Shown here: in pieces, positions 1 through 64,000 of the stretch | Position numbering within the stretch: position 1 is the first letter of the stretch | How the letters are laid out: every line of letters begins with the position of its first letter | Origin: Chitinophagaceae bacterium | GTDB taxonomy: Bacteria; Bacteroidota; Bacteroidia; Chitinophagales; Chitinophagaceae | Reading direction: 5' to 3' | Length of the DNA stretch: 64,000 bases | NCBI GenBank assembly: GCA_004028795.1 | Contig: SAIW01000023.1 | Location: forward strand, 1-64,000 | Position numbers and translations under genes: made by a program | Notes under the pieces: generated by a model | What the model was told of the DNA's origin: nothing | Seen by the model: only the letters and a program-made list of their open reading frames with translations | The model's database searches: none

Positions 1-338
1 GCTTCTATTCTTTTCTGTAAAACAGTTTCAATTAATTTTTTTTCATCTCCAAAAACAACTTCTTTGGCAACCGGTTGTAAATAACTTGCAGCCAGCATGT
101 TTGCCCACATGGGTATAATAGCATCTGCAGTACAGGTAATTGCAACATATTTATTTTCGTATGTAGTCCAGTCTGTTTTCTGTAAGGCATTACGGTAATC
201 TTTTTCTTTCAGAATCAATCCCATAAAAAGATACGTTTTCAGGTCAAATATTTTTATTTCACCTTTTGGATAAAAATCTTCTAAATCAACAGTTAGTAAA
301 CTGCTTTCTGCCACTTTATTTACAATCACTTCACTCAT
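1..338 (-). CDS. DUF2480 family protein, 3' end cut by window edge
   Basis: The reverse strand reads from ATG at 338 without a stop to base 1, giving about 112 residues that begin MSEVIVNKVAESSLLTVDL. The phrases LTVDLEDFYP, LFMGLILKEKDYR and the later VAITCTADAIIPMWA resemble DUF2480, a cytosolic family of about 170 residues that I know only from Bacteroidota and that has no established function. The C terminus lies outside the window. It is divergent from nadB, with about 100 bases between the two starts. The family name is from memory of the motif pattern; the reading frame is seen directly. Confidence 0.7.
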   Translation of the reverse strand, partial: MSEVIVNKVAESSLLTVDLEDFYPKGEIKIFDLKTYLFMGLILKEKDYRNALQKTDWTTYENKYVAITCTADAIIPMWANMLAASYLQPVAKEVVFGDEKKLIETVLQKRIE

Positions 339-421
339 ACAAAAAATTATTGTACAAAGTTAAAAAAGCAAATACAAAATCAAGTTTCGCTTTAAGAAAC
401 AATGCAGTGCGTTGTTTGTTA

Positions 422-429
422 TTACTTTG
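422..429 (+). promoter_or_regulatory. candidate -7 promoter element of nadB
   Basis: TTACTTTG lies 6 bases before the nadB ATG at 436. It is one base off the Bacteroidota -7 consensus TAnnTTTG. The upstream alternative start (TTG at 412) would place this element inside the gene, so 436 is the better start. The mRNA leader would be extremely short. Confidence 0.4.
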
Positions 430-435
430 CAAAGT

Positions 436-2031
436 ATGAAAACAGATTTTTTAGTTATAGGTAGTGGTATTGCAGGGTTAACGTATGCATTAAAAGTAGC
501 TGAACAGTTTCCCGATAAAAAAGTGTTGGTTATAACAAAAGCAACTACTGATGAAACAAACACCAAATATGCACAAGGTGGTATTGCCGGTGTTTGGGAT
601 GAAGAAAAAGACAGTTTTGAAAAGCATATTGAAGATACATTGATTGCCGGCGATGGTTTGTGTGATGAAAAAATTGTAGAAATTGTAGTAAAAGAAGGGC
701 CGGAAAGAATACGTGAAATTATTGAATACGGAGCCAGATTTGATAAAGATGAAAACGGCGGTTATGCTTTAGGAAGAGAGGGTGGTCACAGCGAGTTTAG
801 AATTCTGCATCATAAAGATGTTACGGGCAAAGAAATGGAAAGAGCCTTGGTTGATGCTGTTAATAAAAGAAAGAATATAGAAGTAATTAATCATTGTTTT
901 GTTATTGATATTATTACACAACATCACCTCGGTTATCTTGTTACCAAATCAACACCTGATATTACCTGCTACGGTGTATATGTATTAAACCTGCATAATA
1001 ACCAGATAGAAAAAATTATTGCCGATGTTACTTTGTTAGCAAGCGGCGGTTGCGGGCAGGCATACAGAACAACAACCAATCCCAAAATTGCAACAGGTGA
1101 TGGCATTGCAATGGTGTATCGGGCAAAAGGAAGAATTGAAAACATGGAGTTCATTCAATTTCATCCAACTGCTTTATATGAACCGGGGCAATCGCCATCT
1201 TTTTTAATAACAGAAGCAGTTCGTGGAGATGGCGGCATTCTTCGCAATAAAAACGGTGAGGCTTTTATGGAACAGTATGATACAAGAAAAGATTTAGCAC
1301 CGCGTGATATTGTTGCACGAGCTATTGATAATGAAATGAAGAAAGGCGGAACAGAGCATGTGTATTTAGATTGCCGCCATATAGATAAAGAAAAGTTCAT
1401 TCATCACTTCCCTAATATTTATGAAAAATGTTTAAGCATCGGTATAGATATTACCCAACAAATGATACCCGTTGCACCTGCAGCACATTATAGTTGCGGT
1501 GGTATTAAAACAGATGAGTATGCAAGAACTTCCATAAAAAATTTATATGCCTGCGGCGAATGTGCCAGTACAGGTTTACACGGAGCCAACCGTTTAGCAA
1601 GCAATAGTTTATTAGAAGCAATGGTTTTTGCACACAGAGCTTTTATTGATGTATGTAATGAAAATTATAGAGCTACTATTGTTGATGAAGTACCTGACTG
1701 GATTGCAACGGGAACAACAGACCCGAAAGAAATGATTTTAATTACACAAAGCCTTAAAGAGTTGCAACAAATAATGAGCGATTACGTTGGTATTGTAAGA
1801 ACAGATGTACGTTTGCAAAGGGCAATGAAAAGATTAGATTTATTGCATGAAGAAACTGAGGAATTATACAGAAGCACTAAAGTTTCTCCGCAATTATGCG
1901 AGTTAAGAAATTTAATTACAGTAGGATATTTAATTGTAAAAGGTGCAGAGTTCAGAAAAGAAAGCAGAGGCTTGCATTATAATACCAATCATTTAGAAAA
2001 AAGTAGATTGTTGCAAAATACCATTCTTTAA
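436..2031 (+). CDS. nadB: L-aspartate oxidase NadB
   Basis: FAD-dependent oxidation of L-aspartate to iminoaspartate, the first step of de novo NAD synthesis in the cytosol. 531 residues, the usual length. The dinucleotide-binding motif GSGIAG is at residues 9-14. Also visible are QGGIAG near 48, GREGGHS near 113, HHKD at 125-128, the FHPTALY segment, and AAHYSCGGI followed by the NRLASNSLLEA segment typical of NadB within the succinate dehydrogenase flavoprotein superfamily. The start was set at MKTDFLVIG rather than the upstream TTG because it begins right at the Rossmann strand and leaves a promoter element upstream. It probably forms an operon with the acyltransferase 15 bases downstream. 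nadD of the same pathway is at 7.4 kb; nadA is not in this window. Confidence 0.95.
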   Translation: MKTDFLVIGSGIAGLTYALKVAEQFPDKKVLVITKATTDETNTKYAQGGIAGVWDEEKDSFEKHIEDTLIAGDGLCDEKIVEIVVKEGPERIREIIEYGARFDKDENGGYALGREGGHSEFRILHHKDVTGKEMERALVDAVNKRKNIEVINHCFVIDIITQHHLGYLVTKSTPDITCYGVYVLNLHNNQIEKIIADVTLLASGGCGQAYRTTTNPKIATGDGIAMVYRAKGRIENMEFIQFHPTALYEPGQSPSFLITEAVRGDGGILRNKNGEAFMEQYDTRKDLAPRDIVARAIDNEMKKGGTEHVYLDCRHIDKEKFIHHFPNIYEKCLSIGIDITQQMIPVAPAAHYSCGGIKTDEYARTSIKNLYACGECASTGLHGANRLASNSLLEAMVFAHRAFIDVCNENYRATIVDEVPDWIATGTTDPKEMILITQSLKELQQIMSDYVGIVRTDVRLQRAMKRLDLLHEETEELYRSTKVSPQLCELRNLITVGYLIVKGAEFRKESRGLHYNTNHLEKSRLLQNTIL

Positions 2032-2046
2032 CAGTTAAGTTATTTA

Positions 2047-2934
2047 ATGTATTATATCGTTTATTCATTTTTTTATCTGCTGTCGCTGCTGCCTTGGTTT
2101 GTTTTATACTTATTAAGTGATTTTGTTTTTGTTTTAATGTATTATGTTATCGGGTACCGGAAAAAGGTGGTAATGAATAACCTGGCAATTGCATTTCCTG
2201 ATAAATCAATAAAAGAAAGAAAGAAAATTGCTAAAGAGTTTTACGGTAATTTGATTGATACTTTCATAGAGACAATTAAACTTATTTCAATTTCAGCAAA
2301 AGAATTTGATAAACGGTTTATTATAAAGTCACCCGAAGTTTTAAAGTTTATTAATGAAACGAATCAATCTGTACAATTTCATTCGGGGCATTTTTTTAAT
2401 TGGGAGTTTGTGAATCTCGGGTTGGCAAAAAATCTTTCATTTTCCTGGTTGGGCGTTTATATTCCTGTTGCCAATAAAGTAATTGATAAAATAATTTTAA
2501 AAATGCGTTCAAAGTTTGGAACCATTTTAATTCCTGCAACAACATTCAGAACAAAATTTCATCAATATGCTAATACTAAATATGCATTGGGATTAGCGGC
2601 AGATCAAAACCCGGGCAGTCCTGATAATAATTACTGGCTTTTATTTTTTAATAAGTTAACTCCGTTTGTAAAAGGTCCGGAGAAAGGTGCAAAAAGAAAC
2701 AATACAATTGTGGTGTTGACTGATTTTTATAAAGAACGGAGAGGATATTATGCTATGGAATTAAAAGTTCTTACGGATAAGCCAAATGAAACAGTTGATG
2801 GAGCCATTACTAAAGCATTAGTTTCATTTATAGAAAATGCGATTAAAGAAAGACCCGCAAATTATTTATGGAGTCATAGAAGATGGAAACATCAATTTAA
2901 TGAAGAAAAGCATCATCACTTATTAGTTAAATAA
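2047..2934 (+). CDS. LpxL/HtrB-family lysophospholipid (lipid A) acyltransferase
   Basis: Inner-membrane acyltransferase expected to add a secondary acyl chain to a lipid A precursor. 295 residues. Hydrophobic segment at residues 1-35, then the HX4E catalytic motif as HFFNWE (H115, E120), followed by SFSWLGVYIP and a later GLAADQNPGS segment that match the family. Its position between nadB and kdsB (the Kdo-activating enzyme, 9 bases downstream) supports an LPS role, since LpxL-type enzymes in enteric bacteria act after Kdo addition. Which position it acylates cannot be told from sequence. Related Bacteroidota enzymes may act on other lipids, so the exact substrate is inference. Confidence 0.85.
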   Translation: MYYIVYSFFYLLSLLPWFVLYLLSDFVFVLMYYVIGYRKKVVMNNLAIAFPDKSIKERKKIAKEFYGNLIDTFIETIKLISISAKEFDKRFIIKSPEVLKFINETNQSVQFHSGHFFNWEFVNLGLAKNLSFSWLGVYIPVANKVIDKIILKMRSKFGTILIPATTFRTKFHQYANTKYALGLAADQNPGSPDNNYWLLFFNKLTPFVKGPEKGAKRNNTIVVLTDFYKERRGYYAMELKVLTDKPNETVDGAITKALVSFIENAIKERPANYLWSHRRWKHQFNEEKHHHLLVK

Positions 2935-2943
2935 ATAATTGAA

Positions 2944-3672
2944 ATGAAGATAATTGCAATGATACCTGCCCGTTATGCGGCCACACGTTTTCCCGCAAAG
3001 CTCATGCAGCAATTGGGTAATAAAACTGTTATCAGGCATACTTATGATAATACAAAGGCAACAGGTTTATTTGATGATGTTGTTGTTGTTACAGATAGTG
3101 ATATTATTTATAATGAAATTGTATCTAATGGCGGTAAAGCTATTATGAGTAGTAAAGAACATGAAAGCGGAAGTGATAGAATTGCAGAAGCGGCTGCACA
3201 ATTAGAGGTTGATATTATTGTAAATGTTCAGGGAGATGAGCCTTTTGTAAAAAAGGAACCATTAAAAAAATTACTGAATGTATTTTACGGTAATGATGGA
3301 AGGAATATTCAAGTAGCCAGTTTAATGCAGGAGTTGAAAGATGAAAAACTAATTGAAGATGCGAACTATGTTAAAGTAGCAGTAGATAAAAATTTTAATT
3401 CGTTATTCTTCAGTCGTTCTGTTATTCCATATCCGAGAGATAAAAATGTTAAGAGTATTTATTACGAACATATTGGTGTATATGCTTTCAGAAAGCAGGC
3501 ATTACTCAATTTCACCAATTGGGCAATAACACCACTTGAAGCAGCAGAAAAAATTGAATGTTTACGCTACTTAGAAAATGGTATTCCCCTTAAAATGGTT
3601 GTTACTAATTATATGGGTATTGAAATAGATACACCTGAAGATTTGCAAAAAGCAACAGCGTTATTGAAATAA
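2944..3672 (+). CDS. kdsB: 3-deoxy-manno-octulosonate cytidylyltransferase (CMP-Kdo synthetase)
   Basis: Activates Kdo with CTP to CMP-Kdo for LPS inner core synthesis, in the cytosol. 242 residues, close to the family norm of about 250. The N-terminal nucleotide-binding motif is [14 protein letters not shown] (residues 7-20), then the metal/CTP-binding VNVQGDEPF at 93-101. The third gene of the nadB-acyltransferase-kdsB run. kdsD, which makes the Kdo precursor, is at 37.7-38.6 kb. Its stop codon abuts the stop of the convergent hydrolase gene at 3673, with no intervening bases and no visible terminator. Confidence 0.95.
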
Positions 3673-4710
3673 TTATTTGCTTATCGGTTTAAAAGAATTA
3701 TCGTCAACTGCTTTAATAAAATTAATTAAGCCGGGAAAATAATGCTGCTGGTCATCCCACATATCACAATGGCTTCCATTCGGGCAGTAAACATAATTGC
3801 CTTTTTCAACCTGAGTTGCCATCCATTTCATGTAGTTCGGATCCATGGTATCAAATTCGCCACCAATAGTTAAAGTAGGAACTTTAATTTTTGGTAAGTC
3901 TTTGCTTCTATCCCAATGTAATAATCTGCCCGCAGTTTTAAACTCACTCGGGCCTTGCATTGAAACATAAATTCCTTCGCTCAAGTGATTAAACATTCTT
4001 GTTACAGGTTCGGGCCAGTCAGCTAACCTGCACAAGTGTTGTGTGTAATATTCGCTCCAAACTAATCGCTGGTAAGTTGAATCTTTAAACATTCCCTTGG
4101 CTTCATAATTCATTAAAGAATCTACTAATGTTTTACGCATTTTGGTTCTTAATACGGCATTGTATTTTTCATATTCAGGAATGCTCGCCATCATATTTGA
4201 AATAATCAGTCCTTTAATATTATCCTGATATTTCAAAGCATATTCCAATGCTAAAATTCCACCCCAGCTATGCCCTAATAAATAGAAATTATCTTTTGTT
4301 AAGTTTAATGCTTTTCTTACCTGTTCAACTTCTTCAACAAAATGTGCTGTAGTCCAAAAGCTGCTGTCATTAGGTTTATCGCTATAATAAGATTCTAATT
4401 GGTCGTACTCAATAATTTCAATTCCCTCTTTCGGCATAAAACTTTCAAAACATTCAAATGCTTCATGTGTTCCGCCGGGACCACCATGTAATAGAAGCAA
4501 TTTTATTTTAGGATTATTACCGATAGTTTTAGTCCAAACTTTAAATGTTCCTTTCTCTGTCTTTATAGGAATCATTTTTACACCACCTGTTTGAATGCCG
4601 GTATCTGTAATAGCATGATAATCTGCTAAAGAAATTGATTGCTTATTTTCTTTACAGGAAAATTGGATTAAAGAAAATGCTGTTAAACTAATAAGAATTA
4701 CTTTTTTCAT
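3673..4710 (-). CDS. proline iminopeptidase-type alpha/beta hydrolase, predicted lipoprotein
   Basis: Alpha/beta hydrolase of peptidase family S33. 345 residues. The N-terminal hydrophobic stretch ends in a lipobox-like QFSC (Cys19), so the protein is probably a lipoprotein. The oxyanion motif HGGPG is at 75-79, the nucleophile elbow GHSWGG has Ser148, the likely acid is Asp287 or Asp290, and the catalytic His is His314 in NGSHCDMWDD. Proline iminopeptidases release N-terminal proline from peptides. The export signal suggests a periplasmic or surface peptide-degrading role, but related S33 enzymes hydrolyse other amides, so substrate is open. Convergent with kdsB; likely monocistronic. Confidence 0.85.
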   Translation of the reverse strand: MKKVILISLTAFSLIQFSCKENKQSISLADYHAITDTGIQTGGVKMIPIKTEKGTFKVWTKTIGNNPKIKLLLLHGGPGGTHEAFECFESFMPKEGIEIIEYDQLESYYSDKPNDSSFWTTAHFVEEVEQVRKALNLTKDNFYLLGHSWGGILALEYALKYQDNIKGLIISNMMASIPEYEKYNAVLRTKMRKTLVDSLMNYEAKGMFKDSTYQRLVWSEYYTQHLCRLADWPEPVTRMFNHLSEGIYVSMQGPSEFKTAGRLLHWDRSKDLPKIKVPTLTIGGEFDTMDPNYMKWMATQVEKGNYVYCPNGSHCDMWDDQQHYFPGLINFIKAVDDNSFKPISK

Positions 4711-4752
4711 AATTACAGTTTAAACTGAAGATAAAGGTTTTTGTGAAGATAA

Positions 4753-6621
4753 TTAACGCCCCATATATACCATTAATATTTGAACATCGCTTGGGTTCAC
4801 ACCTGATATACGGGATGCCTGACCTAATGTTCTTGGTTTAATTTTCTTAAATTTTTGTAAGGCTTCAGCAGATAATGCAGCTACTGTATCATAGTTAAAA
4901 GAATCAGGAATTGCCAGCTCTTCTAACTGTTTCATTTTTTGAACAATGTCTAATTCCTTTTCAATATATCTTTCGTACTTAACCTGAATCTCAGCCTGCT
5001 CAATACTTTCTTTGCTAAAGCCCTGTAAAGCAATATTCAATTTATTAATATTGTTTATTAGTGAAAATAATGATACGTTAGGTCTCAAAACAATCTTACT
5101 TGCTTTTTGCTTTTCAGTTAACGGCGATGATGCAATAGATGAGAAGTATGAATTAATCTCTTCAGGTTCTATGGAAATTTCTGATAATATGTTTTTAATT
5201 GCAGTTACTTCCTCTTTTTTGCGGGTTACTTTATCCATTCTTTCCTGAGAAGCCAAACCAAGTTTATAACTAAGCTCAGTCAATCGTAAATCAGCATTAT
5301 CCTGTCTTAATAAAGTTCTGAATTCAGCCCTGCTGGTAAACATTCTGTAAGGTTCATCAGTCCCTTTATTTATTAAATCATCTATCAATACTCCGATATA
5401 GGCTTCACTCCTTTTTAGTACCAATGGGTTTTCTGCTTTTACAGAAAGATGAGCATTTATTCCGGCTATTAAACCTTGACAAGCCGCTTCTTCATAGCCG
5501 GTAGTGCCGTTGATTTGCCCGGCAAAAAACAGATTTTTTATCGGCTTTGTTTCTAATGTGTTTTGCAATTGTGTTGGCGGAAAGTAATCATACTCTATTG
5601 CATAGCCGGGGCGGAAAATTCTGCAATTTTCAAAACCAGCAACTGTTCTTAAAGCTTTTACCTGCACATCTTCAGGTAAAGAAGTTGAAAAGCCATTCAC
5701 ATAAATTTCTACCGTATTCCAACCCTCAGGTTCTACAAACAGCTGATGCCTGTCTCTATCCGCAAAGCGGTTTATTTTGTCTTCAATACTCGGACAATAT
5801 CTCGGCCCACGCCCCTCAATTCTTCCTTGAAACATCGGGCTTCTGTCAAAACCCGTTTTTAATATATCATGAACTTCAGGTGTTGTATAGGTTATAAAGC
5901 AACTTCTTTGTTTAGAAGGCTCAGGTTTTTCTACAGCTAAATAAGAAAAGCCGGTGATAATATCATCTCCCTTTTGCTCCTCCATTTTAGTGTAATCTAA
6001 ACTTCTGCCATCTACCCTTGGAGGAGTCCCTGTTTTTAGCCTGTCGCTTTCAAATCCCAATTCAACTAACTGTTCAGTAATTCCGGTAGCAGCTTTTTCA
6101 GAAATTCTACCGCCGCCCAATTGTTTTTCACCAATATGAATAATGCCGTTTAGAAAAGTGCCGCTTGTAACAACAACAGTATTTGAGTTTATTTCATGCC
6201 CCAAACCTGTTATTACACCACATGCTTTTCCATTTTTGATAATAAGGGAACGAACCATATCCTGATAAAAATCAACATTTTGTGTGGCTTCCAGCATATC
6301 TCTCCACGTTGATGCAAAAAGCATTCTATCATTTTGAGCCCTTGGACTCCACATTGCAGGTCCCTTACTTAAATTCAACATTCTGAATTGAATCATACTT
6401 TTATCAGTCACAATTCCACTGTACCCTCCCATAGCATCTATTTCTCTAACTATTTGGCCTTTAGCTATACCGCCCATTGCAGGATTACAACTCATTTGGG
6501 CAATAGTCTGCATATTCATGGTAATCAATAATACTTTACTGCCCATGTTGGCAGCAGCAGCAGCAGCCTCACAGCCTGCGTGACCTGCACCAACCACTAT
6601 AACATCATAATTTGGAAACAT
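4753..6621 (-). CDS. mnmG: tRNA uridine-5-carboxymethylaminomethyl modification enzyme MnmG (GidA)
   Basis: With MnmE, installs the carboxymethylaminomethyl group at wobble U34 of certain tRNAs, using FAD and a folate one-carbon donor. 622 residues, full length. FAD-binding GAGHAG is at 11-16, followed by SCNPAMGGIAKG and then GTFLNGIIHIG, all diagnostic of MnmG. The C-terminal helical part ends in QASRISGVNPSDVQILMVYM, the MnmE/tRNA interaction region in the family. It lies 41 bases downstream of ybeY on the same strand, so the two tRNA/rRNA processing genes probably share a transcript. Confidence 0.97.
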   Translation of the reverse strand: MFPNYDVIVVGAGHAGCEAAAAAANMGSKVLLITMNMQTIAQMSCNPAMGGIAKGQIVREIDAMGGYSGIVTDKSMIQFRMLNLSKGPAMWSPRAQNDRMLFASTWRDMLEATQNVDFYQDMVRSLIIKNGKACGVITGLGHEINSNTVVVTSGTFLNGIIHIGEKQLGGGRISEKAATGITEQLVELGFESDRLKTGTPPRVDGRSLDYTKMEEQKGDDIITGFSYLAVEKPEPSKQRSCFITYTTPEVHDILKTGFDRSPMFQGRIEGRGPRYCPSIEDKINRFADRDRHQLFVEPEGWNTVEIYVNGFSTSLPEDVQVKALRTVAGFENCRIFRPGYAIEYDYFPPTQLQNTLETKPIKNLFFAGQINGTTGYEEAACQGLIAGINAHLSVKAENPLVLKRSEAYIGVLIDDLINKGTDEPYRMFTSRAEFRTLLRQDNADLRLTELSYKLGLASQERMDKVTRKKEEVTAIKNILSEISIEPEEINSYFSSIASSPLTEKQKASKIVLRPNVSLFSLINNINKLNIALQGFSKESIEQAEIQVKYERYIEKELDIVQKMKQLEELAIPDSFNYDTVAALSAEALQKFKKIKPRTLGQASRISGVNPSDVQILMVYMGR

Positions 6622-6662
6622 GCTGCAAAGATATTCCTACTCAAATGTTACTTGTGAAACAG

Positions 6663-7115
6663 TTAACTCTTAAGTGTGACACGTGGAACGTTGAAATTAA
6701 ACTTAATCAGTTGCTCATTTTCTTTGGCTCTCATTTGCTTTTGCTGAAAAGGAGATTTGTCTTTATATCCACACAAATGCAGGACTCCGTGTATCATTAC
6801 TCGCAGTAATTCCTTTTTGAATGGAATCTGAAGTTGTTGAGCGTTGTCCTTAACCCTATCTAAACTTATATAGACTTCCCCGGTTACAGAATCTTTTGTT
6901 TCTGATAAATCAAAAGTTATAATATCAGTGTAATAGTCGTGTTGAAGAAACTGACGATTAATATTCAGTAGGTAGTCATCTGAACAAAAAATATAAGACA
7001 ACGAGTCAAGTTGTTTTTTTTCACTGTTGAAGTAATCAATAATCCATTGTTTTAGCTTCTTCTTTTCATTAAAATAAAAGGTTCTGTCGGCTGAATGAAA
7101 TGAAATTTTATTCAT
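6663..7115 (-). CDS. ybeY: endoribonuclease YbeY (rRNA maturation factor)
   Basis: Metal-dependent RNase involved in 16S rRNA 3'-end maturation and ribosome quality control. 150 residues, typical. The metal-binding motif is HGVLHLCGYKD, with His109 and His113. The canonical family motif continues as GYDH to give a third His ligand; here the sequence is GYKDKSP, so the third ligand position is Asp or absent. I recall the same variant in other Bacteroidota YbeY proteins. Upstream of mnmG in the same orientation, and divergent from feoA with about 67 bases between the starts. Confidence 0.93.
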   Translation of the reverse strand: MNKISFHSADRTFYFNEKKKLKQWIIDYFNSEKKQLDSLSYIFCSDDYLLNINRQFLQHDYYTDIITFDLSETKDSVTGEVYISLDRVKDNAQQLQIPFKKELLRVMIHGVLHLCGYKDKSPFQQKQMRAKENEQLIKFNFNVPRVTLKS

Positions 7116-7159
7116 AATTCTTACTCCAAAATTCGTAAGAACTTGGCTTGATGCCGATA

Positions 7160-7167
7160 TAATTTTG
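7160..7167 (+). promoter_or_regulatory. -7 promoter element of feoA
   Basis: TAATTTTG matches the Bacteroidota consensus TAnnTTTG exactly and lies 15 bases before the ATG at 7183. A TTG at 7165 would start inside this element, which argues for the ATG at 7183 as the real feoA start. Confidence 0.5.
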
Positions 7168-7182
7168 TTAGACTATATAAGT

Positions 7183-7413
7183 ATGAAAAAATTAAGTGAG
7201 TTACCAATAGGTAAACAGGCTGTAATTACATCTTTTAATAATGATGATATCTATATAAAACTCATGGAAATGGGCTGCGTACCGGGAGAAACGGTAATTA
7301 TTGAACAAATTGCACCTTTAGGAGATCCTATTTCTATTTCCATTGCAGGTTACTCCCTCAGTTTACGTTTAGATGAGGCCGGAAGTATAATGGTGGAAGA
7401 AGTGATTAACTAA
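7183..7413 (+). CDS. feoA: FeoA-domain ferrous iron transport accessory protein
   Basis: Small SH3-like cytosolic protein thought to assist FeoB. 76 residues, the usual stand-alone FeoA size. It begins MKKLSELPIGKQAVI and contains KLMEMGCVPGETV and the closing GYSLSLRLDEA segment of the FeoA fold. The only feoB in the window is about 8 kb away on the opposite strand (15683-17791), so the pair is split. nadD follows 9 bases downstream in the same direction, so feoA and nadD may be co-transcribed by position. Confidence 0.88.
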   Translation: MKKLSELPIGKQAVITSFNNDDIYIKLMEMGCVPGETVIIEQIAPLGDPISISIAGYSLSLRLDEAGSIMVEEVIN

Positions 7414-7422
7414 AACTGTATC

Positions 7423-7992
7423 ATGAAGATTGGACTTTACTTTGGTTCTTTTAACCCTATTCATATCGGGCATTTAATTATTGCCAGTCATATTGCCGAC
7501 TTTACATCTGTTAAGCAAGTTTGGTTTGTTGTTAGTCCGCAAAATCCTTTAAAATCATCAGCGTCACTTTTAAATGAACATCAAAGACTTTTCTTAGTCA
7601 ATAAAGCCATTGAAAATGATTACAGATTCAGGGCTTGTGATGTTGAATTTAAAATGCCAAAACCATCTTATACCATTGATACACTTACTTATTTGCATGA
7701 ACAATACCCTGAGCATGAGTTTTTAATAATTATTGGTAGTGATAGCTATCAAAATATCAGGCAATGGAAAAATTATGAAAAACTTATCAGCCAATATCAA
7801 TTTATCATTTACGAAAGGCCGGGCTTTGCAATAGAAAATAAATTGAATAGCTCAATTGATGTAGTAAAGGCACCAATGCTTGATATTTCTGCAACCCAAA
7901 TACGGGAAAATATTAAAACAGGAAAAAGTATATGCTACTTAGTGCCGGCTGTGGTTATAGATGAAATAGAAAAAGGAAAATATTATAAATAA
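7423..7992 (+). CDS. nadD: nicotinate-nucleotide adenylyltransferase NadD
   Basis: Transfers AMP from ATP to nicotinate mononucleotide, the penultimate step to NAD. 189 residues, typical. The nucleotidyltransferase motif GSFNPIHIGHL is at about residues 8-18 (HIGH signature), with the C-terminal ISATQIRENI segment matching the ISSTxIR motif. It follows feoA with a gap of 9 bases and is convergent with the asparaginase-like gene, which ends 8 bases further on. nadB of the same pathway is at 436-2031. Confidence 0.96.
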   Translation: MKIGLYFGSFNPIHIGHLIIASHIADFTSVKQVWFVVSPQNPLKSSASLLNEHQRLFLVNKAIENDYRFRACDVEFKMPKPSYTIDTLTYLHEQYPEHEFLIIIGSDSYQNIRQWKNYEKLISQYQFIIYERPGFAIENKLNSSIDVVKAPMLDISATQIRENIKTGKSICYLVPAVVIDEIEKGKYYK

Positions 7993-8000
7993 TTGTTATA

Positions 8001-8489
8001 TTATTTCAATTCCTCAAACTCTCCAGTTTGCTTGTTTTTCCTAACGTTGTCCCAATTAAAAAATCGCCCGTTCATAGCAACGTATACACCTTTGGGCAGT
8101 GTTTGTACAAAGGCTAAAGCACTTCCCAGATTAAACAACCCATCGCTACTTCCGAATTTATACGGAATCATAGCACCGGTAATAACAATTGTTTTATCAG
8201 TAATTCTGTTTGCTAAAAATCTGGCTGTTTCGCTCATGGTATCTGTACCATGCGTAATAATAATTTTATCTTCATCAGTATGTTCACATTGGCGGGCAAT
8301 AACTTCTCTGTCATCATCATTCATTTCTAAACTGTCTATCATCATCAATGTTCTAATATCAACATTAACTCTGCTTCTTCCCAACTTCAGCATTTCAGGC
8401 AAATGTGTGTCTTTAAAGAAAAGCGTTCCGTTCAACTCATTATATTCTTTATCAAAAGTTCCTCCTGTAATAAAAATTCGGATAGACAT
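8001..8489 (-). CDS. single-domain asparaginase-like protein
   Basis: 162 residues that align with only the N-terminal, catalytic-side domain of L-asparaginases. The first catalytic Thr motif is TGGTFDK (residues 8-14) and the second is HGTDTM near residue 80. Full asparaginases are about 330 residues and have a second domain that completes the dimeric active site. Here the frame closes properly at ...TGEFEELK with an in-frame stop and no remnant downstream. Free-standing short forms are known in bacteria as asparaginase-domain proteins. Whether it hydrolyses asparagine is unproven. Convergent with nadD. Confidence 0.8.
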   Translation of the reverse strand: MSIRIFITGGTFDKEYNELNGTLFFKDTHLPEMLKLGRSRVNVDIRTLMMIDSLEMNDDDREVIARQCEHTDEDKIIITHGTDTMSETARFLANRITDKTIVITGAMIPYKFGSSDGLFNLGSALAFVQTLPKGVYVAMNGRFFNWDNVRKNKQTGEFEELK

Positions 8490-8563
8490 TTTTCTCAGCG
8501 TTTATACAAATATCCAAACAAAAATTGTTTTAAGAACAGATGATGAATATGAAGGTATAAAAT

Positions 8564-8592
8564 AAAAAAGCACCCTGATTAAGGATGCTTTT
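8564..8592 (-). terminator. Rho-independent terminator closing the YncE/TonB block
   Basis: On the minus strand a hairpin with arms AAAAGCATCC and GGGTGCTTTT around a short loop is followed by a T-rich run. It sits about 20 bases beyond the stop of the beta-propeller gene at 8614. Confidence 0.75.
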
Positions 8593-8613
8593 ACAAAAAA
8601 TTTTAAATAAAAA

Positions 8614-9561
8614 TTATTTCTGGCCTACCACCAATATTTGAAATGTTCCCGGAATAACTCTTGGTCTTGCGTTTCCTTGAGCTGCTTCTGTTTCAGCGGC
8701 AGGTAAATACAATAAATGTGTTTGTTCATCTACAGTTATTGTTCTTGCACTTTTCTTTGTTGGTACAGTTGCAACAACGGTATATTTATCGGCAGCATCT
8801 TCGTGTATAACCGTCAAAGTACCATCGCTTCCGTTAGAGGTGTAAATATTTTTTAAACCTGCATCAAATACAGCACCATCGCAACCCTTACCAATAGGCA
8901 ATTGTGCAACTACTTTTCCATCCTCTGCATTTACTACTACTAAAAAATTATTATCGCCGCAGGCAGCAAATAATCTTTTCGTTTTAACATCAATAGCTAA
9001 ACCTGTTGGTGCTTCGCCGGGTAATAAACTCCAGTGATTTGTTACTGTAAAGGTTTTACTATCAATAACAACAATTTCATTTTTATCTTCCACATTTACA
9101 AAAACTTTACCTGCACCGTCACTTACTGCTGTTTCAGGTTTACCGCCAACATTAACAGTATTGGTTACTTTATTTGTAACAGGATCAATAAAAGTTAAAT
9201 CTTTACTTCTGCCATTGCAGGTAATGATTCTTTTACAAAAATCATCATAAAAAATGGCATCAGGGTTTTGACCTGTTGCAATAGAATCTTTTACTGTAAA
9301 GGTTTTCAGGTCAAACACATACACATTGTTTAATCTGCCGTTGCTTGTATATCCTTTGTTTAATGATGGAACAAAACCAATTCCGTGTACGCCGATTGTG
9401 TTGTTAATTACCCCAACAGAATCGCCGGTAACTTTATTTAAGATGTTTACTTGTGTACCATGCGATACATAAACGTTATCGCCATTTACAGCAATATAAT
9501 CCCAACCGCCGGAGCTAAGAATATGGAAGATTTTTAAAATTGCGAATACAATAGCTTTCAT
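8614..9561 (-). CDS. YncE-like YVTN-family beta-propeller protein
   Basis: 315 residues built from repeated beta-blades. Recurrent elements are NVYVSHGTQVNILN, GYTSNGRLNNVYVFDLKT, PDAIFYDD, KVFVNVEDKNEIVVID and KRLFAACGDNNFLVVVNA, which is the pattern of YVTN/YncE propellers. The N terminus has a short hydrophobic segment without a clear cleavage site, so export is likely but not certain. In E. coli, yncE lies next to yncD (pqqU), a TonB-dependent receptor. Here the homologue is the last gene in a run with a TonB receptor and a PepSY-like gene, 36 bases after the latter. Function inferred: a periplasmic partner of the receptor or a ligand-binding protein. Confidence 0.8.
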   Translation of the reverse strand: MKAIVFAILKIFHILSSGGWDYIAVNGDNVYVSHGTQVNILNKVTGDSVGVINNTIGVHGIGFVPSLNKGYTSNGRLNNVYVFDLKTFTVKDSIATGQNPDAIFYDDFCKRIITCNGRSKDLTFIDPVTNKVTNTVNVGGKPETAVSDGAGKVFVNVEDKNEIVVIDSKTFTVTNHWSLLPGEAPTGLAIDVKTKRLFAACGDNNFLVVVNAEDGKVVAQLPIGKGCDGAVFDAGLKNIYTSNGSDGTLTVIHEDAADKYTVVATVPTKKSARTITVDEQTHLLYLPAAETEAAQGNARPRVIPGTFQILVVGQK

Positions 9562-9597
9562 GATGTTTTTTAATTGATTAGAGTTGTGAAATTATAA

Positions 9598-10056
9598 TTA
9601 ATCTTTTGCTTCGCTTATGAATTTTCCGTTAGCATCAAATAAAATATCTTTTCCTCCTACTTCTGCTTCAAAATTTACTTCGCCATTTGCTTTTAAAATT
9701 TTAGCAGCTTCATCAATCTTTTTTCCTTTGTAATTTTTCTTTACATAATCAGTAACACTTGCAGGTAATTCAGATACTTTAATTTCCCATTCTGTTTCTT
9801 TTAAATTTCCCGCAGCATCGTAAGTGGCACTCATTTCTTTTCCACTTTGCGTAAAGCTTGCTTCAAAACTGCCATCTTTTTCTTTACCCCATTTTGTTTT
9901 AGTTGCCCCCTTAAAAGCCTTTTCGAAAGCAGCTTTTACCGCAGCCGGCGGAGTAATACTTTTCTTTTCTTTTTCTTCTTTAGCTTCAGTTTGTTTTTGT
10001 GCAAAGCTTGTTGCAGTAATTGCAGTAGCAATTAAAATTAAAATAATACGTTTCAT
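9598..10056 (-). CDS. PepSY-like (DUF2874-type) exported protein
   Basis: 152 residues with a clear signal peptide ending ATSFAQ (about residues 1-19) and a Lys/Glu-rich linker. Two PepSY-like repeats follow. The first has the pattern VKAAFEKAFKGATKTKWGKEKDG with SFTQSGKEMSATYDAAGNL, and the second has DYVKKNYKGKKIDEAAKI with EVGGKDILFDANGKF. Such small periplasmic proteins are frequent beside two-component systems and TonB receptors in Bacteroidota; a role in sensing or inhibiting something in the envelope is only inferred. It sits 57 bases downstream of the receptor gene. Confidence 0.8.
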   Translation of the reverse strand: MKRIILILIATAITATSFAQKQTEAKEEKEKKSITPPAAVKAAFEKAFKGATKTKWGKEKDGSFEASFTQSGKEMSATYDAAGNLKETEWEIKVSELPASVTDYVKKNYKGKKIDEAAKILKANGEVNFEAEVGGKDILFDANGKFISEAKD

Positions 10057-10113
10057 GTTTTAAAGTTTTAGAGCACTAACATATTATGCAATTCTGTTAA
10101 CAATCTGTAGTTA

Positions 10114-12297
10114 TTATTTTTCTTTGGCGAATGGTTGAAAGCGTAAACATAAATTAACAATTCTTCCATCTATTGGTACCCATAAGGTTCTGAAAGAAGG
10201 ATTAGCAATTGTTCCTGTGTACAGCGATTCATATTTACTTTGACGCTCATCTAATAAATTCTCACAATTCAGAACCAGACTCCATTTCGGTCCGAATTTT
10301 TTTTCTGCCATTGCAGCCATAAACAAATAACCAGGTGTTTTGCTATAATCGTCTCTGTACTGATAACCTGTATACGATGCTTCTAAACCAATTCTGAATT
10401 TTCCTTCTACTTCATATAATGCTGTTGCTGCCACTCTGTTTCTTGGAGTATAGGCTATGAATTGATTGGAAGCTAAATACTGCCTGTTTGCTTCTGTATA
10501 AGTATAGCCTAAATAAAATTCCCAGGAAGGAACTTTTAATTGTACATATGTATCAAAACCTTTGGTAAGAACAGGTTTGCTTTGATTGGTGAAATAAACA
10601 TTTCCGCTAATATCCTGTGTGGCAATAATCGGGGAAGTTATTTGTGTAATAAAGAAAGCCTGATTAATAAAGATGCTGCTTGATTCGCCAAACTCTTTTT
10701 TGTAATTAAATTCTATATTGCCTGCATAAGATTTTTCTGCTGTTGCATTATCAGCAATGGGCTGTAATTGATAAATATTATAATCTCTGTTTTGTGGTGT
10801 AAGCGGATTTGGTGTTGTATAACCCATACCAAAACCAACACGGCTGCCCCAATGCTCATCAAAACGATGAAACAAGGCAATACGTGGCAATAGAAAATCA
10901 CCATATTTATTATGATGGTCTGCACGTAAACCTGTTTCTAACTTGGTACTTTGTAATAGCTGCCAGCTATCTTGTACAAAAACACCTTCTGTTGTACTAG
11001 TAAAACTGCCAACTGCAGCGGGTGTTGCAGCAGATGGTTTAAAATCTTCTCCTGTAATATTCATTCCGCCAACAATGGTATGTTTCCCTGCTCTTTTAAC
11101 TAAAGAAGCTTCTGTATAAAAATTATTTTGTGTTCCGTTGAAGTGATAAGTGTTGGTTGTTTCATCTCTTTCAAATAAACTTATACTTGCTTTTATAGTA
11201 CCCGTAAGTTGATTAGCGAATTTATTTTCAGCAATTAAACTGAATTGATTTCTGTTGAGTTTATTTTTTTCAAAGTATGGATGTGCAGGATCTTGTTTGC
11301 CTGATAGTGCAATCATATCTCCTCCGTTTCTCGTATCAAAACTTCCGTTCCAACCTAAAGAGATATAACTTTTTGTTGAAGGATAGAAAAATAATGTCGG
11401 GTGAATAACAGTACTCTTGGTATTGGGTACATCGCTGAAACCATCTTTATCTACGTCAACTTCTTTTTGAAAAGTTTGTCCGCCAAAAAAGGTAAAACCA
11501 AATTTTTTCCAACGCTTACCATAATAGGCATTGATGTTTGTTTCTTTTAATGTTGTTTGATTAATTAAGAAAGAAGCATCGTCATCGTAACCCGGTTTTT
11601 TGGAAACCAAATTAATTAAACCGCCAATGGCACCGCCACCATATAAAGTAGAGGAAGAACCTTTAATTAATTCTATTTGCTTTAAATCCAACGGCGGAAT
11701 GCTTAAAATGCCAAAACCACCTGAATAGCCGCCATACAATGGCATTCCATCGCGGATAATCTGTGTATACCTTCCGTCTAAACCTTGTATTCTAACATTG
11801 GCATTACCGGTTGTTGCAGATGATTGCTGAATTTGTACACCGCTTACATCTCCCAAAATACTGGCAATGTTTCCCGGCTTTAAAGTGCTTTCTTCATTCA
11901 TTTCTTCTTGTCCTAATACTTCTACTTTAGTGGTAGCATTTTCTATTCTTTCATTACCTCTGGTAGAAGAAACAACCACTACATCTTTTAATGTTTTGGC
12001 ATCTTCTTCCATTAAAATAATGTGTGTTGAAGTATCGGCAAGTTTTACAAACAATTCTTCATTTTTATAACCTACATAACTAAAAACAATGGTTGCTGTA
12101 TCTGATTGAATGCCTTTAACAGCTACAGTTCCATTAGCATTAGTAGAAACGGCTGCCAAAGCTGTATACTTTACATTTACGGTAACACCTTGCAGTGTTT
12201 CATTTGTTTTTTTATCTTTTACAATTGCTTTAAAAGCACGTTGTGCTTTAGCACTAATACATACAAAAAATAATAGTGAGAAAATTAACTGTTTCAT
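10114..12297 (-). CDS. TonB-dependent outer membrane receptor
   Basis: About 727 residues. Signal peptide ending SAKAQ, then a carboxypeptidase-regulatory-like domain (roughly residues 20-100: KDKKTNETLQGVTVNV, NGTVAVKGIQSDTATI), a plug domain (about 110-225; NVRIQGLDGRYTQIIRDGMP and IELIKGSSSTLYGGGAIGG) and a 22-strand-type beta barrel to the C terminus. Substrate cannot be read from sequence; iron chelates, cofactors such as PQQ or other ligands fit the context of the YncE homologue. The start was placed at the second in-frame ATG (12297) because the earlier one (12306) lies inside a TAGTTTTG promoter element. Confidence 0.9.
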   Translation of the reverse strand: MKQLIFSLLFFVCISAKAQRAFKAIVKDKKTNETLQGVTVNVKYTALAAVSTNANGTVAVKGIQSDTATIVFSYVGYKNEELFVKLADTSTHIILMEEDAKTLKDVVVVSSTRGNERIENATTKVEVLGQEEMNEESTLKPGNIASILGDVSGVQIQQSSATTGNANVRIQGLDGRYTQIIRDGMPLYGGYSGGFGILSIPPLDLKQIELIKGSSSTLYGGGAIGGLINLVSKKPGYDDDASFLINQTTLKETNINAYYGKRWKKFGFTFFGGQTFQKEVDVDKDGFSDVPNTKSTVIHPTLFFYPSTKSYISLGWNGSFDTRNGGDMIALSGKQDPAHPYFEKNKLNRNQFSLIAENKFANQLTGTIKASISLFERDETTNTYHFNGTQNNFYTEASLVKRAGKHTIVGGMNITGEDFKPSAATPAAVGSFTSTTEGVFVQDSWQLLQSTKLETGLRADHHNKYGDFLLPRIALFHRFDEHWGSRVGFGMGYTTPNPLTPQNRDYNIYQLQPIADNATAEKSYAGNIEFNYKKEFGESSSIFINQAFFITQITSPIIATQDISGNVYFTNQSKPVLTKGFDTYVQLKVPSWEFYLGYTYTEANRQYLASNQFIAYTPRNRVAATALYEVEGKFRIGLEASYTGYQYRDDYSKTPGYLFMAAMAEKKFGPKWSLVLNCENLLDERQSKYESLYTGTIANPSFRTLWVPIDGRIVNLCLRFQPFAKEK

Positions 12298-12303
12298 AGT
12301 CTG

Positions 12304-12311
12304 CAAAACTA
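12304..12311 (-). promoter_or_regulatory. -7 promoter element directly in front of the TonB receptor gene
   Basis: TAGTTTTG on the minus strand fits TAnnTTTG exactly and ends 6 bases before the ATG at 12297. If used, transcription would begin at or within a few bases of the start codon. It would allow the receptor genes to be expressed apart from the upstream regulator genes. Confidence 0.45.
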
Positions 12312-12340
12312 TTTTTTAATTCTGAAGAAATATTGAAGCC

Positions 12341-13591
12341 TTATAATCTGACGGTAAAGTAATGATAATCGCCGTTGAATGAATAAGATAATCCATAACC
12401 GGCTGCATCGCATATTTGTTTGGCTATTGATAAACCTAACCCATTACTTTGAGCAGATTGTTCTGCTTTATAAAACCGGGTAAAAATTTTATTACTATCT
12501 AAAATTTTTTGTGCTGTATTGGCAATTTGTAATTGTGTTGCTGAAAGATTGATAATTATTTCTCCATTTGGCACATTATGCTTAATAGCATTCACCAATA
12601 AATTGTTTAACAGAATTTCAGCTAAATCGCTGTTCATATTAATAGTAATTTCTTCTAAGGAATAAGTAACATGAATATTTTTATTTTGAATTAATTCACT
12701 CAGTTGAATCAATTTGTTTTCAATCAGTTCTTTTAAATTAATAGTAACTTTTTCTTCAAATTGTTTATTCTCAATTTTTGTAAGCAATAGCAAAGATTTA
12801 TTTAAGTTAGACAATCTTTGTAATGCGTCATTAGCAGATTGTAAAGCTTCAATCTGTTGTTGTGTTAATGTTTCTGCCTGAATAAGTAAATCAAATTTTG
12901 TTCTGATAATTGCCAATGGTGTTTGCAACTCGTGAGAAGCATTTTCAGTAAACTGCTTTAATGAATTAAAATCCTGTTGAGCTTTATTAATTGATTTTTC
13001 TAATGTTTGATTTAATGATGTAAACTCTTCAATGTTATTTGGCTGAAATACAATCGGGTTCTGTTGATTTAATTCAAAATTATTTATGGTATGAAGTGTT
13101 GCGTAGAAAGGTTTCCAGATTTTTTTTAAAATAAAGCGGTTAATAAAAAAAGAAACTGACAGTATTAATAAAATAGTGATGAATGTTATTATGGCAATTG
13201 ATTTAATAATATCATCTGTGCCTTCTATTGATTTACTGACTTCAACTTTATAATACTTACCCTGTACGTTAATACCAAAAGTTAATTGCCTGAAAACTTC
13301 TTTATCTTTTTCAACTGTATCAACTAATGTTACGTAGTTAAAATGTTTTTTAAAATCAATTTGTTCAACAGGTGTGTAAGCAATTTGTTGATCTTTTATA
13401 GCAAATATTTCAGGTAATGCTTTATGTTCTGCAACATATTTTTCAATCTCAGATTTTTCTGTTTCTAAACTGTCATCTAACTGAGATATCAGCACATATT
13501 GCAACGAAAAATAAAATGCAACTGCCGACAACAGAAAAATAATAACTGTTGCAAAAAGGTTTATTCTGTTGTATTTGGCAAATAGTTTCAT
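12341..13591 (-). CDS. two-component sensor histidine kinase
   Basis: 416 residues. Two transmembrane segments (about 12-33 and 131-151) enclose a periplasmic domain of nearly 100 residues. The cytoplasmic part has the HisKA box ENASHELQTPLAIIR with His220, an N box ELLLNNLLVNAIKHN and a G box NGLGLSIAKQICDAAG. No HAMP motif is obvious. Its start codon overlaps the stop of the response regulator by one base (TAATG), a strong sign of translational coupling. The receptor gene begins 43 bases downstream, so the pair probably controls the receptor/PepSY/propeller genes in response to an envelope signal. The signal itself is not known. Confidence 0.92.
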   Translation of the reverse strand: MKLFAKYNRINLFATVIIFLLSAVAFYFSLQYVLISQLDDSLETEKSEIEKYVAEHKALPEIFAIKDQQIAYTPVEQIDFKKHFNYVTLVDTVEKDKEVFRQLTFGINVQGKYYKVEVSKSIEGTDDIIKSIAIITFITILLILSVSFFINRFILKKIWKPFYATLHTINNFELNQQNPIVFQPNNIEEFTSLNQTLEKSINKAQQDFNSLKQFTENASHELQTPLAIIRTKFDLLIQAETLTQQQIEALQSANDALQRLSNLNKSLLLLTKIENKQFEEKVTINLKELIENKLIQLSELIQNKNIHVTYSLEEITINMNSDLAEILLNNLLVNAIKHNVPNGEIIINLSATQLQIANTAQKILDSNKIFTRFYKAEQSAQSNGLGLSIAKQICDAAGYGLSYSFNGDYHYFTVRL

Positions 13592-14268
13592 TAATTGATG
13601 CTGAATTTATAACCCATACCATAAACAGATTTTATATAATCACTGCAGCCCGCATTCAATAACTTTTTTCTTAAATTTTTTATGTGTGTGTAAATAAAAT
13701 CGTAACTGTCTGCTAAATCCATATTATCTCCCCAAAGATGCTCTGCTATTGCATTTTTACTGATGACTTTGTTTTTATTACTGATGAAATACAATAACAG
13801 TTCATACTCTTTTCTTGTTAATTCAATCAACACATTATTTACTTCAACAGTTTTACTGGAAATATTTAAAGCAATTTCATTTAAAGTAATTGTATCACTG
13901 CCATTAAAATATTTTCTGCGAATGATTGATGCAACTCTTGCACTTAATTCAGGCAAATGAAATGGCTTGGTTAAATAATCATCAGCTCCTGCTTTTAAGC
14001 CTTCAACTTTATCTTCTAAAGAATTTTTGGCAGAAATAATTAAAACACCATCTGCTTTATGTTGTTTCTTTAATTCTTTTAAAATTTCCAAGCCACTTCC
14101 ACCGGGTAATGTTATGTCTAAAACAATACAAGCATAATCGTACAAAGAAATTTTTTCAATAGCAGCATGAAAATCTGTTGCCGTTTCGCAAATAAAATTA
14201 TCATTACCTAAATAACTGCAAATGCTGTTAAGCAGTTCTTTTTCGTCTTCTATAATCAGTACTTTCAT
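13591..14268 (-). CDS. OmpR-family response regulator
   Basis: 225 residues: receiver domain at about 1-115 with the acidic pair EDE at 7-9, phospho-acceptor Asp51 in LDITLP, and YLTKPF near 100, then a winged-helix DNA-binding domain (LTRKEYELLLYFISNKNKVIS and the closing VYGMGYKF). The start at MKVLIIEDEK is chosen over an ATG 29 codons upstream that would add an unrelated leader. First gene of a five-gene minus-strand block; the asd terminator lies directly upstream (14311-14344), so its promoter must lie in the roughly 40 bases between. Confidence 0.93.
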   Translation of the reverse strand: MKVLIIEDEKELLNSICSYLGNDNFICETATDFHAAIEKISLYDYACIVLDITLPGGSGLEILKELKKQHKADGVLIISAKNSLEDKVEGLKAGADDYLTKPFHLPELSARVASIIRRKYFNGSDTITLNEIALNISSKTVEVNNVLIELTRKEYELLLYFISNKNKVISKNAIAEHLWGDNMDLADSYDFIYTHIKNLRKKLLNAGCSDYIKSVYGMGYKFSIN

Positions 14269-14310
14269 GCAATGTAAAATAGCAATTAGATTCTGAATAA
14301 AACCTGAAGT

Positions 14311-14344
14311 AAATAAAAAAGGAAGACGGCATAACCATCTTCCT
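14311..14344 (-). terminator. Rho-independent terminator after asd
   Basis: Minus-strand hairpin with arms AGGAAGATGG and CCGTCTTCCT (one G-U pair, loop TTATG) followed by TTTTTTATTT. It separates asd from the response regulator gene. Confidence 0.8.
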
Positions 14345-14370
14345 CTTAAAAACAACTCACTAAAAACTAT

Positions 14371-15378
14371 TTACAATAAACCTTTACTTAATAAATATTC
14401 TGCAATTTGTACTGCATTGGTAGCAGCACCTTTGCGTAAATTATCACTCACTACCCACATATTTAATGTTTTAGGCTGGGTTTCATCTCTGCGTAATCTT
14501 CCTACAAAAACTTCGTCTCTTTCATGAGCGTTTAAAGGCATCGGATATTGTTGTGCTGCATCGTCATGCTCAACAATTACACCCGGAGCAGCCTGTAATA
14601 AACTTTTTACTTCAGCTAATTCAAATTCATTTTCAAATTCAACATTTACACTTTCACTATGTCCGCCAATTACAGGAATACGAACAGTGGTTGCAGTAAC
14701 TTTAATACTGTCGTCCTGCATAATTTTACAGGTTTCTTTCACCATTTTCATTTCTTCTTTGGTGTATCCGTTTTCTAAGAATACATCAATCTGCGGAATC
14801 ACATTTAAATCAATCTGGTATTTATAAGCCATCGGATATTCAGCATCACTTCCTTTTTCTGCTTTAGCCCTTTCTCCGAATAATTGGTCAACTGCTTTTT
14901 TACCCGTACCGGTAACGCTTTGATAAGTTGAAACCACCACTCTTTTTATTTTATATTTTTTATGCAAAGGCTGTAATGCCACCACCATTTGAATAGTAGA
15001 GCAATTAGGGTTAGCAATAATAAAATCATCAGCAGTTAAAACTGCTGCATTTACTTCGGGGACTACTAATTTTTTGGTAGGGTCCATTCTCCATGCAGAA
15101 GAGTTGTCAATAACCTTTATTCCTGCTTCAGCAAATTTGGGAGCCCATTCTAAACTGGTACCACCACCTGCTGAAAATATGGCCACTGCAGGCTTTGCTG
15201 CAATTGCATCCGTCATGCTTACTACTGTATATTTTTTTCCTTTAAACTCAACTTCTTTACCAACACTTCTTTCAGAAGCAACGGGTAATAATTCTGTTAC
15301 CGGAAAATTTCTTTCGGCTAACACCTGCAACATTTTGGTGCCTACTAATCCTGTTGCACCAACTACAGCTACTTTCAT
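14371..15378 (-). CDS. asd: aspartate-semialdehyde dehydrogenase
   Basis: Reduces aspartyl phosphate to aspartate semialdehyde with NADPH for lysine, threonine, methionine and diaminopimelate synthesis. 335 residues from MKVAVVGATGLVG (Rossmann GATGLVG at 7-13). Active-site cysteine in ANPNCSTIQ (about Cys126); SGGGTSLEWA near 70-78 and VIGGHSESVN later match the family and include the catalytic His. The reading frame extends 34 codons further upstream, but that part includes a repeat-like sequence and non-conserved residues, so the internal ATG at 15378 is preferred. Flanked by terminators on both sides, so monocistronic. Confidence 0.96.
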   Translation of the reverse strand: MKVAVVGATGLVGTKMLQVLAERNFPVTELLPVASERSVGKEVEFKGKKYTVVSMTDAIAAKPAVAIFSAGGGTSLEWAPKFAEAGIKVIDNSSAWRMDPTKKLVVPEVNAAVLTADDFIIANPNCSTIQMVVALQPLHKKYKIKRVVVSTYQSVTGTGKKAVDQLFGERAKAEKGSDAEYPMAYKYQIDLNVIPQIDVFLENGYTKEEMKMVKETCKIMQDDSIKVTATTVRIPVIGGHSESVNVEFENEFELAEVKSLLQAAPGVIVEHDDAAQQYPMPLNAHERDEVFVGRLRRDETQPKTLNMWVVSDNLRKGAATNAVQIAEYLLSKGLL

Positions 15379-15427
15379 TGTTTTGTTTTTTAGTTTATGA
15401 TTGATAAAATTTTTTGTTATCCGCTTT

Positions 15428-15447
15428 GGTGGTGAGCTTGTCGAACC
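15428..15447. repeat. REP-like GGTGGTGAGCTTGTCGAACC element
   Basis: This 20-base phrase, whose complement contains GGTTCGACAAGCTCACC, belongs to a pattern I know as an interspersed repeat in many bacterial genomes. Only one copy is seen in this window. It lies between the terminator at 15519-15550 and the asd start, in the leader of asd. Confidence 0.4.
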
Positions 15448-15518
15448 ATGTGGCATCGTTCCTTGCGTCGCACACTTCAACTTTCTGTTTTCAAATCATC
15501 AACAATTAATGCATACTC

Positions 15519-15550
15519 AAAAAAAAACCTCCCCGTTTCGGGAAGGCTTT
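15519..15550 (-). terminator. terminator after feoB, possibly an attenuator before asd
   Basis: On the minus strand the arms CCTTCCCG and CGGGGAGG (one mismatch, 3-base loop) are followed by nine T residues. It is 133 bases past the feoB stop and 141 bases before the asd ATG. The 304-base gap 15379-15682 also holds the REP-like element. A possible short reading frame on the minus strand upstream of the hairpin (MIKNIKSIKK...) raises, weakly, an amino acid leader attenuator. Confidence 0.7.
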
Positions 15551-15682
15551 AATTATGTTATAGATGTACATAAAAAGTTAAGCAACTTCCCTTTGCAGAG
15601 TGTGTTTCTTAATGCTCTTTATGTTCTTAATCATTGTCATTTGCGATGCGAATGTAAAATGAAATGCAATTGACGCCAAAAT

Positions 15683-17791
15683 TTATTTTAAAATAGTATT
15701 AACCAACCAACTCATTAAATAAGCCAATGTTGTCATATAACCCAATTGAAATAAAGGCCATTTCCAGCTTTTAGTTTCTCTTTTTACAACAGCCAATGTA
15801 CTCATACATTGCATGGCCAATAAATAAAACACCATTAAAGAAAATGCTGTTGCCAATGTATAAACAGGAGTTCCATCTTCTTTTTTTGCGTTATGCATTT
15901 TTTCTCTCAGGCTTACATCATCATTTTCTTCTACACTGTATAATGTTGCCATAGTTCCTACAAAAACTTCTCTTGCAGCAAAAGAGGTAATTAATGCAAT
16001 ACCAATCTTCCAGTCATAACCCAATGGTTTTATTATCGGTTCAATGGTTTTGCCTAAAACTCCTGCATAAGAGTTTTGCAGTTTTTCAGTTGATAAACTT
16101 TTTTCTAATTGTTGTTTTTGCTGTGGTTGTTGTTGAATAAGCACCGCATATTTTTCCTCAACATTTTTTATTCTATCCCCAGGTCCGTACGAACTTAAAA
16201 ACCAAAGTGTTAAACTAATCAGCATGATTATCCTACCGGCGTCAGTTACAAAAATTTTGGCTTTTTCAACCATTGTAATGCCAACATTCTTCCAACGAGG
16301 GGAACGATAAATGGGTAATTCTAAAATGAAAAAACTTTTCTCTTTAACCTTTACCCAGAATTTTAAAACATAACTAACACATAATGCCATTATAACACCG
16401 AAAAGATATAAAGCCATCATTACCAAACCCTGTAAACTTAAAAAGCCAATAAAATATTTATTGGGTATTGCCAACGAAATTAAAATAGTGTAAACAGGTA
16501 ATCTTGCACTGCAACTCATAAACGGAGTAACCAAAATAGTAAGCAATCTTTCCTTTTTATTCTCAATATTTCTGGTACTCATTATGGCAGGTACTGCACA
16601 GGCAAAGCCGCTGATCATGGGCATTACACTCTTTCCGTTTAAACCAACCTTACGCATTAGTTTATCACTTAAAAAACTAATACGTGCCATATAACCTGTA
16701 TCTTCTAAAATGGTAATTAAGCCGAACAAAATCATTATCTGCGGAACAAAAACCATAATACCGCCAAACCCTGCAACTATTCCGTTAATTAATAAATTAC
16801 TCCACCAGGCTTCGGGTAAATGATTGTTTAAAAAGCTGCTGAATTGTGTAAAGCACCAATCAATTCCATCCATCGGGTATTGTGCCAGCCAAAAAATACT
16901 TTGAAATAAAACAAAGAGAACACTTAATAAAATAAGATAACCCCAGGTTCTGTGTAAGAGAATATTATCAAGCTTATCTGTAAAAATTTTCTTTTCTAAT
17001 GGTCCCGGTTCAACAACATTTTTCTGCATTATTTGCCTGATGCGTTGATACCGCTGCACAACTTCTTCTGCCTGTGCTTTAGCGGGATTGAACTTGTTAT
17101 CCATTTCAATCTGCTCAATCTTTTCCTGTAAATCATTGCTTAAAGAAAAGTTTTCATGATTTACTAAAAAGTGAAGCGAAGCGTAATCTGTAAGTGGTAA
17201 TAATTCCTGAATACTTTCTATTGATTTGCCAGCTAAAGCTTTGTTATCAATAAAATCTCTTGCAGGTACTTTATAGTTTTGCTGAATAGTTTGAGCTAAT
17301 GCTTTCTTTAATTGAACAAAACCTTTATCCTTTCTGGGATTAACGGAAACAATCGGTACGCCCAACTCTGCTTCTAAACCACTTATGTCAATCTGAATAT
17401 CTTTTTTAGCAGCAATATCATTCATGGTTAAAGCAATAACCACAGGAATTTTTAAATCAATTATCTGGCTGCAAAAAAGAAGATTACGTTTTAAGTTACT
17501 GGCATCGGCAACTAATAAAATAATATCAGGTTTTACATCTTCATCAACACCCATCAATACTTTATAAGCTACCCACTCATCGGCCCTGCGTGGATATAAA
17601 GAATAAGTTCCCGGTAAATCAATTAATTCAACTTCATCTTTTTCAATTTTAAAAGAACCTGTTTTTTTATCAACTGTAACTCCCGGAAAATTTCCCACTT
17701 TTTGATGTAATCCCGTTAATGCATTAAACAAAGATGTTTTACCACTATTAGGATTGCCAACCAATGCAATATGTATTTTGCTGTTACTCAA
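15683..17791 (-). CDS. feoB: ferrous iron transporter FeoB
   Basis: Inner-membrane Fe(II) permease. 702 residues. N-terminal G domain with G1 GNPNSGKT (12-19), the T-containing VGNFPGVTVDKKTG switch I, G3 DLPGTYSL, and the G4-like ALTMNDIA. The C-terminal half has two Gate motifs, each with a conserved cysteine (GFACAVPAI and PFMSCSARLPVY), and about eight to ten membrane helices. Feo is usually a feoA-feoB pair or fusion in Bacteroidota; here feoA is remote at 7183. No feoC-like gene follows. Transcribed towards asd, ending at the terminator at 15519-15550. Confidence 0.96.
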   Translation of the reverse strand: MSNSKIHIALVGNPNSGKTSLFNALTGLHQKVGNFPGVTVDKKTGSFKIEKDEVELIDLPGTYSLYPRRADEWVAYKVLMGVDEDVKPDIILLVADASNLKRNLLFCSQIIDLKIPVVIALTMNDIAAKKDIQIDISGLEAELGVPIVSVNPRKDKGFVQLKKALAQTIQQNYKVPARDFIDNKALAGKSIESIQELLPLTDYASLHFLVNHENFSLSNDLQEKIEQIEMDNKFNPAKAQAEEVVQRYQRIRQIMQKNVVEPGPLEKKIFTDKLDNILLHRTWGYLILLSVLFVLFQSIFWLAQYPMDGIDWCFTQFSSFLNNHLPEAWWSNLLINGIVAGFGGIMVFVPQIMILFGLITILEDTGYMARISFLSDKLMRKVGLNGKSVMPMISGFACAVPAIMSTRNIENKKERLLTILVTPFMSCSARLPVYTILISLAIPNKYFIGFLSLQGLVMMALYLFGVIMALCVSYVLKFWVKVKEKSFFILELPIYRSPRWKNVGITMVEKAKIFVTDAGRIIMLISLTLWFLSSYGPGDRIKNVEEKYAVLIQQQPQQKQQLEKSLSTEKLQNSYAGVLGKTIEPIIKPLGYDWKIGIALITSFAAREVFVGTMATLYSVEENDDVSLREKMHNAKKEDGTPVYTLATAFSLMVFYLLAMQCMSTLAVVKRETKSWKWPLFQLGYMTTLAYLMSWLVNTILK

Positions 17792-17907
17792 GTAAACAAA
17801 AGTATTAGGGGCTTATAGCATAAGGTTACGAGGTTGGGAAAAGAATGTTTCGAAAACAATAAATAACAGGCATGCCAGTTACTATTTTTGTTGAACGAAC
17901 TTATTGT

Positions 17908-19557
17908 ATGAAGAAATTTTTTATCCTGTTATTGGTATCTCCTTCAATTGTATTTGCACAAAGCAAAAAGAAAAAATTAAAGTTAGAAAAAGAAGCCAAT
18001 ACTGCTTTTGAAAACAGGTTGCAACAACATATTCGTTATTTGGCAAGCGATAGTTTAGAAGGAAGAGGAACAGGAACAATGGGAGAAACTTTAGCAAGTC
18101 AATACATCATTAATCAATATCAGCAATTGCAATTAGAGCCGAAGGGCACCAACGGATACTTACAAAATTTTGACATTGATGAAGGTAAGCAAGCTAATGC
18201 TGCAACAACCTTTTTAATAGTAAATAACAGCAAAGCGATATTACAAAAAGATTTTTTTGCATTAGCATTCAGTGCCAATGCAACAGTTAAAGGCAGTGCA
18301 GCCGTTGCATTAAATCAGGCTTCTAACCCTTGGTTTAAAGACTTAAAAGATGTGTTGGAAGAAAATCAAACCAATCCGCATTTTGATATTGAAGATTTTA
18401 TAAAAAAAGAAGCTGATAAAGTTGCCGGCAAGAAAGCGACAGCGTTAATTCTTTTCAATACTTCAAACATTACAGATAATGTTCAGTTTAATAAGAACGA
18501 TAAATCTGCATTAACAAAAATTCCTGTTATCTATTTAACGAAAGAAGGGTATAAAAAATATTTTAGCGATGAAACTGCCACACAAAATATTCAATTGAGT
18601 GTTTCGCTTTCACAAAAAATAAGAAAGAGCAAAAACGTAATTGCATTTATAAATAATAATGCTGCAACAACGGTAATTATTGGTGCACATTATGATCATT
18701 TGGGTTATGGTGAAGATAAAAATGCATTAGATACGGGTCATGTAATTCACAACGGAGCAGATGATAATGCCAGCGGAACAGCCGCCGTTATTGAATTAGC
18801 GAGAATGCTTAAAAATTCTTCGCCTAAAAACAATAATTATTTATTCATTAATTTTTCAGGAGAAGAATTGGGTTTATTGGGAAGCAAATATTGGTTAGAA
18901 CATCCTACCACAAACATTACTGCTAACTACATGATTAATATGGATATGGTTGGAAGATATGATACCACACATAAATTAACTGTTGGCGGTTACGGAACCT
19001 CTCCTTTTTGGGGCAATTTGTTTTCAACCACAACAGACAAAAATTTATTAATAAAATTTGATAGCAGCGGCAGTGGCCCGAGCGACCATGAAGCATTTTA
19101 CAGAAAGGATATTCCTGTGTTATTTTTCTTTACAGGAAGCCACCCTGATTATCACAAAGCAACAGATGACTGGAACAAAATAAATTACGCAGGTGAAAGA
19201 GAAATTGTTCAATACATCTATAAATTAATTAATGCAACAGATGCTAAAGGCAAATTGGCTTTTACCAAAACACGCGAGCAGCAAATGAGCAGAAGTACAA
19301 AATTTACTGTTAGCTTAGGAGTACTTCCTGATTATGGTTTTACAGGAACAGGTGTTAGAATTGATGGCGTTAGTGCAGGCAAATTAGCCGAGAAACTGGG
19401 CTTACAAGCCGGAGATATTTTGTTGCAATTGGGTGAATACAAATTTGTTGATGTAATGAGTTATATGGAAACATTAAGCAAGTTTAAAAAAGGAGATAAA
19501 ACAAAATTGCGTATAAAAAGAAAAGATGCTGAAAAAGAATTTGACATTGAATTTTAA
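17908..19557 (+). CDS. M28-family aminopeptidase with C-terminal PDZ domain
   Basis: 549 residues from MKKFFILLL, with a signal peptide ending VFAQ. Exported zinc aminopeptidase of family M28. Zinc ligands and catalytic residues are visible as HYDHLG, GADDNASG, SGEELGLLG (the catalytic Glu pair), MVGRYD and DYHKATDDW. A protease-associated-like insertion lies at about 110-230. The C-terminal PDZ domain (about 465-549: GVRIDGVSAGKLAEKLGLQAGDILLQLG) is a common addition in Bacteroidota M28 proteins and may bind substrates. The start 12 codons inside the open frame was chosen because the signal peptide begins there. It is divergent from feoB and begins 116 bases from it. Confidence 0.9.
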   Translation: MKKFFILLLVSPSIVFAQSKKKKLKLEKEANTAFENRLQQHIRYLASDSLEGRGTGTMGETLASQYIINQYQQLQLEPKGTNGYLQNFDIDEGKQANAATTFLIVNNSKAILQKDFFALAFSANATVKGSAAVALNQASNPWFKDLKDVLEENQTNPHFDIEDFIKKEADKVAGKKATALILFNTSNITDNVQFNKNDKSALTKIPVIYLTKEGYKKYFSDETATQNIQLSVSLSQKIRKSKNVIAFINNNAATTVIIGAHYDHLGYGEDKNALDTGHVIHNGADDNASGTAAVIELARMLKNSSPKNNNYLFINFSGEELGLLGSKYWLEHPTTNITANYMINMDMVGRYDTTHKLTVGGYGTSPFWGNLFSTTTDKNLLIKFDSSGSGPSDHEAFYRKDIPVLFFFTGSHPDYHKATDDWNKINYAGEREIVQYIYKLINATDAKGKLAFTKTREQQMSRSTKFTVSLGVLPDYGFTGTGVRIDGVSAGKLAEKLGLQAGDILLQLGEYKFVDVMSYMETLSKFKKGDKTKLRIKRKDAEKEFDIEF

Positions 19558-19559
19558 AA

Positions 19560-19994
19560 ATGAAATTAAAGCTTGACATAGATTCTTTAAACGATGATTT
19601 TTTTGCAGATGCCCGCCTGCTGGGTATTACTGCACCCATAAAAAGCTATCAGTTTTGTTTGCATTTAAATAAAAAGCTGGGGTTCAACTTCAGGTTAAAT
19701 GCAGATTTTGAAATTCATCTTCGAAAAAAAAATCGTAATTATTATTTCAATATTTATGAATCAACTGAGCCCAATAGTTTTTTAGTACACTATTTGTATC
19801 ACAATCAGTTCGATGGAGAATACTTATTGCCCGAATTTAAACATATGGATTTTTTATGGTTAATGAAAGGAGATTTTGTTGATGAAGAAAAATGCAGTTG
19901 GGTTAAGCAAGCAGTAAAAAGTATTGATGGTGTTCAACTCATTGCAGAATTAACCAATGAAAAAATTAAGAACAAGGGCAATATGGTATTTTAA
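19560..19994 (+). CDS. IPExxxVDY family protein
   Basis: 144 residues, no signal peptide or membrane segment. The motif LLPEFKHMDF near residue 95 is a close variant of the defining IPExxxVDY motif. The protein is found in Bacteroidota; no function is established. It starts 2 bases after the M28 gene stop, so is probably translationally coupled to it, and is followed by the pterin dehydratase 28 bases later. The family name rests on this motif; role in the cell is not known. Confidence 0.75.
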   Translation: MKLKLDIDSLNDDFFADARLLGITAPIKSYQFCLHLNKKLGFNFRLNADFEIHLRKKNRNYYFNIYESTEPNSFLVHYLYHNQFDGEYLLPEFKHMDFLWLMKGDFVDEEKCSWVKQAVKSIDGVQLIAELTNEKIKNKGNMVF

Positions 19995-20022
19995 TTAGTT
20001 TTCATTTTTAAATTAAACGTTT

Positions 20023-20253
20023 ATGTGGAAAGAAGTAAATAATCAGTTGCACAAAACTTTTGAGTTTAATAATTTTTCAGAAGCATTTGCTTTTATGGTA
20101 AGAGTGGCTATGGAAGCTGAAAAGATGGACCATCATCCCCTATGGACGAATGTTTATAACAAAGTTGATATTTGGTTAAACACTCATGATGCCGGCGATA
20201 TTATTACTGATAAAGATCATGTGCTGGCAAGAAAAATTGATACCTTGATTTAG
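20023..20253 (+). CDS. 4a-hydroxytetrahydrobiopterin dehydratase (pterin carbinolamine dehydratase)
   Basis: Dehydrates 4a-hydroxytetrahydrobiopterin during pterin cofactor recycling. 76 residues, short but complete. The signature [10 protein letters not shown] at 37-46, with histidines 37 and 38, and [22 protein letters not shown] at 52-73 are the conserved core of the family. No aromatic amino acid hydroxylase gene is adjacent, so its native partner reaction is unclear; such orphans have also been linked to molybdopterin chemistry and other folate-type pathways. Located between the IPExxxVDY gene and pdxH on the same strand. Confidence 0.92.
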
Positions 20254-20265
20254 TTATTTCAGAAA

Positions 20266-20273
20266 TAACTTTG
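20266..20273 (+). promoter_or_regulatory. promoter of pdxH (-7 element)
   Basis: TAACTTTG fits TAnnTTTG exactly, with a TTG at 20245-20247 spaced 18 bases upstream, close to the -33 position described for Bacteroidota. It ends 13 bases before the pdxH start. Confidence 0.5.
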
Positions 20274-20286
20274 CAAAAAAATTGCA

Positions 20287-20925
20287 ATGTTTTCCTCAAT
20301 AGCCGACATCAGAAAAGATTATAGCCTGCAAACTTTAACCGAAGCAGATGTTGCTTCAAACCCTTTCACTCAATTTACAAAATGGTGGAATGAAGCTATT
20401 GAAAGCAAAATAGAAGAAGTGAATGCTTTTACTTTGGCAACTATTTCAAAAGAAAATAAACCCTCTGCCCGTATTGTATTATTAAAAGGATATAACGAAA
20501 ACGGCTTTGTTTTTTTTACCAATTACAACAGCAATAAAGGAAATAACTTAGCTGTAAACCCAAATGCTGCTATGCTTTTCTTTTGGAAAGAATTGGAAAG
20601 ACAAGTAAGGATTGAAGGAACTGCTGAAAAAATAAGTGAAAAAGAAAGTGAAGAATATTTTCATTCCCGCCCAATCGGCAGCCAAATTGGTGCATGGGCA
20701 AGCCCCCAAAGTAAAGTAATAGCAAACAGAAGTATTTTAGAAGCTAATGAAACTCAATACAAACAACAGTTTGGGGAAAATGTACCGAAGCCTCCGCATT
20801 GGGGTGGCTATATTATAAAACCTGTTTTATTTGAATTTTGGCAGGGAAGAAGCAGCCGTTTACACGATAGAATTCAATACACATCGGAAAATAATAACTG
20901 GAAAATTGAGAGGTTAGCCCCTTAA
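20287..20925 (+). CDS. pdxH: pyridoxine/pyridoxamine 5'-phosphate oxidase
   Basis: FMN-dependent oxidation of PNP or PMP to pyridoxal 5'-phosphate, the last step of vitamin B6 synthesis and salvage. 212 residues, the usual length. Conserved FMN-binding ARIVLLKGYNENGFVFFTNY and RPIGSQIGAWAS are present, and the C-terminal EFWQGRSSRLHDRI segment binds FMN and substrate in the family. It has its own promoter-like element 13 bases upstream. The long gap after it (20926-21301) contains a structured region. Confidence 0.96.
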   Translation: MFSSIADIRKDYSLQTLTEADVASNPFTQFTKWWNEAIESKIEEVNAFTLATISKENKPSARIVLLKGYNENGFVFFTNYNSNKGNNLAVNPNAAMLFFWKELERQVRIEGTAEKISEKESEEYFHSRPIGSQIGAWASPQSKVIANRSILEANETQYKQQFGENVPKPPHWGGYIIKPVLFEFWQGRSSRLHDRIQYTSENNNWKIERLAP

Positions 20926-20929
20926 TTAA

Positions 20930-21301
20930 ATTTTTATTACAAAAAACTTAACAAATTGTTTTGATGTAATAAAAGTTTTTCTATCTTGCACACCGCAAAT
21001 AAAAAAGGTCCACTGTAGAAACAGCCGACCTCTAACGATTGCTTGCCATATGAAAAAAAGTTCTTTCGGATTTGAGAGCTAATCATTTCTGACTAACTTT
21101 TCTCGATTTTAAGGCCTCTACGATTGCCATATTTCTCTTCTAACGATTGCCTTGCCATCTACTTTACTTCCTAATACGATGTAAAAGTAGTACGGCGTTT
21201 CTAACAGTTAAAAACAAGTTGTAGCCTTTTTTATCATGCCAAAACTGTTTTGAAAATGTAAAACCCTTGCCGGTATTACACTTCAGCTAAAAACGCCTAT
21301 C
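20930..21301 (+). ncRNA. structured intergenic region with direct repeats: candidate small RNA or long leader
   Basis: The 376-base gap between pdxH and the helical protein gene has no plausible coding frame but has ordered features. A hairpin with arms GGTC/CTGT and ACAG/GACC lies at 21007-21030. Three near-repeats TCTAACGATTGC(C)TTGCCAT are at 21031-21050, 21117-21131 (shortened) and 21139-21158. A stem CTACTTTAC with GTAAAAGTAG spans 21159-21190, and a T6 run at 21221-21230 follows a GGC/GCC pairing. A TATCTTG element sits near 20983. It may be an independent RNA or the leader of the gene at 21302. Boundaries are my estimate. Confidence 0.4.
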
Positions 21302-22849
21302 ATGTCCAACCGATTTTCAGATACATTATTTCAATTGATTCACTCCTTAGAAAAGGCGGAAAAGCGGCATTTTAAGCTTTATATCAAGCGTAGTTCTGCA
21401 AAAGAAGACCTGAAAATTGTTCAATTATTCGATGCTTTGGATAAAATGGAAGAGTATGATGAAAGTTTATTGCTTAAAAAACTTCCTTCTATAACTAAAC
21501 CTCAATTAGCTAATTTAAAAAACCATTTATATAAGCAGGTACTCGCAAGCCTTCGTTTGCTTAAAGCAACCAATACAATTGATTTGCAGCTTACAGAAAA
21601 TTTAGATAATGCCCGTATTCTTTACAATAAAGGTTTAAAAGGTCAGGCATTAAGAATTCTGGAAAAGGCGAAGGAGTTGGCATTGGCTAATCAGAAATTT
21701 AATTTTTTGGTTCAGGCATTATCATTAGAAAAAAAAATAGAAACACTTCATATTACACGCAGCACCACTGAAAAAACAGAAAAGCTTGCAGAGCAGGCAA
21801 TGCAGATTAGCGGGCATGTGTATCGTGTAACCAAGTTATCAAATCTGGCATTGTTGTTATATCGCTGGTATGTAATTCATGGGCATGCAAGAAATGAAGA
21901 AGATGAAAAGGATATTAAAGCCTATTTTAAAAATCAATTACCGAGAGATTTACATGCAGTAAACGGCTTTTATGAAGAACTATACTTATATCAAAGCTAT
22001 TGCTGGTATGCTTTTATACGTCAGGATTTTTTAATGTATTACCGGTACAGCCAAAAATGGGTTGATGTTTTTGCACAACACCCGGTAATGATTAATGTTG
22101 AAACAGGCCATTACATAAAAGGGTTACACACATTATTAAATGCCCACTTTGATTTAAGAAATTTTGCAGAGTTTGATAAAGCATTACAACAGTTTGAAGA
22201 TTTTGAAAAAACACCTGTTGCTCAGCAACATGATAATTTCAGAACACATACATCCATTTATATAAACAGTGCAAAAATTAACGGCTATATAATGAAAGGC
22301 CAATTTGCTGAAGGATGTAAATTAGTTCCGCACATAGAAGAAAAGCTAAGTAAGTATGCTTTGTTTGTTGACAGGCACCGCATTTTGGTATTTACTTACA
22401 AGTTTGCACAATTGTATTTCGGTAAAGGTGATTATGATAAAGCCATTGATTATTTAATGCAGATAATTAACGGACCGATTGATTTACGTATTGATTTACA
22501 GTCTTACGCAAGATTGTTGCATTTGATGGCTCATTATGAATTAGGTAATTACGATTTAATGGAATCGTTGGTTAAATCGGTTTATCGTTTTATGGCTAAG
22601 ATGAAAAACCTGACAGTTGTAGAAGAAGAAATTTTAAAGTTTGTAAAAACATCTTTCACTGTTAATGCAAGGCAACTAAAACCGGAATTGGAGAAACTAC
22701 TTTCAAAAATTAAACACTTAGAAAAGAGCCGTTTTGAAACAAGGGCTTTTGCTTATTTAGATGTTATATCATGGTTAGAAAGCAAAGTAAGTAATAAACC
22801 TATGAGCGTAATTATTCACGATAAATACTTAAAGAGTAAAAGAAAATAA
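21302..22849 (+). CDS. conserved helical-repeat protein of unknown function
   Basis: 515 residues, no signal peptide and no membrane segment. Composition and periodicity indicate nearly all-alpha structure with paired helices resembling TPR-type repeats, e.g. about 105-160 (LYNKGLKGQALRILEKAKEL) and 330-420 (AQLYFGKGDYDKAIDYLMQ, a good TPR-like unit). No catalytic motif is visible. I do not recognise a named family; it resembles hypothetical proteins of Chitinophagaceae. A long structured region precedes it. It is convergent with the pectate lyase gene, which ends 1 base later. A scaffold role is plausible but unproved. Confidence 0.7.
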   Translation: MSNRFSDTLFQLIHSLEKAEKRHFKLYIKRSSAKEDLKIVQLFDALDKMEEYDESLLLKKLPSITKPQLANLKNHLYKQVLASLRLLKATNTIDLQLTENLDNARILYNKGLKGQALRILEKAKELALANQKFNFLVQALSLEKKIETLHITRSTTEKTEKLAEQAMQISGHVYRVTKLSNLALLLYRWYVIHGHARNEEDEKDIKAYFKNQLPRDLHAVNGFYEELYLYQSYCWYAFIRQDFLMYYRYSQKWVDVFAQHPVMINVETGHYIKGLHTLLNAHFDLRNFAEFDKALQQFEDFEKTPVAQQHDNFRTHTSIYINSAKINGYIMKGQFAEGCKLVPHIEEKLSKYALFVDRHRILVFTYKFAQLYFGKGDYDKAIDYLMQIINGPIDLRIDLQSYARLLHLMAHYELGNYDLMESLVKSVYRFMAKMKNLTVVEEEILKFVKTSFTVNARQLKPELEKLLSKIKHLEKSRFETRAFAYLDVISWLESKVSNKPMSVIIHDKYLKSKRK

Positions 22850-22850
22850 A

Positions 22851-24002
22851 TCATTTACTAATAGCAGTTTTCCATTCGGCATATTTATTCAACACTTTTT
22901 GTGGTTCATAAGTGTACCAACCATAACCATCTCTTCGCTCTCTTTCAACCGCTGCTAATGAATAAACAACTTTACTGTCTCTGTTACAGAAAAGAGGTTT
23001 ATGTGTTTGCAATTCATAGTAGCGTGTCCAGATTGGCGGAGCAGCAGAATCAACAACCACAATTTTATCTTGATAAGTTACTTTATAAGGCGTAATTAAT
23101 TTTTCTGCGGGAATTGTTTTTACTCTGGTATATAAAATTTTGCTTTCATTAAACCAGGTTACGGCATTTTCAACCGCAGCAATAATTTCTTTTGAAGGTT
23201 GTTTAATACTCATTAAAAACAAAACAATTTCAGAGCTTTCGCCATTGCAAATGCTTGGCGGTTCAAACTTTCTTGCCCATGTGGGTTGCATCGTTATTTC
23301 ATTGTATTGCTGGCACCACGCTGTTGGTTTACCCGCATCGTTAATCTGAATTTTCAAAATACAATCAAGCCCTTTGTTGTACGATGCAAGCAGTTGTTGC
23401 TTTTTATTCGCATCAATAAAATCGTATTGCTTCTTTCCATCTATTATATCTTTTAATAATTGCATGATACCAATCATGGCATCATCATTAAAAGTTATGC
23501 AGCGGCTGTAGTTATTTTCTAAAGGATAATATTGAGGCCAACCGCCATTTGCGTATTGGGCTTGTAAAATGTAATCAAGCCCTTTTAAAGCAGCAGCTTT
23601 ATATCGTTCATCTTTAATAACAAAATATACTTTGCTTAAACAGGTAATGTGAGTATAAGTTGTTCCGTTATCAAAAGTGGTATTTAAAATATTTTTAGCT
23701 GCAATTAAACTGTCTTTTTGGTCTTCTGTTAAAATGGCCATAATATCATAATTCTTTGGCCAGCCGCCATTATTTTTTTGATACAGCAAAATATTATCTG
23801 CCACTGCTGCCACCTCTGTTGCTTTATACCTTGGTTGATTTTTTTTAGGTTGAATAATATTGCCTTTATCTGCAATGCCATACCAATGATGGCTGTTATC
23901 TTCAAAAACGCCGGTATCAATTTGTTGAAATGAGTTATCTGTTTTTTGGGCGAAAGAAAAAACACTTATTAAAAAGCAGGCAATCGTAAGCAGTATTTTC
24001 AC
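22851..24002 (-). CDS. pectate lyase, polysaccharide lyase family 10 type
   Basis: 383 residues with signal peptide (ending FSFAQ, about residue 19). Cleaves polygalacturonate by beta-elimination in the family. Motifs of PL10 enzymes are present: YQKNNGGWPKNYD, HITCLSKVYFV, QYANGGWPQYYPL, then CITFNDDAMIG, and ARKFEPPSICNGES; the C-terminal RDSKVVYSLAAVERERRDGYGWY is also shared by these lyases. Secretion to periplasm or medium is expected. No neighbouring CAZyme or SusC/SusD genes are present, so it is an isolated polysaccharide gene here. Divergent from the UvrD-type helicase. Confidence 0.88.
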   Translation of the reverse strand: MKILLTIACFLISVFSFAQKTDNSFQQIDTGVFEDNSHHWYGIADKGNIIQPKKNQPRYKATEVAAVADNILLYQKNNGGWPKNYDIMAILTEDQKDSLIAAKNILNTTFDNGTTYTHITCLSKVYFVIKDERYKAAALKGLDYILQAQYANGGWPQYYPLENNYSRCITFNDDAMIGIMQLLKDIIDGKKQYDFIDANKKQQLLASYNKGLDCILKIQINDAGKPTAWCQQYNEITMQPTWARKFEPPSICNGESSEIVLFLMSIKQPSKEIIAAVENAVTWFNESKILYTRVKTIPAEKLITPYKVTYQDKIVVVDSAAPPIWTRYYELQTHKPLFCNRDSKVVYSLAAVERERRDGYGWYTYEPQKVLNKYAEWKTAISK

Positions 24003-24120
24003 AACTATATTTTTACGGTTAAAGATAGTTTAAGACATTGAAGATTAATCTGCTCTCATCTTAAAACATTTATTTTCTCACACTTCTTTTCTCAACTTGC
24101 CTGCTGCTTAACTTGCAGTC

Positions 24121-26481
24121 ATGAATGATTATTTAAGTGGGTTAAATGAAAGGCAATACGAAGCAGTTACGCATATTAACGGGCCTTTAATGATTATTGC
24201 CGGTGCCGGTAGCGGTAAAACTAAAGTGCTTACTACACGTATTGCTCATTTAATGGCAAATGGTGTTGATGCGTTCAATATTCTGGCGTTAACTTTTACG
24301 AATAAGGCTGCTGCAGAAATGAAAGAGCGTATTGAAAAAATGCTTGGCAATAATGAAGCAAGAAATTTATATATCGGCACATTTCATAGTGTGTTTGCGA
24401 GAATACTAAGAGCAGAAGCACAACGCATCGGTTACCCTAACAACTTTACCATTTATGATACGGATGATAGCAGAAACGTTATTAAAACAGTAGTGAATGA
24501 GTTGAACTTAGATGATAAACAGTATAAACCGAGTATAGTTCATAACAGAATTTCTCAGGCAAAGAATGAATTGATTACTCCATTACAATATGAGGAGGCT
24601 TTCGGATATCAGGATACTATTTCAAAGCTTCCAAGAATAAAAGACATTTACATTGCATATTGTAATCGCTGTTTTCAAAATGGAGCGATGGATTTTGATG
24701 ACTTGCTATTGAAAATGCATGAGTTGTTAAGAAGTTATAATGATATTTTAATTAAATATCAGAAAAAATTCCAGTATGTTTTGATTGATGAATATCAGGA
24801 TACTAACCCTGTTCAATATCAAATTACCAAGCTACTCGCAGCCAGAAATGAGAATATTTGTGTTGTTGGAGATGATTCACAGAGTATTTATAGTTTCAGA
24901 GGAGCAACAATTAAAAACATTCTAAAGTTTCAAGAAGATTATGATGATGTAACTGTTGTAAAATTAGAACAAAATTATCGTAGCACTCAAATGATAGTTG
25001 ATGCTGCAAATAAAATTATTTTAAATAATAAAGAACAAATCCAAAAGAAATTATGGACAGAAAATAGTGCGGGGGATAAAATAAAAGTAGTAAGAACTAT
25101 GACCGAAAATGAGGAAGCTAAGTTTGTGGGCGATAGTATACAAGAACAGAAATTAAGGTATCATTTTTCAAACAAAGATTTTGCTATTTTGTACAGAACC
25201 AATGCACAAAGCCGTGCATTTGAAGAGGTTTTAAGACGTCACGGAATTGCTTATAAGATATATGGAGGTGTTAGCTTTTATCAAAGGAAAGAAGTAAAAG
25301 ATTTTTTAGCTTATTTAAGGCTTGTTATGAATACTCGGGATGAAGAAGCATTAAAAAGGATTATTAATTTTCCGGTTAGGGGTATTGGGAAAACCACAAT
25401 CGAACGCTCAATAATTATTGCAAGAGAAAAAAATATACCTGTTTTTGAGGTTATTAAAAATGCGGGTGAATATGGTTTTAAGAACGCAACTTTAAAACAA
25501 CTTCAGGACTTCGTGACATTGATAGAATACTTTAAAGCTATTGAGAAAGAGAAGAATGCATACGAGATAGCATTTCTTATAGGTAAAGAATCGAAATTAG
25601 TAAAAGAATATTTTGATGATAAATCTTCTGAAGGATTAGCAAAATACCAAAACGTAGAAGAGTTATTAAACTCCATAAAAGAGTGGGTTGAAAGCCCTGA
25701 TAATGAAGAAGGTGAAGTGGTAGATAAGAGTTTAGGAGCATTTCTTCAAAAAGTCACACTTCTAACAGATGCAGATAAAGATAAAGAAAACGCTGATGTA
25801 GTAAAGTTAATGACGATACATGCAGCCAAAGGTTTAGAGTTTGCCTGTGTATTTGTTGCTGGTGTTGAAGAAAATATTTTTCCTAATGGGTTTGTGATTA
25901 ATTCACAAGAAGATTTAGAAGAAGAAAGGAGATTATTTTATGTTGCCGTAACACGTGCCAAACAACGATTGTGGTTAAGCTATGCCAATGCCCGTTATCG
26001 TTTTGGTGATTTGGTGCAAAATGCACCGAGCAGATTTTTAGATGAAATGCCTGAAGAGTATTTAGATAAATCTTATGCAGGCGGTGGTGCAAGAAATCAA
26101 AGCTTTAGTAATATGGGCAGTGCATTTGAAAGAATGAACAGAGGCTTTGGTTATAATAATGATTATAATGATGTGCAACAGGCAGAGAAAAGATATGGAT
26201 CAACACCAAAGCAATCGTCATCAGCATCTAATAAAACACCAGGCTATATAACACCACCCGCACGAACACAGGTTAAAGAACATATACCTTCAGATAATTT
26301 TGTTGCAAGCGATACAAGTAATTTACAGGAAGGACAAAAAGTAGAACATCAAAAATTCGGTTATGGCATTGTTACTAAAACAGAAGGGTCTGCACATAAC
26401 CCTGTTGCGACGGTAAAATTTGAATTAAACGGAGAGAAAAAAATTATGCTGAATTATGCAAAGCTGAGAATAGTAGAGTAA
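24121..26481 (+). CDS. UvrD/PcrA-type DNA helicase
   Basis: ATP-dependent 3'-5' SF1 helicase in DNA repair and replication restart. 786 residues. Walker A GAGSGKT near 28, motif Ib TFHSVFARIL, Walker B VLIDEYQDTN, motif III VVGDDSQSIYSFRGA, QNYRST, motif V KLMTIHAAKGLEF and motif VI YVAVTRAK. The C-terminal end (about 725-786: VEHQKFGYGIVTKTEG) is the Tudor-like tail typical of PcrA/UvrD. The start ATG lies right after a TAACTTG promoter-like element, so a very short leader is likely. A terminator follows at 26522-26545. Confidence 0.95.
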   Translation: MNDYLSGLNERQYEAVTHINGPLMIIAGAGSGKTKVLTTRIAHLMANGVDAFNILALTFTNKAAAEMKERIEKMLGNNEARNLYIGTFHSVFARILRAEAQRIGYPNNFTIYDTDDSRNVIKTVVNELNLDDKQYKPSIVHNRISQAKNELITPLQYEEAFGYQDTISKLPRIKDIYIAYCNRCFQNGAMDFDDLLLKMHELLRSYNDILIKYQKKFQYVLIDEYQDTNPVQYQITKLLAARNENICVVGDDSQSIYSFRGATIKNILKFQEDYDDVTVVKLEQNYRSTQMIVDAANKIILNNKEQIQKKLWTENSAGDKIKVVRTMTENEEAKFVGDSIQEQKLRYHFSNKDFAILYRTNAQSRAFEEVLRRHGIAYKIYGGVSFYQRKEVKDFLAYLRLVMNTRDEEALKRIINFPVRGIGKTTIERSIIIAREKNIPVFEVIKNAGEYGFKNATLKQLQDFVTLIEYFKAIEKEKNAYEIAFLIGKESKLVKEYFDDKSSEGLAKYQNVEELLNSIKEWVESPDNEEGEVVDKSLGAFLQKVTLLTDADKDKENADVVKLMTIHAAKGLEFACVFVAGVEENIFPNGFVINSQEDLEEERRLFYVAVTRAKQRLWLSYANARYRFGDLVQNAPSRFLDEMPEEYLDKSYAGGGARNQSFSNMGSAFERMNRGFGYNNDYNDVQQAEKRYGSTPKQSSSASNKTPGYITPPARTQVKEHIPSDNFVASDTSNLQEGQKVEHQKFGYGIVTKTEGSAHNPVATVKFELNGEKKIMLNYAKLRIVE

Positions 26482-26521
26482 TAAGAAATCCAAGATTTTA
26501 TTTCTTACGTAATTAAAATTT

Positions 26522-26545
26522 AGCCCTGTTTTCAGGGCTTTTTTT
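26522..26545 (+). terminator. Rho-independent terminator after the UvrD-type helicase
   Basis: Arms AGCCCTG and CAGGGCT around TTTT, followed by a run of T residues. It lies 40 bases after the helicase stop. Confidence 0.9.
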
Positions 26546-26573
26546 GATAAATACAAAGTCTTGTAAAAAATTT

Positions 26574-26589
26574 TTGGCACAGTACTTGA
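26574..26589 (+). promoter_or_regulatory. sigma-54-like promoter
   Basis: TTGGCAC, a 5-base spacer AGTAC, then TTGA. This matches the -24/-12 pattern TTGGCAC-N5-TTGC at every conserved base except the last. It lies 45 bases before the ATG at 26635. No rpoN gene or enhancer-binding regulator is in this window. The class of sigma factor is inferred from pattern alone. Confidence 0.5.
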
Positions 26590-26634
26590 AAATTGTTGAT
26601 AGAAAATGATTTTAAAAATTTTAAATCAACAATT

Positions 26635-27468
26635 ATGAAAAAGATTATTAAAACAACAACATTATTATTCGGTGCTTTATCTATGTATAGTGCAAACGCA
26701 CAATTAAATGTAGGTGGAGCAATAAAAAGTTCAACATCTGCAACAGTAAACGCAAGCAAAGCAGCAAGTACTGTTTCTAATGTGGTAAACAAAACTACTA
26801 CTGCAACTTCTTCAGCAGTAAAAGCAACAACAAATGCAGCGAGTGCAGCTACTAAAGCAAGTGTAAATGCTGCTGATAAAGCAACTAACAACACCACTAT
26901 TTCAACTTCTGCAACAGCAGATGCAAGCAATGCAGCAACTGCTGAAACAGATAAAAAGAAAATTAGTGGAGAAAGCTCTACATCAGCAAATACAGATGCA
27001 TCTGTAACTGTTCCGGGTAAAGAAATTAAAGATGCTGCTAAAAGCGAAGTAAGAGAAACTAAAGAAGATGCAATGGAAGCAAAAGCAGCTGCTAAAGCCA
27101 AAGCTGTTGAAACAAAAGAAAAGGCAAAACACACCGGTAGAGATATACATGCAGCTACAAATGCCAATGCACATGCAGTTGTTGATGCCAATGCTAATTC
27201 AGCCGTACAAAAAGGTTCTGCTATGTTAAACGGCAATGCTTCTTCAGATATTTCTGCAAACGGAAGTGTAAAAACCAATGCAGGTAAAGTTGTTAAGACT
27301 GAAGCTAGAAACGATGCTGCTTCTACTGAACAAACAGCAAAGCAAACTAAAGCAGCAGTTAAAGCAAAAGCAAACAGTACAAAAAATAAAATTAACTCAG
27401 CAAAGCCTTCTGTTAATGGTAGTGCTGATGTTGAAAGTAGCTCTTCTTTAAAAGCAGGTAAACAATAA
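26635..27468 (+). CDS. secreted Ala/Lys/Thr/Ser-rich repetitive protein (LEA-like)
   Basis: 277 residues. Signal peptide ending SANAQ (about residue 21). The remainder is almost free of aromatic residues and cysteine, built from Ala, Lys, Thr, Ser, Asn with charged amphipathic helical runs such as ETKEDAMEAKAAAKAKAVET, plus Ser/Thr/Asn-rich stretches such as NKTTTATSSAVKATT. It recalls group 3 LEA-like or stress-associated envelope proteins, but the resemblance is compositional only. A sigma-54-like element precedes it and a terminator follows at 27484. No recognised domain. The open frame on the opposite strand is an artefact of composition. Confidence 0.65.
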   Translation: MKKIIKTTTLLFGALSMYSANAQLNVGGAIKSSTSATVNASKAASTVSNVVNKTTTATSSAVKATTNAASAATKASVNAADKATNNTTISTSATADASNAATAETDKKKISGESSTSANTDASVTVPGKEIKDAAKSEVRETKEDAMEAKAAAKAKAVETKEKAKHTGRDIHAATNANAHAVVDANANSAVQKGSAMLNGNASSDISANGSVKTNAGKVVKTEARNDAASTEQTAKQTKAAVKAKANSTKNKINSAKPSVNGSADVESSSSLKAGKQ

Positions 27469-27483
27469 CAATCACAAGGATTA

Positions 27484-27511
27484 GCCTCTGCAATATTGCA
27501 GAGGCCTTTAT
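27484..27511 (+). terminator. Rho-independent terminator after the repetitive protein gene
   Basis: A near-perfect 22-base palindrome (arms GCCTCTGCAAT and ATTGCAGAGGC) followed by CTTTATT. It is 16 bases past the stop. Confidence 0.85.
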
Positions 27512-27535
27512 TCAACCTAATAAAAATCCTTCAGC

Positions 27536-28345
27536 ATGAAATCTCTAAAAATTATATACGTTGGTTTGTTGCTGATTATTCTTTTCCCATTTATTGCTTC
27601 AGCACAAGACAGTACCAAAAGTGAGTTTTCTGCATCAGTAAACTATCAATCTAAACTGCATTATTTTGGAAGAACAGATAGTTTGCAAAGCAGCGGATTA
27701 TTCCCTTCAATCGGGTATCAATTTAAATTCGGATTATATGCACAAGGTAATTTTATTTTTATCCAGAATCCTGCAATACCGTTAAGTTATACCGGTACAA
27801 CTGTTGAAGGTGGTTTCAGGTTTAAGCAAACAAAACATTTTAACGGTAATATATTTTACACACAGTTTTTGTATAAAGATAAAACCAGTTTAGTGCAATC
27901 CGCATTACATAGTCAAACAGGCATTAACCTGGCTTACACCAATAATATTTTGAATTTGAATGGTGGTGCAGATTTGAAGTTTAGTGATAAAACAGATATA
28001 GGTATTACCGCCGGTGTTGACCATCTTTTTATTATTAAAGTGCCAGATAAAAAAATGGCATTTGCCTTTGATCCTTCAGCTTATGCTTATATGGGGACAC
28101 AAAATTTTTCTAATACTTACATACAGAATAAAAATGTATTAGGCGTTCCGGTAACACAACAATACACAACAACAGTTACACAGTTTAATGTATTAAGTTA
28201 TGAAGTATCAATGCCTGTTGTTTTTGTTGCAGGAAAATTTAATGCAAGCGTTATACCCTCTTATGTAATGCCACAAAACTTAATTAGCGGAGAAAGAGGA
28301 AGCGAAATGTTTTATGTTGCCTTAAGTATTGGTATTAAACTATAA
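27536..28345 (+). CDS. predicted outer-membrane beta-barrel protein, unknown function
   Basis: 269 residues with a signal peptide ending ASAQ (about residue 23). The rest alternates hydrophobic and polar residues with Gly and aromatic residues at strand ends (e.g. YQSKLHYFGR, GYQFKFGLYAQGNFIF, LSIGIKL), and it ends in a Leu-containing strand, consistent with a small beta-barrel. No named family is evident. It follows the repetitive protein gene but is separated by the terminator at 27484, so need not be co-regulated. A terminator follows at 28382. Confidence 0.65.
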   Translation: MKSLKIIYVGLLLIILFPFIASAQDSTKSEFSASVNYQSKLHYFGRTDSLQSSGLFPSIGYQFKFGLYAQGNFIFIQNPAIPLSYTGTTVEGGFRFKQTKHFNGNIFYTQFLYKDKTSLVQSALHSQTGINLAYTNNILNLNGGADLKFSDKTDIGITAGVDHLFIIKVPDKKMAFAFDPSAYAYMGTQNFSNTYIQNKNVLGVPVTQQYTTTVTQFNVLSYEVSMPVVFVAGKFNASVIPSYVMPQNLISGERGSEMFYVALSIGIKL

Positions 28346-28381
28346 CAACATTTACTCTACATATATGCTCATTTATTTTCG

Positions 28382-28411
28382 AGCTATGCTTTATTGAGGC
28401 ATAGCTTTTTT
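28382..28411 (+). terminator. Rho-independent terminator after the beta-barrel gene
   Basis: Arms AGCTATGC and GCATAGCT with a 9-base loop, followed by TTTTTAT. Separates it from the convergent methyltransferase. Confidence 0.8.
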
Positions 28412-28412
28412 A

Positions 28413-29024
28413 TTAGAGAATAAAAATACTGATACTTGTTTGTTGAATATTTTTTGCAAATTGTTGCTTAATAAAAGGAGATAACTTTTCAATAAAAGGC
28501 TTCGCTGTTATCCGTTGCGGTGTTGCCAATATGATAGTTTTATTTTGATGAATTATTTTTTGAAAGCAATTAAAAAGTGAGTTGAAATTTTCAGGATGAT
28601 AATTTACATCACTCATCAGAATAATATCTTCTTCAATCTCAGCATCACCAAAAAAATTCCAGTCAATCAGTTGGGTTGAAATATTAGTGAATTGATTTTG
28701 TTGAATAGAAAGATTGATATATTGCAAAGCTTCTTCAGCATAATCTGAACAAACAATATGCTTCGCAAATTTTGATGCAACCAATGATGCTAAACCTAAG
28801 CCGGCAGCCAATTCTACAACAGATTTGTTTTTAAAAACAGCTTCATGCTCACAAATAAATTCACTCAATGCAACAGAAGCTTCCCACACTTTAGCCCAAT
28901 AAGGAAATGGTTGATTTGTATTTTGTTGAAATCGATTTTTTAATTCATTGTTATCCGGTACAACTAACTCAACTTTTTGTTCACCAAATAAAAATGTTTC
29001 AATACTATAAGGCAATAGCTGCAT
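28413..29024 (-). CDS. class I SAM-dependent methyltransferase (METTL21/lysine-type)
   Basis: 203 residues, cytosolic. The SAM-binding motif I is VVELAAGLGLASLVA (about residues 67-81), with acidic CSDYAEE near 95 and a possible motif post-II LMSDVNYHPE near 135. The N-terminal WAKVWEASVALSEFI is the WxxxWxxxxxLxxxI-like element of the family 16 methyltransferases, known in eukaryotes as protein lysine methyltransferases. In bacteria the substrate is unknown. Divergent from uvrB, with about 85 bases between the starts. Confidence 0.8.
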   Translation of the reverse strand: MQLLPYSIETFLFGEQKVELVVPDNNELKNRFQQNTNQPFPYWAKVWEASVALSEFICEHEAVFKNKSVVELAAGLGLASLVASKFAKHIVCSDYAEEALQYINLSIQQNQFTNISTQLIDWNFFGDAEIEEDIILMSDVNYHPENFNSLFNCFQKIIHQNKTIILATPQRITAKPFIEKLSPFIKQQFAKNIQQTSISIFIL

Positions 29025-29109
29025 TTTGTAAAACTCGTGATTATTGTAAAGATGATGGAATAAGATTTGAATAAACTAAGCTAATTTGCATTGCTTCAAT
29101 CTATATACC

Positions 29110-31146
29110 ATGCCGTTTAAATTGCAATCGAATTATCAACCCAGTGGAGATCAACCCTCTGCTATTAAACAATTGGTTGAAGGCATCAATTACGGCGAGC
29201 AGTTTCAAACACTGTTAGGTGTTACCGGCAGCGGTAAAACTTTTACAATGGCTAATGTTATTGCACAAACACAAAGGCCCACTTTGGTTTTAACACATAA
29301 TAAAACATTGGTGGCACAATTGTATGGTGAGTTTAAACAATTTTTTCCTGATAATGCAGTGGGTTATTTTGTGAGTTATTATGATTACTACCAACCCGAA
29401 GCATACTTACCGGTAAGCGATGTATATATCGAAAAAGATTTAAGTATTAATGAAGAGTTAGATAAACTTCGTTTACAGGCAACAAGCGAATTACTCAGTG
29501 GCAGAAGAGATATTATTGTGGTTGCAAGTGTTAGTTGTATTTATGGTATGGGCAACCCTACCGAATTTGAAAACGGTATTATTCGTATACAAAAAAATCA
29601 GGTTATATCAAGGCAGGGCTTTTTGCATAAGTTGGTTAATTCATTATACAATCGCTCTCAGGGAGATTTTGGCAGAGGCACATTCAGAGTAAAAGGAGAT
29701 ACGGTAGATATTAACTTACCGTATGTTGATTACGGTTATCGTATTACTTTCTTTGGAGATGAAATTGAAGAAATAGAAAGCATAGAAAAAGCAACAGCTA
29801 AAAGAATTTCAACTTTAGACAATGCAGCCATTTTTCCTGCCAACTTATATCTTGCCCCAAAGGATATGATGCAACAGGTAATGAACGAAATACAGGATGA
29901 AATGATGGCACAGGTTGAATACTTTAAAGCATCGGGAAAATTTATAGAGGCACAACGTATTAAAGAACGTGTGGAGTATGATTTGGAAATGATTCGTGAA
30001 TTGGGTTATTGCAACGGTATTGAAAACTATTCCAGATTTTTTGACAGAAGAATGCCCGGTACAAGACCATTTTGTTTATTAGATTATTTTCCGAAAGATT
30101 TTTTATGTGTGATAGATGAAAGCCATCAAACCATTCCGCAGGTGGCAGGCATGTATGGTGGCGACAGAAGCAGAAAACTAATTTTAGTTGATTATGGTTT
30201 TCGTTTGCCTTCAGCTTTAGATAACAGGCCTTTAAATTTTCATGAGTTTGAAAGTATGATTGGTCAAACTGTTTTTGTTAGTGCAACGCCCGGAGATTAT
30301 GAATTAGAAAAAACAGGGGGTGTGGTAGTTGAACAGGTGGTAAGACCAACAGGTTTATTAGAACCACCCATAGAGATTAGACCAAGTGTAAATCAAATAG
30401 ACGATTTGTTAGATGAAATTGATAAACGTGTTAAGAAAGGCGATAGGGTGTTGGTTACTACCTTAACCAAACGTATGGCAGAAGAAATGGATAAGTACCT
30501 GCAACGCATCAACATAAAATCAAAATACATTCATAGTGATGTTGATGCATTGGAACGTGTTGAAATACTTCGCCAGCTTAGGTTAGGTGAGATTGATGTG
30601 TTGGTGGGTGTGAATTTACTGCGTGAAGGATTAGACTTACCCGAAGTTAGTTTGGTGGCTATTTTAGATGCAGATAAAGAAGGTTTTTTACGTAATGAAA
30701 GAAGCTTAACACAAACTGCCGGAAGAGCAGCTCGTAATGTAGATGGCCTGGTAATTTTTTATGCAGATAAAATTACCGAGAGCATGCAACGCACTATTGA
30801 TGAAACCAACAGAAGAAGAGAAAAACAAGTAGCATATAACCTTCAATATAACATTACACCTAAAACGGTTAAGAAAAGTATTGAACAGATAATGAAACAA
30901 ACATCTGTTTTAGATATTAAAGGTTTTGATGATAAAAAACCTTATGCTATACAAAGTGATGATGGTATTGTAAACAAAGCAGCAGAAGAACAAGAGGTTT
31001 ATAAAACCATTCCGCAGATGGAAAAAGCCATTAACCAAACAAAAAAGAAAATGGAAAAAGCAGCAAGGGATATGGATTTTATTGAAGCTGCCAAATTGAG
31101 AGATGAAATGTTTGCCCTGCAAAAGGAATTAGATGGTATGAAATAA
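29110..31146 (+). CDS. uvrB: excinuclease ABC subunit B (UvrB)
   Basis: Damage-verification helicase-like component of UvrABC nucleotide excision repair. 678 residues from MPFKLQSNYQPSGDQP. Walker A GVTGSGKT (37-44), beta-hairpin YYDYYQPEAYLP near 90, Walker B VIDESHQTIPQ near 337, TAGRAARN motif VI, and the C-terminal UVR domain (QMEKAINQTKKKMEKAARDM) that binds UvrC. The start is the second in-frame ATG, which gives the usual N terminus; the upstream one would add eight unrelated residues. Other uvr genes are not in this window, apart from a UvrD-type helicase 2.6 kb upstream. Confidence 0.97.
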   Translation: MPFKLQSNYQPSGDQPSAIKQLVEGINYGEQFQTLLGVTGSGKTFTMANVIAQTQRPTLVLTHNKTLVAQLYGEFKQFFPDNAVGYFVSYYDYYQPEAYLPVSDVYIEKDLSINEELDKLRLQATSELLSGRRDIIVVASVSCIYGMGNPTEFENGIIRIQKNQVISRQGFLHKLVNSLYNRSQGDFGRGTFRVKGDTVDINLPYVDYGYRITFFGDEIEEIESIEKATAKRISTLDNAAIFPANLYLAPKDMMQQVMNEIQDEMMAQVEYFKASGKFIEAQRIKERVEYDLEMIRELGYCNGIENYSRFFDRRMPGTRPFCLLDYFPKDFLCVIDESHQTIPQVAGMYGGDRSRKLILVDYGFRLPSALDNRPLNFHEFESMIGQTVFVSATPGDYELEKTGGVVVEQVVRPTGLLEPPIEIRPSVNQIDDLLDEIDKRVKKGDRVLVTTLTKRMAEEMDKYLQRINIKSKYIHSDVDALERVEILRQLRLGEIDVLVGVNLLREGLDLPEVSLVAILDADKEGFLRNERSLTQTAGRAARNVDGLVIFYADKITESMQRTIDETNRRREKQVAYNLQYNITPKTVKKSIEQIMKQTSVLDIKGFDDKKPYAIQSDDGIVNKAAEEQEVYKTIPQMEKAINQTKKKMEKAARDMDFIEAAKLRDEMFALQKELDGMK

Positions 31147-31167
31147 AAATCGATTTTATTTCAGCAG

Positions 31168-31276
31168 TTATTTTGACAAACTCACCGCAATTTCACTTGC
31201 TGCTTTTGCATTGTTTTTTGTTAAAGTAATATTGGCTTCTAAAAGCAGCACCGATACAAATAACAGGTTTGTTCAT
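31168..31276 (-). pseudogene. deletion scar of pseudouridine catabolism genes (PsuK start joined to PsuG end)
   Basis: On the minus strand an ATG at 31276 opens MNKPVICIGAA, which matches the start of PfkB-type pseudouridine kinases (PsuK). A frame change then gives LLEANITLTKNNAKAASEIAVSLSK ending in TAA at 31168, which resembles the C-terminal tail of pseudouridine-5'-phosphate glycosidase (PsuG). The simplest reading is an internal deletion that removed about 2 kb of a psuK-psuG pair. Identification rests on about 11 and 25 residues, so is tentative. The gap 31147-31342 holds nothing else I can see. Confidence 0.45.
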
Positions 31277-31342
31277 GTAGGCAAAAGTAAAAGCTATAAA
31301 GCAGAATGAATAATTGTATAAATTTGAACAAATGAAAATGGT

Positions 31343-31762
31343 ATGGGATTAGTTTATGCAGATATTGAATTGATTAATGCCGGAGATTTAGAAATGGCGA
31401 GAAGAAATCAATTGGCTGAAGACGAAGTAAAGCGTATGCATGTAAATATGCTTGTTGATTCCGGAGCATTTATGATGGCCATTAATGAAAGCATTCAATC
31501 GCAATTACAACTTCCTTTCAAACAAAAACGAAAAGCTCAGTTGGCAGATGGTTCTGTAGTAGAATATGATGTTGTAGGTCCTATAGAAGTGAAGTTTAAA
31601 AACAGGCAGGCAACCTGTAATGCTTTTGTTTTAAAAGGTGATGCAGAGCCTTTATTAGGTGCCATACCTATGGAAGAAATGGATGTTTTAATTCATCCTA
31701 CAAGACAGGAGTTGGTGGTAAATCCGGAACACCCGTATTATGCCGTACTGAAAATGAAGTAA
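31343..31762 (+). CDS. clan AA (retropepsin-like) aspartic protease
   Basis: 139 residues with no signal peptide. The catalytic motif LVDSGA is at about residues 36-41 in a frame typical of single-domain aspartic proteases, and ends with PLLGAIPMEEMDVLIHPTRQELVVNP, the second conserved element of the AF_0612-type family in clan AA. Such proteins would need to dimerise like retroviral proteases. Their substrates in bacteria are unknown. It follows uvrB and the PsuK/PsuG remnant and is convergent with the zinc-ribbon gene (2 bases between the stops). Confidence 0.85.
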   Translation: MGLVYADIELINAGDLEMARRNQLAEDEVKRMHVNMLVDSGAFMMAINESIQSQLQLPFKQKRKAQLADGSVVEYDVVGPIEVKFKNRQATCNAFVLKGDAEPLLGAIPMEEMDVLIHPTRQELVVNPEHPYYAVLKMK

Positions 31763-31764
31763 CC

Positions 31765-32142
31765 TTATTCTTCTTTTCTTTTTACAATCATATACCAATT
31801 ACTTTCTAATTGGCGGTAGCCATAATCGAAACAGAAATAATATACTTCTCCGTTTTTGTTGGTATAAGTATGAGTATGATATTTAAAAATAAAACCTTCC
31901 TGCACTAATTTTTCATGTGTGCAGTTTACGGTTTGTTTTGGCGGAGTAAGCAGGTTTTCTAAAATTCTTCTGTTCTTAAGTAATGTATTGCTGATGTTGC
32001 GAACATAACTGCTGTGATTGCTTTTACTTTTCTGAAGATTATTATAATTGTTACGGCAATAATCATCGCAGAACTTTTTATCTACCCGGCCTTTTAACGG
32101 CTTGTTACAGTTTAAACAGGTTTTGGTATCGGTAGCCGACAT
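31765..32142 (-). CDS. small zinc-ribbon protein of unknown function
   Basis: About 125 residues from MSATDTKTC. The N-terminal zinc ribbon is CLNCNKPLKGRVDKKFCDDYC, giving two CxxC/CxxxC pairs, typical of a Bacteroidota hypothetical family. The rest is helical followed by a small beta segment (KYHTHTYTNKNGEVYYFCFDYGYR). The start at 32142 is preferred over 32172 because the extra ten residues are not conserved-looking. No function is known. Divergent from ssb with about 210 bases between the starts; that gap (32143-32352) has only a weak TTTAC/GTAAA hairpin. Confidence 0.7.
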   Translation of the reverse strand: MSATDTKTCLNCNKPLKGRVDKKFCDDYCRNNYNNLQKSKSNHSSYVRNISNTLLKNRRILENLLTPPKQTVNCTHEKLVQEGFIFKYHTHTYTNKNGEVYYFCFDYGYRQLESNWYMIVKRKEE

Positions 32143-32352
32143 ATTCTTCCATTTTAAAAAATTAAGATACAAAATTTATTCGTGTGCAAACGCTTTTACC
32201 CGTTTATTATCGGGAGTAAATGCTTAAAATACGAATAAGGCTTTTATGCCATATCATCTTTGCCTTGTCAATCTCAGGAATGGTACCGCTTAAGATTGAT
32301 TGAAATAAATTAATAACCGTTCTGTATGTATCAGCACACAAACTTTACAACT

Positions 32353-32697
32353 ATGTACGCTTTAAAAAACAAAGTACAGTTAATTGGTAACTTAGGTAAT
32401 GCACCCGAAATAAAAAAATTAGATGGCGGTAAAAAAATGGCACGTTTTAGTGTAGCCACCAACGAAACTTACCGCAATGCCAAAGGAGAAAAAATAGTAG
32501 AAACACAATGGCATAATTTAATTGCCTGGGGTAAAGTAGCCGATATAGCTGAAAAATATTTACAAAAAGGAAGTGAAGTTGCCATTGAAGGCAAGTTGAT
32601 TAACAAAAGCTACAACGATAAGCAAGGCAATAAAAAATACATAACAGAAGTACAGGTAAATGAATTGCTTTTATTAGGAAAAGAAAATAAAGCTTGA
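32353..32697 (+). CDS. ssb: single-stranded DNA-binding protein lacking the acidic C-terminal tail
   Basis: 114 residues, with the OB-fold start MYALKNKVQLIGNLGNAP, then ARFSVATNETYRNAKGEK, TQWHNLIAWGKVADIAEKYLQKGS and NKKYITEVQVNELLLL. Full bacterial SSB proteins are longer and end in an acidic tip that recruits partner proteins; this one ends ...LLLGKENKA directly after the OB fold. It may be a second, DNA-only SSB. The start at MYALKN was chosen over an ATG nine codons upstream. It is followed by a hairpin at 32713-32756 and then a 213-base gap without genes. Confidence 0.9.
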   Translation: MYALKNKVQLIGNLGNAPEIKKLDGGKKMARFSVATNETYRNAKGEKIVETQWHNLIAWGKVADIAEKYLQKGSEVAIEGKLINKSYNDKQGNKKYITEVQVNELLLLGKENKA

Positions 32698-32712
32698 TTG
32701 GGGGTGTATCAT

Positions 32713-32756
32713 AAGATGCAACGGATAACCGAAAGGCTTGAAGTTGTATCTTTTAG
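32713..32756 (+). terminator. probable terminator after ssb
   Basis: Arms AAGATGCAAC and GTTGTATCTT (10 pairs with one G-U), then TTTAGTTTT. The loop is about 20 bases, so termination is plausible rather than certain. Confidence 0.5.
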
Positions 32757-32832
32757 TTTTAAGAAGTTTGAATACAGATTGAAAGGATGTTGATGAATAT
32801 TTTGTAATTGAACTGTATTAATACTCATTTAA

Positions 32833-32859
32833 TTTCCATAAAATCCATCTAATCCGTAT
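32833..32859. repeat. three tandem 9-base units with a TCC core
   Basis: Around ATTTCCATA, AAATCCATC and TAATCCGTA the TCC recurs every 9 bases, with a fourth AATAATCC at 32877. In the gap 32698-32910, between ssb and the Pif1 helicase. Possibly a short interspersed repeat known in Bacteroidota; it holds no coding frame. Confidence 0.35.
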
Positions 32860-32910
32860 CATCAGTGTTCTGATAATAATCCTTGCCCAATCACAATTAC
32901 CTTTACTTCA

Positions 32911-35421
32911 ATGGTTACAGATACTTCTAATCTCAATTTTCAATTAGCATCAGATTTTATTAATTATACCAACCGTTCTGTTTTTCTTACCGGTAAAGCA
33001 GGTACGGGCAAAACAACTTTTTTAAAATTCATTAAAGAACATACTCATAAACAAATGGCTGTTGTGGCACCAACAGGTGTTGCAGCTATTAATGCCGGTG
33101 GTGTAACCATTCATTCTTTTTTTCAATTGCCTTTTACGCCTTTTGTGCCCGAAACAAAGGGATTTAGTAAAGAAGACAGTATTGATAAACATCATTTACT
33201 CGGCAGGCTTAGAATTACCACAGAAAGAAGAAAACTTTTTCAGCAATTAGAGTTATTAATTATTGATGAAATAAGTATGGTACGGGCAGATGTATTAGAT
33301 GCCATTGATGCAGTGCTTCGGCATTTCAGATATAAAAAGCATGAACCTTTTGGTGGTGTGCAATTATTATTAATAGGCGATATGTACCAATTACCGCCGG
33401 TAATAAAAGAAGAAGAATGGAATATTTTATCACAACATTATGAAAGCCCTTTTTTCTTCAGCAGTAAAGTAATGCAGCAACATAAACCCGCCTTTGTTGA
33501 GTTGAATAAAATTTACCGCCAGAACGATAATGTATTTATCAACCTGCTTAATAAAGTAAGAAATAATGCTTTGGATGAAGCTGCATTTGCATTGCTTAAT
33601 AAACATTATCAGCCTTCCTTTCAAATAAAAAAAGAAGATGGCTTTATAACTTTAACTACACACAACTATAAAGCAGATGCTATAAATAAAAACGAATTAG
33701 AAAAGCTAAATGAAGAAACATACTTTTTTAAAGCCATTATAGAAAATGAGTTTAGTGAAAAGAGCTACCCTGCTGATGAAAACCTGCAACTTAAAAAAGG
33801 TTCACAGGTTATGTTTATTAAAAATGATATTGAAAAAGCCAAGCGGTATTTTAATGGTAAAATAGGTGTTGTTGAAAAAGTAGAAGATGATAAAATTTTT
33901 GTGCAGTGCTCCGATGAACCTTTAATAGAAGTAAAAAGATACAGATGGGAAAACATTCGTTACACACTTAACAACAAAACACAAAAAGTTGAAGAAGAAG
34001 TAATTGGTGCTTTTACACAATATCCTTTAAGATTAGCTTGGGCAATTACCATTCATAAAAGTCAGGGTTTAACTTTTGAGAAAGCTGTAATTGATGCCGG
34101 GCAGGCATTTGCAGCAGGGCAGGTATATGTTGCCTTAAGTCGTTGTACCAATTTACAGGGCATTGTTTTGTTAAGCAGCATAACCAATGCAAGCCTACGT
34201 ACAGATGAACGCATTGTTCAGTTTTGTAATAGCCAACAAGCTGATGTGTTAACCGATGAGCTGATTGCTGCAAAAAGGAACTATCAATCACAATTATTAT
34301 TGCAGTTATTCAATATAGATGCAATTATTCAGCAGTTCTCAACATTACTGCAATATATTCAAGAAAATAAAGCAGGCTTTAATGAAGCTGCATTTACATT
34401 CCTTCAACAAACAGAAGCATTATTATTAAACGAGCAGGAAATTTTTAAAAAGTTTGAATTGCAGCTACAGCAATTGTTACAGCAAAACGATTTGCCTGAA
34501 ACAAATACCTTTCTGCAACAAAGAGTTTGCAAAGCAGCAGGCTATTTTGAAACGCAATTACAAAATATTATTCAGTATATACAAACATCTACTGCCGAAA
34601 CAGACAGTAAACAACATGCATTGCAGTATAATGAAGCCATGAAAGATTTGTTTACTGCTTTACAATTACAAAAACATGTAATAGCAGCGTGTAAAACAGG
34701 CTTTGCAGTAACAGTTTATTTTGAAACAAAGAAAAATTTTGTATTGCCTGCTTTTTATGTAAATGCTTATGCTGCTGCTAACAGTAACAAAAAATCTCAT
34801 TCGCCACACCCCTTACTACACCAGCAATTGCGTAAAATGAGAGATAGTATTTGTGAGAGCAATCAACTGCCTGTTTATATGGTTGCCAATTCAAAGTCAA
34901 TAGATGAAATGGCACAGTATCTTCCGCAAAGTATTACAGATTTAAAAAAGATAAGTGGCTTTGGAGAAGCGAAAACAGAAAAATACGGATGGCAGTTTTT
35001 AGATATTATTCAGCGTTATTGCAATGAACATGAGCTTCCATCTTTAATGCACGAATTACCTGCTAAGAAAGAAAAGAAAACCAAAACAACTGTTGCCAGA
35101 CCAGATACCAAAAACGAAACCTATCAATTATTTAAACAAGGTAAAAATATTGCTGCGATAGCTGCTGAAAGAAACTTAACCATAAGTACAGTTGAAACAC
35201 ATTTATCACATTACGTTGCAAACGGATTAATAAAGATTGATGAATTGGTAAGCAGAGAAAAACTGATATTAATAGAACCTCTTTTACATGAACACCAAAA
35301 AGAAGATGGACTAACTGCACTTAAAGAAAAATTAGGTAATGATATTTCTTATGGTGAAATAAAATTAGTATTAGCCTGGAAAGATTACAATACAATTAAA
35401 CCGAAAGATAATGTTACTTAA
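32911..35421 (+). CDS. Pif1-like helicase with HRDC and helix-turn-helix domains
   Basis: 836 residues. SF1B helicase core with Walker A GKAGTGKTTF (about 28-37), Walker B IIDEISMVRAD near 119, VAPTGVAAINAGG and motif VI-like LAWAITIHKSQGLTFEKAVID (about 375). A helical linker follows, then an HRDC-like domain near 630-715 (LRKMRDSICESNQLPVYM, KISGFGEAKTEKYG). The C terminus has a helix-turn-helix of the HTH_40 type (NETYQLFKQGKNIAAIAAERNL). HRDC and HTH_40 are parts otherwise found in RecQ proteins; the RecQ in this window (38862-41168) ends in a similar way. A DNA-structure-resolving role is inferred. Confidence 0.85.
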   Translation: MVTDTSNLNFQLASDFINYTNRSVFLTGKAGTGKTTFLKFIKEHTHKQMAVVAPTGVAAINAGGVTIHSFFQLPFTPFVPETKGFSKEDSIDKHHLLGRLRITTERRKLFQQLELLIIDEISMVRADVLDAIDAVLRHFRYKKHEPFGGVQLLLIGDMYQLPPVIKEEEWNILSQHYESPFFFSSKVMQQHKPAFVELNKIYRQNDNVFINLLNKVRNNALDEAAFALLNKHYQPSFQIKKEDGFITLTTHNYKADAINKNELEKLNEETYFFKAIIENEFSEKSYPADENLQLKKGSQVMFIKNDIEKAKRYFNGKIGVVEKVEDDKIFVQCSDEPLIEVKRYRWENIRYTLNNKTQKVEEEVIGAFTQYPLRLAWAITIHKSQGLTFEKAVIDAGQAFAAGQVYVALSRCTNLQGIVLLSSITNASLRTDERIVQFCNSQQADVLTDELIAAKRNYQSQLLLQLFNIDAIIQQFSTLLQYIQENKAGFNEAAFTFLQQTEALLLNEQEIFKKFELQLQQLLQQNDLPETNTFLQQRVCKAAGYFETQLQNIIQYIQTSTAETDSKQHALQYNEAMKDLFTALQLQKHVIAACKTGFAVTVYFETKKNFVLPAFYVNAYAAANSNKKSHSPHPLLHQQLRKMRDSICESNQLPVYMVANSKSIDEMAQYLPQSITDLKKISGFGEAKTEKYGWQFLDIIQRYCNEHELPSLMHELPAKKEKKTKTTVARPDTKNETYQLFKQGKNIAAIAAERNLTISTVETHLSHYVANGLIKIDELVSREKLILIEPLLHEHQKEDGLTALKEKLGNDISYGEIKLVLAWKDYNTIKPKDNVT

Positions 35422-35436
35422 CTATTTTTATGCGTA

Positions 35437-36468
35437 ATGGTTAAATACGAACAATTAGAGGTAACTGGCATTATTGAAGAAACAAAACATGCTAAAACAT
35501 TTTTGTTAAAGCCATTAAACAACTGGCAACCAACTTATAAAGAAGGTCAATTTATAACATTAATTTTTACAACTGAATTTGGCGAGAGAAGAAGAAGTTA
35601 TTCTATTTCATCTGCATTGGGCGAAAAATTAAGCATTACGGTAAAAAAAGTTGATAACGGAGAGTTTTCAAGAAGGCTTTTATATCGTACAAAAGTTGGA
35701 GATATTTTATTGGTATCAGGCATTAGCGGATTATTTGTTTTGCCTGAAACAATCAACCCAAACAATCAATTCTTCTTTTTAGCAGCCGGAAGCGGTATTA
35801 CGCCTTGTTATTCTATCATCAAAAAATTATTACAAACTACTTGTAATAAAATAGTATTAATTTATAGTAACAAAAATGAAGAAGAAACTATTTATTATAA
35901 AGAACTCATTTCACTACAGGAAAAGTTTGAAGAGAGATTTATTATAAAATTTTTATTCAGTAATCACTTTTCGGTTTATGAAAGCAGGTTAAGTAATTGG
36001 TTATTGCAACAGTTGTTGAAAACATATTTACAAGTAAAAAAAGAAGATGCTTTATTTTATGTGTGCGGTCCTTTTGATTACATGCAAATGATAACCATTA
36101 GTTTACTGAGTGAAGGGATTGCTTTGCATAATATAAAAAAAGAAAACTTTAATTCACTACCCAGAATTAATAAGCCATTACCTCCTGATACTGACGCACA
36201 TTTTGTAACGTTTATTTTAAAAAACACCAGTTATAAGTTTTCAGTGCAATATCCTCAAACAATTTTAGCGGCAGCCAAAGAACATAATGTTATAATACCT
36301 TATAGTTGCGAAGCGGGCAGGTGTGGAAGTTGCACTGCTACCTGTACTAATGGTGAAATATGGATGGCTTACAATGAAATATTATTAGATGAAGAAGTTG
36401 CTGAAGGAAGGATTCTATGTTGCCAGTCTTACCCGATAAATGGTGATGCCGTTATTGAAATAAAATAA
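35437..36468 (+). CDS. flavin reductase with 2Fe-2S ferredoxin domain (PaaE-like/ferredoxin-NADP reductase type)
   Basis: 343 residues. FAD-binding domain with RRRSYSIS (about residues 52-59), NAD(P)-binding domain with AAGSGITPCYSII (about 120-132), and a C-terminal 2Fe-2S ferredoxin with CEAGRCGSC (about residue 290, CX4CX2C spacing) and a fourth cysteine in RILCCQSY. It transfers electrons from NAD(P)H to an iron-sulfur acceptor; PaaE of the phenylacetyl-CoA epoxidase is one such protein, and paaZ is at 60.8-62.9 kb. But no paaABCD is here, so the partner is unknown. It starts 15 bases after the Pif1-like helicase. Confidence 0.85.
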   Translation: MVKYEQLEVTGIIEETKHAKTFLLKPLNNWQPTYKEGQFITLIFTTEFGERRRSYSISSALGEKLSITVKKVDNGEFSRRLLYRTKVGDILLVSGISGLFVLPETINPNNQFFFLAAGSGITPCYSIIKKLLQTTCNKIVLIYSNKNEEETIYYKELISLQEKFEERFIIKFLFSNHFSVYESRLSNWLLQQLLKTYLQVKKEDALFYVCGPFDYMQMITISLLSEGIALHNIKKENFNSLPRINKPLPPDTDAHFVTFILKNTSYKFSVQYPQTILAAAKEHNVIIPYSCEAGRCGSCTATCTNGEIWMAYNEILLDEEVAEGRILCCQSYPINGDAVIEIK

Positions 36469-36494
36469 AACGCCTCACATTTGCGGGGCGTTTT
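36467..36494. terminator. bidirectional terminator
   Basis: Arms AAAACGCC and GGCGTTTT with T-rich tails on both sides. It lies between the convergent reductase and mannose-1-phosphate guanylyltransferase genes. Confidence 0.8.
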
Positions 36495-36510
36495 ATTAGA
36501 ACTAACAGTG

Positions 36511-37593
36511 TTAAATATATTTTTCACCTTTTTGCTTTTTGGCTTCGGCAACGTATTCTTTAATAGCCTGTTCTTTTTCTTTTTTACAAATCATCAATAC
36601 ATCTTTTGTATCAACAATTATAAAATCTTCGAGCCCTTGCAGTAATAAAAGTTTATCTGCCGGAGCACTAACCATACATTCTTTTGCATCAATAACAATT
36701 ACATTGTCTGTTGCCAATGCATTGCCCATAGCATCTTTCTCTAAATTATCGTAAGCACTGTTCCAAGTTCCTAAATCGCTCCAGCCAAAAGAAGATGGAA
36801 TTACATATACATTCTCAGCTTTTTCCATAATAGCAAAATCAATAGAAACATTGGTGCATAAAGGATAGATGCGATCAATAGCTTCTTTTTCTGCATCAGT
36901 ATTAAAGTTTGCTTTTTCTCCATCAAATAATTCAAACATTTCCGGCTGATATTTTTCAAAAGCATCAACCACATCTTTTGCTTTCCAAACAAAAATGCCG
37001 GCATTCCATAAAAAATCACCACTTGCTAAGAACGATTTAGCAATTTCTAAGTTTGGCTTTTCTGTAAAGGTTTTTACTTTATAAATATTTTCTTCTTTAG
37101 CATTGGTATCGTACTGAATGTAACCGTAACCGGTATTGGGGTGTGTTGGTTTAATACCTAATGTAATGAAAGAAGCGTTTCTGCTTACAAAATCTAAAGC
37201 AGTAGTAGCAATTTTTTTAAAGCCTTCGCCATCTAAAATCATATGATCGCTCGGTGCAACAACTAATGCAGCTTCAGGATCTTTCTGTAATAATTTAAAA
37301 GCGATATAAGCAACACAGGGTGCCGTGTTTTTACGGCTTGGTTCTGCAATAATATTTTCTTTAGGAATGGAAGGAAGTTGCTCGGCAACAATTTCTTTAT
37401 ATTCTTCAGAGGTTACAATATAAATATTTTCAACAGGCATGAAGGAAGCATAACGCTCAAACGTCCATTGAATAAGACTTTTGCCTGTGTTTAAAATGTC
37501 TAAGAATTGTTTAGGGTAAGCTGTACGGCTTTTTGGCCAAAACCTGCTGCCGATACCGCCGGCCATAATGGCTACATAGTGATGTTGGTTCAT
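36511..37593 (-). CDS. manC: mannose-1-phosphate guanylyltransferase
   Basis: Makes GDP-mannose from mannose-1-phosphate and GTP for polysaccharide and O-antigen sugars. 360 residues, so it has the nucleotidyltransferase domain and the left-handed beta-helix part but no fused isomerase domain. Diagnostic motifs: MAGGIGSRFWPKSR (11-24), PKQFLDIL, EPSRKNTAPC, VVAPSDHMI, FTEKPNLEIA and FGWSDLGTW. Located next to kdsD (about 80 bases to its start region) on the same strand and downstream of it. Confidence 0.95.
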   Translation of the reverse strand: MNQHHYVAIMAGGIGSRFWPKSRTAYPKQFLDILNTGKSLIQWTFERYASFMPVENIYIVTSEEYKEIVAEQLPSIPKENIIAEPSRKNTAPCVAYIAFKLLQKDPEAALVVAPSDHMILDGEGFKKIATTALDFVSRNASFITLGIKPTHPNTGYGYIQYDTNAKEENIYKVKTFTEKPNLEIAKSFLASGDFLWNAGIFVWKAKDVVDAFEKYQPEMFELFDGEKANFNTDAEKEAIDRIYPLCTNVSIDFAIMEKAENVYVIPSSFGWSDLGTWNSAYDNLEKDAMGNALATDNVIVIDAKECMVSAPADKLLLLQGLEDFIIVDTKDVLMICKKEKEQAIKEYVAEAKKQKGEKYI

Positions 37594-37670
37594 TTCTAAT
37601 AAATTGGTTTATGTTTTTTTCAAATATAGCAAGCTGTTGAATAGTTAGTATCTGTTGGTATTATCATTTT

Positions 37671-38633
37671 TTAAATTATTCCTTCACGCACTAAATCGTG
37701 TATGGTAATGATTCCCAGGTATTGATTGTTTTCTGCTACAATTAACTGACTGATATCATACTTTCTGAAAGCAGTTAAAGCATTAACCGCAAGTTCTGCA
37801 GGGTCAATTGTTTTTGGATTGAATGAGCAAATATCTTTTGCAGTAATACTGCTTATGTTATCACTTTTCTCCAACATTCTTCTTAAATCTCCATCTGTAA
37901 TAATTCCCACAACAGCATTATCATTATCCGCAACAGCAGCAACACCCATACGTTTCTCTGTTATTTCTACAATTACTTCCCGCAAAGTAGCAGATAAAAC
38001 AACTTTTGGTTTAGGGTTGTGTTTATATAAATCTTCAACACGTAAGTATAGGCGTTTACCTAAATTTCCTCCTGGGTGATACTTGGCAAAATCGTAACCG
38101 TTAAAACCATTTAACTCCATTAATGCAATAGCTAAAGCATCGCCCATAACCATTTGAGCTGTAGTGCTGTTAGTGGGTGCAAGGTTGTTGGGGCATGCTT
38201 CTTCTTTAACAGTTGTATTTATAATAATAACACTTTCTTTTGCTAAAAAACTTTCTGTATTGCCAACAATACCAATTAATGTATTGTTGAAATTTTTTAT
38301 AAGTGGAATCAGCATTTTTATTTCCGGGCTTTCGCCACTCTTGCTTACTACCACTACTACATCATCTTTTTGAATCATTCCCAAATCTCCGTGAATAGCA
38401 TCGGCAGCATGCATAAACAAAGCAGGCGTTCCTGTTGAGTTTAAAGTGGCTACAATTTTTTGAGCTACTATGGCACTTTTACCGATACCACTTATTACAA
38501 CTCTGCCTTTTGAGTGGTGAATGGTTTGAACAGCTTTTTCAAAATCTGCATTAATAAAATCAAGTAAACCTGCAACAGAATTTGCTTCAGATTGAATGGC
38601 TTTTTTAGCAGATGAAATAATGGATGAATTCAT
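37671..38633 (-). CDS. kdsD: arabinose-5-phosphate isomerase (KdsD/KpsF family)
   Basis: Converts ribulose-5-phosphate to D-arabinose-5-phosphate, the start of Kdo synthesis. 320 residues from MNSSIISSAKK. An SIS domain at about 30-165 (VVISGIGKSAIVAQKIVATL, VVVVSKSGESPEIKML, and LAPTNSTTAQM) is followed by two CBS domains from about 200 (MGVAAVADNDNAVVGIITDGDLRRMLEK and DISQLIVAENNQYLGIITIHDLVREG). The start at 38633 excludes a hydrophobic but non-conserved leader. A promoter-like TATTTTTG lies 8 bases upstream. Divergent from recQ. KdsB is at 2.9 kb, so Kdo genes are scattered. Confidence 0.93.
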   Translation of the reverse strand: MNSSIISSAKKAIQSEANSVAGLLDFINADFEKAVQTIHHSKGRVVISGIGKSAIVAQKIVATLNSTGTPALFMHAADAIHGDLGMIQKDDVVVVVSKSGESPEIKMLIPLIKNFNNTLIGIVGNTESFLAKESVIIINTTVKEEACPNNLAPTNSTTAQMVMGDALAIALMELNGFNGYDFAKYHPGGNLGKRLYLRVEDLYKHNPKPKVVLSATLREVIVEITEKRMGVAAVADNDNAVVGIITDGDLRRMLEKSDNISSITAKDICSFNPKTIDPAELAVNALTAFRKYDISQLIVAENNQYLGIITIHDLVREGII

Positions 38634-38641
38634 AAGAAAAG

Positions 38642-38649
38642 CAAAAATA
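38642..38649 (-). promoter_or_regulatory. -7 promoter element of kdsD
   Basis: TATTTTTG on the minus strand fits TAnnTTTG, 8 bases before the ATG at 38633. Confidence 0.4.
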
Positions 38650-38861
38650 AACTTTAACAACCAACCCTTGTATGCAAACATTAGCTTTATTAACTTCGCC
38701 GTCCTTTAAAAAAACGGCAACGTTTTTAATACACTGCCAAAGAATCTTCCGCAGGCAACTGATAATCTTTTAAAAAATATCTTTTGTTTCGGAAAAAAGG
38801 AGTAACTTATTCGTCCGTTTCACCCATCTGTTATAAAAACAGAAAAGTTAATTTGAATGTA

Positions 38862-41168
38862 ATGGCTACAAGCACAAAGAAGGCAACACCTAAAAAAACC
38901 GCATCTAAAACTGCTTCCAGAAAAGCTCCGGTAGTAGATGGTTCTTTGCCAAAGAAAATTGATAACTCAAAGTTTGATATTTATAAAGGCGTTCAGCAGC
39001 ATTTCGGCTTTAAAGAATTTAAGGGCCGGCAGGAAGAAGCTATAAACAGCTTAATGAGCGGCAACGATACATTTGTTATTATGCCAACCGGTGGTGGTAA
39101 AAGTCTTTGCTACCAATTGCCCGCTATGATGATGGAAGGCTGTGCTATTATTGTTTCTCCCTTAATAGCATTAATGAAAAATCAGGTTGATTTGGTTAGA
39201 GGTTACAGCGAGCAGGATGATGTGGCACACTTCTTAAACTCTTCACTTAATAAAACCCAGATAAAAGAAGTAAAAGATGATTTATTAACAGGTAAAACAA
39301 AACTATTATATGTTGCACCCGAAACTTTAACTAAAGAAGAAAATCTGGAATTCTTCAGCGGATTAACCATTTCATTTTTTGCAGTTGATGAAGCACACTG
39401 TATTAGTGAGTGGGGGCATGATTTCAGGCCTGAGTACAGAAGGCTTAGGGAAATGATGAATGTTATAAATCCGGATATTCCTGTTGTAGCTCTTACAGCA
39501 ACGGCCACTCCTAAAGTACAGAGTGATATCATTAAAAACTTAGGATTACGCAACCCTAATATTTTCATTTCTTCTTTTAACCGTTCTAACCTTTATTATG
39601 AAATTCAGCCTAAACTAAAGAAAGAACAAACTATAAAAAGCATTACTAAATTCATTTCGCAGAATAAAGGCAAAAGCGGAATTATTTATACGCTTAACAG
39701 AAAAACAACAGAAGAATTAGCAGAAGTTTTAGTTGCCAATAATATTAAAGCGGTTGCTTATCATGCAGGGCTCGACCAAAAATTAAGAGCAGACAGGCAA
39801 GACCAGTTTTTGAATGAAGATGTACAGGTTATTGTTGCCACCATTGCATTCGGAATGGGTATTGATAAACCTGATATCCGTTTTGTTATTCACTATAACA
39901 TTCCTAAATCAATTGAAAATTATTATCAGGAAACGGGCCGTGCTGGTCGCGATGGCTTAGAAGGTAACTGTATTCTTTACTATTCTTACAAAGATGTTCA
40001 CAAGTTGGAACATTTAATGCGGGATAAGCCTTTAAGTGAACGTGAAGTTGGTGCACAGTTAATTGATGAAACCGTTGCATTTGCAGAAAGCGGTGTTTGC
40101 AGAAGAAAAATATTGATGCATTATTTTGGTGAAGAATGGAACGTACCTAACTGTAAAAACTGCGATAACTGCAGGCATCCTAAAGAAAGAGTAGAAGCAA
40201 AAGACAATGCAGTTAAAGTAATGAAAGTTATTAAAGCATTAGATGAACGCTTCCCTGCTGAGTATGTGGTTAATGTAGTTATCGGAAGGCTAACTCCGCA
40301 GATAACTATGTTCCGTCATGAAAAATTAGCAGTGTTTGGTATAGGAAAAGATAATGAGCAAAACCATTACTGGAACAGCCTTATAAGGCAATTAATGCTG
40401 GAGAATTTAATAAGAAAAGATATTGAAGAATATGGTTTATTAAAACTTACAGATAAAGGCGAGCAATTTTTTAAAAAGCCAACATCGTTTAAAATTGTTA
40501 TTAACGAACAATATGAAAGTTCTGATGACGATGATGACGATGAAACAGAAACAGGCAGCCAAACCGGTGCAGCAGCAGATGAAAAATTATTTGAAATGCT
40601 GAAAGAACTACGCCAAAAAGAAGCCAAGAAAAAAAGTTTACCGCCATTTGTAATTTTCTTAGAAAACTCTTTGCAGGATATGGCTACATTATATCCTACA
40701 ACATTAGAGGAATTGGAAAAATGTCAGGGTGTAAGTAAAGGAAAAGCATTAAAATACGGAAGACCTTTTGTTGATTTAATTGCCGAGTATGTTGAAGAAA
40801 ATGAAATAGAAAAGCCCGAAGATTTTGTAATGAAAACTGTGGCTAATAAAAGCAGCAATAAGATTTACATTATTCAAAACGTTGATAAGAAAATTCCGTT
40901 ACAGGATATAGCAAAGAATAAAGGGCTACAATTGAATGAATTGCTGGAAGAAATGGAAACCATTGCAGCAAGCGGCACTAAATTAAATTTAGATTATGCC
41001 ATTGAAGAATGGTTAGACGAATATGATCAGGAAGAAATTATAGATTATTTTAAAGGCTGCGAAACATCATCTTTAGAAGTAGCACAAAAAGAATTGAGTG
41101 ATAATAATTATACTTGGGAGCAATTAAAAATTATGCGAATAAAGTTTTTGAGTGTTTACGGAAATTAA
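38862..41168 (+). CDS. recQ: ATP-dependent DNA helicase RecQ with extended C terminus
   Basis: 3'-5' SF2 helicase in recombination and repair. 768 residues from MATSTKKATPKK. A Lys/Ala-rich disordered N-terminal tail of about 40 residues precedes the core. Walker A TGGGKSLCYQLP, DEAHCISEWGHDFRPEY, TATATPKV, GRAGRDGLEGN, then the RQC zinc site (CKNCDNCRH, with an upstream Cys in CRRKIL). An acidic Asp/Glu/Ser-rich linker precedes the HRDC domain (TTLEELEKCQGVSKGKALKYG), and a C-terminal extension of about 130 residues is helix-rich and HTH_40-like. The start excludes an ATG 26 codons upstream. Confidence 0.95.
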   Translation: MATSTKKATPKKTASKTASRKAPVVDGSLPKKIDNSKFDIYKGVQQHFGFKEFKGRQEEAINSLMSGNDTFVIMPTGGGKSLCYQLPAMMMEGCAIIVSPLIALMKNQVDLVRGYSEQDDVAHFLNSSLNKTQIKEVKDDLLTGKTKLLYVAPETLTKEENLEFFSGLTISFFAVDEAHCISEWGHDFRPEYRRLREMMNVINPDIPVVALTATATPKVQSDIIKNLGLRNPNIFISSFNRSNLYYEIQPKLKKEQTIKSITKFISQNKGKSGIIYTLNRKTTEELAEVLVANNIKAVAYHAGLDQKLRADRQDQFLNEDVQVIVATIAFGMGIDKPDIRFVIHYNIPKSIENYYQETGRAGRDGLEGNCILYYSYKDVHKLEHLMRDKPLSEREVGAQLIDETVAFAESGVCRRKILMHYFGEEWNVPNCKNCDNCRHPKERVEAKDNAVKVMKVIKALDERFPAEYVVNVVIGRLTPQITMFRHEKLAVFGIGKDNEQNHYWNSLIRQLMLENLIRKDIEEYGLLKLTDKGEQFFKKPTSFKIVINEQYESSDDDDDDETETGSQTGAAADEKLFEMLKELRQKEAKKKSLPPFVIFLENSLQDMATLYPTTLEELEKCQGVSKGKALKYGRPFVDLIAEYVEENEIEKPEDFVMKTVANKSSNKIYIIQNVDKKIPLQDIAKNKGLQLNELLEEMETIAASGTKLNLDYAIEEWLDEYDQEEIIDYFKGCETSSLEVAQKELSDNNYTWEQLKIMRIKFLSVYGN

Positions 41169-41178
41169 ATCTTATTAA

Positions 41179-41207
41179 CCGCTGCATTAATGCAGCGGTC
41201 TTTTTTT
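41179..41207 (+). terminator. recQ terminator overlapping the 3' end of the YitT gene
   Basis: The perfect 20-base palindrome CCGCTGCATTAATGCAGCGG is followed by TCTTTTTTT. The hairpin also encodes the last codons and stop of the convergent YitT-family gene. Confidence 0.9.
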
Positions 41208-42122
41208 AACCATACCGCCTTTGGTATCTTTAATACTGCTCATTACCACAAACGCATGCGGGTCTATCTTTTCAATTTCAACTTTTAGTTTACTTATTTC
41301 TAAACGGGTAACTACAATAAAAATAATATCGCTGTTGGTTACATGCCCGTGTTTGCCATAGCCACGCTTGCCGCTGTAAACGGTAACACCTCTTCCCATT
41401 TGATTTACAATCATATCAATTACTTCTTCAAAGTGTGTAGAGATGATTGTAACTCCTGTATACTCTTCAATACCTTCAATAATAAAATCTAATGTTTTAG
41501 AAGCAGATAAATAAGTTATCATAGCATATAAAGCCGTTTCAATTGATAATAAATAAGCAGCAGCAGAAAAAATAAGTACATTAATAATAATAATGATGTC
41601 GCCAATAGTACCGCCCAATTTTCTGCTTATATAAATGGCTAAAACTTCTGTTCCGTCTAATACTGCTCCGCCTCTTACAGATAAACCGATACCTGCACCC
41701 AGAAAAAATCCGCCGAAAAGAGATACTAATAATTTATCATGTGTTACTTCAGGAAAATGAAATAGAACCGTACACAGTGCCAAACCGGTAATAGCACAGG
41801 CCGTTTTAATAGCAAATTGCTTCCCGACAGTCTTCAATCCCAACCATACAAACGGAATATTTATCAATACCAATAAAACAGCTAAAGGCAATTTGGTAAT
41901 TTCTGAAACCATTAATGATACACCGGTAGCACCGCCATCTATAAAATTATTCGGTAATAAAAAAGATTCCAAACCAAATGCAGCAGAACCAATACCAAGG
42001 CATATCAAAATAACATCTCTAATGAATGTTCTTACAGCAATTTTATATTGCCTGAAACCTTTGGCCTTAATATACGCCGAGTGGTGTGAGTGCTTTTCTG
42101 AAGACTTTTTTACTAAACTCAT
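41187..42122 (-). CDS. YitT-family (DUF2179) membrane protein
   Basis: 311 residues. About five membrane helices at residues 30-205 (LICLGIGSAAFGLESFLLP, GATGVSLMVSEIT, IIIIINVLIFSAAAYLL) are followed by a cytosolic C-terminal DUF2179 domain (about 220-300: TGVTIISTHFEEVIDMIVNQ, YGKHGHVTNSDIIFIVVTRLE). Family members are widespread; their transport function is not settled. The stop and last four codons are embedded in the recQ terminator. It is divergent from the PfkB kinase with about 80 bases between the starts. Confidence 0.9.
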   Translation of the reverse strand: MSLVKKSSEKHSHHSAYIKAKGFRQYKIAVRTFIRDVILICLGIGSAAFGLESFLLPNNFIDGGATGVSLMVSEITKLPLAVLLVLINIPFVWLGLKTVGKQFAIKTACAITGLALCTVLFHFPEVTHDKLLVSLFGGFFLGAGIGLSVRGGAVLDGTEVLAIYISRKLGGTIGDIIIIINVLIFSAAAYLLSIETALYAMITYLSASKTLDFIIEGIEEYTGVTIISTHFEEVIDMIVNQMGRGVTVYSGKRGYGKHGHVTNSDIIFIVVTRLEISKLKVEIEKIDPHAFVVMSSIKDTKGGMVKKRPLH

Positions 42123-42201
42123 ACTGCGGAAAGATACATTATTAATATGGCTTTATTTTATTGCATGAATAACATAGTTTCGCAAGCAAACTAAAAAACT
42201 T

Positions 42202-43122
42202 ATGAGTTTAATTGTTGTGGGTTCAATGGCTTTTGATGCAATTGAAACACCTTTTGGTAAAAGTGATAGAATTGTTGGCGGTGCTGCAACTTATATTGCC
42301 TGGTGTGCAAGCAACTTTACAGATGTAAAACAAATTTCTGTTGTTGGTGGAGATTTTCCGCAGGAAGAATTAGATGCCCTTACTGCACGTAATGTAAGTT
42401 TAGAAGGTGTGCAGATAAAAAAAGATGAAAAATCTTTTTTCTGGAGTGGTCGTTATCACAACGATATGAACAGCCGCGATACATTGGTTACAGAATTAAA
42501 TGTATTAGGAACATTTGAACCTGTTGTACCCGAAAGCTACCAAGGCAGTGAATTTTTAATGTTGGGAAATTTAGCTCCTGCTGTGCAGTTAAGTGTTATT
42601 AAGCAATTAAAGCAACGCCCTAAATTAATTGCAATGGATACCATGAACTTCTGGATGGATATTGCAATGGATGATTTGAAAGCTGTTTTAAAAGAAGTAG
42701 ATGTTTTATTGGTGAATGATGCTGAAGCAAGACAATTGAGCGGTGAATATTCTTTGGTAAAAGCTGCCAAAGTTATCAGAGCAATGGGTCCTGAATATTT
42801 AATTATTAAAAAAGGGGAACACGGAGCTTTATTGTTTCATGAGAAGAATGTGTTTTTTGCCCCTGCATTGCCGTTAGAAGATGTGTTTGACCCAACCGGT
42901 GCCGGCGATACTTTTGCAGCAGGCTTTATTGCACATATTGCCAAAACAAAAGATGTAAGTTTTGAAAACATGAAAACGGCTATTATTGTTGGCAGTGCAA
43001 TGGCAAGCTATTGTGTAGAAAAATTCGGTACAGAACGTTTAAGAGAAATAACAAAAGAAGATATTACTGCAAGGTTGAACGAGTTTGTGCAACTAAGTAG
43101 CTTTGATATAAGCTTGGTGTAG
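42202..43122 (+). CDS. PfkB-family sugar/nucleoside kinase
   Basis: 306 residues, cytosolic. N-terminal GGAATYIAWCASNF (PfkB motif 1, near 24-37), and the C-terminal anion-hole and catalytic motif DPTGAGDTFAAGFIAHIA (about 231-248, catalytic Asp in GAGD). The family phosphorylates sugars, nucleosides or related alcohols; residues that would identify adenosine, ribose or fructose specificity cannot be assigned by eye. Close relatives in Bacteroidota are annotated only as sugar kinases. Followed by a terminator and convergent with metF. A TAGTTTCG promoter-like element lies about 25 bases upstream. Confidence 0.88.
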   Translation: MSLIVVGSMAFDAIETPFGKSDRIVGGAATYIAWCASNFTDVKQISVVGGDFPQEELDALTARNVSLEGVQIKKDEKSFFWSGRYHNDMNSRDTLVTELNVLGTFEPVVPESYQGSEFLMLGNLAPAVQLSVIKQLKQRPKLIAMDTMNFWMDIAMDDLKAVLKEVDVLLVNDAEARQLSGEYSLVKAAKVIRAMGPEYLIIKKGEHGALLFHEKNVFFAPALPLEDVFDPTGAGDTFAAGFIAHIAKTKDVSFENMKTAIIVGSAMASYCVEKFGTERLREITKEDITARLNEFVQLSSFDISLV

Positions 43123-43148
43123 ATTATATTTATCAATATCAGCGAAAT

Positions 43149-43179
43149 AAAAAGGAATGAAAATCTTCATTCCTTTTTT
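43149..43179. terminator. bidirectional terminator
   Basis: Arms AAAAAGGAATGAA and TTCATTCCTTTTT with loop AATC. It lies between the convergent PfkB kinase and metF genes and has T tracts on both strands. Confidence 0.85.
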
Positions 43180-43217
43180 CATATTATATTAATCAATAAA
43201 ATCTTTCAAATCAAGCC

Positions 43218-44171
43218 TCAGACAACTTCTTTCACTACATCTCTTATTACTTTTGGTTTGCCTAAAGTATAATAATGCAACACAGGCACACCGAATTTTT
43301 TTAACTCTTTACTTTGCTCTATCAACCATTTGGTGCCAACCGCTTCTACTTCTGTATCGGTTTTACATTTCATTACTTCGTTAGATAATGCTGTAGGTAT
43401 ATCTACATGAAAAATTCTTGGTAAAATAGTCAGTTGCTTTTTGCTGGTAAGTGGTTTCAGGCCCGGAATAATAGGAACATTAATTCCCATATCTCTGCAA
43501 CTTTTTACAAACTCAAAAAAATTTTCATTATCAAAAAACATCTGTGTCATTATATAATCTGCCCCTGCTTCCACTTTATCTTTTAATCTTTGTAAATCAA
43601 TTTCTAAGTTGGGTGCTTCAAAGTGTTTTTCAGGATAGCCGGCCGTACCAATACAAAAATTTGTTTTCCCTCCGTTTTGTATGTCTTCATCTAAATACAA
43701 ACCATGATTTAAGTTAACCACCTGCTTTTGCAAATCAATAGCATAAGCATGTCCGCCTTTTGACGGAACAAAACTCGGTTCATTTTTCTCAGCATCACCA
43801 CGCAATACCAATACATTATCAATGCCTAAAAAATTCAAATCAATCAATGCATCTTCACATTCACGTTTAGTAAAGCCACCGCAGATAAAATGAGGAACTG
43901 TATCAACCTGATAATGATTCATTAAAGCAGCACAAATACCAACAGTACCGGGGCGTTTGCGAACTTCTACTTTATCAAAAGTGCCGTCGGCTTTTTTCTT
44001 AAACATACTTTCGCTGCGGTGATAAGTTACATTAATCCAGCTTGGTTTAAACTCCATCAACGGGTCAAGATGTTCATAAATAGAATTAATGCTTTTACCT
44101 TTTAAAGGTGGTAAAATTTCAAAAGAAACTAAAGTGTTTTTAGCCTGTGCAATATGTTCGGTTACTTTCAT
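43218..44171 (-). CDS. metF: 5,10-methylenetetrahydrofolate reductase
   Basis: FAD-dependent reduction of methylene-THF to methyl-THF, the methyl donor for methionine synthesis. 317 residues from MKVTEHIAQAKN. Family motifs: SFEILPPLKG near 17-26, WINVTYHRSES (the TYGA-like region), NVLVLRGDAEKNEPSF, ADYIMTQMFFDNENFF and GLKPLTSKKQL. The start at 44171 excludes an eight-residue leader. No other methionine genes are adjacent; the next gene upstream, lptB, is divergent. Confidence 0.94.
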   Translation of the reverse strand: MKVTEHIAQAKNTLVSFEILPPLKGKSINSIYEHLDPLMEFKPSWINVTYHRSESMFKKKADGTFDKVEVRKRPGTVGICAALMNHYQVDTVPHFICGGFTKRECEDALIDLNFLGIDNVLVLRGDAEKNEPSFVPSKGGHAYAIDLQKQVVNLNHGLYLDEDIQNGGKTNFCIGTAGYPEKHFEAPNLEIDLQRLKDKVEAGADYIMTQMFFDNENFFEFVKSCRDMGINVPIIPGLKPLTSKKQLTILPRIFHVDIPTALSNEVMKCKTDTEVEAVGTKWLIEQSKELKKFGVPVLHYYTLGKPKVIRDVVKEVV

Positions 44172-44299
44172 TTCAAACAAATAAAATTGCTGCAATATAC
44201 AAGACTTAACAGTTAGAATAAAGAAGATAGAAGATTAGTTGTAATGCTATAATTTTTGTTAAGCATACTACTTACTAATTCAACAAAGGGTTTAAACTT

Positions 44300-44307
44300 T
44301 ACTTTTG
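44300..44307 (+). promoter_or_regulatory. -7 promoter element of lptB
   Basis: TACTTTTG fits TAnnTTTG exactly and lies 14 bases before the ATG at 44322. Confidence 0.45.
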
Positions 44308-44321
44308 TACAAATCAGTTGA

Positions 44322-45521
44322 ATGAGTTTAACTATACATACAGATAATCTTGTAAAAATTTACAAAAGCAGAACGGTTGTAAACAAGGTAAGTGTTTCTG
44401 TAAAGCAAGGTGAAATTGTTGGTTTATTGGGCCCTAACGGTGCAGGTAAAACAACAACATTTTATATGGTGGTTGGTTTAATTAAACCCGATGAGGGAAC
44501 AGTTTTTTTAAATGAAGAAGATATAACCAAACTACCCATGTATAAGAGAGCTCAAATGGGTATTGGTTATTTACCGCAGGAAGCAAGTGTATTCAGAAAG
44601 TTAAGTGTGGAAGATAATATTATGGCTGTGTTGGAAATGACTAAACTGAATAAACAAGAACGATTAGAAAAATTAGAAACTTTATTAGATGAATTTAACC
44701 TGCATCATGTAAGAAAAAATAATGGCGATAGTTTAAGTGGTGGTGAAAGAAGAAGAACTGAAATAGCCAGAGCCTTGGCTGTTGACCCGAAATTTATTTT
44801 ATTAGATGAACCCTTTGCCGGTGTTGACCCGATTGCTGTGGAAGACATTCAAACTGTTGTTGCCAAGTTGAAGTATAAAAATATCGGCATTTTAATTACA
44901 GACCATAATGTAAACGAAACACTCTCTATTTGCGACAGGGCATATTTATTAATTGAAGGAAAAATATTTAAACATGGCACAGCCGAAGAATTGGCAGCTA
45001 ATGAACAGGTAAAACGTTTATACTTAGGAACCAACTTTGAACTAAAACGCAAAGACTGGATTATTGAGTTAGGAATGAAGAATAAAAAAACACCAAGTTT
45101 ATCAAGTATTATTCGTTCTTTAGAAAGTTTAGAAGAACATTCGGACAAAATTTTAAAAGCTAACTTAGGTTCTCTTCTTTCGAGAAAATCACTATCAACA
45201 AAACTGGAGGATTTAAAGGTTGATGATTTTGTTTCCCTTTATAATTCTACAAAATTATTTCTAGTTAAATGGAGTAATGAAAGAAGCGAGTCTGATTTAA
45301 AGACATTAATAAACCAACTTCCTTCGTTAAATGAATCTGATTTTGAGCAAGCCTCATTTTTACTGCATGGCTCACACATTGAAAGTTATGGTTTAGATTT
45401 AGATGTAGCTGGTATAATAAATTATTTCAACTATGAAAGAACTGATGGAAAACTTCAGCTTTTAAAATCTCATCTTGGTTTAATTAAACTTCGAATTAAT
45501 GCATTAAATAACAGCAATTAA
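44322..45521 (+). CDS. lptB: LPS export ATPase LptB with unusual C-terminal extension
   Basis: ATPase of the LptBFG complex that extracts LPS from the inner membrane. Residues 1-247 are a standard LptB: Walker A GPNGAGKT (37-44), Q-loop [13 protein letters not shown], signature LSGGERRR (138-145), Walker [14 protein letters not shown] (158-170) and ITDHN (192-196), ending [17 protein letters not shown]. LptB is normally about 240-250 residues. Here about 150 more residues follow without a stop (about 45063-45518), Ser/Leu/Glu-rich, predicted mostly helical, with no motif I know. The extension could come from fusion with downstream DNA. lptF, lptG and lptC are not visible. Its promoter element is 14 bases upstream. 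Confidence 0.9.
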
Positions 45522-45573
45522 ATTTTAATATTTCCTCCTTTCAGTTTCATTGTGTATTTTGCCTGTAGCTCCC

Positions 45574-47088
45574 ATGAAACTGTTGAGCCCCACTATATCA
45601 AGATTAGCCAGATTGCGTCATTGGAAAATAGAACAATGGACGCAGCATGCTGTTGCTACTCAACGCGAAGTTTTACAGGATTTGGTTACACACGGCCAAT
45701 ACACAGAATTCGGCAGAAAACATGCATTGGCAGGTATTTCAAAAATTCAGGATTTTAAAAATGCTATTCCCATTCAGGAATATGAACAGATAAAGCCTTA
45801 TGTAGAAAGGTTAATGAATGGCGAAGAAAATTTATTATGGAACACACCTGTTAGTTGGTTTGCCAAAAGCAGCGGCACCACCAACGATAAAAGCAAATTC
45901 ATTCCCATAACAAAAGAAAGCTTAGAAGACTGTCATTACAAAGCGTCAAAAGACGTGTTGACGATGTATTACAATTACAATCCCGATAGCGATTTGCTTA
46001 CAGGCAAAGGCTTGGTTATTGGCGGCAGTCATCAAATGTGCCCTGTAAATGAAGAAGCACAGTACGGAGATTTAAGTGCAGTGCTTTTACAGAATACGCC
46101 TGTTTGGGCGAACTGGATTCGCACACCCGAACTATCCATTGCTTTATTAGATGAATGGGAAAATAAAATTGAGCAATTGGCTTTATCAACCATTTATGAA
46201 AATGTAACTTCTATTTCCGGCGTCCCTACATGGACGTTGGTCTTAATAAAACGTATTTTAGAAATTACTCAAAAGCAAACACTTATTGAAGTGTGGCCAA
46301 ACCTTGAAATGTATTTGCATGGCGGTGTTTCCTTTAAACCATATAAAGAACAATTTGAAAAATTAATTGGTGCCGAAATTAATTACTTAGAAATGTATAA
46401 TGCCAGCGAAGGATTTTTTGCAGCACAGGATAACCCCGATACAGATGGCATGCTGCTTTTTTTAGATCATGGTATTTTTTATGAGTTTATGCCGGTTGAG
46501 GAGTATGGAAAAGAAAATCCGCGAACAATCGGATTGAATAAAGTGGAGTTGAATAAACATTATGCTCCAGTAATTTCAACAAATGGCGGTTTGTGGAGAT
46601 ATATTGTGGGTGATACAATTGAGTTTACTTGTTTACAACCTTTCAGAATAAAAGTAACAGGGCGATTAAAACATTTTATTAATGCTTTTGGTGAAGAGTT
46701 GATGATTGCCAATGCAGATAAAGCCATTGCTGCAGCAAGTGAAAAAACAAACAGTATTGTTAACGATTATACTGCTGCACCTGTTTATTTTTCTGATAAC
46801 AATAACGGTGCTCATGAGTGGCTGATTGAGTTTGAAAAAGAACCTGCAAATATTCAGGAGTTTGCATACGAATTAGATTGTGCCTTAAAAAACATAAACA
46901 GCGATTATGAAGCCAAACGGCATAAAGACATTGCACTAAGAATGCCTGTAATACATAACCTTCCTAAAAATTCTTTTACAGAATGGCTTCGCAGCAAAGG
47001 AAAGCTGGGCGGGCAACACAAAGTACCACGCCTTAGTAACGAAAGAAAATTTGTTGAGGAAATACTCTCAATTATAACACCTTACTAA
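45574..47088 (+). CDS. GH3 auxin-responsive promoter family protein (acyl-acid ligase type)
   Basis: 504 residues from MKLLSPTISRLARL, cytosolic. GH3 enzymes belong to the acyl-adenylate superfamily and in plants conjugate amino acids to hormone acids; in bacteria the substrates are unknown. The ATP-binding loop is KSSGTTNDKSKFIPIT (about 95-110), with YNASEGFFAAQ, then FLDHGIFYEF and GLWRYIVGDTIEFT, and C-terminal TGRLKHFINAFGEEL, matching the family. A promoter-like TATTTTG lies just upstream. Its 3' end overlaps the next convergent gene by 17 bases. Confidence 0.88.
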   Translation: MKLLSPTISRLARLRHWKIEQWTQHAVATQREVLQDLVTHGQYTEFGRKHALAGISKIQDFKNAIPIQEYEQIKPYVERLMNGEENLLWNTPVSWFAKSSGTTNDKSKFIPITKESLEDCHYKASKDVLTMYYNYNPDSDLLTGKGLVIGGSHQMCPVNEEAQYGDLSAVLLQNTPVWANWIRTPELSIALLDEWENKIEQLALSTIYENVTSISGVPTWTLVLIKRILEITQKQTLIEVWPNLEMYLHGGVSFKPYKEQFEKLIGAEINYLEMYNASEGFFAAQDNPDTDGMLLFLDHGIFYEFMPVEEYGKENPRTIGLNKVELNKHYAPVISTNGGLWRYIVGDTIEFTCLQPFRIKVTGRLKHFINAFGEELMIANADKAIAAASEKTNSIVNDYTAAPVYFSDNNNGAHEWLIEFEKEPANIQEFAYELDCALKNINSDYEAKRHKDIALRMPVIHNLPKNSFTEWLRSKGKLGGQHKVPRLSNERKFVEEILSIITPY

Positions 47089-48313
47089 TATTTCTGTTGC
47101 TTACAAAATAGCTTACTGCAAGTAAGCTTACAAAAGATGATGTGTAGAACAAGTACAGGTACGGCACATCAATAAAATTGTAAAAAATAACCAACGATAT
47201 TTTTAATGTTGCCAACGATATATTATTAATGTGCTTCCCTTTTTGTTTCAACCAAAAACAAACCATAGCAAAAATAAAGGGGATAATAAAAGTTAGTGCT
47301 ATTAATAGTTGATGTTGTAAGGTTATATGTTCTTCACCAAAAAATTTTGCTAAGCCCAAACCATTGGTAAATACATGCGGTGCATCATGCCAAACCCTTG
47401 CTGCAAAAGAAATATACTCGTTGGGTAAGGCTAATAATTTTCCTAACACATTCCACCCGAAAGGAATAATCAGCAAAAACAATAAACAAACTATTCCGGT
47501 AACAGCCAGCTTAGAAAACTGTTTGTAATTTTTTTGCAGTAGCATTATTAAAATAAATGGCGGTAAGAAACCAATTAAAGCATACCGGCTTAAAACACAT
47601 AAAGAAATACTAATACCTGTTAACCATATATTTTTATTAAGCAGAGCAATGGTTAATAAAGTGTAATAAAAAATTATAATGCCTTCTTCTGTATACGGTA
47701 TCAACCCGCTTGCATCTTCCTGTGTCAATAACCACCACAATAATGTAAAAGCACTTAATAATACAAAGCCGCCTTTTTTATTTTCGGGTTTAAATAAAAA
47801 AATAAAAAAACTGAAAACAACAACTAAACAAACGGCTGTAAGCCAACGCAGGTCTATGTTTAACAAGGTTGGTATTCCAAACGGCATCCACATAGCCGGT
47901 AAGTAAACAGGTTGAATGCCTTTCCATATTTCAGGAATGGTATCGTATACATATAGCCTTTGCCCGTTTATTAAACGTCGGTTCATTATTTTTATAATAG
48001 GCAGCATGTCTGCATCATGATAATCCATTGGTGCATCACTCATCCACTTTCTGCAGAAGTAAACAATAACAACGGTTGTAATTAATAAAGCAATTACTCT
48101 GTAAACAAAACCAATACCGTTAATTTTTTTTATGTTGAAGGAAAGCTGTGCTTCATTCAAACCAATCATTACAAAAGCAATAAATAACCCGCTAAAAAAA
48201 TAAAGCAACGATGTTATTGCAGCAATTTGAGGAACTGATAGTGCATAAGTAACGCAGATAGTTTCTATAGCAAACAAGAAAATTAATAAATAAATCTTTT
48301 TCCCGGCTATCAT
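47072..48313 (-). CDS. polytopic membrane protein, glycosyltransferase-like (GT-C/DUF2029 type)
   Basis: About 413 residues from MIAGKKIYLLIFLF, with ten or more hydrophobic segments. The extracytoplasmic loop after the third or fourth helix has the acidic motif YHDADMLP and the phrase NRRLINGQRLYVYDTIPEIW, as in GT-C fold enzymes that use lipid-linked sugars. The acceptor and donor are unknown. The C terminus overlaps the GH3 gene end by 17 bases. An alternative start at 48367 would overlap the divergent TMEM175 gene start and is less likely. Assignment to GT-C is moderate. Confidence 0.65.
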   Translation of the reverse strand: MIAGKKIYLLIFLFAIETICVTYALSVPQIAAITSLLYFFSGLFIAFVMIGLNEAQLSFNIKKINGIGFVYRVIALLITTVVIVYFCRKWMSDAPMDYHDADMLPIIKIMNRRLINGQRLYVYDTIPEIWKGIQPVYLPAMWMPFGIPTLLNIDLRWLTAVCLVVVFSFFIFLFKPENKKGGFVLLSAFTLLWWLLTQEDASGLIPYTEEGIIIFYYTLLTIALLNKNIWLTGISISLCVLSRYALIGFLPPFILIMLLQKNYKQFSKLAVTGIVCLLFLLIIPFGWNVLGKLLALPNEYISFAARVWHDAPHVFTNGLGLAKFFGEEHITLQHQLLIALTFIIPFIFAMVCFWLKQKGKHINNISLATLKISLVIFYNFIDVPYLYLFYTSSFVSLLAVSYFVSNRNISKVL

Positions 48314-48357
48314 TTGTTTTCTGAATTTATTTAATTTAATTAGCAAAAAAATCGTCA

Positions 48358-49056
48358 ATGCAAACATCTGAGGAAAAAGCCATTCACAAAGAATTTGAAT
48401 TGGAAAGAATTATTCTTTTCAGCGATGCTGTTTTTGCAATAGCCATTACGCTCTTAATTATTGAAATTAAATTTCCCGAAAATGCTGATTTAAAAAATTT
48501 ACATGGAGCTGCCTTGCTTATAACATTTAAACCTGTTATTATTCAATTCAGTACGTTTATCATAAGCTTTTTAATAATTGGTATGTATTGGTTCAGGCAT
48601 TTGCAGCTTTGTAAATATCTTAAGTCTTACAACAATAAGGTAATTTTTCATAATCTGCTTTTTCTTTTTTTTATAGTTACATTTCCATTCGTTGTATCGG
48701 GTATTAGCCATTTTGGCCCAAGGTTTCATTTGCCCATGCATTTATATATGATAAACCTTTTTTGCTTAGCTACCGCCCATTACTTATTTGCTGATTATAT
48801 TTTGTATAAAAATCCACAATTATCTACACACGGTAATGCAGAAGAAAAAAAATATTTAACCATTCAAAGTAAGTTTTTAGCAATAATGATTGGTTGTTCC
48901 TTAGTTGTTGTACTAACCGTATTTTTTATGTTTGACGTTGAGAGCCCTTATGTAATTGCAAGTTATCAGGTAATAACAGTTTTTGCTTTAATAATGAGCT
49001 GGCGTATAAAAAAGTATAAGCCCAAAAAAAAGAAGAATGTTATTATTGCACAATAA
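48358..49056 (+). CDS. TMEM175-type potassium channel family (DUF1211) protein
   Basis: 232 residues with about six transmembrane segments. The signature ERIILFSDAVFAIAITLLIIEIK (about residues 17-39, FSDAVFAIAITL) is the DUF1211/TMEM175 pore helix; the bacterial members are K+-selective channels that assemble as tetramers. Later IGMYWFRHLQLC and FHLPMHLYMIN fit the family. The next gene, fabG, begins 10 bases after its stop, so the two are likely on one transcript although functionally unrelated. Confidence 0.88.
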   Translation: MQTSEEKAIHKEFELERIILFSDAVFAIAITLLIIEIKFPENADLKNLHGAALLITFKPVIIQFSTFIISFLIIGMYWFRHLQLCKYLKSYNNKVIFHNLLFLFFIVTFPFVVSGISHFGPRFHLPMHLYMINLFCLATAHYLFADYILYKNPQLSTHGNAEEKKYLTIQSKFLAIMIGCSLVVVLTVFFMFDVESPYVIASYQVITVFALIMSWRIKKYKPKKKKNVIIAQ

Positions 49057-49066
49057 ACAAATAAGT

Positions 49067-49819
49067 ATGCTTTTAAAAAATAAAGTTTCTATAGTTACCG
49101 GTGCAGCTCGCGGTATTGGTGCAGCCATAGCATTAAAGTTAGCTGAACAAGGTAGCAACATTGCTTTTACATATGTAAGCGATATCAGTGCAGAAAAAGC
49201 AAATGCACTTGAACAACAGTTAACTGCATTGGGTATAAAAGCCAAAGCATACAAAAGCAATGCAGGAGATTTTGCACAATGCGAAACTTTTGTAAATGAT
49301 GTGTTGAAAGAGTTCGGTGCAATTGATGTATGCGTTAACAATGCAGGTATAAGTAAAGACAATCTATTGCTTCGCTTAACCGAACAACAGTGGGATGAAG
49401 TAATGGATATAAACCTGAAAAGTATTTTTAATATGACTAAGCAGGTTATTCGCCCCATGATGAAAGCTAAAGCAGGAAGCATTATTAACATGAGTTCTAT
49501 TATCGGTGTTCGCGGTAATGCAGGGCAAAGCAGCTATGCAGCAAGTAAAGCAGGTATTATTGGTTTTACAAAAAGTGTAGCATTAGAATTAGGCAGCAGA
49601 AATATTCGCTGTAATGCAATTGCTCCTGGCTTTGTTGAAACAGATATGACTCATTATTTAAAAGAAGGAGCTGCAGCTGATGAGTTTTTAAAGAAAATCC
49701 CTTTAGGCCGTTTTGGTAAAGCTGAAGAAATTGCTGATACCACATTATTCCTGGCAAGCGATTTAAGCAGTTATGTTACCGGTCAGGTATTAAGTGTATG
49801 TGGTGGTTTAAATATCTGA
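49067..49819 (+). CDS. fabG: 3-oxoacyl-ACP reductase FabG
   Basis: NADPH-dependent reduction of 3-oxoacyl-ACP in fatty acid synthesis. 250 residues from MLLKNKVSIVTGAARG. Classical SDR: cofactor-binding TGAARGIG (about 10-17), NNAGIS near 89, catalytic SSIIG Ser, then YAASK with Tyr/Lys, and PGFVETDMT. The first ATG-like codon at 49037 overlaps the TMEM175 gene and is rejected. No acpP or other fab genes are adjacent; other SDRs can look alike, but the length and sequence fit FabG. A strong hairpin follows at 49837-49880. Confidence 0.88.
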   Translation: MLLKNKVSIVTGAARGIGAAIALKLAEQGSNIAFTYVSDISAEKANALEQQLTALGIKAKAYKSNAGDFAQCETFVNDVLKEFGAIDVCVNNAGISKDNLLLRLTEQQWDEVMDINLKSIFNMTKQVIRPMMKAKAGSIINMSSIIGVRGNAGQSSYAASKAGIIGFTKSVALELGSRNIRCNAIAPGFVETDMTHYLKEGAAADEFLKKIPLGRFGKAEEIADTTLFLASDLSSYVTGQVLSVCGGLNI

Positions 49820-49836
49820 TTTATTTTACTTAACAG

Positions 49837-49880
49837 AAATCAATACAGCTGCTTGTTTTAAGCGGCTGTATTGATTTATA
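49837..49880 (+). terminator. terminator after fabG
   Basis: Long hairpin, arms about 17 bases (AAATCAATACAGC...AAGC against GCTT...GCTGTATTGATTT), with one mismatch. The T-run is short. It lies 18 bases past the fabG stop and about 100 bases before the isocitrate dehydrogenase start. Confidence 0.7.
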
Positions 49881-49965
49881 GCTATAGGTTATTACTTATT
49901 ACTAATGGTGGTTAAAAAAAATTGTACGCATTAAAACACTTGTTCTTTGCGTAAAATTTACCACT

Positions 49966-51456
49966 ATGTTAGCAGACGCATTTACAAGAGAAGTTTCAAA
50001 AAAAGTTATTACTCCTAAACCGCATCCTATAACAGTTGCGTATGGAGATGGTATTGGTCCTGAAATTATGAAAGCTACTTTAAAAATTATTAAAGCAGCA
50101 GGAGCCAATATTCAGGAAGAAATTATTGAGATTGGCGAAAAAGTGTATTTAAGCGGAAACACTGCAGGCATTGAATCATCTGCATGGGAAAGCCTTCGCA
50201 GAACAAAAGTGTTTCTTAAAGCTCCTATTACAACTCCGCAAGGCGGCGGCTTTAAAAGTCTTAATGTTACTACCAGAAAAATTTTAGGCTTATATGCCAA
50301 CATTCGCCCTTGTATTTCTTACCACCCTTATGTAAAAACAAAACATCCGGTAATGGATGTAGTTATTATTCGTGAAAACGAAGAAGACTTGTACGCAGGT
50401 GTAGAACATCAGCAAACAGATGAAGTAATACAATGCCTTAAATTAATTTCTAAACCGGGTTCTGAAAAAATTATACGCTATGCTTTTGAATATGCAAAAG
50501 CTTACGGCAGAAAAAAAGTAACCTGCTTTACAAAAGATAATATTATGAAAATGACCGATGGGTTATTTCATAAAATATTTGATGAAGTAGGAGCAGAGTA
50601 TCCTGAAATAGAAAAAGAACACTGGATTGTAGATATCGGTGCTGCTAAATTGGCCGATACACCTGAAGCATTTGATGTAATTGTAATGCCTAATTTGTAC
50701 GGAGATATTTTAAGTGATGTGGCAGCACAAATTACCGGTAGTGTAGGTTTGGCAGGCAGTGCTAATATTGGCGATGGCTTCGCAATGTTTGAAGCAATAC
50801 ATGGGTCTGCACCAAGAATTGCTGATATGAATAAAGCAAATCCATCCGGCTTGTTGCTGGCAGCAGTACAAATGTTAGTACATATTAATCAAAAAGATGT
50901 TGCAGAAAAAGTACAGAATGCATGGCTTAAAACAATTGAAGATGGTGTACATACCTACGATATTTTTAAAGAAGATGTTTCTAAACAAAGAGTAGGAACA
51001 GATGCTTTTGCAGATGCAGTAATAGAGAGATTAGGACAAAAACCCGCAACACTTAAACCCGTTAATTATGCTGATTCTTCTGCCACAATAAAAGTTCAGT
51101 TAAAAGAAAGAAAACCTGTAACCCGCCAATTGGTTGGTATAGATGTTTTCTTAAATTATAATAACAGAAATGCAAATGAATTAGGAGCTGAATTAGAGAA
51201 AATTCAGGTAGGTAATATTAAATTAAATATGATAAGTAACCGTGGTGCAAAAGTGTATCCTAACGGTTTTCCTGAAACATTCTGTACAGACCACTGGCGT
51301 TGCAGATTTGTATGTGCAGAAATGAGAGATTGCACTTATCAGACTATGCTGCATTTACAACAACAAATAACACAGGCAGGTTTTGAGATTATTAAAACCG
51401 AAAACCTGTATTTAATTGATGGTATTCCGGGCTACAGTGCAGGACAAGGTCAGTAA
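49966..51456 (+). CDS. isocitrate dehydrogenase, Thermus-type with C-terminal domain
   Basis: Oxidative decarboxylation of isocitrate to 2-oxoglutarate in the TCA cycle. 496 residues. The first about 340 residues are the isocitrate/isopropylmalate dehydrogenase fold: AYGDGIGPEIMKA (24-36), IRENEEDLYAG, AKAYGRKKVT, NLYGDILSDVAAQITG and EAIHGSAPRIAD. The C-terminal 150 residues (LVGIDVFLNYNNRNANELGAEL, SNRGAKVYPNGFPET) match the extra domain known from the Thermus thermophilus enzyme of the same length. Cofactor preference (NAD or NADP) is not determined here. Followed by an overlapping DUF6671 frame. Confidence 0.9.
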   Translation: MLADAFTREVSKKVITPKPHPITVAYGDGIGPEIMKATLKIIKAAGANIQEEIIEIGEKVYLSGNTAGIESSAWESLRRTKVFLKAPITTPQGGGFKSLNVTTRKILGLYANIRPCISYHPYVKTKHPVMDVVIIRENEEDLYAGVEHQQTDEVIQCLKLISKPGSEKIIRYAFEYAKAYGRKKVTCFTKDNIMKMTDGLFHKIFDEVGAEYPEIEKEHWIVDIGAAKLADTPEAFDVIVMPNLYGDILSDVAAQITGSVGLAGSANIGDGFAMFEAIHGSAPRIADMNKANPSGLLLAAVQMLVHINQKDVAEKVQNAWLKTIEDGVHTYDIFKEDVSKQRVGTDAFADAVIERLGQKPATLKPVNYADSSATIKVQLKERKPVTRQLVGIDVFLNYNNRNANELGAELEKIQVGNIKLNMISNRGAKVYPNGFPETFCTDHWRCRFVCAEMRDCTYQTMLHLQQQITQAGFEIIKTENLYLIDGIPGYSAGQGQ

Positions 51457-52327
51457 TCATAATAATAAAAACATTTTATCCGCAATTGAATGGTTCAAAG
51501 GCAGAACACTTTGCATAGCAACCATGCATGCAAAAGAACAAGTGTTGGCCCCTTTACTGGAGAAGCATTTGGGGGTTAAAGTTTGTGTTCCGTATCAACT
51601 GAATACAGATGTATTCGGAACATTTAGTGGTAAAACAAAACGGGTGGTTTCTCCTCTGGAAGCCGCCCTTTTAAAAATTGAAGCAGCCCAAAAAATCACC
51701 GATGCAGATTTGTTTGTAGCCAGTGAAGGTTCTTTCGGTCCGCATCCGCAAATACCTTTTGTGCCCGCAGATGATGAAATACTTGTTTTTAAAGATTATG
51801 CTAACAAGCTGGAGGTTAAAGCTCGGGAACTAAGCTTTGAGACCAACTTTAATGCAGCTTTTTGTAAAGACATAACTGAAGTAAAAGCTTTTGCAGAAAA
51901 GGCTCAGTTTCCCGCTCATGCATTAGTAATTAAAAAAACAAAAGAAGAACCGGATGAAATGTTTTCAGGTATTACTGATTGGGATACACTAAATTATCTT
52001 GCAATAGATATGCTTCAAAAAAACCAATCGGTTTACCTTGAAACAGATATGCGGGCTATGTTTAACCCTACAAGAATGAGAGTAATTGAAAAGGCCTGCG
52101 AAAACTTGATACAGAAGCTTTTTTCATGTTGCCCTTTTTGTAAAACACCCGGTTTTGATGTAACACAAATTATTTCGGGATTATTATGCAGTTGGTGTAG
52201 ACGCCCAACCAATAGCACAGCAGCACATATTTATACTTGCAGTAACTGTTTTTATAAACTCGAAAAAAAATTTCCGTATAACAAAACAGAAGAAGACCCT
52301 ATGTATTGCGATTTTTGCAACCCATAA
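51419..52327 (+). CDS. DUF6671 family zinc-ribbon protein, start uncertain
   Basis: About 302 residues. The conserved part starts near WFKGRTLCIATMHAKEQVLAP, followed by YQLNTDVFGTFSGKTKRV and DLFVASEGSFGPHPQIPFVP. The C terminus has zinc ribbons: CCPFCKTPGF, LLCSWCRRPT, YTCSNCFYKL and YCDFCNP. No function is known for DUF6671. The frame is open across the end of isocitrate dehydrogenase by up to 38 bases; a GTG at 51437 and an ATG at 51524 are alternative starts. The next gene begins 7 bases after its stop, so an operon with the Sua5-type gene is likely. Confidence 0.75.
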   Translation: MVFRATVQDKVSNHNNKNILSAIEWFKGRTLCIATMHAKEQVLAPLLEKHLGVKVCVPYQLNTDVFGTFSGKTKRVVSPLEAALLKIEAAQKITDADLFVASEGSFGPHPQIPFVPADDEILVFKDYANKLEVKARELSFETNFNAAFCKDITEVKAFAEKAQFPAHALVIKKTKEEPDEMFSGITDWDTLNYLAIDMLQKNQSVYLETDMRAMFNPTRMRVIEKACENLIQKLFSCCPFCKTPGFDVTQIISGLLCSWCRRPTNSTAAHIYTCSNCFYKLEKKFPYNKTEEDPMYCDFCNP

Positions 52328-52334
52328 ATAAACA

Positions 52335-53309
52335 ATGTATACAACAGTTACAGGAAATTCTGTTCAGGAGGCCAAGCAATGGCTTTGCAAAAATGAATTA
52401 GTGGCTATACCCACAGAAACTGTATATGGTTTAGCAGCTAATGCATTTAATGCTGAGGCAGTACAAAAAATATTCAGTGTTAAGCAAAGGCCATTATCAA
52501 ACCCTTTAATTCTTCATGTAGCCAATAAAGATACTTTGCAGGCATTGGTTACCCATCTTCCTGATACTGCTGTTGAATTGCTAAAAGCATTTTCGCCCGG
52601 GCCTTTAACCCTATTGCTTAATAAAAACGCAAAAGTGCCCTCAGTTGTTAATGCGGGTTTAGATAAAGTTGCTGTAAGAATACCTAATCATCAGCTTACC
52701 TTAAACCTGTTAGAAAACTTATCATTCCCATTGGCAGCACCCAGTGCAAACCCTTTTGGTTATATCAGCCCAACATCGGCGGAGCATGTTTATTTTCAAC
52801 TCAATACAAAAATTCCTTATATATTAGATGGAGGTTTTTGCAGCAATGGAGTAGAATCTACAGTAGTAGGCTTTAATAATGATACACCGGTTATTTATCG
52901 TTTAGGTATGATTACTAAAGAAGATATAGAATCTGTTTGCGGTGTTTGTGAAATAAATAAGAATCATGTTGTTACAGAAAGTCCGGGCATGTTGCCTTAT
53001 CACTACTCACCGCATACGCCATTAATTATTACTGATAATATTCAGGAAGCGTTACAAAACTATCCTTTGCAAAACACAGGTATTATTACTGTAAGCAGTT
53101 TAATAAATAATGTTCCTGTAAGTAACCAACGTTGTTTAAGCCTTTCAGGAAATATTAATGAAGCTGCGAGAAATTTATACAGATATTTAATTGAGTTAGA
53201 CAGATTACAGTTATCTGTAATTATTGCAGAACGCCTGCCTGATAAAGGTTTGGGAACAACTTTAAATGAAAGGCTTGAAAAAGCAGCAGCTAAAAATATT
53301 TTAAAATAA
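52335..53309 (+). CDS. L-threonylcarbamoyladenylate synthase (Sua5/YwlC type)
   Basis: Forms threonylcarbamoyl-AMP from threonine, bicarbonate and ATP for the t6A modification of tRNA position 37. 324 residues, so it has the YrdC-type catalytic domain (about 1-200) plus the C-terminal Sua5 domain. The YrdC motif LVAIPTETVYGLAANAFN is at about 22-39, the SVKQRPLSNPLILHV segment at 47-61, and the SPGPLTLLL, SANPFGYISPT and DGGFCSNGVESTVVGF segments are conserved. It sits in an operon-like run DUF6671, Sua5-type gene, HTH regulator (14 bases on). Confidence 0.94.
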   Translation: MYTTVTGNSVQEAKQWLCKNELVAIPTETVYGLAANAFNAEAVQKIFSVKQRPLSNPLILHVANKDTLQALVTHLPDTAVELLKAFSPGPLTLLLNKNAKVPSVVNAGLDKVAVRIPNHQLTLNLLENLSFPLAAPSANPFGYISPTSAEHVYFQLNTKIPYILDGGFCSNGVESTVVGFNNDTPVIYRLGMITKEDIESVCGVCEINKNHVVTESPGMLPYHYSPHTPLIITDNIQEALQNYPLQNTGIITVSSLINNVPVSNQRCLSLSGNINEAARNLYRYLIELDRLQLSVIIAERLPDKGLGTTLNERLEKAAAKNILK

Positions 53310-53323
53310 ACTGATATTATAAC

Positions 53324-53692
53324 ATGCCCGGCACTATTATTAAACAGTTCAGAGAGTTTAAAAATTATTCTCAGGAATATGTTGCCAAGCAAATGGGTAT
53401 TTCGCAAAATGCATATAGTAAAATTGAAAACAACATTACACAGCTTACCGTAAACCATGTAAAGCAACTGTCTAAAATTTTAGATATTCCTGTTGTTGAT
53501 TTATTGAAAGATGATTTTGAAATACGTAAGCCCCATCATTTAGATACAGAAGCTAACAGACATACTATTTTGGTTATGCTGAATGATTTACAACATAGCA
53601 TAAAACTGAAAGATGCTGATAAGCATGGGCTTTACCCTGTTTTAGCGGCTCTTATTCAAGCAGCAAAAGATATAAGCATGGAAATAGAGTAA
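53324..53692 (+). CDS. small XRE-type helix-turn-helix regulator
   Basis: 122 residues. An N-terminal HTH_3 domain (about 5-60: IKQFREFKNYSQEYVAKQMGISQNAYSKIENN) is followed by a helical tail (LNDLQHSIKLKDADKHGLYPVLAAL) that may dimerise. Its target genes are unknown; it is 14 bases downstream of the Sua5-type gene and the small secreted protein gene begins 61 bases later. Similar short HTH regulators are common in Bacteroidota. Confidence 0.85.
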   Translation: MPGTIIKQFREFKNYSQEYVAKQMGISQNAYSKIENNITQLTVNHVKQLSKILDIPVVDLLKDDFEIRKPHHLDTEANRHTILVMLNDLQHSIKLKDADKHGLYPVLAALIQAAKDISMEIE

Positions 53693-53753
53693 AGTTTTTG
53701 TTAAACTGTTTTATAATCTACTTTATTTTTATCTGCCAAGTATATTTGCCCGA

Positions 53754-54053
53754 ATGCTTAAAAAAGTTATTACCATATTTCTTTTGTTTACACTATCAAT
53801 ACAAATTTTACCTGTACAGCAATTGGGTAAAGCATTATTTAGTAATTCTTTTAATGAAGAACTTCCGCATGCAAATAATATCAACGATTTGGAAAAAGAT
53901 TGCTGTAAAAAATTAAACAGTGAGTTTATAAACTGGCATCAGAGTTTTTCACAACAAATAGTCATAATTAAAACGCTTCAATATATTCATATCAGCGAAG
54001 CCGTTCCGCATAATCATTCCACTGAAATATTAGTGCCTCCTCCAAATTGTTAG
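53754..54053 (+). CDS. small secreted protein ending VPPPNC
   Basis: 99 residues. An N-terminal hydrophobic stretch (residues 1-20, MLKKVITIFLLFTLSIQILP) is followed by QLGKALFSNSFNEELPHANN, paired cysteines in KDCCKKL, and a C-terminal His/Pro-rich end HNHSTEILVPPPNC. I recall similar small proteins with an ELPH motif and a VPPPN ending upstream of metal-efflux or ion-transport genes in Bacteroidota, but the family has no name I am sure of. Metal binding through the His and Cys residues is an inference. It precedes the SulP remnant and carbonic anhydrase. Confidence 0.65.
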   Translation: MLKKVITIFLLFTLSIQILPVQQLGKALFSNSFNEELPHANNINDLEKDCCKKLNSEFINWHQSFSQQIVIIKTLQYIHISEAVPHNHSTEILVPPPNC

Positions 54054-54094
54054 CAAATTCTTCCGCTAACTATTTTATTCAACCCAAACCATAA

Positions 54095-54319
54095 TGCTGT
54101 AATGCTGTTTTATGCATTACTAAATGGGCATTAATAAAAAAGTTAGAAGAGATAGCCGGCGGAGCTTACTTGTTGATTGACATTTCTGTAGCAGATTTTA
54201 TTGACAAAGACATAATTGAAGCAATAAATAACTTCCTTTGCTATAAATATTTAAAGCAAATTGAGGTAGAAATTAAATTAAGTACCAATAAACCGATGCA
54301 CGCATTATTCAATATTTAA
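54095..54319 (+). pseudogene. C-terminal remnant of a SulP-type anion transporter (STAS domain)
   Basis: In one frame from 54095 to a stop at 54319 the sequence reads NAVLCITKWALIKKLEEI, then AGGAYLLIDISVADFIDKDI and IEAINNFLCYKYLKQIEVEI, about 74 residues. The pattern of LIDxSxxxFIDxDIIExIxxF is the core of the STAS domain at the end of SulP transporters. No ATG opens the frame, no membrane part is present, and the carbonic anhydrase follows at once; SulP-carbonic anhydrase pairs are well known. So a SulP gene was probably lost by deletion. The rest of the gap 54054-54331 has no coding frame. Confidence 0.6.
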
Positions 54320-54331
54320 TACATTAAACTT

Positions 54332-54964
54332 ATGCATTCATATCAAAAACTATTGTTACAAAATAAGGCTTGGGCTTCTGAAAAATTACATGAAGACCCT
54401 GATTTTTTTAACAGGCTTGTAGATATACAAACCCCTGAATTTTTATGGGTGGGTTGTAGTGATAGCCGTGTACCTGCCGACCAGATTACCGGCACACAAC
54501 CCGGAGAAATTTTTGTTCATAGAAACGTTGCCAATTTAGTACTGCATACAGATTTAAACCTGTTGAGTGTGTTGCAATATGCTGTTGAAGTATTAAAGGT
54601 TAAACACATTATTGTTTGCGGTCATTATAACTGCGGTGGTATTAAAGCTGCTTTAACCAATCACTCATTCGGAATAATAAATAAGTGGTTAAGAAACATT
54701 AAAGATGTTTACCGCATTCATAAAGAAGAGTTTGAAAATCTTGAGTCTGAAGAAGAAATAGTAAATAAACTAACAGAATTAAATGTAAAAGAGCAGGTAC
54801 TTAATCTGGCAAAAACCTCTATTGTACAAAAAGCATGGAAGCATGAACAAAGGCCGCATTTACATGGTTGGGTTTACGATTTACACGATGGTATTATTAA
54901 CCCTGTTATAGAAATGCCGGCAGGCACACATATAGACCCGCTTTACGAGTTTGATAATTTATAA
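54332..54964 (+). CDS. beta-class carbonic anhydrase
   Basis: Interconverts CO2 and bicarbonate using zinc. 210 residues. The zinc-site residues Cys42, His98 and Cys101 are in [10 protein letters not shown] (with the Asp44/Arg46 dyad) and [19 protein letters not shown] is conserved. It follows the remnant of a SulP anion transporter and may once have supplied or used its bicarbonate; it is intact now. The type I export genes start 19 bases downstream on the same strand and may be co-transcribed. Confidence 0.95.
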
Positions 54965-54983
54965 TTTCTATTAAATAATTGCT

Positions 54984-56657
54984 ATGGCTGCAAATAATAC
55001 TGTTTCATTATTATCGGCAGCAAAAAAATTATTAGAGATATTAAAGTTTGACAGAAAAGATATCTCTGCTATTTATTTTTTTGCCTTGCTAGGTGGTCTT
55101 ATTTCTTTATCGCTTCCTTTAGGTATTCAATACATTATAAGTTTTGTACAGGCTAACCAAATATCAGCCTCAATTATTGTATTAATAACGCTTGTATTAA
55201 TTGGTGTTTTTTTAAACGGATTTATACAGGTAAGATTAATGCAGGTTATTGAAAAGATTGAACAAAAACTGTTTGTAAGATACTCTTTAGAATTTGCTGA
55301 CAGATTACCCAAATTAGACATTGAAAAATTAGATGGTTATTATTTACCTGAATTGACCAACAGGTATTTTGATTCTGTTTCATTAATAAAAGGAATAGAA
55401 AAATTATTGTTAGATATACCTGCTGCTGTTATTCAAATTGCATTTGGCTTAATACTGCTGGCTTTGTATCATCCCGTATTTATTGCATTTGGTGCTTTGT
55501 TGTTGATAGTATTGGTTATTATAATAAGGGCAACATCGCCTAAAGGTTTTGCTACCAGTTTAAAAGCAAGCGATTATAAATACAGTATAGCTGCATGGTT
55601 ACAGGAAATTGCAACCAGCATAAAAACATTTAAGTATGCAAAAACAACATCGCTGCACATTAAAAAAGCAGATGAGGCAGTATCCGGCTACTTAACTTCA
55701 AGAACAAGCCATTTTAAAATTTTACTGGCACAATACTGGAGTTTTATTTCATTCAAAATAATTATTACAGCAGCCATGTTAATTGTTGGTTGTGTGTTAT
55801 TGGTTAATCAGCAAATTAATATAGGGCAATTTATTGCGGCAGATATTGTTATACTAACCATTATAGGTTCAGTAGAAAAAATGATTGCATCATTAGATAA
55901 AGTGTACGATGCTTTAACATCAGTTGAAAAGTTGAGTAAAATAACGCACGCATCTGTTGAAGAAGATGGCGATATACCATTAGCAGCAGTTAATGAAGGT
56001 GTATCAATAGAAATGAAAGATGTAAACTTTACTTATGCCAACGGTGTTGCAGGCCTGCGTAACATAAATCTTCAAATTAAAGCAGGTGCATTTGTTTGTG
56101 TATATGGTGCATCAGGTTCGGGCAAATCATCTTTCTTAAGAATGCTTACAGGGGCCTTTAAAAATTATACCGGCAATGTTTTTATTGAAGGCTTACCCAT
56201 CAGCAATTACAGTCTTGGTTCATTGCGTTCTCAAACCGGTATATTATTCGGAAATCAGGATGTGTTTAAAGGAACATTACTGGAAAATATTACCATGGGT
56301 AATGAAGCTATTAGTATTGATGAAGTATATGGTATGGCAGAAAGATTGAGTTTGAAAAATTATTTTCAAACATTGAAAGACGGATTAAATACGTTGGTTG
56401 ACTCTGATGGAAAAAGACTACCTCAAAAAATTAAAAAAGATATTTTATTGATGCGGGCTTTAACAGGCAGGCACAGATTGCTTTTATTAGAAAGTCCTTT
56501 TGAACATTTATCAGAGCAGCATATTGAAATGCTGGTTGATTTTTTAAGGAATGATAAAAATGCAACTGTTATTGTTACTACAGAAACCATTCCGGCAGCT
56601 GCACATTTCGATATGCTTATTACATTAAATGATGGAACCATACAATCAATTCAGTAA
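54984..56657 (+). CDS. type I exporter ABC transporter (membrane + ATPase) with degenerate motifs
   Basis: 557 residues. The N-terminal membrane domain has about six helices (30-300). The nucleotide-binding domain follows at about 340-557. Walker A is normal: GASGSGKS (375-382). But the signature motif LSGGQ is replaced by LPQKI (479-483), the Walker B Asp-Glu is replaced by LLLLES (499-504), and the H-switch reads VTTET (531-535) in place of a histidine. No N-terminal peptidase domain is present. It forms a run with HlyD-type (3 bases on) and TolC-type genes. I recall similar atypical sequences in Bacteroidota exporters, so it may be a family trait rather than decay. Confidence 0.88.
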   Translation: MAANNTVSLLSAAKKLLEILKFDRKDISAIYFFALLGGLISLSLPLGIQYIISFVQANQISASIIVLITLVLIGVFLNGFIQVRLMQVIEKIEQKLFVRYSLEFADRLPKLDIEKLDGYYLPELTNRYFDSVSLIKGIEKLLLDIPAAVIQIAFGLILLALYHPVFIAFGALLLIVLVIIIRATSPKGFATSLKASDYKYSIAAWLQEIATSIKTFKYAKTTSLHIKKADEAVSGYLTSRTSHFKILLAQYWSFISFKIIITAAMLIVGCVLLVNQQINIGQFIAADIVILTIIGSVEKMIASLDKVYDALTSVEKLSKITHASVEEDGDIPLAAVNEGVSIEMKDVNFTYANGVAGLRNINLQIKAGAFVCVYGASGSGKSSFLRMLTGAFKNYTGNVFIEGLPISNYSLGSLRSQTGILFGNQDVFKGTLLENITMGNEAISIDEVYGMAERLSLKNYFQTLKDGLNTLVDSDGKRLPQKIKKDILLMRALTGRHRLLLLESPFEHLSEQHIEMLVDFLRNDKNATVIVTTETIPAAAHFDMLITLNDGTIQSIQ

Positions 56658-56660
56658 ACC

Positions 56661-58025
56661 ATGAAACATCATCATTCATATATAGAATCTGCTATTGAAG
56701 AGCAATTACAAAACAGCAAGCTGCAATCGTTCACCAACATATATCAGATACATAAAAAAAGCAGCATTAAAAAATGGACGATAGCTATTTTAATACTGGT
56801 GTTGGTTGCATTGTTTTTGCCCTGGACGCAAAACATTAAAGCCAAAGGTTCTGTAACAACATTAAGGCAGGAACAAAGAGCCCAGGAATTGAACAGCATT
56901 ATTGCGGGTAAAATTGTAAAGTGGTACGTTAAAGAAGGAGATATTGTGAATGCAGGAGATACTATTTTGCAATTAGGTGAAGTAAAGGTTGATTATTTTG
57001 ACCCTCAACTGTTAAACAGAACTCAACAACAAATACAGGCCAAGCAGCAAAGTATAGAAGGATACAAAGGCAAAGCAACCACTGCCGATACACAGGTTGG
57101 TGCATTAGAAAAAGCAAGTGTATTAAAATTAGCATCGTTAGATAATAAAATAAAACAACAGCAGTTAAAAGCAGAAAGTGATAGTATGGATGTTATTGCT
57201 GCTAATAACGATTTTACCATTTATAAACGACAGATTGATGCTGCTAAAATTATGTTAGACAGTGGAGCTATTGCATTAACTGAGTTTGAAAAAAGAAAAG
57301 CCAACTATCAAACAGCAGCAGCCAAAAAAACAAGTGCAGAAAATAAATTCTTACAAAGCAAACAGGAGTTAATTAATTTAAGAATTGAAAAGAACAGTGT
57401 TGTTCAGGATTATACAGATAAGATTTCTAAAGCACAGGGTGATAAATATTCAGCATTATCGCAGGTTGCATCTACAGATGCAGAGGTAAGCAAACTGCAA
57501 AGTATTTATGCCAGCTACGATGTAAGAAATAAGCTTTATTATATTACTGCACCGCAAAACGGACAAGTTGCTAAAGCCAAAAAAGCAGGTGTTGGAGAAA
57601 TGGTGAAAGAAGGAGATATGGTAGTGCAGATTATTCCGCAAAACATTCAGTATGCTGTTGAAATGTATGTAGCACCAATGGATTTGCCTTTGTTATCAAA
57701 AGGCCAAACTGTACGCTTTGTGTTTGACGGCTTTCCCGCTATAGTTTTCAGCGGATGGCCGAATGCTACTTACGGAACTTTTGCAGGTAAAGTTGCTGTA
57801 ATAGAAAACAGTGTTAGCGGTAACGGTATGTTCAGAGTATTGGTAGCAGAAGATACAACTGATAAACATTGGCCTAAACAGTTACGTTTGGGTGGTGGTG
57901 CACAAGGCATTGCTTTGCTTAAAAATGTTCCGGTGTATTATGAACTATGGCGAAATATTAATGGCTTTCCACCTGAATATTATACAGCAGAAAAAAATGA
58001 TAAAGACACAAAAGAAAAGAAGTAA
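56661..58025 (+). CDS. HlyD-family membrane fusion protein
   Basis: 454 residues. Cytosolic N terminus of about 35 residues, one transmembrane segment (about 36-54: KWTIAILILVLVALFLP), then a periplasmic part: barrel-sandwich elements (GKIVKWYVKEGDIVNAGDTI), a long coiled coil of about 150 residues (115-270), and a C-terminal beta barrel (APQNGQVAKAKKAGVGEMVKEGDM). It links the ABC protein to TolC. The start is 3 bases after the ABC stop. Confidence 0.9.
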   Translation: MKHHHSYIESAIEEQLQNSKLQSFTNIYQIHKKSSIKKWTIAILILVLVALFLPWTQNIKAKGSVTTLRQEQRAQELNSIIAGKIVKWYVKEGDIVNAGDTILQLGEVKVDYFDPQLLNRTQQQIQAKQQSIEGYKGKATTADTQVGALEKASVLKLASLDNKIKQQQLKAESDSMDVIAANNDFTIYKRQIDAAKIMLDSGAIALTEFEKRKANYQTAAAKKTSAENKFLQSKQELINLRIEKNSVVQDYTDKISKAQGDKYSALSQVASTDAEVSKLQSIYASYDVRNKLYYITAPQNGQVAKAKKAGVGEMVKEGDMVVQIIPQNIQYAVEMYVAPMDLPLLSKGQTVRFVFDGFPAIVFSGWPNATYGTFAGKVAVIENSVSGNGMFRVLVAEDTTDKHWPKQLRLGGGAQGIALLKNVPVYYELWRNINGFPPEYYTAEKNDKDTKEKK

Positions 58026-58028
58026 AGA

Positions 58029-59420
58029 ATGAAAAACATATTAATCATACTTTTCATGCTTCCTCTTGCTGTTTTTGGACAAACAGAAAAACAAAAAGTT
58101 TTTTCTGCAGATGAATTTATACAACAGGTTAAACAATATCATCCTGTAGCAAAGCAGGCAGCTATACAGGTAGAAAAAGCAAAAGCAGAGTTATTATCAG
58201 CCAAAGGAAACTTCGATCCAACACTGCAATACACTGCCGATAGAAAAACTTTCGATGGAACAAATTATTATTTCTACAATAATCCTGAATTAAAAATTCC
58301 AACCACATTGCCTGTAGATATTAAAACAGGGTTAGAAGATAATGGCGGAAAATATTTAACCAGTGAAGTAACACCCGGGCAAACAAGTTATGTAGGTGTA
58401 GAAGTTAATGTAGGAAAAGGCTTATTAACTGATAAAAGAAGAACTGTTTTAAAACAGGCAAAGCTTTTGCAAAATCAAACAGAGCAGGAAAGATTAAAAG
58501 CGGTGAATGATTTGTTGTTTGATGCATATGTTACTTACTGGCAATGGGCTGCTGCCTATCAACAAACACAAATTTTTAATAAGTATGTTACTGTTGCAGC
58601 AAACAGGTTGCGTTTGGTTGGCATTGCTTTCAGAAATGGAGATAGAGCTGTAACCGATACTGTAGAAGCTTTTGTACAGGTACAGAATTATAAAATGCAA
58701 TTATCAGAAGCATTAACAAAACTGAATACAGCATCGCTTGAGCTGTCTAATTTTTTATGGATGGCTAATGACAGTGCTTACATTTTACCCACTTATTTTT
58801 TACCTGACACAGTTGCATTTGTTAATACAACAGTTCCGCAACCTGTTGAAGATTTAATCAATCAATCAACTCAAACAAACCCTTCTTTAAAATCTTATGA
58901 TTACAAGTTGAATGCTTTAGATGCTGAAAAGAAATTAAAGTTTCAAACTTTATTACCAACACTTAATGTAAAAGCCAACTTATTAAACAAGGGTTATAAT
59001 GTAGTAAAAGGAGTAGATGGTAATTTTTTTGAAAACAATTATAAGTACGGAATAGATTTTAAAATCCCTTTGTTTTTAAGGGAAGGCAGAGGGGAGTATA
59101 AAAAAGCTAAATTAAAAATTGAAGAAACCAATTTGGAACTGCAGGCAAAAAAATGGCAGATAGAAAATAAAATAAGAACCTATTATACTGAAGCAAGTTT
59201 GTTATTGCAGCAATTGCAGTTGGCACAAACCAATTACAACAGTTACGATTTTTTATTACGTAACGAAGTATTAAAATTTACGAATGGCGAAAGCTCTTTA
59301 TTTATGATTAACAGCAGAGAATCTAAATTGATAGAAACACAACAAAAAATAATTGATTTGCGTGTTAAATATTTCAAAGCAAAATATGCAGCAGAATGGA
59401 TTGCCGGTTTGTTGAAGTAA
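58029..59420 (+). CDS. TolC-family outer membrane efflux protein
   Basis: 463 residues with a signal peptide ending AVFGQ (about residue 18). Two long helical repeats typical of TolC (about 30-250 and 270-450), with HPVAKQAAIQVEKAKAELLSAKG and NPSLKSYDYKLNALDAEKKLK at equivalent positions. It begins 3 bases after the HlyD-type gene, completing a tripartite exporter of 4.4 kb. No substrate gene with a C-terminal secretion signal is apparent next to the system. Convergent with the glycosylase gene, with 5 bases between stops. Confidence 0.9.
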   Translation: MKNILIILFMLPLAVFGQTEKQKVFSADEFIQQVKQYHPVAKQAAIQVEKAKAELLSAKGNFDPTLQYTADRKTFDGTNYYFYNNPELKIPTTLPVDIKTGLEDNGGKYLTSEVTPGQTSYVGVEVNVGKGLLTDKRRTVLKQAKLLQNQTEQERLKAVNDLLFDAYVTYWQWAAAYQQTQIFNKYVTVAANRLRLVGIAFRNGDRAVTDTVEAFVQVQNYKMQLSEALTKLNTASLELSNFLWMANDSAYILPTYFLPDTVAFVNTTVPQPVEDLINQSTQTNPSLKSYDYKLNALDAEKKLKFQTLLPTLNVKANLLNKGYNVVKGVDGNFFENNYKYGIDFKIPLFLREGRGEYKKAKLKIEETNLELQAKKWQIENKIRTYYTEASLLLQQLQLAQTNYNSYDFLLRNEVLKFTNGESSLFMINSRESKLIETQQKIIDLRVKYFKAKYAAEWIAGLLK

Positions 59421-59425
59421 GATAA

Positions 59426-60061
59426 TTAATACCTTATGTTTTTTCTTTTAATGTAATCCCACCAAAGTATGTAAGCAGCAATGGTTCTGTAAGGCTTCCA
59501 TTTTTCAGCTATTAATACAATTTCTTCTTTGCTTGTATGCTTGGGTAATTGCTTTACGTGTTTAATACTGTTCATTAAAGCAATATCTCCTGTTGGAAAA
59601 CAATCTGTTCTGTTTAATGCCATCATTAAAAAAACATCAATCGTCCAGTTGCCGATGCCTTTAATTTTTATCAATTCATTTCTTATAGTTGCATCATCCA
59701 ATTTTTGTAATGATGCAAGATTTATTTTTTGCTGAATGATAGCATTTGCTAATTCTTTTGCATATACAATTTTTTGCCGGCTGAAATAGCAGGCTTTCAA
59801 TGCTTCATTGGTAAGTGCAATAATTTTTTCAGGAGTAACAACCCCGATTTTTTCTTTCAGTTTTAGTAATGCTGCTTTTGCAGATGCTAAAGAAACCTGT
59901 TGTTCTAATATTATATAAATAAGCGTTTCAAAATTGGCTTCTCTGCTGAATAATGGCGGATAGTTATTTTCAGAAATTATTTTACGCAAATCATCATCAC
60001 GCTTTGCCAATTCATTACATAACCTTTTGAAGTTTTTGTTATTGAAAGTTTTAAAAGACAC
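59426..60061 (-). CDS. DNA-3-methyladenine glycosylase II (AlkA-like, HhH-GPD)
   Basis: 211 residues. Base-excision repair glycosylase of the helix-hairpin-helix superfamily. The HhH-GPD motif is LIKIKGIGNWTIDVFLMMALNRTDCFPTGDIALM (about 120-153), with the catalytic Asp in GDIAL. The N-terminal AlkA mixed domain is absent, as in short AlkA-type enzymes. Its start overlaps the stop of the enoyl-CoA hydratase gene at 60061, so it is the last gene of the paaZ run by position. No functional tie to phenylacetate is implied. Confidence 0.88.
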   Translation of the reverse strand: MSFKTFNNKNFKRLCNELAKRDDDLRKIISENNYPPLFSREANFETLIYIILEQQVSLASAKAALLKLKEKIGVVTPEKIIALTNEALKACYFSRQKIVYAKELANAIIQQKINLASLQKLDDATIRNELIKIKGIGNWTIDVFLMMALNRTDCFPTGDIALMNSIKHVKQLPKHTSKEEIVLIAEKWKPYRTIAAYILWWDYIKRKNIRY

Positions 60062-60828
60062 TATGATTTATACTTGGCTTTGAATTGATTGATGAAGCTT
60101 TTACTCTCTTCACTCAAAATTAATTTACCACTTATTGCTGCCCGTTGCAATAACAATTCATTCCAATGTTCTGTGCCTTGCCAGAATGCTTTTTTAATTG
60201 CTGCCATGGCTGCACTACTGTAATTACTAAGTGTAGTTGCCAAGTGTAGAATAGCGTTGTCTAATTCTTCAGTACTTGAAAAAACAGCAGCATATAAACC
60301 TTTTTGTAAAGCCCATTCTGCACTGCGAAAATTAGCAGCATCAATGGCTAATTCATAAGCAGCGGTATTACCTATTTTTCTTTCAACAGCAGGGCCTACT
60401 ACAAACGGACCGATACCTACAGCCAGTTCAGACAATTTTATTTGAGCATGGACGATTGCCAATGTATAATCGCAACTGCTGGCTAAGCCTACACCGCCAC
60501 CTATTGCTTTACCATGTATTCTGCCGATAATAATTTTCGGGCAAACACGCATGGCATTTATCACTTTTGCAAAGCCACTGAAGAATAATAAACCTTGTTC
60601 TTCTGTTTCAATGTTGATTAATTCATCGAAAGATGCACCGGCACAAAAAGTCTTATCACCACCACTTTTCAGTATAATTACTTTACAATTATCATCATTA
60701 GATGCTTTGGTAATTGCATCTACTAATCGCTGTAAAATAACCGCCGGTAAAGAATTGTGTTGCGGAGTATAAAATTCAACAGTTGCAATTTTATTTTCAA
60801 CTGTATAGTTTACGTAAGCTTGCTGCAT
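60061..60828 (-). CDS. enoyl-CoA hydratase/isomerase family protein
   Basis: 255 residues, crotonase fold. The oxyanion-hole segments are FCAGASFDELI (about 61-71) and HGKAIGGGVGLASSCDYTLA (about 105-124). PaaF, PaaG and PaaB-type enzymes of phenylacetate breakdown belong to this fold; the adjacent paaZ (start of this gene is 1 base from its stop) suggests a PaaF- or PaaG-like role. Residue-level assignment is not possible by eye. The active-site acid of dehydratases (Glu) is not clearly in the usual place (about 132-140). Confidence 0.8.
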   Translation of the reverse strand: MQQAYVNYTVENKIATVEFYTPQHNSLPAVILQRLVDAITKASNDDNCKVIILKSGGDKTFCAGASFDELINIETEEQGLLFFSGFAKVINAMRVCPKIIIGRIHGKAIGGGVGLASSCDYTLAIVHAQIKLSELAVGIGPFVVGPAVERKIGNTAAYELAIDAANFRSAEWALQKGLYAAVFSSTEELDNAILHLATTLSNYSSAAMAAIKKAFWQGTEHWNELLLQRAAISGKLILSEESKSFINQFKAKYKS

Positions 60829-60829
60829 A

Positions 60830-62875
60830 TTAATTTTCTTTTTTCTTTACCATTGTTAAAATGGTAGTAACGCCTGTTATTTCGTTGGTTTCATCAAATA
60901 TTTCCACTAACCATTTTACAATGCCTTTCGGTATATCGTTTTCATCTTTTAATTCCTGAGCAGTTTTTTCTTTGCAGGTAAAACGAACATACATTGATGC
61001 TCCCGGATAAACAGGTTTTGTAAAACGTAATTCATCAATACCGTAGTTTAATAACACCGGATTTTTTTCATAACTGTCAACAAACAAGCCTGCAGCAGCA
61101 CTCATAATAAAATAGCCGTGTGCTACCTGATGTGTAAACATGGTTCCTTCAAAATCCGTTTGTTTTAAATGAGCATAAAAATGGTCGCCGCTTAAATCAG
61201 CAAATTTTTCAATATCTTCTGCAGTAATTATTCTTTTATCAGTAATGATTTGCTCGCCAATCTGTAATTCTTCAAAGTATTTTTTGAATGGATGTTTATC
61301 AGTTTGAATACCTTTTGCATTGGGTTGATACACATTGCTTACAGCAGTAAGCATTGTTGGCGAACCCTGAATAGCTACCCGTTGCATATAATGTTTTACA
61401 CCACGCATACCGCCCATTTCTTCACCACCGCCTGCTCTGCCCGGCCCGCCATGAACTAACAAAGGCAATGGACTACCATGGCCTGTACTTTCTTTAGCAC
61501 ATTCATTATTTAAAATTAAAATTCTGCCATGATAAGCACCTGCACCCAATACGTATTGCTTAGCAATTTTACTATCGGCGGTTACAATACTGCTAACCAA
61601 TGAGCCTTTACCTTTTTTTGAAAGTTCAATGGCATCATCAATATTTTTATAAGGCATTAAAGTGCTAACCGGACCGAACGCTTCTACCTCATGTGGTTCG
61701 TTGGAATTAAAAGGATTTTCATTTAATAATAATAACGGTGAGATGAATGCACCTTTATTAATATCTGCATCAATTAACTCCACACTATCTAAACTGCCGT
61801 AAATAATTTGCGATGTTGCCAATAATTTCTGCACCTGCTCTTTAACTTCCTTACGTTGGCTTAGCCCAGCCAAACTTCCCATTCTTACTTTATCGTTTAA
61901 CGGGTTGCCGATGGTTGTTTGAGCCAATGCTTTGCCCAAGGTAATCTGCACATCTTCTATTTTATTTTCAGGTACAAACACTCTTCTTATGGCTGTACAT
62001 CTTTGTCCTGCTTTAGTGGTCATTTCTTTTCTTACTTCCTTAATAAAAATATCCCATTCAGGCATTTCTGGTGTAACATCATTTCCTAAAACAATACAGT
62101 TTAAAGAATCTGCTTCCATTGTAAAAGGCACATTCTCACTTAAAATTTGTTGTTGAGATTTCAGTAGTAAACCGGTTGAAGCACTACCCGTAAAAGTTAT
62201 TACATCCTGGTTGGTTACATAATCCAACATATTGCCTGCACTACCGCAAATCAATTGCAATGCACCTTTCGGTAAAATATCAGAAGCCATTATTTCTTTA
62301 ACAACAGCTTCTGTCAAAAAACTGGTTACCGTTGCAGGCTTAACAATACATGGCATTCCGGCTAATAAATTCACGGCAATTTTTTCCAACATACCCCAAA
62401 CAGGAAAGTTGAATGCATTAATATGAATGGCAACACCTTCCTTAGGAACCAACAGGTGATGCCCCATAAAAGTATTTTGCTTGCTTAGGTTATGTGGTTC
62501 CCCATCCAAACAAAAAGGTTCATCCTGAAATTTTCTTCTTAATGAAGCATAAGAAAACAAATTACCGATGCCGCCTTCAATATCAACCCAGCTATCAGCT
62601 TTTGTTGCACCGGTTTGATAAGATATTTGATAGAATTGAGGAAGATGATTGCGAAGATGCAATGCCAACGCTTTTAACATTAACCCGCGTTCATGAAATG
62701 TCATTTTTCTGAGAAGATGGCCATTGCTTCTCCCGTAATTCAATATTTCATTAAAGTCTAAACCCTGTGTAGAGGCTGTCGCAATGGCTTCTCCCGTTAC
62801 GGCATTATACAAAGTTTGGCCGTTGCCATCACCTGAAATCTGTTTGCCGAGAATGAAATTATTCAGCTTATTCAT
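60830..62875 (-). CDS. paaZ: bifunctional PaaZ: aldehyde dehydrogenase and MaoC-type hydratase
   Basis: In E. coli PaaZ opens the oxepin-CoA ring (MaoC domain) and oxidises the resulting semialdehyde (ALDH domain). About 681 residues from MNKLNNFILG. ALDH part about 1-520: Glu in FTMEADS, catalytic Cys in KAGQRCTAIRRVF (about residue 293), plus FNFPVWGMLEKIA and FTGSASTG. The C-terminal MaoC domain (about 540-680) contains SGDHFYAHLKQTDFEG and HQVAHGYFIMSAAAG. The open frame starts 9 bases earlier at 62884. Other paa genes (paaABCDEJK) are not in this window, so this is a satellite locus. Confidence 0.93.
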   Translation of the reverse strand: MNKLNNFILGKQISGDGNGQTLYNAVTGEAIATASTQGLDFNEILNYGRSNGHLLRKMTFHERGLMLKALALHLRNHLPQFYQISYQTGATKADSWVDIEGGIGNLFSYASLRRKFQDEPFCLDGEPHNLSKQNTFMGHHLLVPKEGVAIHINAFNFPVWGMLEKIAVNLLAGMPCIVKPATVTSFLTEAVVKEIMASDILPKGALQLICGSAGNMLDYVTNQDVITFTGSASTGLLLKSQQQILSENVPFTMEADSLNCIVLGNDVTPEMPEWDIFIKEVRKEMTTKAGQRCTAIRRVFVPENKIEDVQITLGKALAQTTIGNPLNDKVRMGSLAGLSQRKEVKEQVQKLLATSQIIYGSLDSVELIDADINKGAFISPLLLLNENPFNSNEPHEVEAFGPVSTLMPYKNIDDAIELSKKGKGSLVSSIVTADSKIAKQYVLGAGAYHGRILILNNECAKESTGHGSPLPLLVHGGPGRAGGGEEMGGMRGVKHYMQRVAIQGSPTMLTAVSNVYQPNAKGIQTDKHPFKKYFEELQIGEQIITDKRIITAEDIEKFADLSGDHFYAHLKQTDFEGTMFTHQVAHGYFIMSAAAGLFVDSYEKNPVLLNYGIDELRFTKPVYPGASMYVRFTCKEKTAQELKDENDIPKGIVKWLVEIFDETNEITGVTTILTMVKKKEN

Positions 62876-62896
62876 AACAATCATTATCGCTCAAAG

Positions 62897-62910
62897 CTAA
62901 CGATTGTTAG
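62897..62910. promoter_or_regulatory. inverted repeat CTAACGATTGTTAG, likely operator for paaZ
   Basis: Perfect 5-base arms CTAAC/GTTAG around GATT. It lies 13-22 bases upstream of the paaZ start, a position and symmetry typical of TetR-type operators. The regulator is not in this window. Confidence 0.45.
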
Positions 62911-62934
62911 GTTTTAAAATGAGGAAGTAGTAAA

Positions 62935-62966
62935 ATAAAAAACCCGCAATTTGGTTAAAAATGCGG
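62935..62966 (-). terminator. Rho-independent terminator after adk
   Basis: On the minus strand, arms CCCGCA and TGCGGG with flanking A/T pairs, then TTTTTTATTTT. It lies between adk and paaZ. Confidence 0.8.
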
Positions 62967-63001
62967 GAATAGCAGTTGGTTTCGGAAATGAGTTCTGGTA
63001 A

Positions 63002-63580
63002 TTAAGACAGGCGTTTGTCTATTTCGCTGCACAAGGCAGAAAAAATTTCCTCAACAGTTCCTTCGCCTTTTATATGCACCACTTTATTGAATTTGTTGTA
63101 ATAAGTTGCTACAGGTAATGTTTCATTTTTATACACTTCCTGCCTTTTCTTTTGCACTTCAGGGTTGGCATCATCGCTTCTGCCACTGGTAAAGCCACGG
63201 TTAACAAGCCTTTTAATCAACTCTTCTTCATTAACATCCAAAGCTAATACAACACCTATTTCACTTTTCTTCAATTTTAAAAGATTGTCTAATGCTTGGC
63301 TTTGGGCTTCGGTTCTCGGAAATCCATCAAACAAAAAGCCTTTTGCTTCGGGGTTTGCATCTAACGCAGAACTAATCATGCCTACAACAACTTCATCAGG
63401 TACTAACTGACCTTTACTCATTAAAGCTTCAGCCTCTAAACCTAAAGGTGTTTTAGCTGCTTTTTCTTTGCGGAGTAAATCTCCGGTGCTTATGTGCACT
63501 AATCCGTATTTTTTAATGAGTAACTCACTTTGTGTACCCTTTCCACTTCCCGGAGGGCCAAAGAGTATAATATTGAACAT
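63002..63580 (-). CDS. adk: adenylate kinase
   Basis: Converts ATP and AMP to two ADP. 192 residues, the short form common in this phylum, without the long LID insertion. Walker A GPPGSGKGT (about 7-15), then HISTGDLLR, the AMP-binding LFDGFPRTEAQ (about 80-90), and RSDDANPEV in the short LID region. The start at MFNIILFGPPG excludes 20 non-conserved residues. A promoter element is at 63606-63613. Divergent from msrB. Confidence 0.95.
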   Translation of the reverse strand: MFNIILFGPPGSGKGTQSELLIKKYGLVHISTGDLLRKEKAAKTPLGLEAEALMSKGQLVPDEVVVGMISSALDANPEAKGFLFDGFPRTEAQSQALDNLLKLKKSEIGVVLALDVNEEELIKRLVNRGFTSGRSDDANPEVQKKRQEVYKNETLPVATYYNKFNKVVHIKGEGTVEEIFSALCSEIDKRLS

Positions 63581-63605
63581 GTTAGTTGCTTGGCTTGATA
63601 AAACG

Positions 63606-63613
63606 CAAATATA
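63606..63613 (-). promoter_or_regulatory. -7 promoter element of adk
   Basis: TATATTTG on the minus strand fits TAnnTTTG exactly, 25 bases before the adk ATG at 63580. Confidence 0.45.
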
Positions 63614-63731
63614 CCAACGCAGTTTAAATAATTTTAACAATAAAACAAATTGCTTGTTGTAAGTTTAGTTTTTGCACTTCGTTTTAAACCTAAACACAGT
63701 TAAATGCGTATACTTTAATAAATTGAATGAT

Positions 63732-64000
63732 ATGAAACGAACATTACTGTCTGTTGTAACTGCGATAATTTTATTGAGCTGTAATGCTCAAAACACCGAT
63801 AAAACAAAAACGAATATGGAAAACAAAAACAACCCACACTATTCTAATACAGATACCAATAAAGTTGTGGTAAAAGATGAAGAATGGAAAAGCCTTTTAA
63901 GCCCGGAAGTATATTATATAGCACGCCAAAAAGGTACAGAAAGACCGTGGACGAGCAAATATGAGAACTCAAAAGAAATAGGTACCTATTACTGTGCAGT
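63732..64000 (+). CDS. msrB: peptide-methionine (R)-S-oxide reductase MsrB, 3' end cut by window edge
   Basis: Reduces methionine-(R)-sulfoxide in proteins. The reading frame starts at ATG 63732 and runs open to the window end (89 residues). The N-terminal stretch MKRTLLSVVTAIILLSC has a lipobox-like LLSC, so this is an exported lipoprotein form. The MsrB fold begins VKDEEWKSLLSPEVYYIARQK (about 47-67), continuing ERPWTSKYEN and YYCAV. The catalytic and zinc-binding part is outside the window. Confidence 0.9.
   Translation, partial: MKRTLLSVVTAIILLSCNAQNTDKTKTNMENKNNPHYSNTDTNKVVVKDEEWKSLLSPEVYYIARQKGTERPWTSKYENSKEIGTYYCA

Follow-up and report, generated by a model that had tools for sequence, protein, structure and literature searches.

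The 376-nt gap (20926–21301) that separates a pdxH-type gene from an open reading frame of 515 aa in this Chitinophagaceae genome probably contains, on its minus strand, the gene of a small RNA (sRNA); this sRNA would belong to a family-wide, multicopy set, probably acts in trans, and may have an RRM-type protein as its partner. Positions are those of the window, that is, the whole stretch of 64,000 nucleotides analysed. A housekeeping-type promoter of its own would drive the synthesis of an RNA of about 180 nt, which would run in the direction away from the divergent gene of a predicted helical protein and end at an intrinsic terminator facing pdxH. It would be one of 1–10 paralogues per genome in most of the sampled Chitinophagaceae, with a near-invariant 3′ module, joined by further copies of a motif upstream, as its working part. 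By acting on other RNAs it would help control other genes, presumably together with an RRM-type RNA-binding protein, in genomes that lack a recognisable Hfq; control would be shared with the helical gene through elements conserved between both starts. The features are, by position:

20287–20925, plus strand: gene of pdxH type, its direction converging with that of the sRNA gene (Pfam domains PNPOx_N, PNP_phzG_C)
20928–20978, no strand: A+T-rich inverted repeat, lying between pdxH and the sRNA gene that converges on it (repeat search)
20999–21176, minus strand: predicted gene of an sRNA of about 180 nt (ends inferred, the 5′ one from the -7 box and the 3′ one from the T-run; module match at 20999–21080)
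20999–21080, minus strand: conserved 3′ module, about 82 nt (model R1; E 2.5e-14 in own genome; no variation at 16 columns of the 86-copy alignment)
21001–21030, minus strand: intrinsic terminator hairpin and T-run (9 pairs, 5 of them changed on both sides; 97.3% of cells paired)
21029–21049, minus strand: motif copy 3, ATGGCAAGCAATCGTTAGAGG, near-invariant (sequence reading)
21113–21130, minus strand: motif copy 2, shortened (sequence reading)
21139–21158, minus strand: motif copy 1, carrying an additional G (sequence reading)
21181–21189, minus strand: -7 promoter box TACTTTTAC, Bacteroidota-type (conservation at a nearly fixed place across loci)
21205–21217, minus strand: tentative -33 region, T-rich, TTGTTTTTAACTG (position only)
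21231–21244, minus strand: conserved upstream element TTTTGGCATGATAA (nearly fixed place in 68 of 79 loci, at most 4 mismatches)
21260–21269, minus strand: conserved upstream element CAAGGGTTTT (AAGGGTTT nearly fixed in 68 of 79 loci, at most 2 mismatches)
21302–22849, plus strand: divergent gene of a 515-aa protein, predicted to be all-helical and TPR-like (open reading frame, structure model, profile match)

Anatomy and polarity of the gap

A sequence-only reading had described the gap as non-coding and structured, and had suggested that it may be either a small RNA or a long, regulated leader belonging to the gene of the helical protein. Non-coding it is, as no open reading frame of at least 50 aa overlaps 20926–21301, the transcribed stretch included; tRNA and tmRNA genes were sought throughout the window and none was found. 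The inverted repeat at 20928–20978 is real, and is possibly the terminator of pdxH. Two of the three repeat copies then counted are exact (TCTAACGATTGC at 21031–21042 and 21139–21150), while the third, at 21113–21130, is shortened. The 12-nt repeat alone is mildly unusual, a repeat of equal length being present in 18 of 1,000 dinucleotide shuffles of the gap; it is conservation (see below) which indicates that the feature is not due to chance. The gap also folds better than its shuffled versions, with a z of -4.75 on the minus and -3.28 on the plus strand, and none of 100 shuffles was as good on either strand.

A longer stem (21030–21001) had also been pointed out and is present, but the T-run follows it on the minus-strand reading alone; similarly, the promoter-like element exists, but the box backed by conservation lies on the minus strand. 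As the T-run of the stem and the conserved promoter box are both minus-strand features, the parts of the gap have the reverse of the polarity that a leader would need for the gene downstream. Read 5′ to 3′ on that strand, the order is CAAGGGTTTT, TTTTGGCATGATAA, the tentative -33 region, the -7 box, two imperfect motif copies, a variable stretch, a U-rich stretch, the perfect motif copy, the terminator, and the T-run.

The motif GGCAAGCAAUCGUUAGAGG thus occurs three times in the window RNA, perfectly at the 3′ end and imperfectly at the two upstream positions. At least one upstream copy is present in 51 of the 53 longer RNAs aligned (thinned by eye from 87 stretches in which the -7 pattern was found), and upstream copies are less conserved than the 3′ copy. 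For the module alignment, 86 of 106 selected stretches were kept; those discarded, as judged by eye, were near-duplicates, one degenerate copy, and stretches in which an upstream motif had been taken for the 3′ motif, and four further stretches had failed the T-run pattern beforehand. In this alignment the terminator has a covariation score of 0.396; shuffles give 0.219, and none of 500 reaches the observed score. Slid versions of the structure do not exceed 0.204, and over these the scored structure is favoured because it was derived from the same alignment. In predicted folds the motif is only moderately unpaired, with a mean of 0.62 over the 53 RNAs versus 0.49 for whole RNAs; the value of the window copy is 0.52.

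Promoter and conserved upstream elements

Of the 79 module-bearing loci chosen by the helical protein (see below), 70 have a TA..TTT box at a distance of 124–132 nt from the start analysed, compared to 2 of 79 for a control stretch of equal width; in the other nine loci it is absent at the expected place. The form of the box in the window, TACTTTTAC, is close to the TAnnTTTG box which a study on Flavobacterium reports (PMC9723704). From this conserved -7 box the sRNA is predicted to have its own promoter. Farther upstream, elements resembling TTTGGCATGATAA keep a nearly fixed place in 68 of the 79 loci, and the TTTTGGCATGATAA element is a possible activator site. That both box and upstream elements are found at nearly fixed places suggests one regulatory region which may serve both divergent genes, that of the sRNA and that of the helical protein.

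Distribution and copy number

A BLAST search with the gap against 59 genomes, own included, gave matches in 30 of them. Most of the strong matches span positions 72–132 of the query (20997–21057 of the window), a segment that many genomes contain several times over, here and there in tandem, with units approximately 390–520 nt apart. In the loci read, box, motif, hairpin, and T-run follow one another on the strand complementary to the query, which makes the feature a unit of the minus strand. With the covariance model R1, matches at E 0.001 were obtained in 101 of 147 Chitinophagaceae genomes; conservation beyond close strains, on which the sequence-only reading had made its interpretation depend, is therefore evident. 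RNA-positive genomes have 1–10 copies, two being the commonest number (34 genomes), and the 46 family genomes without an R1 match indicate that the RNA is not essential to the family. Together with the promoter box, the reiterated motif, and the covarying terminator, this family-wide conservation and the multiple copies per genome argue for the small RNA among the two options first considered.

Outside the family, two marginal matches were obtained. In a sample of the order, 16 of 149 genomes gave an R1 match, 15 of them within the family and the other (G202) marginal at E 9.8e-4; in a sample of the phylum it was 6 of 198, five within the family, and both searches used stricter filters by which weak matches are lost. 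The sixth match of the phylum sample (in G304) is marginal as well (E 7.7e-4), and the motif pattern, when looked for in it, was not found. A search of viral contigs for exact matches of 24 nt returned none. At gathering score, Rfam release 15 (4227 families) has no match for the window or for five further loci scanned (L188, L186, L195, L201, L126); at E up to 1, eight sub-threshold matches were obtained for six loci, none of them overlapping the module. A known RNA family was rejected on the ground that no scanned locus matches Rfam. As a search of a literature collection for the motif string, or for work on sRNAs in Chitinophagaceae, found no description either, the sRNA family is apparently undescribed so far; since release 15 lacks a match for the loci tested, it would deserve an Rfam entry if confirmed.

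Genomic neighbourhood of the copies

Of 174 loci, the best 80 by similarity to the helical protein were chosen. In 79 of these the module is present upstream of the helical gene on the opposite strand, that is, divergent from it, at a distance of 175–668 nt (median 210) from the start codon; in the remaining locus (L080) the helical gene is present and the module absent. A further 81 distinct copies are found in other loci, a number which includes one degenerate copy and the G304 match; 42 of them adjoin the start of a helical gene and 39 do not. This arrangement bears on the alternative that the gap is a long plus-strand 5′ leader of the helical mRNA with regulatory hairpins. In favour of a leader, the upstream elements keep a constant distance from the start of the gene, and the plus strand also folds better than its shuffles (z -3.28), but terminator and -7 box have the wrong polarity, module and terminator face away from the gene in 79 of 80 loci, and 39 copies have no adjoining helical gene; such a leader was rejected on polarity and on these separate copies, and is very unlikely.

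Eleven of the 39 dispersed copies have retained, about 120 nt before the -7 box, a remnant resembling a helical start, so that they probably arose by duplication of the canonical locus. In four of the 39 (L002, L028, L147, L201) the module is located 22–48 nt after an open reading frame of 60–64 aa that is lipoprotein-like; the second copy in the window's own genome (L002; G000:C6:29035–29117) is of this type. The lipoprotein-like frames, from four genomes, are rich in Asp, Thr, and Ser, and the divergent open reading frame upstream in L002 and L201 resembles an ECF sigma factor.

Copies both dispersed and in tandem, together with the helical-start remnants in 11 of 39 dispersed copies, are also what a selfish or passively spreading repeat (REP- or MITE-like), carrying a terminator by accident, might leave behind. 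Such a repeat would, however, hardly keep to one syntenic position in 79 of 80 loci, nor combine a low copy number with a preserved promoter and a motif that is near-invariant family-wide beside variable sequence; we consider this origin very unlikely, and the copies are better taken as paralogous sRNA genes.

The divergent helical protein

The 515-aa protein has no match in Pfam. Its structure was modelled from 42 aligned sequences (41 of the 80 proteins from the loci, plus the one encoded in the window) as all helical, with a pLDDT of 85.1 and a pTM of 0.76, which supersedes a poor fold from the single sequence (pLDDT 41.7). The model aligns best with Rap TPR proteins, at Z 21.4 and an rmsd of 4.3 over 309 residues, but as LGN scores Z 18.9 the ranking among TPR proteins means little; a Foldseek search with the model found nothing within an E of 0.001. 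The NCBIfam profile BT_2802_fam matches over the full length (residues 6–504, E 4.9e-44). With 151 bits compared to a curated cut-off of 550 the protein is not a member of BT_2802_fam by that model; judged by the profile match, it is a distant relative. BT2802 itself we take to be RusR. For RusR, a role as regulator of the ribose operon BT2803–2809 has been described (PMC12596196).

Relatives of the helical protein are encoded in 115 of the 147 family genomes and in 101 of the 149 genomes of the order sample, where the RNA was found in 16; the protein is thus more widespread than the RNA. Being frequent in the order sample where the RNA is rare, it was rejected as an obligate partner of the RNA. 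In some genomes from other families of the order (such as G043, G186, and G265) the protein family is expanded to at least 10 scored copies. One genome (G007) has two helical paralogues, each with an RNA copy upstream, in which the motif has ATA instead of ATG; the window's own genome has a second helical paralogue as well (G000:C7:376978–378516, 55% identity), and on contig C7 no R1 match was reported.

Coding potential and targets of the motif

The motif contains a frame of five codons (MASNR), whose ATG and stop are kept in 141 of 155 motif copies. Conceivably, the peptide is bound as a ligand by the divergent TPR protein, the model of which has Rap peptide receptors as best structural match (Z 21.4). 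Against this, the third codon positions are as frozen as the others, the ATG has been lost in 8 of the 155 copies, just 8 of 71 upstream copies have ATGGC, and another TPR protein (LGN, 18.9) scores nearly as high as Rap. Frozen third positions and the rarity of ATGGC upstream favour a constraint at the level of the RNA; a coding five-codon frame was rejected for want of a codon-position substitution pattern and for the few upstream ATGGC, and a peptide ligand is highly improbable.

No target was found in the window's own genome, where a perfect complement to 15 nt of the motif is confined to the two RNA loci, and a long complementary target was rejected on this ground. With up to three mismatches allowed, 103 complement sites are present in this genome versus 56 for the reversed pattern, and pairing with targets may be imperfect. 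Among 28 of these sites that were examined (one of them, L156, could not be placed), three (L159, L166, L171) are in sense near a start, which may be chance. Of 98 family genomes, 66 contain the exact 14-mer, and none of the matches listed is to the control.

Relation to known small RNAs of Bacteroidota

To our knowledge, post-transcriptional control has been little studied in Bacteroidota outside Bacteroides. A near-frozen multicopy RNA that is present in most of the sampled genomes and anchored at one syntenic locus would give a direct handle on RNA regulation in Chitinophagaceae. The closest parallel is the FopS–RbpB system of Bacteroides thetaiotaomicron which, as described, comprises multicopy paralogous sRNAs with a housekeeping-type promoter and a Rho-independent terminator, one of them derived from a 3′ UTR, and an RRM-type partner (PMC11697453). 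The two share multicopy paralogues in Bacteroidota, a predicted housekeeping-type promoter, a conserved segment with a terminator, and, it would seem, a member derived from a 3′ UTR, while an RRM partner is here suggested by co-occurrence; by this analogy the Chitinophagaceae sRNA may work like FopS. The seed of FopS, however, is at its 5′ end, whereas the frozen motif described here abuts the 3′ terminator, and FopS is found in Bacteroidaceae with 12–15 copies in the species named (PMC11697453), compared to 1–10 in Chitinophagaceae. As the conserved segment is at the other end, and as the likeness is one of description, membership in the FopS family is not claimed. Rfp18 of Flavobacterium, described as a single, genus-wide sRNA which pairs through a stem-loop (PMC9723704), was likewise compared by description; like the Chitinophagaceae sRNA it is conserved across a lineage of Bacteroidota, but it is not described as multicopy.

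Candidate protein partner

Hfq does not exceed the Pfam cut-off in any of the 147 family genomes, which yielded three weak sub-threshold matches, with the control giving a signal in 5 of 14 genomes; Hfq was rejected as partner on that count. Proteins with an RRM_1 domain, on the other hand, are encoded in 135 of the 147 genomes, in all 101 that are RNA-positive versus 34 of the 46 that are RNA-negative (Fisher p 2.9e-7 by a test which ignores descent). For genomes of 3–5 Mb the mean number of RRM proteins is 3.31 in RNA-positive (n = 59) and 1.52 in RNA-negative ones (n = 23), but within RNA-positive genomes the number of RNA copies follows genome size (rho 0.56) more closely than RRM count (rho 0.34). 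An RRM protein as partner is, by this co-occurrence, a lead and not a finding.

CsrB/RsmY-type RNAs titrate the protein CsrA, whose motif is GGA in hairpin loops, and by analogy the RNA might act mainly as a sponge, its repeated motif titrating an RNA-binding protein, without pairing to any mRNA. The likeness consists in a short motif repeated within one RNA (in 51 of 53 here); unlike GGA, it is about 19 nt long and moderately unpaired in predicted folds. A sponge would also agree with the motif being nearly frozen across genera, with the lack of a long conserved complement in the own genome, and with the RRM association, but many dispersed copies, as seen by reading, have the 3′ motif copy alone; we consider it unlikely, and still prefer an sRNA that acts in trans on other RNAs. 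A more elaborate scenario, speculative and doubtful as a whole, would be a family-specific RNA circuit of Bacteroidota, with the multicopy RNA capturing an RRM-type global RNA-binding protein through the reiterated, near-invariant GGCAAGCAAUCGUUAGAGG, the ancestral gene being controlled with the divergent TPR regulator from one shared operator, and the lipoprotein mRNA having borrowed the module as its 3′ end. In one genome (G010, locus L208 on G010:C18) three RNA copies stand in tandem, and approximately 2 kb separate this array from the gene of an RRM protein, a proximity which is taken as chance; the open reading frame between them resembles MurA.
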